Part shown: positions 1 through 20,739 of the stretch, in pieces | Layout of the letters: each line of letters starts with the position of its first letter | Numbering within the stretch: position 1 is the stretch's first letter | IMG/VR virus record: IMGVR_UViG_3300029908_000178 | Span: 1-20,739 of that record | Strand: one strand, 5' to 3' | Origin: a virus | DNA: 20,739 bases | Made by a program: the position numbers and the translations under genes | The notes under the pieces: generated by a model | What the model saw: only the letters and a program-made list of their open reading frames with translations | The model's database searches: none | What the model was told of the DNA's origin: nothing

Positions 1-120
1 TTGGCCTCCACCTTGTCCACCACCGACACCGGGAGATTGGCCTCCACCTTGTCCACCACCGACACCGGGAGATTGGCCTCCACCTTGTCCACCACCGACA
101 CCGGGAGATTGGCCTCCACC
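1..120 (-). repeat. Perfect 36-bp tandem repeat, 3.3 copies, in frame
   Basis: Bases 1-36, 37-72 and 73-108 are identical, and 109-120 begin a fourth copy before the sequence diverges. The unit is 12 codons and reads SPGVGGGQGGGQ on the minus strand. The array continues past the left edge, so copy number is unknown. Identity at every third position points to recent expansion by slippage or recombination. There are no spacers, so it is not a CRISPR array. Confidence 0.95.
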
Positions 121-1185
121 GCCGCCAGCGCCGCCCACCTGACCGCCTAACATAGAAAATAGGATAGTACCAGCCTCAAACTTAATTATATCACTCTTTA
201 TATTAATCTGTTTTCCTGAAAGATTAATATCTCCATTTCCTTTAGTATTTTCAATTTTTATTTGCTCTTGTTGTTGTGTGATTTGTTCACGAGTACCAGA
301 ACCAATTCCCTGTGCTTTACGTAAATCAGAATCAGTATAATGTTTTTGACCGTATTTCTTCTGGCGTTCTAATTCGTTTTCACCTACATTTAGAGCAGTT
401 GGTGCCACTGTCTTATAAAGAGCATAACCTGCTGCAGCAGCAATTGCTGCAGGAAGTGCAGCAACTATTGCACCTCCAATACCACTTAATGCAGTACCAA
501 TACCTGCAGCGGCAGTAGTGGCAGCGGCAGCAAGACCTCCAGTCATTCCAGCTAAAAGTGTTGGTCCAAGTTTACTTAATTCACTTAATAATGGAGATAA
601 CTCATCTTTCTTTACCTGCATTGGTTTAGAATTATCATTACCTGCTGTTGGACTACCACCGGCAGCAGTTTTATTATAATCCATCTTATCAAAGTAATCA
701 GACATTGTTTCTAATAATTGATTTGATTTATCAACACTATTAACAATGGAAGATGATACTGATACCAGTTTATTTAAATTTTGATTTGATAAAGATGCTT
801 GTTTAACACCTTCAGATATATTTTTATTAAGAATACCAAAAGATGATCCCATCTGTTGGTTCATCTGATTGATAGCTACAATAACTGATTCTGTTTTAAT
901 TTGTTTTGGTGTTTGCATTTCATAATTTTGGGAATTTAAAATGTTTCCGGTTACAGCAGACAAGATACTTCCTATACTTGAACTGTAACCACCATTGTTT
1001 TGACCACCAGATAATGCACCCGAAATAACTCCAGAACCAAATACTTCTTGGGCACCACCTCTAAGTGCATTAGTTGCCATACCTGAAATAACACTACCGG
1101 CCATTTTTAATACAGAAGAACCACCACCAGATTTTGGTGTTGGAATTACTGGATCTGATGATGGGGTTGTTGATTCTTCTGCCAT
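1..1185 (-). CDS. Virion-associated protein with Ala/Gly-rich hydrophobic core and Gly-rich repeat (partial, runs off left edge)
   Basis: An open frame of 395 codons starts at the ATG at 1185 and is still open at the window edge, so the C-terminus is missing. It follows the gp5-type hub gene by 9 bases, with an AAAGG ribosome site overlapping that gene's stop, so it is translated in the late baseplate operon. Residues 1-200 are Ser/Gly/Asn-rich. Residues about 209-257 are almost entirely Ala/Gly/hydrophobic and could form two membrane-crossing helices or a buried helical hairpin. Residues 300-345 look beta-rich. From residue 347 on the protein is glycine-rich and enters a perfect 12-residue repeat, SPGVGGGQGGGQ. 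No enzyme motif is visible in this part. Because the neighbouring gp5-type protein has no lysozyme, the missing C-terminus could carry a lytic domain on a flexible linker; that is inference only. I do not recognise the family. Confidence 0.85.
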   Translation of the reverse strand, partial: MAEESTTPSSDPVIPTPKSGGGSSVLKMAGSVISGMATNALRGGAQEVFGSGVISGALSGGQNNGGYSSSIGSILSAVTGNILNSQNYEMQTPKQIKTESVIVAINQMNQQMGSSFGILNKNISEGVKQASLSNQNLNKLVSVSSSIVNSVDKSNQLLETMSDYFDKMDYNKTAAGGSPTAGNDNSKPMQVKKDELSPLLSELSKLGPTLLAGMTGGLAAAATTAAAGIGTALSGIGGAIVAALPAAIAAAAGYALYKTVAPTALNVGENELERQKKYGQKHYTDSDLRKAQGIGSGTREQITQQQEQIKIENTKGNGDINLSGKQINIKSDIIKFEAGTILFSMLGGQVGGAGGGGGQSPGVGGGQGGGQSPGVGGGQGGGQSPGVGGGQGGGQ

Positions 1186-1194
1186 TTTTTACCT

Positions 1195-2319
1195 TTATAC
1201 GTCTGCGCCTGTAGTATTTACAGGCGCTCCATTATCTACTGCTGGTGTTGTGCTTACACTATTAGTAGGTGTAGTTGTTGTTGTTGTAGGTTGCTGTGCG
1301 CTTTGTGTTAGTGTATTAAAATGATTTTCCATTACCTTTAATGAACCTTGCATATGATTAAAACTTGCTTGTCCATTTGCTGCGGCACCGGGAATATTAC
1401 TAAATGCTTGCTGTAACATATTACTAATTATTGAAAGTACTGGTTGTATTTTTAGTAATGCTGCAGGTGTTAATTGGGTTGATACAGATACTGGTAAAGT
1501 CGAGGCATTAGTTGTAATTGATTTAACAATATTATTTATTGAAAGTGTCAAGTTTGTGGAGTTAACCAAGCTCGCAAACATTGATGGAAGATTACCATTA
1601 CCTGAAGCCATAGATACTGCATCAGTGATATTTTTTAATCCTGTGATACCTTTTAATGCTCCTTGAATTGAACCCGATAGATTATTCGGATCGACTTGAG
1701 CAATCAAATTGAGTATCTTTTGACCGGGAGCAAACGGCATACCTCCAATACTAGGAACAGTTGGAAATTTAGCGATCTTAAAAGGTAATGCAGCGTTTAA
1801 TATAGAAATTGCATTTAATGCTTCACTAACATGACAATTTTGTAAGATTGTATTAAAATCTTTACCCATATTAGTTTCATTAGGTGCACCTGTTTTTTGT
1901 ACACCACGAGCATTATGTGCCACATCATTTTGTAGACTTGGACTGGAATTGGCCTGTTGCCCATAACTAGAATATGGATTTGGTTGGTTTGATTGTTGAG
2001 TGTTTTTTTCAATTTGTGCTCTAGGAATAGTACCAGTAAATACTGGAATAGTCTGTTGGGCATCTGCCCATTCACCTGAAACAGTAGATCCGACCATAAC
2101 ACCAGTTGGTGAAGTTCCAATATGGTTGATTGATGCTGAGTTAATTGACGCTTTAGGACCAGCCCAAGGTAATTGATTATCAGGAATGTTTACTTTGTCA
2201 TCATGAACACCAAAAATTCTGACTTGTATTGCACCACCTTTTAATGGATCATCGCGTGAAACTACTACGCCTGTCCAATTTCCATATGTTCCAATTGATG
2301 AGCCGAATGTACCAGTCAT
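1195..2319 (-). CDS. 5: Baseplate central hub protein, gp5 OB-fold type, without lysozyme domain
   Basis: Residues about 14-105 match the N-terminal OB-fold of T4 gp5: WTGVV near the start, DPLKGGAIQVRIFGVH, then LPWAGP, then TGVMVGSTVSGEW and a final IPVFTGTIP. In T4 this domain docks gp5 on the gp27 trimer at the centre of the baseplate. T4 gp5 is 575 residues, with a lysozyme domain and a C-terminal beta-helix. This protein is 374 residues, and after the OB-fold I see only Asn/Gln/Ser/Thr/Ala-rich sequence with several amphipathic stretches and a Thr-run near residue 345. There is no lysozyme motif and no octad beta-helix repeat. The start is ATG at 2319. It lies just downstream of the gp27-type gene, as its binding partner should. 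The OB-fold call is firm; the role of the C-terminal two thirds is unknown. Confidence 0.85.
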   Translation of the reverse strand: MTGTFGSSIGTYGNWTGVVVSRDDPLKGGAIQVRIFGVHDDKVNIPDNQLPWAGPKASINSASINHIGTSPTGVMVGSTVSGEWADAQQTIPVFTGTIPRAQIEKNTQQSNQPNPYSSYGQQANSSPSLQNDVAHNARGVQKTGAPNETNMGKDFNTILQNCHVSEALNAISILNAALPFKIAKFPTVPSIGGMPFAPGQKILNLIAQVDPNNLSGSIQGALKGITGLKNITDAVSMASGNGNLPSMFASLVNSTNLTLSINNIVKSITTNASTLPVSVSTQLTPAALLKIQPVLSIISNMLQQAFSNIPGAAANGQASFNHMQGSLKVMENHFNTLTQSAQQPTTTTTTPTNSVSTTPAVDNGAPVNTTGADV

Positions 2320-2329
2320 ATTATTTCCC

Positions 2330-2358
2330 TTGACAGTTTATACTAAATATAATATCAT
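2330..2358 (+). promoter_or_regulatory. Sigma70-type promoter for the 66-residue plus-strand gene
   Basis: TTGACA at 2330-2335, a 17-base spacer and TATCAT at 2353-2358 point rightward, 34 bases before the ATG at 2393. The -35 box is a perfect consensus and the -10 box matches 5 of 6. It drives a gene against the direction of the surrounding late operon. Confidence 0.75.
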
Positions 2359-2365
2359 ACTTTAT

Positions 2366-2373
2366 TATTTATT
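2366..2373 (-). promoter_or_regulatory. Possible late promoter upstream of gp5-type gene
   Basis: The minus strand reads AATAAATA, one base off the T4 late-promoter box TATAAATA, 46 bases before the gp5-type start. In an AT-rich spacer this can occur by chance, so it is only a candidate for re-initiating late transcription downstream of the inserted plus-strand gene. Confidence 0.35.
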
Positions 2374-2392
2374 TAAAAAATAGAGGATTATT

Positions 2393-2593
2393 ATGGACGA
2401 CTACCGAATTTATGCAACTTCAACTGTTAATCTTGGAATTTATTGGTGTGCAGTTCTTTTATCTAAAGATCATATTGAAGATGAGTGGGAAAATGAGACG
2501 CTGGCTATCTTTCATTATGATAGATTAAGTGCGGTAGAAGAAGCCATAAAATGGGCGGATGAACAAGAAATTGAATATGTTGAAAGGTATTAG
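2393..2593 (+). CDS. Small acidic protein inserted in reverse within the baseplate operon
   Basis: This 66-residue protein begins at ATG 2393 behind an AGAGGA ribosome site and a consensus early-type promoter. It is acidic, with a helical C-terminal half rich in Glu and Ala (AVEEAIKWADEQEIEY). I do not recognise the family. It lies on the opposite strand between the gp5-type and gp27-type genes. Its TAG stop (2591-2593) overlaps the TAA stop of the gp27-type gene (2590-2592) tail to tail. The arrangement resembles a moron: a small gene with its own promoter added to a structural operon and expressed at another time. Its transcription would be antisense to the gp27-type gene if it reads through. 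Confidence 0.75.
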   Translation: MDDYRIYATSTVNLGIYWCAVLLSKDHIEDEWENETLAIFHYDRLSAVEEAIKWADEQEIEYVERY

Positions 2594-3795
2594 ACGTTAT
2601 TAGTACCAGATGTAGCACATTGTGTATTTGCTAAGTCAAGTATGCACGTGTACTGTGGTTTATGATCTGATGTTAATATAATATGTCTAAGGTCGGTAAT
2701 TAACCAGTTTCCAGTTAACACTGGATCTAGATAGGAATTACCAGTAGAACCATCAACTTGCATCATTTGTAATGTAATCACATCACCAGCTTTGATTGTT
2801 GAATCTCCAAAGATTCTCACAGTCATTTTTAGTTGGTCAAGGTTGGCAACGAATGCTTTCTGATTATTTAAAAAATCTGCGATAAAATCTGGTGGTTTAC
2901 GAGAATCGGTAGGAATATGTATAGATTGACCAGCAGATTTAGCAAACTGAGCAATGAAGTTTGCTGAGTTTGTTATTATATTCATGGCGGCTGGCTGTAA
3001 CAAATTATTAACAAAGTTCATATTCTTCACGTCCATCGTTTTTGTTACAGACGCGAATGCACCACTACCAATTTTACTTGGTGTATTAAATTGTTCAGGT
3101 AGATTATAGCCAATTAGATTCCTAAAAATTACACGGTATATTGAATCTGCTGTGATGGAATTATTGGTGTATGTTGCCACGGAAGTACCCTTCAACATAC
3201 CTTCCAGTGTCTTGAAATTAAACCCTGCCTGATTTTCAAAGAAAACAAATGATGATGATTTGTTTGTTGAAGATGCAGAGCGTTTAACCAAGTCATGAAT
3301 AGCTTCAAATGGTTTTTTATTTTGTACAATATATTGTTGAATACCCATTGTCGCTTCGGTAATCACTTTTTTTGATGATTTAAGGAAGGTTGATACAATA
3401 TCCGTTATCATATTATGAATATTGGTATTATATGATTTTTGAATCAGTGTTGATTTATGTGTGTTAACTTCAGTAGCAACACATTCTAGGTTGTATTCTT
3501 TTGTTTTTTGATTAGTGGTAGGACTTGCGTCCTTCATAGATGCTACAGAGAATGTATATGTTGGTCCTGCAAGAGATGGTGTATTGAAAGATATTGTTAC
3601 AGTTTCTTCACCAATGAGTGGCAGAACCGCAGCAAAGTTTTTATCTTCCATAATAGTAATATTTGCATTAACTCCAGGTATCACAGTCGATTCGTATATG
3701 CTTATTTGTTGATACAGTTGAGATAGATCAACAGAACCTTTAGGAGATGTTAAAAATATACTATTGAGACTCACGTCTCCTGGCATCATCATCAT
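2590..3795 (-). CDS. 27: Baseplate hub protein, gp27-like
   Basis: This 401-residue protein is close in length to T4 gp27 (391). The N-terminal part follows the gp27 pattern: an isolated Ile/Tyr-rich opening strand (QQISIYESTVIPG), then a beta region with the signature LPLIGEETVTISF near residues 58-70, then a helical section, then a C-terminal beta domain. In T4, gp27 forms the trimeric torus that adapts the tail tube to the gp5 needle, and here the gene directly precedes the gp5-type gene apart from the inserted small gene. The start is ambiguous: four ATG codons in a row lie at 3784-3795, two bases after the gp53 stop, with only a weak ribosome site, suggesting coupled translation. The call rests on motif memory and gene order. 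Confidence 0.72.
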   Translation of the reverse strand: MMMMPGDVSLNSIFLTSPKGSVDLSQLYQQISIYESTVIPGVNANITIMEDKNFAAVLPLIGEETVTISFNTPSLAGPTYTFSVASMKDASPTTNQKTKEYNLECVATEVNTHKSTLIQKSYNTNIHNMITDIVSTFLKSSKKVITEATMGIQQYIVQNKKPFEAIHDLVKRSASSTNKSSSFVFFENQAGFNFKTLEGMLKGTSVATYTNNSITADSIYRVIFRNLIGYNLPEQFNTPSKIGSGAFASVTKTMDVKNMNFVNNLLQPAAMNIITNSANFIAQFAKSAGQSIHIPTDSRKPPDFIADFLNNQKAFVANLDQLKMTVRIFGDSTIKAGDVITLQMMQVDGSTGNSYLDPVLTGNWLITDLRHIILTSDHKPQYTCILDLANTQCATSGTNNV

Positions 3796-3796
3796 T

Positions 3797-4885
3797 TTAC
3801 GAATCCATGTTCATAAGATTGTTATAAGCGGTAAAAGCATATACAGCATCCAAGAGGTGGACTGCTTGTTTAGTGGCATTTTCTTCATCTAATAAATCAT
3901 ACACATAAGCAGCTTCATAATAAACTATTTGATCTGCTGGAATAACTTGGCTTAGAAGTGTAGCATATGAAAAGGAAACGACAGCACCATTTGATGCAAC
4001 ATTACTAAAATCTGATCGTAATTGTACGTATTGAGCATTGGTGCCAACCGTGGATGTGTTAGAAGTTTGGTTGTTAAACGTGATAGACGTGTCATTTAGT
4101 TGAGTTCCTTCATATGTAATTATTAATGTAGACGAATTGGACGAGACGACTGAAGCCGCCAATGTAGTATTTGCACTGGTAGTAAAAGTAACAGTATCAT
4201 TTACATTAAAAGTGTTAGAAGTATTAGTAGAATATTGTACTAGTCTGTTCCAGTTACCTTGAACATTATTGACTACTATATTAGTTGTATTAGAAGTGAT
4301 TACTTCCGCTGAACCTACCATATTATTGGCAAGAACAAAGGATACTAGATCACCAACACCGGGAATAGTATTGGAGGTTGGATCTAAATTTAAAGTAACT
4401 ATCATGTTTGTATTAACGTCAATATTTGTATTTGACCTTGAATAATTTAATACATTAAAATTGACATCATAATTTGCTGCCCAATATGATTGTTGTCCTA
4501 CACCAAGAGCAGAGTAACTGGAAGGAGAAATAACAGAAAAATCACTATTCCAATTAGTTCTCCATTTCATGATTTTTCTTTGTGTGTATTCAATGGTTCC
4601 ATAATTTGCTATTACGAAATTATAAAAGTCATCTGAATCCATATGCCATCCGGTAACTGGATCTATCACACCATTGGCTAACCACACAAGCCATGAATAA
4701 TATGAATCGTTATAATATTTGTCTGCTATAATATCTGGTCTTTGACCATCCTGAAGGTCGATAGGATAAAATACCATAGGATTATCAGCTACAGAATCGA
4801 GTATCTTTTCTCGACGGGTTATATCAATACAATTATATGAATTGTATTGTATTTTTGGAAAACAATCAAAATATCTGGCTACCAT
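3797..4885 (-). CDS. 53: Baseplate wedge subunit gp53 with a beta-rich insertion
   Basis: Residues 1-115 match the gp53 core: RYFDCFPKIQYN, FYPIDLQDGQRPDIIADKYY, SYYSWLVWLANGVIDP and DDFYNFV. gp53 joins adjacent wedges and helps close the hexagonal baseplate. Residues about 316-362 (YYEAAYVYDLLDEENATKQ onward) match the helical gp53 C-terminus. Between them, residues about 150-310 form an Asn/Thr/Ser-rich beta region absent from T4 gp53 (196 residues). It appears to hold two related small-barrel units: one opens with GDLVSF near residue 178, the other with NDTVTF near 229, each followed by a Val/Ile-rich strand after a SN turn. The start is ATG with AAGGAG upstream, just after the stop of the preceding gene. 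Confidence 0.85.
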   Translation of the reverse strand: MVARYFDCFPKIQYNSYNCIDITRREKILDSVADNPMVFYPIDLQDGQRPDIIADKYYNDSYYSWLVWLANGVIDPVTGWHMDSDDFYNFVIANYGTIEYTQRKIMKWRTNWNSDFSVISPSSYSALGVGQQSYWAANYDVNFNVLNYSRSNTNIDVNTNMIVTLNLDPTSNTIPGVGDLVSFVLANNMVGSAEVITSNTTNIVVNNVQGNWNRLVQYSTNTSNTFNVNDTVTFTTSANTTLAASVVSSNSSTLIITYEGTQLNDTSITFNNQTSNTSTVGTNAQYVQLRSDFSNVASNGAVVSFSYATLLSQVIPADQIVYYEAAYVYDLLDEENATKQAVHLLDAVYAFTAYNNLMNMDS

Positions 4886-4896
4886 AATTTAACTCC

Positions 4897-5799
4897 TTAA
4901 AATACAACGTTTTGTGTTGGGTAATAATTTTTCATCCACAGTTGTACTTCCATAAAGGTTAATTTTAATTCAATTTCTGCTGGAGCTTGTGTTCCTTGGA
5001 AGAATGCAGGTTTTCCTGCAGGAGCATAATTAACTACACAATCTTTTAATACACAAGGAGCAAAGAGATATAAAGAATCACTATTAGGATAAAGAACTGG
5101 TTGAAATAGATCTGGATATGTTAAGAAGGCACCACCACCAGCACCTAATCCGGGAAGTTGATGATATTTCAATGTGTTAATGATTTGTTTAACAGTGGTT
5201 GATTCTTGAGCGTTTTTTGGTGAGAACTTCCATATAAATGAGTGTTCCTTAAATGCAGGAGATTCGAAAAGAACAGTTAGAAATGGATTTGATGCTTGTC
5301 CTAATGCTTGGGCAGCAGCAGAACCTCCACCACCAACCACAGTACTTAAACCACCTTGTGTAGCAGTTAGAAGTGTACCTTCTATACCGGGACCACCGGG
5401 ACCACCCATTGCTTGAGATTCAAGAATTGCTGCTACTGCAACATTTCTTGATACTGTATTAAATTGAATTGAAGTTGCATCTGTTAAGTTTGCTGGAACT
5501 GGTAAACATATTGTTGCAGTAGATTGAAGTGTAACTGGGACTAACATAGATGGTCTCTGGTATGCGGAGATCATCAAAGACATATAATAAACGCCACCAT
5601 CAGGAGGAAAGCGTAAAATACCATAACCATTCTGTTGATTAATCACAGCCTGTGGATTTTGAAGTGAATTTAATTGTACAGGTGTCGCTAGTGATTTAAT
5701 AGCAGCAATGCCATTATTAAATGCAAGTGTAGGATTTCCAAGAGGACTCGCATTTGCATCTGCATTTATATTATAACTTGTTTGAATTGGATCAGCCAA
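4897..5799 (-). CDS. Baseplate-tail tube junction protein, gp48/gp54 family
   Basis: This 300-residue protein has features of the T4 gp48/gp54 family, which caps the baseplate hub and nucleates the tail tube: an N-terminal INQQNGYGILRFP stretch, a central FIWKFSPKNAQEST followed by a long helix (VKQIINTLKYH), and a C-terminal strand set with FAPCVLKDCVVNYAP and EIELKLTFMEVQLW. Which of gp48 or gp54 it represents cannot be decided here. A short Gly/Pro run (GGPGGPG) lies near residue 132. The start codon is TTG at 5799: an in-frame TAA lies two codons upstream, the next Met is about residue 74, and GAGG sits 8 bases before the TTG. It is the first gene of the late minus-strand operon, behind an exact TATAAATA box. 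Confidence 0.75.
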   Translation of the reverse strand: MADPIQTSYNINADANASPLGNPTLAFNNGIAAIKSLATPVQLNSLQNPQAVINQQNGYGILRFPPDGGVYYMSLMISAYQRPSMLVPVTLQSTATICLPVPANLTDATSIQFNTVSRNVAVAAILESQAMGGPGGPGIEGTLLTATQGGLSTVVGGGGSAAAQALGQASNPFLTVLFESPAFKEHSFIWKFSPKNAQESTTVKQIINTLKYHQLPGLGAGGGAFLTYPDLFQPVLYPNSDSLYLFAPCVLKDCVVNYAPAGKPAFFQGTQAPAEIELKLTFMEVQLWMKNYYPTQNVVF

Positions 5800-5812
5800 A
5801 GATTATACCTCT

Positions 5813-5820
5813 AATAAATA
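5813..5820 (+). promoter_or_regulatory. Late promoter candidate for gp4
   Basis: AATAAATA on the plus strand differs by one base from the T4 late box TATAAATA and lies 33 bases before the gp4 ATG. Paired with the exact box on the other strand, it makes this 54-base gap a divergent late-promoter region. Confidence 0.5.
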
Positions 5821-5832
5821 GTCATGTATTAT

Positions 5833-5840
5833 TATTTATA
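5833..5840 (-). promoter_or_regulatory. Late promoter TATAAATA for the baseplate operon
   Basis: The minus strand reads exactly TATAAATA, the -10-like element used by the T4 late sigma factor gp55 with the sliding clamp as activator. It lies 33 bases before the TTG start of the first baseplate gene, with no -35 box, as expected for late promoters. Confidence 0.7.
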
Positions 5841-5853
5841 GAAGAAAGTTGTT

Positions 5854-6312
5854 ATGAAGTCGAATAAAGGCTATTTTAAACCATTTAATCCACAAAAATA
5901 TAAAGGTGATCCAACAAACATCGTTTATAGGTCTTCGTGGGAACTACGAGTGATGTCGAGGTTTGATACCGATCCGAACATACTCGAATGGGCGTCTGAA
6001 GAGTTCTCCGTTCATTATCGATCTAAGTCAGACGGAAGGGTTCATAGATACTTTCCTGATTTTCGTGTTAAACTAAAAGATAAAGATGGTAAGGTTAGAA
6101 CAATTATTATAGAGGTTAAACCATTGCGCCAAACACTTCCTCCAGTTAAACCAAAGGTAAAGAATCCAAAATCAGATAAAAGGTTCTTTACAGAGTGCCT
6201 GGAATATGCTAAGAATCAGAGCAAATGGGAAGCGGCTAAAATTTATTGTAAGGAAAGAGGATTTGAGTGGCTTGTTATGACAGAAGTGGAGATATTTGGG
6301 AAGAAGTTCTAG
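5854..6312 (+). CDS. 4: Head completion nuclease gp4 (gp50/gp4 family)
   Basis: This 152-residue protein matches T4 gp4 (about 150 residues), a virion protein needed to finish the filled head before tail joining. Conserved stretches are NPQKYKGDPTNIVYRSSWE (residues 12-30), NILEWASEE (42-50) and GRVHRYFPDF (61-70). The fold is a PD-(D/E)xK nuclease: Pro68-Asp69, then Glu87-Val-Lys89 in the strand TIIIEVKP. The start is the first ATG after the divergent late promoter region. Its last 38 bases overlap the 3' end of the minus-strand homing endonuclease. Confidence 0.93.
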   Translation: MKSNKGYFKPFNPQKYKGDPTNIVYRSSWELRVMSRFDTDPNILEWASEEFSVHYRSKSDGRVHRYFPDFRVKLKDKDGKVRTIIIEVKPLRQTLPPVKPKVKNPKSDKRFFTECLEYAKNQSKWEAAKIYCKERGFEWLVMTEVEIFGKKF

Positions 6313-7039
6313 TATTTATGTGTTCAAATCCTTTATAACCAACTCTACCAATGATGTGGATATTTTCATTAAAATCTTCTTTTTTTATTCTTCTATGTTT
6401 TTTGTTTTCTTTTTCTGTAACCCAAATTAATTTGCTAATATTTTTTGACATTGTTTCTTTTGTTTCTTTTGTATGTTTTTTACCAGTCATTCCAGTAGTA
6501 GTATTTTCTCTTCTCCAAGCAGCAAGTTTTTCAGCACGTTCTTTAGTATATTCACCACGTTTTCCTCCATGATGAGTTCTAGGGCTTCTTCCTAATTTCC
6601 AATTTTCGTTGAATTCTGAAATTTCATGGAGATATATTTGTTTTTCTTCTAATGTTTCTTTATTATAAATCCATTTTTTATTTCTTTTTGAAGATGATAA
6701 CTTTTCTTTTATTTCTTTTGTTCGTATATAAGGTGTCATTCCAGAAATACCTTCACCACCTGCCGTCATATTATAATGTGGTTTTAGTATAGCTATCCAA
6801 TAAATTTCACGTTCATTAAGATTTTCTTTTTTATTGACTTCTTCTATAACTTCGAATATAAAAGATTCTTCACCATATTTCAATAATGCAAATTGAAAAT
6901 GGGTTAATGGTTTATTATGACGTTGACAATACTTTACACTACCTTTATGTTCTGTCCATCTTTTATTTGGATTTTTGTGTACTGTTTTACCAATATAAAA
7001 ATCCCCATTTGTTTTGTTAATTATCTTATAAATATACAA
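6275..7039 (-). CDS. GIY-YIG homing endonuclease with NUMOD3-like DNA-binding motifs
   Basis: The N-terminus has the GIY-YIG nuclease core: YIYKI at residues 2-6, YIGKT at 15-19, the conserved Arg27 in NKRW, the catalytic-type Glu78 in NEREIYWI, and the closing YNMTAGGEG near residue 89. Repeated Lys/Thr/Glu motifs (RTKEIKEKLSSSKRNKKW, HTKETKETMSK) look like NUMOD3 helices that grip DNA. Free-standing enzymes of this kind (Seg proteins in T4) cut related phages lacking the gene and spread by repair. It lies antisense between gp4 and the probable gp2, overlapping the gp4 3' end by 38 bases. It has its own exact TATAAATA box 17 bases upstream and an AGGAG ribosome site. All motifs look intact, so the enzyme is probably active. 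Confidence 0.92.
   Translation of the reverse strand: MYIYKIINKTNGDFYIGKTVHKNPNKRWTEHKGSVKYCQRHNKPLTHFQFALLKYGEESFIFEVIEEVNKKENLNEREIYWIAILKPHYNMTAGGEGISGMTPYIRTKEIKEKLSSSKRNKKWIYNKETLEEKQIYLHEISEFNENWKLGRSPRTHHGGKRGEYTKERAEKLAAWRRENTTTGMTGKKHTKETKETMSKNISKLIWVTEKENKKHRRIKKEDFNENIHIIGRVGYKGFEHINTRTSSQISPLLS
7027..7034 (+). promoter_or_regulatory. TATAAATA box facing the probable gp2 gene
   Basis: An exact TATAAATA on the plus strand lies about 80 bases before the likely gp2 start. It falls inside the first codons of the endonuclease on the other strand, where codons for Tyr-Ile-Tyr-Lys can produce it, so it may be a coincidence of coding. It is the best late-promoter candidate for the gene downstream. 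Confidence 0.4.
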
Positions 7040-7056
7040 AACACTCTCCTTTCTTT

Positions 7057-7064
7057 TATTTATA
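7057..7064 (-). promoter_or_regulatory. Late promoter TATAAATA for the homing endonuclease
   Basis: The minus strand reads exactly TATAAATA, then AGGAG, then the ATG at 7039. Spacing fits a late promoter with a leader of about 12 bases. Confidence 0.65.
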
Positions 7065-7113
7065 GAAAGACCACTCTTGACAGAGCAACATATATATGGG
7101 GATAAAAATTAAT

Positions 7114-7719
7114 ATGGTTTATCTTTTTCAGGCAATGGCCAAGGCGCGTAGGCTTGCTGGTATTCCAAAGAATGCCTCCACACGGCCACAGGCATCGGCA
7201 TGGTATAGGGAACAGGCACTGGCTGCTACAAATGCGTCTGGTTCAAGAATTAAAGAGTCGGTTAATTCATCACAGACACTTAATAGAATAAATGATAATC
7301 ATATTGGTAAGATGTATTTCTTCATGTATGATCCGAAACACAAAGCCACATTACCTTATTATGATACTTTTCCTCTGATCTTTCCTATTGAGTTGTATAA
7401 GGATGGTTTCTTGGGTATCAATTTACATTACCTTCCACCTATGGCTAGGGCAAGGTTAATGGATGCCTTATATGAGACAGTAAACAATAAGAGATATGAC
7501 GCCACCACCAAATTAAAAATTAATTATCAAATATTAAAAGGTGCTAGTCAATATTCTGCATTTAAACCTTGCATCAAAAGATACTTATTCTCCTTCATGC
7601 GCTCGAATTTTATTAGAATCAATCCTGAAGTATGGGATTATGCGTTGCAACTTCCCGTGGCTAACTTTCAAAAACAATCACAGGAGACTGTTTGGCTCGA
7701 GAGTATGTTAAAGTTTTAA
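7114..7719 (+). CDS. Probable DNA end protector, gp2-like virion protein
   Basis: This 201-residue protein has an Arg/Lys/Ala-rich N-terminus. Its core (GKMYFFMYDPKHKATLPYYD near residues 68-87, then FPLIFPIELYKDGFLGINLH and a Leu-Pro-Pro) I associate with the gp2 DNA-end-protector family of T4-like phages. In T4, gp2 coats packaged DNA ends against host RecBCD. The position next to gp4 supports this, because genes 2 and 4 are neighbours in T4. It is shorter than T4 gp2 (about 274). I prefer the ATG at 7114, with GGGGA 11 bases upstream; ATG at 7096 or 7135 are alternatives. The family name rests on recall and synteny, so treat it as tentative. Confidence 0.5.
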   Translation: MVYLFQAMAKARRLAGIPKNASTRPQASAWYREQALAATNASGSRIKESVNSSQTLNRINDNHIGKMYFFMYDPKHKATLPYYDTFPLIFPIELYKDGFLGINLHYLPPMARARLMDALYETVNNKRYDATTKLKINYQILKGASQYSAFKPCIKRYLFSFMRSNFIRINPEVWDYALQLPVANFQKQSQETVWLESMLKF

Positions 7720-7727
7720 TTTTTACC

Positions 7728-7755
7728 TTGACATCTTCAATAATTAATCTATAAT
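7728..7755 (+). promoter_or_regulatory. Strong sigma70-type early promoter
   Basis: TTGACA at 7728-7733, a 16-base spacer and TATAAT at 7750-7755: both boxes are perfect consensus. It lies 22 bases before the ATG at 7778 and marks the switch from late head genes to the early-type small-gene block. Confidence 0.85.
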
Positions 7756-7777
7756 ATAAGGCTGAGAGGATTATATC

Positions 7778-7990
7778 ATGAAAATGTTGAAGGTAAAGGT
7801 TTCGAGCCTTGCTTATGAACTGATCAGAAAGAGATCCGTCACCAGTACAGTAAGTGGTGGAACTCAACTACCTGATGGAAATTGGCTTGTTGAACTGTCC
7901 CCTGATACTGTGGCAAGACTGGAAGAGCATGGTTATGTTTATGAGACCGTCTCAGACACTATTGAACGGTTGTTTTCGCCCAAGAATTGA
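7778..7990 (+). CDS. Small protein, unknown function, first gene of early block
   Basis: This 70-residue protein starts at ATG 7778 behind AGAGGA with 7-base spacing; an in-frame ATG two codons later is an alternative. It reads as a short beta protein followed by a helix: SGGTQLPDGNWLVELSPDTV then ARLEEHGYVYETVSDTIERL. I do not recognise it. As first gene after a consensus promoter it should be among the earliest and most strongly expressed, which fits a host-takeover role, but nothing in the sequence shows this. Confidence 0.7.
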   Translation: MKMLKVKVSSLAYELIRKRSVTSTVSGGTQLPDGNWLVELSPDTVARLEEHGYVYETVSDTIERLFSPKN

Positions 7991-8000
7991 GGATTATATT

Positions 8001-8200
8001 ATGAAAATGTATGTAATAATGAATGCAGTCGGTAATATAGTCGGTGTCTATTCTTCAAAAACGAAGATGCTCTTGAACATTATTTTAAATGGATTGATGA
8101 TCGTCCAATGCTACCGGCACGAGAAGTTGCAATGAATCGTGTTAAAGATGAAAACAACGAAATAATTAACTTGATGATTCGATTAATGAATGGAGAATAA
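8001..8200 (+). pseudogene. Small protein gene broken by one missing base (or frameshift at an A-run)
   Basis: The frame from ATG 8001 starts MKMYVIMNAVGNIVGVYSSK and then degrades. At the A-run 8057-8061 a shift to the -1 frame gives a natural continuation, NEDALEHYFKWIDDRPMLPA and on to a stop at 8198-8200. The combined product is 66 residues and the span is one base short of a multiple of three. The codons at the switch are TCA AAA ACG, so a tRNA-Lys on AAA could slip back one base and still pair, making translational frameshifting possible. A lost A in the genome or the assembly is at least as likely. The ribosome site (TGAGGA, 7 bases) is good. The family is unknown. Confidence 0.65.
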
Positions 8201-8202
8201 AA

Positions 8203-8373
8203 ATGAGTTTAGAAGCATTAAATGCCTTATATGGTTGGATTGCCGCTCGTAAGGCATATGAAAGCGCACTTAAACCAGATGATGAATATACTTCTGATGA
8301 CTTGAGAGAATTGTGCAGTTTATCATCTAAAATGTATGAGGCAGAAGATAAATTATTTGCACTTATGACTTAG
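8203..8373 (+). CDS. Small helical protein, unknown function
   Basis: A 56-residue protein from ATG 8203 to TAG 8371-8373, starting two bases after the previous gene, whose last codons supply the ribosome site (GGAG). It reads MSLEALNALYGWIAARKAYE, then an acidic turn, then a second helix ending ALMT. Two helices joined by PDDEYTSDD suggest a helical hairpin. No family recognised. Confidence 0.65.
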   Translation: MSLEALNALYGWIAARKAYESALKPDDEYTSDDLRELCSLSSKMYEAEDKLFALMT

Positions 8374-8380
8374 ATAAGTG

Positions 8381-8409
8381 TTGACATAAATAGAATTGCA
8401 TTATATAAT
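8381..8409 (+). promoter_or_regulatory. Strong sigma70-type early promoter
   Basis: TTGACA at 8381-8386, a 17-base spacer and TATAAT at 8404-8409: a full consensus promoter with ideal spacing, 22 bases before the ATG at 8432. It starts eight bases after the previous stop codon. Confidence 0.88.
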
Positions 8410-8431
8410 TTATTAATTATGGAGATTGATT

Positions 8432-8671
8432 ATGACGCCGTTGTGGAAACTACCTCACGCCACAGTACCACACCCAAAATATCCAGAGATTGAAGTTAGG
8501 CTCACTGGTTTTGATGGAAACATATTCTCAATCATGGGCCGAATTAGTAAGGCGATGTTTGAGGGAGGAATAGAACAGAATATTATTAAACAGTTCATTG
8601 ATGAAGTATCCGAATCGGATTCATATGAAAATGCACTAATTGTGTGTCGGAATTGGGTCTGGTGTTTTTGA
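8432..8671 (+). CDS. Small conserved-looking phage protein, unknown function
   Basis: A 79-residue protein. ATG 8432 has GGAG 7 bases upstream and is preferred over an in-frame TTG at 8426. The pattern of a strand with LTGFDGNIFSIMGRISKAM followed by a helix and a late NWVW resembles small proteins common in tailed phages, in which DGN-F-I-G precedes a helix and a Trp-Val ends the chain. I cannot assign a role. Its TGA overlaps the next ATG by one base (TGATG), so the two are translationally coupled. Confidence 0.7.
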   Translation: MTPLWKLPHATVPHPKYPEIEVRLTGFDGNIFSIMGRISKAMFEGGIEQNIIKQFIDEVSESDSYENALIVCRNWVWCF

Positions 8672-8838
8672 TGGCACACGACTGTAATACGTGCAAATAT
8701 TACCCTAATAAATGTTGGGGTGATTTTAGAGGGTGTAATATGTATAAGCCCCATCAGATAAGTTTTACTGGAGTTGCCTTATTTTTACTCCTAGTAGTAA
8801 TATTCTATGGGGTAATAATCTTTCTAGCGATTGTATGA
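8671..8838 (+). CDS. Cys-rich single-pass membrane peptide
   Basis: A 55-residue protein from ATG 8671. The N-terminal 26 residues carry four cysteines (5, 8, 15, 22) in a CxxC...C...C arrangement that could bind a metal. Residues about 33-55 are a strongly hydrophobic helix (VALFLLLVVIFYGVIIFLAI) that should span the inner membrane. With no charged residues after the helix, the cysteine head is probably cytoplasmic or periplasmic by simple insertion; orientation is not clear. It overlaps the next gene by 4 bases. No family recognised. Confidence 0.72.
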   Translation: MAHDCNTCKYYPNKCWGDFRGCNMYKPHQISFTGVALFLLLVVIFYGVIIFLAIV

Positions 8839-9029
8839 AAATGGCAAGTAAATTATTTGACCATCCAGACGTAGGACGTCGTGTACGATCTAAAGCAATA
8901 GGTATCTGTCCAGAATTTGATGGTGTAATTATGGAAGTATGGATTCAACATAAGGTACATTATCTTATTAAAGATAAAGATGGTAAGGGATGGCATAGAA
9001 ACAGGAGTGATATTCTTTTATGGTATTGA
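8835..9029 (+). CDS. Small SH3/KOW-like protein, unknown function
   Basis: A 64-residue protein starting in the 4-base ATGA overlap with the membrane peptide. The pattern VGRRVRSKAIGI...GVIMEVWI...YLIKDKDGKGWHRNRSDI looks like a small beta barrel in which a loop follows G-x-V and an Arg-rich end closes the chain. It lacks the LQMxFDF tail of the minus-strand paralogues, so I do not count it with them. Confidence 0.65.
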   Translation: MKMASKLFDHPDVGRRVRSKAIGICPEFDGVIMEVWIQHKVHYLIKDKDGKGWHRNRSDILLWY

Positions 9030-9169
9030 AAAATAAAAAGTTAATTAGTTGCTCACGTTGCGATAAGACGCCAGAAGAAGGTGCATCGTTAAAGAAATGT
9101 GGAGTTCATATGTTTATTTGTTCTGCTTGTATTGCAGGAAAAGGAGAGAAAGTTTATGAGAGGATATGA
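9020..9169 (+). CDS. Zinc-ribbon mini-protein
   Basis: A 49-residue protein from ATG 9020 to TGA 9167-9169, overlapping the previous gene by 10 bases and the next by 14. It has two cysteine pairs, CSRC at residues 11-14 and CSAC at 34-37, about 19 residues apart, plus a further Cys27 and His30. This is the spacing of a small zinc ribbon, as found in phage transcription or nucleic-acid-binding mini-proteins. No ribosome site of note, so translation is probably coupled. Confidence 0.65.
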   Translation: MVLKNKKLISCSRCDKTPEEGASLKKCGVHMFICSACIAGKGEKVYERI

Positions 9170-9434
9170 TGATCGTTATGATGATATTGATTGGAATAGT
9201 GGCAGTATGTTTAAAGAAGATCCAGTTGAATTATCATTAAATGATATGTGCAGTACTATTATTTTGAGTATTAAAAGGTTACAAAATCTTCAAAAGGAAT
9301 TACAGGCTGCTGGTGTAGATTATGATTTGATTAAGAATATTCAGAGAATACATACTAATTTGAGTACAGATTATAGTATTTTTGTCAAAACATTAAATAA
9401 TGCTATTGACTCAACACCCTCATTATATAATTAA
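9156..9434 (+). CDS. Helical small protein, unknown function
   Basis: A 92-residue protein from ATG 9156, chosen because AGGAGAG lies just upstream and because a longer frame from 9099 would start inside the zinc-ribbon gene. The N-terminus is Asp/Arg-rich (MRGYDDRYDDIDW). Residues 25-90 form two long amphipathic helices around a break at AGVDYD, which could make a coiled-coil dimer. No family recognised. Confidence 0.68.
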   Translation: MRGYDDRYDDIDWNSGSMFKEDPVELSLNDMCSTIILSIKRLQNLQKELQAAGVDYDLIKNIQRIHTNLSTDYSIFVKTLNNAIDSTPSLYN

Positions 9435-9447
9435 AAAGGAATATGGT

Positions 9448-9714
9448 TTGAGTAAATTTTATGGTTCATTAAATGATAAAGTAAAAGTTTATATTGACCA
9501 GAATGTTTTGGATAATAAGAAACTTGCCACTCATCGGCATAACAAAAGAAATACTGAATATCTGTACATTGGTACAGCAGAACTACAAGTATCGTCTCAG
9601 CCACATCTTTCAGAAGGCACAGAACTGGCAGTTTATCGTTCAATAAAGGATGGAAAACTCTATGCTCGTCCTTGGAGTGAGTTCAATGATGATAATCGAT
9701 TTACAAAATTATAA
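9448..9714 (+). CDS. DUF1653-like small protein
   Basis: The C-terminal half has the order of the DUF1653 family: an RH-x-K opening, then GTAELQ, then EGTELAVYRSIKDGKLYARP and a closing F. That family is small, probably a beta barrel, and of unknown function. I prefer the TTG start at 9448, giving 88 residues, because AAGGA lies 7 bases upstream; an in-frame ATG at 9400 would overlap the previous gene by 35 bases and has no ribosome site. An ATG at 9443 is in another frame and stops at once. It lies 12 bases before the methyltransferase gene. Confidence 0.6.
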   Translation: MSKFYGSLNDKVKVYIDQNVLDNKKLATHRHNKRNTEYLYIGTAELQVSSQPHLSEGTELAVYRSIKDGKLYARPWSEFNDDNRFTKL

Positions 9715-9726
9715 TAGAGGACAAAG

Positions 9727-10767
9727 ATGTTAGTATCACCAGATAAGAAAGTTAAATTATATTTCGGTAGTTGTTTAGATGTATTACCAACATTAGAACC
9801 AAACTCTATTGATTCTTGTGTCTGCGACCCGCCCTATGAGATTAATTTCAAAGGTAATGCTTGGGATAACAGCGGTGTTGCTTTCCAAAAGGAAACTTGG
9901 GAAAAGGTATTCCGTGTATTGAAGCCGGGAGCCTTCCTACTTGCTTTCTCTGCCACTAGAACTTATCATCGTATGGTATGTGGTATTGAAGATGCCGGAT
10001 TCGTTATTAAGGACCAGCTAGGTTGGGTTTATTCCAACGGTTGGCCAAAGAATTTAGATATTTCTAAGGCAATGAAGAAGAATGGTATTCCAAATGCCGA
10101 AGATTATCGTGGTATTGGAACTGCTTTGAGTCCTTCATGGGAGCCAATTGTTCTTGCACAGAAGCCACTTGAAGGTACTTATATTGATAACATCTTAAAA
10201 TATACTTGTGGTGGACTTAATATACATGAGTCAAGAATTGGTGATGAAGTTCGTACACATCCTTTGACACCTATTAATTTCTTTGGTATTGATGCTGGTG
10301 AGCATAGAGGTGAGATTCAGGAATATGTAGGCAGATGGCCTAAGAACATAATCCATGACGGTTCTCCTGAAGTTGAAAACACATTCAAAGAGAGTACATC
10401 GATTCGGTCAAAAGAAAATCCAGCACGATACTTTTACAGCGCAAAGGCATCAACAAAAGAAAAAGAAAATACTTCTCATTCTACTGTTAAGCCTTTGGCA
10501 TTGATGAGATACCTGTGCAAGTTAGTCACTCCAAAAGGTGGAACAGTATTGGATCTGTTCGCTGGTTCAGGTACGACTGGCGCGGCGGCTCGAAAGGATG
10601 GTTATAAAAGCGTTTTAATCGAGCTAACGCCTACCTTTCAGGGCGATATCGCGCGTAGGCTAGGGCTTAACCCTGACTTTAATAGCGTTGATGAGTCAAT
10701 CGATACGGATGCAGATTATGTAGAGAATGCACCACCTGCCGATCTAGTTTCGTTCTTTGATGATTAA
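9727..10767 (+). CDS. DNA methyltransferase, beta class (N6-adenine or N4-cytosine)
   Basis: A 346-residue enzyme that transfers a methyl group from S-adenosylmethionine to an exocyclic amine of a DNA base. The catalytic DPPY motif is at residues 34-37 and the cofactor loop FAGSGTTG at 278-285, so the order is catalytic first, cofactor second, which defines the beta class. Other matches are LKPGAFLLAF near residue 70 and STVKPLALMRYL at 252-263. Target specificity cannot be read from sequence. No restriction partner is nearby, so it is an orphan enzyme, most likely masking phage DNA from host nucleases or acting in timing. The C-terminal 30 residues are acidic and end in LVSFFDD. The segment around 10560-10680 is richer in G and C than its surroundings. 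Confidence 0.93.
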   Translation: MLVSPDKKVKLYFGSCLDVLPTLEPNSIDSCVCDPPYEINFKGNAWDNSGVAFQKETWEKVFRVLKPGAFLLAFSATRTYHRMVCGIEDAGFVIKDQLGWVYSNGWPKNLDISKAMKKNGIPNAEDYRGIGTALSPSWEPIVLAQKPLEGTYIDNILKYTCGGLNIHESRIGDEVRTHPLTPINFFGIDAGEHRGEIQEYVGRWPKNIIHDGSPEVENTFKESTSIRSKENPARYFYSAKASTKEKENTSHSTVKPLALMRYLCKLVTPKGGTVLDLFAGSGTTGAAARKDGYKSVLIELTPTFQGDIARRLGLNPDFNSVDESIDTDADYVENAPPADLVSFFDD

Positions 10768-10778
10768 GGAATATGTAA

Positions 10779-11051
10779 ATGTGGTCAAAATATCCAGATA
10801 ATGAACCATTAACTCCGGGTTATTATTACACTTATTACTACTATACAGAAAAGGATCGACATTTTTATAAAGCCCACTATTGGAATGGTGGTGAGTGGAT
10901 TTGGAATAGGGGTAGAGTTCCAGTTGTAAAAGGGTTTATTGAAGAATCATATAACCCATATTATGTACCATGTACATTATGGGGATATGAGGAAGAAAGA
11001 ACAGATAGAATTGGGATATTTCCAGAGGATGTGGATGTAAAATGCGATTAG
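10779..11051 (+). CDS. Tyr/Trp-rich small protein, possibly DUF551-like
   Basis: A 90-residue protein starting 11 bases after the methyltransferase. It opens MWSKYPDNEPLTPGYYYTYY and continues with KAHYWNGGEWIW. The order W-x-x-x-P-x-x-x-P, a strand, then a YWNGGEW turn recalls the DUF551 type of small phage and bacterial proteins. The similarity is by eye only. It overlaps the next gene by 10 bases. Confidence 0.6.
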   Translation: MWSKYPDNEPLTPGYYYTYYYYTEKDRHFYKAHYWNGGEWIWNRGRVPVVKGFIEESYNPYYVPCTLWGYEEERTDRIGIFPEDVDVKCD

Positions 11052-11374
11052 TTATTCTTGAAAGTCCCTTTGCGGGTGATGTTGAAACGAATATTAAATA
11101 TGCTCGTTCCTGTGTTCGTGATAGTGTTTTACGAGGTGAGAGTCCGATAGCAAGTCATCTACTCTTTACACAAGAAGGGATATTAAATGATGATATTGAA
11201 GAGGAACGCAATTTAGGTATTGCTGCCGGGCTGGCATGGAGAAGGGTTGCTCAATGTTCTGTAGTTTATATCGATAATGGTATCAGCCGGGGAATGGAGT
11301 ATGGAATTAAAACTGCAAAGGATGCAGGTATTCCAGTTGAATATAGGAGTTTATTTTATGGCCGAATTTCGTAA
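11042..11374 (+). CDS. DUF7768-like protein (Rossmann-type, deoxyribosyltransferase-related fold)
   Basis: This 110-residue protein has the recurring pattern of a widespread phage and bacterial family: ESPFAGDVETNIKYAR at the start, then PIASHLLFTQEGILND, ERNLGIAAGLAW, VVYIDNGISRGMEYGI and a final PVEYRS. The alternation of strands and helices and the GIS-x-GM-x-Y-GI loop fit a nucleotide-binding Rossmann-like fold related to DUF4406 and nucleoside 2-deoxyribosyltransferases. Whether it acts on nucleotides is not established. Position after a DNA methyltransferase allows a nucleotide-metabolism role, but that is inference. Confidence 0.7.
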   Translation: MRLVILESPFAGDVETNIKYARSCVRDSVLRGESPIASHLLFTQEGILNDDIEEERNLGIAAGLAWRRVAQCSVVYIDNGISRGMEYGIKTAKDAGIPVEYRSLFYGRIS

Positions 11375-11573
11375 GTTTTATATCAAAGGTGTAAAGGGAT
11401 CAAAAACTATAGACGAACTAAGAGTGGATGATATTTTTATTTACACTGAGGATGATGACGACGACGGTGAGAGTCATGGTTTATATAAGTGTACTAAGAC
11501 ATGCTACCTTAATGAAGAAGGTAAACGTGCAGTTGAAGTGATTCCAGTGAGGGAAGATTATGAGTGCAAATGA
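11358..11573 (+). CDS. Small acidic protein, unknown function
   Basis: A 71-residue protein. The ATG at 11358 is chosen because GGAG lies 8 bases upstream; upstream codons in the same frame belong to the overlapping DUF7768-like gene. It contains a loop of five consecutive Asp (TEDDDDDGES) between two beta strands, then YKCTKTCYLNEEGK. A small beta barrel with an acidic loop is likely. No family recognised. Confidence 0.65.
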   Translation: MAEFRKFYIKGVKGSKTIDELRVDDIFIYTEDDDDDGESHGLYKCTKTCYLNEEGKRAVEVIPVREDYECK

Positions 11574-11748
11574 TGGACTTTATTGGGCACCACGCCTAAC
11601 TGATGGCATTGATGTAATGTATTATATGGCATATAATAACTGGTTTGCTTATTGTAATGCAGTAAATGCGCTTTATAAACCATTTGATTATGAATGCTTG
11701 CAGTGGCATTATGATTTTGCCGTAAAAGATGGAATTGTTTTTTGTTAA
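11560..11748 (+). CDS. Aromatic-rich small protein, unknown function
   Basis: A 62-residue protein overlapping the previous gene by 14 bases, with GAGGGAAG upstream. It is rich in Tyr, Trp and Met (GIDVMYYMAYNNWFAYCNAV) and probably forms two helices. Nothing identifies a function. Confidence 0.6.
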   Translation: MSANDGLYWAPRLTDGIDVMYYMAYNNWFAYCNAVNALYKPFDYECLQWHYDFAVKDGIVFC

Positions 11749-11764
11749 TGAATAGGGATATATT

Positions 11765-11944
11765 ATGACTGAATGGAATGATCCAATAGAATATCCTGAA
11801 TATAATAAACCATTACCTTCTGAATCAAATAGGAGGCATCAAGGAAGTTTAGATGCCGCAGCAAAGAAACCTGCTTTATCAAGAGATAAACATTATCTAA
11901 TTGGTTATAATTTATATTTAGATATGATTAATAGAAAGAAATAA
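11765..11944 (+). CDS. Small protein, unknown function
   Basis: A 59-residue protein from ATG 11765 to TAA 11942-11944, directly abutting the next start codon. The first half is Pro/Glu/Asn-rich and probably disordered (MTEWNDPIEYPEYNKPLPSE). The second half is basic, with helices around LDAAAKKPALSRDKHYLIGY. A weak AGGGATA lies upstream. Confidence 0.6.
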   Translation: MTEWNDPIEYPEYNKPLPSESNRRHQGSLDAAAKKPALSRDKHYLIGYNLYLDMINRKK

Positions 11945-12537
11945 ATGATAACTTTTCGTGAAGCCTCAACTAACATACTCATTAAGTACTCTGTCAATCC
12001 TCTCTTTACTGAGTTTATGGAGATGGATCTAATTAATAAGGATGTGATACTCGCGGGAGGATCACTCCGACATCTTTTTAATGAAGATGAATTGATCTGC
12101 GATTTTGACGTATTCTTTACCAATAGAGAATCTGCTATTGAGACAGGTTTGATCTTAGAAAAAAATGATTATAAGATTATCGTTAAATGCCCATTAGGTC
12201 ATCTAACGACATATAGGAAGATAGCAAAGTTCAGTTGATTACAGAAAGAACTTATTTTGGTGTTCAAGATCTAATTGATAGTTTTGATATTACTGCCTGT
12301 AGATTCGCCTATGATGGTACTAACATCCATACATATTATTCCGCCATCCGGGATGTTAAAAATAAGGTTATCAATCTGCATACTATTACTCATGCTGCAG
12401 CGACGTTTAAACGTATCCTAAAATATCAGACGAAAGGATATAATGTTTCAAGAAGCTGTATCTCGAAGTATGTGGATACAATATATCAATCAGGCATCAA
12501 CGGTAAGGAATTGGATATGCGTTTTTATATAGATTAA
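11945..12537 (+). pseudogene. Nucleotidyltransferase-fold protein, split by a single-base frameshift
   Basis: The N-terminal frame (ATG 11945) carries the nucleotidyltransferase signature: VILAGGSLRHLF at residues 34-45, then the metal-binding pair Asp53-x-Asp55 in CDFDVFF, as in CCA-adding and related enzymes. That frame stops at TGA 12236-12238. The other frame opens at 12217 and reads SKVQLITERTYFGVQDLIDS, continuing through FDITACRFAYDG and a basic helical C-terminus to TAA at 12537. The two halves fit end to end with one base restored between 12214 and 12236, giving about 197 residues. The span is one base short of a multiple of three. The active-site motifs are all in the first half. 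Its substrate is unknown. It is the last plus-strand gene before the terminator. Confidence 0.7.
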
Positions 12538-12556
12538 TGGTGTGGTTGAAGATACA

Positions 12557-12591
12557 AAAATACCGACATCAATAATTGATGTCGGTATTTT
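12557..12591. terminator. Bidirectional intrinsic terminator
   Basis: A perfect 16-bp stem (12557-12572 with 12576-12591) closes a 3-base TAA loop. Its core CCGACATCAA pairs with TTGATGTCGG, flanked by A-runs on one side and T-runs on the other. It therefore acts as a hairpin plus U-tract in both directions. It lies exactly between converging genes that end at 12537 (plus) and 12593 (minus). Confidence 0.93.
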
Positions 12592-12592
12592 G

Positions 12593-12820
12593 TTAAATAT
12601 TATAGCGTAGCGCATCAAGAAATCGGTTAAGTTTGACCTGTTCAGCTAATTTGCTATGTTGAAACCAACCTTCAACAAACTCACGTGCCATTCGCATTTT
12701 CCAAGGGTGATTGTTGAATATCCCTAAATGATCATATGACCATTGACGAATTATTTCATCCTCCAGCATAGCTGAAATGGTGCCTTCTTCATCGTCTACA
12801 AGTATTAATCTCTGTGTCAT
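12593..12820 (-). CDS. Small protein, unknown function, last gene of the minus-strand block
   Basis: A 75-residue protein, ATG 12820, with GGGGAAGG overlapping the end of the HNH gene upstream. The N-terminus is acidic (LVDDEEGTISAMLEDEI); the rest is helical and Trp/His-rich (MRMAREFVEGWFQHSKLAEQ). It ends inside the right flank of the terminator. No family recognised. Confidence 0.68.
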   Translation of the reverse strand: MTQRLILVDDEEGTISAMLEDEIIRQWSYDHLGIFNNHPWKMRMAREFVEGWFQHSKLAEQVKLNRFLDALRYNI

Positions 12821-12821
12821 T

Positions 12822-13145
12822 TTACCTTCCCCTATTAGCTTCTTTTAACCCCACCTGAAAAGCTAAACGAGTCAAATTATAAACGAACAGGTCAAACTCT
12901 TCACGCATTTCTTTTAGAGTCGTAGCAGTTTTGTTTCGAAGATAATGTTCGAACACCTCTGGTGGTTGATATCCCTTGGTGGAGTTGCATTTATAACATG
13001 CTACCACAACGAGTCCTTTATCAACCACTTTAGTGAACCGCTTTGGCTCGTAATGGTCACGAGTTCGAAGTGCTTCCGGGTTATTCTTTGCCTCTGGTGT
13101 TTTGGCCTTGTAAGTAAGTTGTTTGCAGTAATAGCAGGTAGTCAT
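12822..13145 (-). CDS. HNH-type endonuclease-like protein
   Basis: A 107-residue protein with the layout of a small HNH nuclease. A first zinc knuckle CYYC lies at residues 4-7. The catalytic-type strand and turn RTRDHYEPKRF follows near residue 28, and a second knuckle with the Asn loop, CYKCNSTKG, near residue 51. A helix with PEVFEHYL then takes the place of the final His. The C-terminal 40 residues are helical. Enzymes of this size can be homing nucleases, packaging-associated nucleases or restriction enzymes. No intron or terminase gene is nearby, so the role is open. The start is ATG 13145, 12 bases after the first FDF-tail paralogue. Confidence 0.72.
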   Translation of the reverse strand: MTTCYYCKQLTYKAKTPEAKNNPEALRTRDHYEPKRFTKVVDKGLVVVACYKCNSTKGYQPPEVFEHYLRNKTATTLKEMREEFDLFVYNLTRLAFQVGLKEANRGR

Positions 13146-13157
13146 ATTATAAATCCT

Positions 13158-13382
13158 TCAGAAGTCAAAAACCATTTGAAGTTTTGGTGCTAATTTTTTG
13201 AGTCGGTAGGCAAAGTATCCACCAACACAATTATCATCCCATCTAACAGTAATAAGGGTAGTATCATCGTATTGATTAGGAGGAATATGAAGAACTACTC
13301 CTTTTTCACCAAATTCTCTAACACCATGATTATACTCATTAAAGATGACGATTTCACCTACACTAAATTGATGTAACTGCAT
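13158..13382 (-). CDS. FDF-tail paralogue 1 (SH3/KOW-like, tail KLQMVFDF)
   Basis: A 74-residue protein, last of six tandem paralogues in transcription order. The body follows the shared pattern: VGEIVIFN, an insertion loop, GEKGVVLHI, then VRWDDN and YRLKKL, which suits a five-strand SH3/KOW barrel. It ends KLQMVFDF. The closest relative is the next copy upstream (REFGEKGVV against REYGEKGIV; GGYFAYRL against NGYYAYRL). It is preceded by the shared ribosome segment GGAGAAGTGATATG. Function unknown; see the finding on the tail. Confidence 0.75.
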   Translation of the reverse strand: MQLHQFSVGEIVIFNEYNHGVREFGEKGVVLHIPPNQYDDTTLITVRWDDNCVGGYFAYRLKKLAPKLQMVFDF

Positions 13383-13394
13383 ATCACTTCTCCA

Positions 13395-13625
13395 TCAGAA
13401 TTCGAAGGTCATCTGCAACTTTTGATATTTTGCAAGGCGATAAGCATAATAACCATTCGAAAGTTTATCTTTTTCCCACATGACAGTGACCATAACTTCT
13501 GCACCATCTAATATATCATCTATATAAGTAACTATTCCTTTTTCCCCATATTCACGATAGCGAGAATATTGTCCACCGTGTTCATTCCATATGACAGTAT
13601 CATCAATTTGAAATTCGCATAACAT
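13395..13625 (-). CDS. FDF-tail paralogue 2 (tail KLQMTFEF)
   Basis: A 76-residue protein, sister of paralogue 1: IDDTVIWNEHG, REYGEKGIVTYI, VMVTVMWEKD, NGYYAYRLAKY, ending KLQMTFEF. Both Asp-to-Glu and Val-to-Thr changes in the tail keep its aromatic and Met positions. The ribosome segment GGAGAAGTGATATG is the same as for paralogue 1, and the gap between the two genes is 12 bases. Confidence 0.75.
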   Translation of the reverse strand: MLCEFQIDDTVIWNEHGGQYSRYREYGEKGIVTYIDDILDGAEVMVTVMWEKDKLSNGYYAYRLAKYQKLQMTFEF

Positions 13626-13637
13626 ATCACTTCTCCA

Positions 13638-13862
13638 TCAGAATTCGAAGGCCATCTGCAGTTTTGGTGTGACTTTCTTGAAGCGCATCGCCAATGTTCC
13701 AAATTCAGGCAGATTATTGATATATATCATTTGATACTCACCATGAGAATCGTCATCGGTGGCAGTCACCGTAACAATTTCGCCTTCTGCTATCGTGTTC
13801 CCAAAACATCCTCTACGATATCTGTTATCGGTAAAGATGAGTTTATCACCAACTTTAAACAT
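13638..13862 (-). CDS. FDF-tail paralogue 3 (tail KLQMAFEF)
   Basis: A 74-residue protein opening MFKVGDKLIFTDNRY, then GEIVTVTATDDD, QMIYINNLPE and MRFKKV, ending KLQMAFEF. The body has diverged well away from copies 1 and 2 while the tail stays nearly identical. The upstream AAAGGATAGAATC ribosome segment differs from the GGAGAAGTG type. Confidence 0.75.
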   Translation of the reverse strand: MFKVGDKLIFTDNRYRRGCFGNTIAEGEIVTVTATDDDSHGEYQMIYINNLPEFGTLAMRFKKVTPKLQMAFEF

Positions 13863-13873
13863 GATTCTATCCT

Positions 13874-14104
13874 TTAGAAGTCGAAGGCCATCTGAAGTTT
13901 TAGTGCTGGTTCAAAACGAGAGGAATATGCACCAAGATTAAAATTATCAACACGAACTAATGTAGTGTCTCCAGCATATTTTGGTGGATCAACTTCACGT
14001 ACAGTAAAAATTTGTCCTTCAGAAGTACCATAGAAATGATTTCTACGATAATAGTCATCTTCCCTTCTGAATCTGACTTTATCTCCAACATGAAAGTTAC
14101 TCAT
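13874..14104 (-). CDS. FDF-tail paralogue 4 (tail KLQMAFDF)
   Basis: A 76-residue protein opening MSNFHVGDKVRFRREDDYYR, then GQIFTVREVDPP, TTLVRVDN and SSRFEPAL, ending KLQMAFDF. An Arg/Tyr-rich first loop (RREDDYYRRNHF) is strongly basic and could touch nucleic acid. Its ATG overlaps the stop of paralogue 5 by 4 bases. Confidence 0.75.
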   Translation of the reverse strand: MSNFHVGDKVRFRREDDYYRRNHFYGTSEGQIFTVREVDPPKYAGDTTLVRVDNFNLGAYSSRFEPALKLQMAFDF

Positions 14105-14310
14105 AACACTTCTCCGAAGTCAAAAACCATTTGAAGTTTGGTTATTATTTCAAGTCGACGGACATACATAGTATGTACCTCATAATGTAGATCAAATTTT
14201 ACATCAACCATGTTGTCAAAATTAGGCTCCGTCAGCACAGTTCCAATATCTCCGTAATCAGCTTCCCCATAATGGAGAGAGATTAATTTGACTCGGTCAC
14301 CTTTTTTCAT
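14101..14310 (-). CDS. FDF-tail paralogue 5 (tail KLQMVFDF plus GEVL)
   Basis: A 69-residue protein: KKGDRVKLISLHYGEADYGD, GTVLTEPNF, VDVKFDL, YVRRLEII, then KLQMVFDF followed by GEVL. This is the cleanest SH3/KOW pattern of the set (GDRV, then GDIGTV, then a V-x-V-x-F strand). The extra GEV codons (GGA GAA GTG) are the ribosome site of paralogue 4, whose ATG overlaps the stop by 4 bases. Confidence 0.75.
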   Translation of the reverse strand: MKKGDRVKLISLHYGEADYGDIGTVLTEPNFDNMVDVKFDLHYEVHTMYVRRLEIITKLQMVFDFGEVL

Positions 14311-14543
14311 GCCACTTCTCCAAAATCGAAAGCCATCTGCATTATCTCTCTAGAGATTATCACTCGGAGTTGCAGCAACCAACAGTTTTTATTACACTCA
14401 TAACCAATGAATTCAACTCGAATAAATTGGGATCGATTAATCTCTATAATATATCCAATACTTCCTATCGGAACAGATACTCGATCCATATTATATGGGC
14501 GACCAATTAACTGGACCCTATCACCAACTTTAAAATTGAACAT
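14307..14543 (-). CDS. FDF-tail paralogue 6 (tail MQMAFDF plus GEVA)
   Basis: A 78-residue protein. I prefer the ATG at 14543 (MFNFKVGDRVQL), which aligns with the paralogues and has AAGGGA upstream; an ATG at 14552 would add three residues. It continues with GSIGYIIEI, FIRVEFIG and LLQLRVII, then MQMAFDF and GEVA. The tail-proximal Leu is replaced by Met, and the two cysteines in the third loop are unique to this copy. It is the first gene of the tandem array. As in copy 5, the GEV codons double as the next gene's ribosome site. Confidence 0.73.
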   Translation of the reverse strand: MFNFKVGDRVQLIGRPYNMDRVSVPIGSIGYIIEINRSQFIRVEFIGYECNKNCWLLQLRVIISREIMQMAFDFGEVA

Positions 14544-14560
14544 ATTGATCATCCCTTATT

Positions 14561-14603
14561 AGTTTATAGAATAGCACCTCCTTAGATGCTATCTATATAA
14601 ACT
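14561..14603 (-). other. Intercistronic RNA hairpin with a perfect anti-16S sequence in its loop
   Basis: Directly after the stop of the GGCT-like gene, the minus transcript can fold AUAGCAUC with GGUGCUAU (one G-U pair), extended by AGUUUAUA with UAUAAACU-type flanks with small bulges. The loop and 3' arm contain UAAGGAGGU, the full complement of the 16S rRNA tail. No ATG follows at usable spacing; the next start codon is more than 20 bases away. The structure is stable only on the minus strand because of the wobble pair, so it belongs to this transcript. There is no U-tract, so a simple terminator is unlikely. Confidence 0.55.
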
Positions 14604-15139
14604 TACTTGGAATTAGCTACCTTCTTTTCAAGAGCAGGTTCACCCAATAAACCTCTATACCGCTTCCTTCCCATTTTCTGGTCATTATATCTACGCTTGC
14701 GCAGGTAATGGGTCGGTTGCTTATACTGCCATGACTCTTGAATAGCAGCATCAAGAGTATCAAACGGGATTCCAAAATCTTTGAAGCCCTGCTTAATCAC
14801 ATGAAAATAGTAATCATTGGGAGGTAGGATTCCTTTTTCATTCATGGTATAGGTTAGCACTTCTTCACCATGATAGTCAAAGTATTCCTTGCTATACAGG
14901 TAGAAGTCCACACCTTCGTAGATATCAAGAGCATCTTCACACTCTTTTGTAATCTCCCATAAAGCACCATCAAGTGTGCTACCGGGACATTGTTCAATGT
15001 CAGCAACACCTCTGAATACCAATTTAAAATCCTCAATTTTGAGTCTTTTAATTGGTTCAGCTTTTGGACATCTCTTGAGCATTTGCTCCATGTTCAAATT
15101 GCTTCCGTATGCGTAGTAAAGCATTTTCACTTTCTCCAT
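14603..15139 (-). CDS. Gamma-glutamylcyclotransferase-like enzyme (AIG2/GGCT fold)
   Basis: This 178-residue protein opens with the fold's hallmark YAYGSNLN (residues 9-16), the loop that binds the gamma-glutamyl group, followed by QMLKRCPKAE. The catalytic glutamate is visible as Glu75 in LDIYEGV, the counterpart of the essential Glu in the QEGV motif of human GGCT. A YEKEY-like strand and the YFHVIKQGFKDFGIP helix complete the fold. Members release a gamma-linked glutamate as 5-oxoproline from small molecules or modified amines. The last 30 residues are very basic (RKRRYNDQKMGRKRYRGLL), which is unusual and may bind nucleic acid or a partner. Start is ATG 15139 or ATG 15124; the latter puts GGAG 9 bases upstream and would trim five residues. 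It lies next to an amidoligase. Confidence 0.85.
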   Translation of the reverse strand: MEKVKMLYYAYGSNLNMEQMLKRCPKAEPIKRLKIEDFKLVFRGVADIEQCPGSTLDGALWEITKECEDALDIYEGVDFYLYSKEYFDYHGEEVLTYTMNEKGILPPNDYYFHVIKQGFKDFGIPFDTLDAAIQESWQYKQPTHYLRKRRYNDQKMGRKRYRGLLGEPALEKKVANSK

Positions 15140-15150
15140 GTTATAGAACT

Positions 15151-15179
15151 ATATTACCACACCACTGCCATCTAATCAA
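15151..15179 (-). promoter_or_regulatory. Possible sigma70-type promoter for the GGCT-like gene
   Basis: The minus strand reads TTGATT (15174-15179), a 17-base spacer, then TAATAT (15151-15156), preceded by TGTGG that resembles an extended -10. It lies 12 bases before the ATG at 15139. Matches are partial, so this is a moderate candidate for a second promoter after hairpin element D. Confidence 0.45.
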
Positions 15180-15210
15180 GTGATAAGATAATAACTAAAT
15201 TAAACACATG

Positions 15211-15236
15211 GTAAGGGAAGTATTTCATTCCCTTAC
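15211..15236 (-). other. Conserved-loop hairpin, copy D
   Basis: Arms GTAAGGGAA (15211-15219) and TTCCCTTAC (15228-15236) pair perfectly over 9 bp around the 8-base loop GTATTTCA (TGAAATAC on the transcribed minus strand). The loop is identical to the other three copies, but the stem sequence is entirely different. It begins 7 bases after the stop of the 76-residue gene and precedes the GGCT-like gene. Confidence 0.85.
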
Positions 15237-15243
15237 TATTTGC

Positions 15244-15474
15244 TTAACTTACGTTGACTTGGATCAACAACCCCGCATCTTTTAGATCTTGTACGAAGTC
15301 CATAATCTTTCCGGTTCGAATAGTTCGGCCAGTTTGAATATGTGCCCTTCGTGCCACATCTTCCATGAAGCGTATTGTTGAATTTGTTGGACTATATGAA
15401 GCATTTTGGAGGTCTTTAACGAATTGCCTATCGTTAGGACTCCAAAATGCTTTTCCATCATTTGTTATGTACAT
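15244..15474 (-). CDS. Small protein between amidoligase and cyclotransferase, unknown function
   Basis: A 76-residue protein, ATG 15474, 14 bases after the amidoligase stop, with GAGG upstream. It opens MYITNDGKAFWSPNDRQFVK, then two helices (FMEDVARRAHIQTGRTIRTG, KIMDFVQDLKDAGLLIQV) that end in a strand, an arrangement like a small winged helix. Sitting between the two gamma-glutamyl-type enzymes, it could be their peptide substrate, a specificity factor or unrelated. Nothing in the sequence decides this. Confidence 0.72.
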   Translation of the reverse strand: MYITNDGKAFWSPNDRQFVKDLQNASYSPTNSTIRFMEDVARRAHIQTGRTIRTGKIMDFVQDLKDAGLLIQVNVS

Positions 15475-15488
15475 TACTCAGCCTCGAT

Positions 15489-16991
15489 TCACGCAAAATG
15501 CGCTATTCTAGCGTTGATATAATTAGCAGTACTTTCTTCAAACTGCATTATATCAAAGAACGTTTGTTTATTAAAGGTGAAATTATGGGAAATATGATTC
15601 CTTTCAACTTGATCCCGATTCAACCAATAACGTGTGCTTGTTTTATTAGTGAACCAATCGCGCTTCTTCTTGGACTTAACACTCAACCCAAGTTGTTTAA
15701 TAAGGGATGCGCATTGAGTCAGGTTTCCAGAAGCATTACCGATTGCAACATTATATTCCGCAGTGGTAACACCAGATGGACGCATCAACATTTCAACGAA
15801 CAAGTGACGGTTCGTTCCACGACGGCAAGGATTAACAAAATTTCCGTTGACCCTCGAAGACCTTGCAGGTGTCATTATATTAGCGGGAAGACCTTGTTTT
15901 GATCTATCCACCATCGACATGCAAAGTTTGATCCAGTTCATGATTTTCTTATAGTCTAATGAACCGGCATGCTGCCTAAATTCAACCGTACCATGACGCC
16001 AGTAAGATTGAATGTTCAACTTCATGTAACGATAACCACCGGAAATGTCATACTGATTCCCGATGACATTTCCAAGCTCTTCCAGTGTTGTAGCATTTGC
16101 AATGCTTTCCAAGGAAACAACGTTGCTCTTGCAATACGTTGCATTTTGTTTACGTCTGCTTTCCGGCATTATGGTGTCGATAAGTGGTTCATAACCAGAA
16201 TACAAACTGAACAGGTTCTTGAAGAAGTCAAGGTTTTCGTCGCGCACACCGATATGAACGTGTACACCACACTTTTTGTCAATTTTACAACCAATGAACT
16301 TCAACACCTTACATACTTCGGCCAACTGTTTCAGACCATCGTCACCCATAAGAATGGGAGAAACCAGTTCGAGACCATGTTCATAGTCTTCCAAGGAACC
16401 ATCAGTCACCATTTTCCAATATGGGCGAGTGTGATGATTATAGAAACCATCTTCTTTGGAATCGATACCCATATCTTTAAGTTTGGCGATGATTTTCTTT
16501 TTGGATTCTGCGCCGGGCTTGTTCTTCGGAAGGTAGAACTCCAGCTCAACACCAAATGTTAACGCTTGGTTCAAAAGGTGGTCCTCCTCACTAAAAGAGT
16601 CACCAAAACCTTCGACTTCTTCACCAAATAAAGTTCTTGTGACTTCATGAATTACCAGTTGACGATGGGGAGTGATATATTCATCAGACCCAATTGTGTT
16701 TTCATCAACGACACTGCCATCCAAAGTAGCGCCATCCAGCATTGTATGCTGCATATTAGCGCCAGTCAAGATAGCATTCGTCAAATTGGCTCCACGCAAA
16801 TTCGTGAAGTAAAGATTTGCACCGGAAAGGTCAGCATTTGACAAATCCGAATAACTAAAGTCGGCATAACGAAGGTCTACATCAGCCAGATTTGCGAAAG
16901 ACAGGTTACTAAACGAATGTCCATCCTGACGCAAATCAAATTCTGTTTCAAAGATTATTTCGTTGTCCCGTCTATCCCTAATAATAGCCAT
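15489..16991 (-). CDS. Pentapeptide-repeat / amidoligase (COOH-NH2 ligase, glutamine-synthetase fold) fusion
   Basis: This 500-residue protein joins two modules. Residues about 27-95 are pentapeptide repeats (ANLADVDLRYADF, NADLSGANLYFTNL and further A-N/D-L-x-x units), forming a right-handed beta-helix used for binding. Residues about 143-360 are a predicted amidoligase of the glutamine-synthetase-like COOH-NH2 ligase group: GVELEF at 147-152, TDGSLE at 196-201, LELVSP at 207-212, CGVHVHIG at 241-248, and HGTVEFRQHAGS at 333-344. These supply the metal-binding acids and the phosphate-binding Arg and His. Such enzymes use ATP to join a carboxyl and an amine. Residues about 405-458 resemble a winged helix (TTAEYNVAIGN to TSTRYWL). 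The start is ATG 16991, with AAGGA 9 bases upstream; an in-frame TTG two codons earlier is less likely. A good promoter lies just upstream. Confidence 0.85.
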   Translation of the reverse strand: MAIIRDRRDNEIIFETEFDLRQDGHSFSNLSFANLADVDLRYADFSYSDLSNADLSGANLYFTNLRGANLTNAILTGANMQHTMLDGATLDGSVVDENTIGSDEYITPHRQLVIHEVTRTLFGEEVEGFGDSFSEEDHLLNQALTFGVELEFYLPKNKPGAESKKKIIAKLKDMGIDSKEDGFYNHHTRPYWKMVTDGSLEDYEHGLELVSPILMGDDGLKQLAEVCKVLKFIGCKIDKKCGVHVHIGVRDENLDFFKNLFSLYSGYEPLIDTIMPESRRKQNATYCKSNVVSLESIANATTLEELGNVIGNQYDISGGYRYMKLNIQSYWRHGTVEFRQHAGSLDYKKIMNWIKLCMSMVDRSKQGLPANIMTPARSSRVNGNFVNPCRRGTNRHLFVEMLMRPSGVTTAEYNVAIGNASGNLTQCASLIKQLGLSVKSKKKRDWFTNKTSTRYWLNRDQVERNHISHNFTFNKQTFFDIMQFEESTANYINARIAHFA

Positions 16992-17024
16992 GACCAAACA
17001 TCCTTTATTTTTGTATCATTTAAG

Positions 17025-17053
17025 ATGATACTCTATCTCAAAGACACAGTCAA
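17025..17053 (-). promoter_or_regulatory. Sigma70-type promoter for the amidoligase cluster
   Basis: The minus strand reads TTGACT (17048-17053), a 17-base spacer and TATCAT (17025-17030). Each box matches 5 of 6, with ideal spacing, 33 bases before the ATG at 16991. It begins a unit of amidoligase, 76-residue gene and, after hairpin D, the GGCT-like gene. The rest of 16992-17137 holds nothing else I can identify. Confidence 0.72.
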
Positions 17054-17137
17054 CCGGAGATTAGTTCACTTCTCTATTCTATTCTAGATTCCATTTATCT
17101 CTCCAAAGTGTTGAATTTTGTTAAAATCTATCTCCTT

Positions 17138-17308
17138 TTATTTAAAAACAGCACGAAATACACCCCAAATGAACCGCACGATGATCACACCAATAAATCC
17201 ACCAATAACAGTTCCAACTGTCACCGGACCTTTATTTGCTGCTTTTTTAACAGCAGGAAGTCGTTGCGCACGTTGCACTGGAACGACTCTTCGTCTTCTA
17301 GTTGTCAT
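17138..17308 (-). CDS. Basic single-pass membrane peptide
   Basis: A 56-residue protein from ATG 17308 to TAA 17138-17140, with a strong AGGAGGG ribosome site 5 bases upstream. The first 28 residues are very basic (MTTRRRRVVPVQRAQRLPAV then KKAANKG). Residues about 29-50 are a Gly/Val/Ile helix (VGTVIGGFIGVIIV), followed by RFIWGVFRAVFK. A basic N-terminus followed by a single helix predicts an inner-membrane peptide with the basic end inside. It lies just downstream of hairpin copy A. No family recognised. Confidence 0.7.
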   Translation of the reverse strand: MTTRRRRVVPVQRAQRLPAVKKAANKGPVTVGTVIGGFIGVIIVRFIWGVFRAVFK

Positions 17309-17340
17309 TTCACCCTCCTTACATAATAAAGCATATAATA

Positions 17341-17364
17341 GATGGGCAGTATTTCATGCCCATC
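17341..17364 (-). other. Conserved-loop hairpin, copy A
   Basis: Arms GATGGGCA and TGCCCATC pair perfectly over 8 bp around the loop GTATTTCA (TGAAATAC in the minus transcript). ATTATATAT flanks it on the 5' side and CTATTATA on the 3' side. It lies 10 bases after the stop of the 99-residue gene and 32 bases before the basic membrane-peptide start. Confidence 0.9.
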
Positions 17365-17374
17365 GATATATAAT

Positions 17375-17674
17375 TCATTCGTAATAGGGACGTTCTTCTG
17401 GATAATAATCAGGAGGGAACTTGTCTTCATAAAAACAAGCAGTATATTCCCCTTGACTTAATACAGAAGAAATTGATCGCCTTCCTTTGTTAACCCATTT
17501 ACAAAGTCTTCGATTATAACGGAAGCAAAACTTTTCCGCATGATCTTCATCATCGAAGGCAAATATCCTCCTTCCTTTTTCACGTTCACCACATCCATAG
17601 TACCAGCCGCCTTCTTCTGCCCCACCGTAGGCAAGATCCGTTAAATAAACGGTCACAAAGTAAAGATGCTTCAT
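17375..17674 (-). CDS. Small phage protein with DLAYGG-EEGGWYYG motif, unknown function
   Basis: A 99-residue protein, ATG 17674, GGAG 9 bases upstream. A first strand (YFVTVYLTDLAYGGAEEGGW) leads into a helix starting FDDEDHAEKFCFRYN, then a Tyr/Pro-rich acidic end (DKFPPDYYPEERPYYE). The strand-helix-strand layout looks like a small ferredoxin-like or DUF-type protein. I have an impression that the AYGG-EEGGW-Y motif recurs in small proteins of other T4-like phages, but cannot name a family. Confidence 0.7.
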   Translation of the reverse strand: MKHLYFVTVYLTDLAYGGAEEGGWYYGCGEREKGRRIFAFDDEDHAEKFCFRYNRRLCKWVNKGRRSISSVLSQGEYTACFYEDKFPPDYYPEERPYYE

Positions 17675-17686
17675 TTTACTTGCTCC

Positions 17687-17908
17687 TTAGTCCGTTTCAG
17701 TGAACACATCAACCGTGATCATGTAATCACAAGTGAATTCATTGAAACGTGGACTGTAACATTCACGCCATTTTCTATGCTTTGTTTTCAATTCTTCCTT
17801 TTTTTCGACACATGCTTTAAAACTGGCTGGTCCAAATTCATATTGATAACCATAACCATAACCAGCACCTTTCTCTTTGGAAAAGAGATAACATGAATTG
17901 TTGGACAT
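17687..17908 (-). CDS. Small protein, unknown function
   Basis: A 73-residue protein whose ATG (17908) shares one base with the previous stop (TAATG). It starts with four tandem Gly-Tyr-type pairs (GAGYGYGYQYEFGP), then a Lys/Glu-rich helix (FKACVEKKEELKTKHRKWRE), then a strand with TCDYMITVDVF. No family recognised. Confidence 0.68.
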   Translation of the reverse strand: MSNNSCYLFSKEKGAGYGYGYQYEFGPASFKACVEKKEELKTKHRKWRECYSPRFNEFTCDYMITVDVFTETD

Positions 17909-18198
17909 TAGCTATCCCCATCGTTTATAAGTCTCTGAGCAGCAAGCATTCCATCAAGAAATGCTGCCATTTCACTTTTAGTAAGGGAATTGTAATTCCC
18001 GTTAATGGATCGAACACCTGTTGAGTTGTGACACAACTGTTCCAGATCCCAACCAGAAGTGTTTTCAACCAGACAAACATTATCATGCTGTGGCTGATTA
18101 ACACCATCAACCTTGATATAATGTTCGCCATAGGTTAGGCCAACAAGTTCACATGCTAGTTTAGCACGTTTTTCAAGAAAAACCTTTGTGTATTTCAT
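17908..18198 (-). CDS. Small protein, unknown function
   Basis: A 96-residue protein, ATG 18198, with GGAG 8 bases upstream, coupled to the next gene by a one-base overlap. A basic N-terminal helix (FLEKRAKLACELVG) precedes a loop-rich middle, and a helix (SEMAAFLDGMLAAQRLIN) ends the protein. Its first codons, ATGAAATAC, contain the same 8 bases as the hairpin loops nearby, but no comparable stem surrounds them. Confidence 0.68.
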   Translation of the reverse strand: MKYTKVFLEKRAKLACELVGLTYGEHYIKVDGVNQPQHDNVCLVENTSGWDLEQLCHNSTGVRSINGNYNSLTKSEMAAFLDGMLAAQRLINDGDS

Positions 18199-18211
18199 AA
18201 CACCATCTCCA

Positions 18212-18595
18212 TCAATCGCTTGAGTCGACCGTCATATCCATTCCGCAGTGTTTGCATCGACCGGGAAGCCAACCACGATTATGATTTGCACCAGCACCTT
18301 CTTCTTTTTGATGCTTGCATATAGCAAATTCACCGAAGTTGTCAGGATATGCAAGAACATATCCGTTTCCACCATAAACATAGGGAGGAGATCCCATACC
18401 GGCACCAAACAGGAAGTACTGCGCCCATTGTTTATGCCCATTTATTAGAGCATATCCCCAACGCGGTTCCATCATATGACCACCGGAAGCAATATTACGC
18501 AACAGGAGGTCTGAAGGAAGTTTCTTGAAGTTGGGTAGAGGCACATCACCATTTACTATTGGCATGAGGTCTTTTTCATATTTGTAATCCATCAT
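18212..18595 (-). CDS. Small protein with C-terminal zinc-knuckle
   Basis: A 127-residue protein, ATG 18595, AGGAG 6 bases upstream. The N-terminal 60 residues include a Pro/Leu-rich segment. The middle is Gly/Tyr-rich (GAGMGSPPYVYGGNGYVLAY). The C-terminus has Cys93, His105, Cys114 and Cys117 in a C...H...CxxC order (GRCKHCGMDM), likely binding zinc. Domains of this type are frequent in small phage proteins and often bind nucleic acid, but no specific role is visible. Confidence 0.7.
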   Translation of the reverse strand: MMDYKYEKDLMPIVNGDVPLPNFKKLPSDLLLRNIASGGHMMEPRWGYALINGHKQWAQYFLFGAGMGSPPYVYGGNGYVLAYPDNFGEFAICKHQKEEGAGANHNRGWLPGRCKHCGMDMTVDSSD

Positions 18596-18607
18596 ATATA
18601 CTCCTGT

Positions 18608-18829
18608 TTAGAATTCGAATTCCATCTGTTTCGTTTCCACTAACTCCACACGATAATGATACATCCAATTTCCTTCTGAATAAGGATCATGAAAATTATC
18701 ATCGAAACGAACACGAACATATGTCGGATCACAGAACATAACTGTTCCAATCCATCCTTTGGATGGACCACATGAATATGGATCATCACAAATATATTTG
18801 ACTCGTTGTCCTTTTCTAAAAGGTAACAT
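18608..18829 (-). CDS. FDF-tail paralogue 7, detached from the array (tail KQMEFEF)
   Basis: A 73-residue protein 4 kb from the tandem array with the same design: RKGQRVKYICDD, GWIGTVMFCD, YVRVRFDDN, YRVELV, ending TKQMEFEF. The Leu of the tail is lost but Gln-Met-x-Phe-Glu-Phe is kept. The start is ATG 18829 with AGGAGA upstream, 21 bases after hairpin copy B. Confidence 0.75.
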   Translation of the reverse strand: MLPFRKGQRVKYICDDPYSCGPSKGWIGTVMFCDPTYVRVRFDDNFHDPYSEGNWMYHYRVELVETKQMEFEF

Positions 18830-18850
18830 GGTTATCTCCTGGTTATAATA

Positions 18851-18874
18851 GATGGGCAGTATTTCATGCCCATC
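18851..18874 (-). other. Conserved-loop hairpin, copy B
   Basis: Identical to copy A over the whole stem and loop (GATGGGCA, loop GTATTTCA, TGCCCATC), and the flanks are similar (ATTATAT before, CTATTATA after, in transcript direction). It sits 12 bases after the stop of the 38-residue peptide and 21 bases before FDF-tail paralogue 7. Confidence 0.9.
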
Positions 18875-18886
18875 GATATAATCAGA

Positions 18887-19003
18887 TCAATAATAAAAAC
18901 CACTCCAAATAACAATGAAGATTGGATATGCCCATGAATAAAAAGTGCTTGTTTCCACGAGCGTTTCAAATGATTTTGGGGTATCTAAGAACATTTCATA
19001 CAT
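18887..19003 (-). CDS. Tiny aromatic membrane peptide
   Basis: A 38-residue peptide from ATG 19003 to TGA 18887-18889. AGGAG lies 6 bases before this ATG; an ATG one codon earlier is too close to the ribosome site. Its start overlaps the stop of the 79-residue gene. The last 20 residues (FYSWAYPIFIVIWSGFYY) are hydrophobic and aromatic enough to sit in a membrane. No family recognised. Confidence 0.58.
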   Translation of the reverse strand: MYEMFLDTPKSFETLVETSTFYSWAYPIFIVIWSGFYY

Positions 19004-19235
19004 CATCAACTCCTAACGCACGATATTTGAATTTTGTTGTCTTGCTGATCGTATCACCTTCCCTATTCCACTTGGTTAACAGGCGATGAAACATCTTTTC
19101 TGTACCTGTCCACACACGTTCATTATCAATGAATGTATGGGTTATCACATCATCCTCAATATGAATACATGTCCTTTCATATTTGAAACTTGGACTCCGT
19201 GGTGTGTAATTGAAGCTGCACCAATCGTGACTCAT
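18996..19235 (-). CDS. Small protein, unknown function
   Basis: A 79-residue protein, ATG 19235, with GGAG 6 bases upstream. Beta-rich start (WCSFNYTPRSPSFKYERTCI, then HIEDDVITHTFI), then a helix around EKMFHRLLTKWNREGD. No family recognised. It lies 3 bases after the next gene upstream and overlaps the tiny membrane peptide downstream by 8 bases. Confidence 0.67.
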   Translation of the reverse strand: MSHDWCSFNYTPRSPSFKYERTCIHIEDDVITHTFIDNERVWTGTEKMFHRLLTKWNREGDTISKTTKFKYRALGVDDV

Positions 19236-19238
19236 GAC

Positions 19239-19442
19239 TTACTCCCATATATGTCCAGCAATTTTATCCAACCGGCGAATAGCACGTGAAATTCCTTTCC
19301 GCCGATTATTTTCAATGCGTTGCCAGAAAAGAAAGACATTGTTTTGACCAACTTGACCCTCACAAGCCCGTCGAGCAACGTTGGCCATCGAAAACTCGTC
19401 AGTTGCTCTTAGCACATACCGTTTCAGAAGTGATTCTTTCAT
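19239..19442 (-). CDS. Small basic helical protein, unknown function
   Basis: A 67-residue protein, ATG 19442, AGGAT 7 bases upstream. It is highly basic and helical throughout (MKESLLKRYVLRATDEF, then WQRIENNRRKGISRAIRRLD). The charge suggests nucleic-acid contact; no known domain is visible. Confidence 0.67.
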   Translation of the reverse strand: MKESLLKRYVLRATDEFSMANVARRACEGQVGQNNVFLFWQRIENNRRKGISRAIRRLDKIAGHIWE

Positions 19443-19451
19443 GACAATATC

Positions 19452-19750
19452 CTATTTGCGTGTAGGAACGTAGGCAACATCATCGTCACCACCTTCCCAA
19501 ACAGCAACACCGTGACAACAAGTCTTCAGAAGGTATGAACCATCACGAAACATCATATAACCATAGACACCAGAACCTTCTTCGGCACCGATAGTTTAAC
19601 AGGTCTTTCCCATACAGTCACGCTTTGAATATCTTTCATTTTACACTTTTCCATCCTACGAACTTTTTTCCTTGCGTCATCTTTATCAACAGCAAAGACA
19701 ATGATCATATTGTCTGTGGTATTCACCTGAAACCACTCATGAAGTTTCAT
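19452..19750 (-). pseudogene. Small gene apparently split by a one-base frameshift (65-codon and 34-codon frames)
   Basis: The first frame (ATG 19750, AAGG upstream) gives 65 residues, MKLHEWFQVNTTDNMIIVFA, then KDDARKKVRRMEK, ending at TGA 19553-19555. In the -1 frame, codons for GAEEGSGVYGYMMFRDGSYL follow, then TCCHGVAVWEGGDDDVAYVP, to TAG 19452-19454. Restoring one base near 19590-19600 would give a single 99-residue protein, and the full span is one base short of a multiple of three. Alternatively, these are two coupled genes with the second starting at the ATG pair 19551-19556, overlapping the first stop. I lean towards a frameshift because the second frame reads as structured protein upstream of its ATG. 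Confidence 0.5.
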
Positions 19751-19752
19751 GA

Positions 19753-19953
19753 TTAAACCTTTCCAGTATGGCGAAGGTTAATAATAGCATTGCCAATATC
19801 ACAAATACTATTATTAACATTGCCGTCTTCAACCAGCATTTCAAGTGCCCAAGTAACTTCTTGGTAGGTTGTCTTTCTCTCTTTAAGAGTTGACAACGCC
19901 TCATTGATGAGCCTTATTTTCTTGTATAGTTTGAAGTCTACGAGGTCAGCCAT
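19753..19953 (-). CDS. Small helical protein, unknown function
   Basis: A 66-residue protein. I place the start at ATG 19953 (MADLVDFKLYKK) because GGAGG lies 6 bases upstream; a frame from 19983 would begin inside the previous gene. It is helical (KKIRLINEALSTLKERKTT, WALEMLVEDG, ICDIGNAIINLRHTGKV), and both ends are charged. It overlaps the previous gene by 8 bases. Confidence 0.7.
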   Translation of the reverse strand: MADLVDFKLYKKIRLINEALSTLKERKTTYQEVTWALEMLVEDGNVNNSICDIGNAIINLRHTGKV

Positions 19954-20116
19954 GATGACCTCCAAGAGAAAACAGTCTTTCATATGCTACTTGTGACACG
20001 ACTGCATATAGCTCCCATTTATCTTTGGCAGCATAAGCGCGCGTGATCTTGTTTTTGTCACGCAGCGTCACATACTGGTTGAACCAGTAGGCTTCAATAT
20101 GACCGAAGTGAAACAT
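19946..20116 (-). CDS. Small protein, unknown function
   Basis: A 56-residue protein, ATG 20116, with GAAAGGA 7 bases upstream; a GTG at 20131 in the same frame overlaps the previous gene and is less likely. Reads MFHFGHIEAYWFNQYVTLRD, then KITRAYAAKDKWELYAVVSQ. The AYAAKDKWELYAVV segment suggests a strand-helix-strand unit. The final Gly-Gly-His-His-Gly is encoded by the ribosome site of the next gene. Confidence 0.68.
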   Translation of the reverse strand: MFHFGHIEAYWFNQYVTLRDKNKITRAYAAKDKWELYAVVSQVAYERLFSLGGHHG

Positions 20117-20127
20117 TTTATTTCCTT

Positions 20128-20214
20128 TCACTTTCTTTTAGAGAAGATATTAGGTAGAGAAACAATAACACCTACAAGCAGTAGGAACACTAGAAACGCT
20201 TGAAGATCGCTCAT
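20128..20214 (-). CDS. Tiny single-pass membrane peptide
   Basis: A 28-residue peptide from ATG 20214 to TGA 20128-20130, with AAGGAG about 9 bases upstream. It reads MSDLQAFLVFLLLVGVIVSL then PNIFSKRK: a clear hydrophobic helix with a basic C-terminal anchor, so the C-terminus is likely cytoplasmic. It follows hairpin copy C. A strong ribosome site makes it more credible than a random short frame. Confidence 0.62.
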   Translation of the reverse strand: MSDLQAFLVFLLLVGVIVSLPNIFSKRK

Positions 20215-20242
20215 GAAATGTCTCCTTCATCGGTTATACTGA

Positions 20243-20264
20243 GTGGGCAGTATTTCATGCCCAC
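20243..20264 (-). other. Conserved-loop hairpin, copy C
   Basis: Arms GTGGGCA and TGCCCAC pair over 7 bp around the loop GTATTTCA (TGAAATAC in the transcript). Relative to copies A and B the A-T pair near the stem base is missing and the outer pair is changed on both sides. ATTATAT again lies on the 5' side. It lies 21 bases after the stop of the 75-residue gene. Confidence 0.88.
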
Positions 20265-20285
20265 CTATATAATCATGAATTAACG

Positions 20286-20513
20286 CTATATAATTGGAAG
20301 ATTGACGAACTCTTCCAATGAGATATTATCTTCACGTGCCTGTTGGAGATCATATCCAAGATCATTCACACCAAAAGGAATTCCTTTGGTTTCATAGTCG
20401 TCAATCAAGATACTGCACTCATTATATGTGCAGGTTCTTGAATTGTGTTCTACTAACCAATGATTCAACTCTCGTTGAATCCGAAGCTTTGCAATCTGAA
20501 CAACTGTACACAT
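20286..20513 (-). CDS. Small acidic protein, unknown function
   Basis: A 75-residue protein, ATG 20513, AAGGA 8 bases upstream. A basic first helix (VVQIAKLRIQRELNHWLVEH) precedes a loop with two cysteines, then an acidic half (ILIDDYETKGIPFG, QAREDNISLEEFVN). No family recognised. Confidence 0.67.
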   Translation of the reverse strand: MCTVVQIAKLRIQRELNHWLVEHNSRTCTYNECSILIDDYETKGIPFGVNDLGYDLQQAREDNISLEEFVNLPII

Positions 20514-20529
20514 GATATTATCCTTTCAT

Positions 20530-20739
20530 TTATGTCCAGTTCAACACAATCAAATTCGCCCAAGGTTGCGGAAACTTCTGTTCGAATCTCTTAAAACCCT
20601 TGGGTAATCCAGTGATTGCAATTGCACGGTTAAGTTCAGGACCATCAGCTTGTACGAATTTGATGTGATTGAATTCATATTGGCTCAAATCATTACCAAT
20701 ATGATATTCATAATCCTTTCCACTCTCCAAGACTACCCA
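20530..20739 (-). CDS. Unknown protein, partial (start beyond right edge)
   Basis: An open frame on the minus strand enters from the right edge and ends at 20530. A TTG at 20730 could be taken as a start, but the frame stays open to the last base and no ribosome site precedes it, so the N-terminus is probably missing. Visible residues include KDYEYHIGNDLSQYEFNHIK and PKGFKRFEQKFPQPWANLIV. A strand-rich domain ending in LNWT is likely. No family recognised. Confidence 0.6.
   Translation of the reverse strand, partial: WVVLESGKDYEYHIGNDLSQYEFNHIKFVQADGPELNRAIAITGLPKGFKRFEQKFPQPWANLIVLNWT

Follow-up and report, generated by a model that had tools for sequence, protein, structure and literature searches.

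A 20,739-bp fragment of a T4-like phage (IMG/VR record IMGVR_UViG_3300029908_000178, referred to here in its entirety as the window) carries seven genes for small SH3-like proteins whose bodies have diverged while a tail peptide, QMxF[DE]F, has been kept, and the same peptide ends bona fide bacterial clamp clients such as Pol IV. These genes probably represent a tandemly expanded phage SH3/KOW family with a bacterial-type clamp tail, by which its members would be tethered to DnaN, the beta clamp of the host. The phage is recognisable as T4-like from the gp5, gp27-like, gp53, gp48, gp4 and gp2 proteins encoded on the contig.

All seven open reading frames are present on the minus strand where an earlier note on this DNA had placed them, although the size range it gave (69-78 aa) becomes 69-81 residues (74, 76, 74, 76, 69, 81 and 73 aa for g1 to g7); g6 has 81 aa when read from its first ATG and 78 aa from its second. 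No eighth copy was found in the window using a profile of the seven (next match E=0.18). The features are as follows.

13158..13382, minus strand: g1, 74 aa SH3-like protein, C-terminal tail KLQMVFDF
13395..13625, minus strand: g2, 76 aa SH3-like paralogue, tail KLQMTFEF
13638..13862, minus strand: g3, 74 aa SH3-like paralogue, tail KLQMAFEF
13874..14104, minus strand: g4, 76 aa SH3-like paralogue, tail KLQMAFDF
14101..14310, minus strand: g5, 69 aa SH3-like paralogue, tail KLQMVFDF then GEVL
14307..14552, minus strand: g6, 81 aa SH3-like paralogue, tail IMQMAFDF then GEVA
18608..18829, minus strand: g7, 73 aa SH3-like paralogue, dispersed copy, tail TKQMEFEF
13384..14321, minus strand: four GGAGAAGTG Shine-Dalgarno copies at the conserved junctions of tail and Shine-Dalgarno in the array
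12557..12591, minus strand: 16-bp hairpin terminator, end of the presumed g6-g1/12822/12593 transcription unit

The tail is common to all seven proteins, with the Gln-Met pair and both Phe residues invariant and either Asp or Glu between the two Phe; the number of QMxF[DE]F C-termini expected by chance among the 132 ORFs of the window is 3e-5. The shared tail described in the earlier note therefore stands, but it occupies the very C-terminus in only five of the seven, the exceptions being 14101 (g5, QMVFDFGEVL) and 14307 (g6, QMAFDFGEVA), and its KLQM extension is likewise found in five, with IMQM in 14307 and TKQM in 18608. Copies of GGAGAAGTG lie directly 3' of the tails of g2, g3, g5 and g6 (0-based starts 13384, 13627, 14106 and 14312), and since the tails of g5 and g6 have no stop of their own, the Shine-Dalgarno of the next gene is translated as GEV[LA], the GEVL of g5 being read-through into the Shine-Dalgarno of g4.

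The bodies that carry this tail share only 17-43% identity. AlphaFold2 models of g1 and g7 (pTM 0.65 and 0.70) predict a five-strand barrel of the SH3/Tudor/KOW-like kind with strands confined to residues 11-63 and 9-63 respectively, followed by an exposed, unstructured tail; after residue 63 there is no secondary structure in either model, and the last two blocks of both have a pLDDT of about 62-76. Foldseek matches to SAWADEE, Tudor, SPT5 KOW5, Pif1 SH3 and YorP (TMq about 0.5-0.65, E about 0.01-0.1) agree with the models in supporting the SH3/KOW-like bodies proposed earlier, and Pfam and PHROGs returned SH3-like matches only, all of them sub-threshold. Packing of the tail inside the barrel, which the earlier note had named as evidence against a docking peptide, is not seen in either monomer model.

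Judged by its residues, QMxF[DE]F is a flavour of the hexapeptide that binds the bacterial beta clamp. The DnaN-binding hexamer is Q-phi-x-[L/M]-x-[F/L] and is located at the C-termini of Pol II and Pol IV (PMC11139829). All seven tails have Gln at position 1, Met at the aliphatic position 2 (as do the DinB tails QMGFDF and QMDFDF) and, where the motif has Phe or Leu at position 5/6, Phe at position 6, and the AlphaFold2 models place the motif in an accessible, unstructured segment. Position 4 departs from the consensus, with Phe in all seven; this consensus is derived from E. coli, whose DnaN ligands have Leu or Met there and in which Phe at this position weakens inhibition (PMC11139829). However, Phe at position 4 also occurs in native Pol IV tails of Bacteroidota and Ignavibacteria, which makes the array tails a variant of this motif that departs from the strict consensus. 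The phage-display winner for DnaN, LQLELDF (PMC11139829), is close to the array tail LQMAFDF.

The distribution of the peptide on other proteins was surveyed by scanning IMG/VR and GTDB for QM[V/A/D/E/G]F[DE]F followed by a stop, with protein classes checked using Pfam and PHROG. By Pfam, the proteins that end in it include proven classes of clamp client, among them two Pol IV/DinB proteins (L372, ...KLQMGFDF; L433, ...ILQMDFDF), the NAD-dependent DNA ligase LigA (L367, with L369, L396 and L429 alike by sequence) and RNase HII (L422). A RecQ-type helicase (L402), a 5'-3' exonuclease (L398, with L437 alike), several photolyases, a C5-methyltransferase (L395), topoisomerase IV A (L393) and phage phrog_93 endonucleases (L307, L335) also carry it. 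Replication and repair enzymes make up most of the C-terminal matches, alongside proteins outside DNA metabolism such as a GGDEF protein, a DUF6216 protein and an ArsR regulator. A scrambled control, MQFxF[DE]-stop, gave no viral match closing an ORF of 45 aa or longer (0 of 16), whereas the real tail gave 17 of 70.

Pol IV C-termini also differ between bacterial groups: those of Bacteroidota read QLKFDF, QLKFEF, QLRFEF, QLKFAF, QLTLDF and QLELEF, and those of Pseudomonadota QLTLGL, QLALKL and QLSLF, from which Phe at position 4, Asp or Glu at 5 and Phe at 6 can be taken as a native flavour of the clamp motif. Such group-specific flavours (QLxF[DE]F in Bacteroidota; QLxLxL/QLxLF in Pseudomonadota) could aid phage host prediction. 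A Bacteroidota host, as read from the motif, was nevertheless set aside in the present case, as Shine-Dalgarno sequences stand upstream of 23 of the 32 window genes checked. Shine-Dalgarno use of this kind is atypical of Bacteroidota phages, so that the flavour of the motif and the host do not line up.

The earlier note had proposed another target, the gp45 clamp of the phage itself, on which the tails would dock in the manner of those of gp43, gp55 and gp33, bringing the barrels to replication forks or late promoters. A clamp of its own is normal for a T4-like phage, which counts against the DnaN reading, and a gp45 is to be expected in this phage too; genes for the gp45 clamp, gp43 polymerase, gp55 and gp33 are absent from the 20,739-bp contig. 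Motifs that bind gp45 also tolerate trailing residues (T4 gp55, SLDFLYEAND), as g5 and g6 would need. The nearest T4-like match to the array tail is the RB69 polymerase, of which SLFDMF- is visible in a PDB alignment and whose last two residues are DF according to the earlier note; even so, only L and FDF are shared in register with KLQMxFDF. Among the T4-like gp43 tails that were read, the pattern is L[DE]x[FL]F and a Gln-Met core never occurs (T4 SLDFLFG, phiM7 TLDCF, DLP_6 TLDSFFA), and the same holds against gp45 docking in the closest named relatives (TLDCF, TLDSFFA, SLEDFFS, SLDSFFI, ELDMF) and in cyanophage-like polymerases (NLELFF, SLDSFF). Array tails do not conform to the gp45-client pattern L[DE]x[FL][FY], having Gln at position 2 and Ala, Val, Thr or Glu at position 4, where a large hydrophobic residue belongs. 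Across 2.73 Mb of T4-like loci (8,332 ORFs), a gp45-type tail ends 89 ORFs and a Q-type hexamer tail only one, of 60 aa. Within the window, the N6/N4 methyltransferase ends in LVSFFDD, nearer to the gp45-type tail LDQFFN of another T4-like methyltransferase. The idea of a clamp tail on small barrels is thus strengthened by the Pol IV, LigA and RNase HII C-termini and by the two models, in which the tail stands clear of the barrel, while gp45 as its target is unlikely.

It is also rather improbable that the tail serves a different partner, or self-association as a strand, and resembles a clamp motif by coincidence. Short motifs are degenerate and some unrelated proteins share the ending; however, the matches are dominated by replication and repair enzymes, including Pol IV, whose C-terminus is a known clamp site, and a tail unstructured in both monomer models argues against a strand. 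Maintenance at the level of DNA, with tail and Shine-Dalgarno acting as recombination homology between array units under gene conversion, was mostly rejected as very improbable: the tail DNA of 13158 (g1) and 14101 (g5) is indeed identical (18/18 in the core, 24/24 including KL) on bodies only 27% identical, an exception to the earlier statement that tail codons differ which implies that recombination between tails also occurred, and GGAGAAGTG follows four tails, but most other pairs differ at synonymous sites (g6 and g4 share 6/6 residues but differ in three synonymous codons), the dispersed g7 keeps QMEFEF without GGAGAAGTG, and a junction hot spot would leave the match of the peptide to a clamp motif unexplained.

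Docking on host DnaN therefore remains the preferred reading; since the tail matches the DnaN-docking tail of the Pol IV type, the probable site of action of these proteins is the replication machinery of the host. DnaN binding, the choice of clamp and the resulting effect are all inferred. The tail would occupy the hydrophobic cleft on the host beta clamp, and each paralogue would thereby place a different small barrel on it. The likely outcome would be that host polymerases and repair factors face a competitor, or that the host replisome is redirected, amounting to host takeover in which host replication may be shut off or redirected. Divergence of the bodies might, more speculatively, allow each barrel to meet a different partner or to escape a host counter-measure. 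In its boldest form, for which the chances seem slightly short of even, a lytic T4-like phage with its own clamp present or expected deploys seven diversified barrels on host DnaN through one tail: one tail with many heads, modular effectors that would capture or block the replisome of the host or the clients that serve it in repair and defence. If confirmed, this would mean that a phage addresses the host clamp where T4-like phages normally use their own, that the array tails are natural ligands of the DnaN cleft, and that QMxF[DE]F and related C-termini offer a sequence handle for unannotated phage host-takeover proteins.

No tailed relative was found in the collections searched for related loci with one member, in tblastn against phages with one member or all seven joined, or in an ORF-by-ORF reading of phiM7 and five large T4-like contigs. 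Scanning IMG/VR for K[hydrophobic]QMxF[DE]F gave zero C-terminal matches, the tail peptide had no match in the PDB, and a small IMG/VR protein with a QMEFEF tail had none among named phages by tblastn. A search with phrog_7871 gave zero matches in anything searched and so has no bearing on presence. A Shigella phage match (H41) was judged spurious by tblastn, after which a profile search revealed SH3 domains of the same type without the tail, the profile of the seven matching vB_SdyM_006 proteins at E=8e-7 and 2e-4.

Known systems thus share parts of this arrangement. Small SH3-like phage proteins (DUF4314/DUF2187/PsaE-like; the SH3 N-domains of vB_SdyM_006) have the same barrel body, with structure matches across phages, but the vB_SdyM_006 proteins read lack the QMxF[DE]F tail of the seven. 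The gp45-binding motif of T4-type gp43, gp55, gp33 and ligase is, like the array tails, a short hydrophobic/acidic C-terminal peptide, but L[DE]x[FL][FY] is without Gln and mismatched at position 4. Pol IV motifs (E. coli QLVLGL; Bacteroidota QLKFDF; Ignavibacteria KLQMGFDF) have the C-terminal site, Gln, aliphatic position 2, free position 3 and last Phe of the array tails, whose acidic fifth residue recurs in several native Pol IV-type tails; E. coli ligands differ in having Leu or Met, not Phe, at position 4, and Pol IV-type motifs sit on enzymes, whereas the array tails sit on 70-residue SH3 barrels, seven copies in one contig. No description of a multigene family combining a putative constant clamp-docking tail with a diversifying domain was found in the literature searched. 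Phage proteins that act singly against the host clamp are already known: Twort gp168 and G1 gp240 target DnaN to shut off host replication (PMC3594737), the same host target as proposed for the array; these are single proteins of Staphylococcus phages, whereas the array would be a tailed multigene SH3 family.

All seven ORFs that the earlier note had placed at 13158, 13395, 13638, 13874, 14101, 14307 and 18608 (g1 to g7 in this order, encoding small SH3/KOW-like paralogues) are present on the minus strand. The shared C-terminal tail, QMxF[DE]F, also stood, but the products are 69-81 rather than 69-78 residues long, and g5 and g6 continue past the tail (GEVL and GEVA, respectively) because the stop is missing, so that the Shine-Dalgarno of the next gene, GGAGAAGTG, is translated; this element comes after four of the tails. 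Judging from spacing, g6 to g1 probably form a single transcription unit with an HNH-like gene and a 75-aa ORF.

13158-14552, minus strand: tight array of g1-g6
18608-18829, minus strand: g7, 4 kb from the array
12822-13145: HNH-like gene, presumed member of the g6-g1 unit
12591-12557: 16-bp hairpin terminator closing the presumed unit

A profile built from the seven finds no eighth copy in the window. Pairwise protein-level identity is 17-43% between bodies and 4-6 of 6 residues between tails, and only 3e-5 C-termini of the QMxF[DE]F type would be expected in the window from composition. The tail DNA of g1 is identical to that of g5 despite bodies only 27% identical, indicating that tails have also been swapped by recombination.

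AlphaFold2 models of g1 and g7, computed from alignments of g1-g7, show a five-strand barrel (pTM 0.65 and 0.70, respectively) whose last ten residues lack secondary structure. Packing of the tail into the barrel, which the earlier note had named beforehand as speaking against a docking peptide, is thus not what the models predict. Foldseek matches are SH3, Tudor, KOW and PsaE/PetP-like barrels (TMq about 0.5-0.7, E about 0.01-0.1), and structural matches also include many phage SH3-like, DUF4314 and DUF2187 proteins. The profile of the seven matches N-terminal domains of Shigella phage vB_SdyM_006 proteins (E 8e-7 and 2e-4), which share the SH3-type domain but lack the tail. The barrel itself is therefore of a kind common in phages; what is unusual is the tail.

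In Pol IV, the established clamp-binding site is the C-terminus, QLVLGL in E. coli (PMC3716654). According to a 2024 review, the motif has the form Q-phi-x-[L/M]-(x)-[F/L], and LQLELDF was the commonest of the phage-display ligands (PMC11139829). In a scan for QM[V/A/D/E/G]F[DE]F followed by a stop, two Pol IV proteins proved to end in the tail (KLQMGFDF, ILQMDFDF). Taken together, KLQMxF[DE]F reads, by sequence, as a bacterial clamp hexapeptide of Phe-4 flavour, although its position 4 departs from what the strict consensus of E. coli requires. Among the Pol IV (DinB) loci compared (L496, L506, L510-L567), the tail varies by phylum, with QLxF[DE]F common in Bacteroidota and QLxLxL/QLxLF in Pseudomonadota. 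The tails sampled were QLKFDF, QLKFEF, QLRFEF, QLKFAF, QLTLDF and QLELEF in Bacteroidota and QLTLGL, QLALKL and QLSLF in Pseudomonadota.

The scan also found the tail at the very end of NAD-dependent DNA ligase, RNase HII, a RecQ-type helicase, a 5'-3' exonuclease, photolyases, a C5 DNA methyltransferase, topoisomerase IV A, a transposase and phage endonucleases, and part of the matches are proteins outside DNA metabolism. In viral contigs, 17 of 70 matches to the real tail lie at an ORF end, against 0 of 16 for a scrambled control. Photolyase-family proteins of Tateyamaria, Roseovarius, Caulobacteraceae and Burkholderiales (L366, L362, L387, L391, L403, L406, L409, L414, L416, L417, L440) carry a low-complexity linker and then a Q-M-[GA]-F-[DE]-F C-terminus, which suggests tethering to the clamp; no earlier report of clamp-tethered photolyases was found in the literature searched. 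Small, related IMG/VR phage proteins (L296, L299, L306, L308, L331, L333, L345), apparently coiled-coil, end in QMEF[DE]F, and one searched against named phages gave no match.

The window spans one whole IMG/VR record of 20,739 bp, whose left third carries T4-like genes.

Left third: baseplate hub gp5, gp27-type protein, gp53 and gp48 (PHROGs)
5854-6312: gp4, head completion (PHROGs)
7096-7719: gp2, DNA-end protector (PHROGs)

The divergent gp48 / gp4-gp2 order is common to the window, Sinorhizobium phage phiM7 and Stenotrophomonas phage DLP_6. Top gp4 identity is 51% among named phages and 59% in IMG/VR, so no close relative turned up in the collections searched. A GIY-YIG homing-type endonuclease (6275-7039, minus strand) lies antisense between gp4 and gp2, overlapping the gp4 end, and the contig starts with an exact 36-bp tandem repeat (1-120, 3.3 copies). 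Two overlapping ORFs in different frames (11945-12537, plus strand) look like one protein split by a frame change, possibly nucleotidyltransferase-like. An AIG2-type gamma-glutamylcyclotransferase (14603-15139, minus strand) adjoins a pentapeptide-repeat and amidoligase fusion (15489-16997, minus strand), a possible peptide/glutamate ligation-removal pair.

Docking of the seven tails in the host beta clamp DnaN is the most likely reading. The earlier note had instead suggested docking on the phage's own gp45, which now appears less likely. The closest T4-like tail is that of RB69 polymerase (SLFDMF-). The contig carries no DNA polymerase, gp45, gp55 or gp33. Gln is absent from the T4-like polymerase C-termini examined, namely T4 (SLDFLFG), phiM7 (TLDCF), DLP_6 (TLDSFFA), pf16 (SLEDFFS), S-SRM01 (SLDSFFI), phiM9 (ELDMF) and about 80 cyanophage-like sequences (NL[DE]xFFx / SLDSFFx), and from the T4 gp55 tail (SLDFLYEAND). 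A survey of T4-like loci totalling 2.73 Mb, with 8,332 ORFs 60 aa or longer, gave 89 C-termini of the form L[DE]x[FLM][FY], mostly on gp43 (the polymerase) and also on a methyltransferase, against a single Q-type hexamer, on a 60-aa ORF. That methyltransferase (L237, 17541-18329) ends in LDQFFN, and the window's N6/N4 DNA methyltransferase (PF01555, 9727-10767, plus strand) ends in ADLVSFFDD, like the gp45-type LxSFF of T4-like polymerases; T4-like methyltransferases may thus carry a gp45 tail. PHIM7_14 of phiM7 (L270:4204-4506, phrog_25831), 100 aa long, without a known function and encoded near the primase-helicase gene, ends in KKQLELF, a near-canonical beta-clamp pentamer.

Most likely, then, the tails would dock in the host DnaN cleft and set different barrels on the host clamp. 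Possible outcomes are competition with the host's own clients of the clamp, recruitment or, by analogy with Twort gp168 and G1 gp240, host replication shut-off, to which those phage proteins have been tied (PMC3594737). The earlier note's author knew of no clamp-tail multigene family in phages, and the collections and literature searched likewise yielded no diversified small-barrel array bearing a common clamp tail of bacterial type. Its components have precedents: phage proteins acting on DnaN, phage SH3 barrels and this type of clamp motif are already known.
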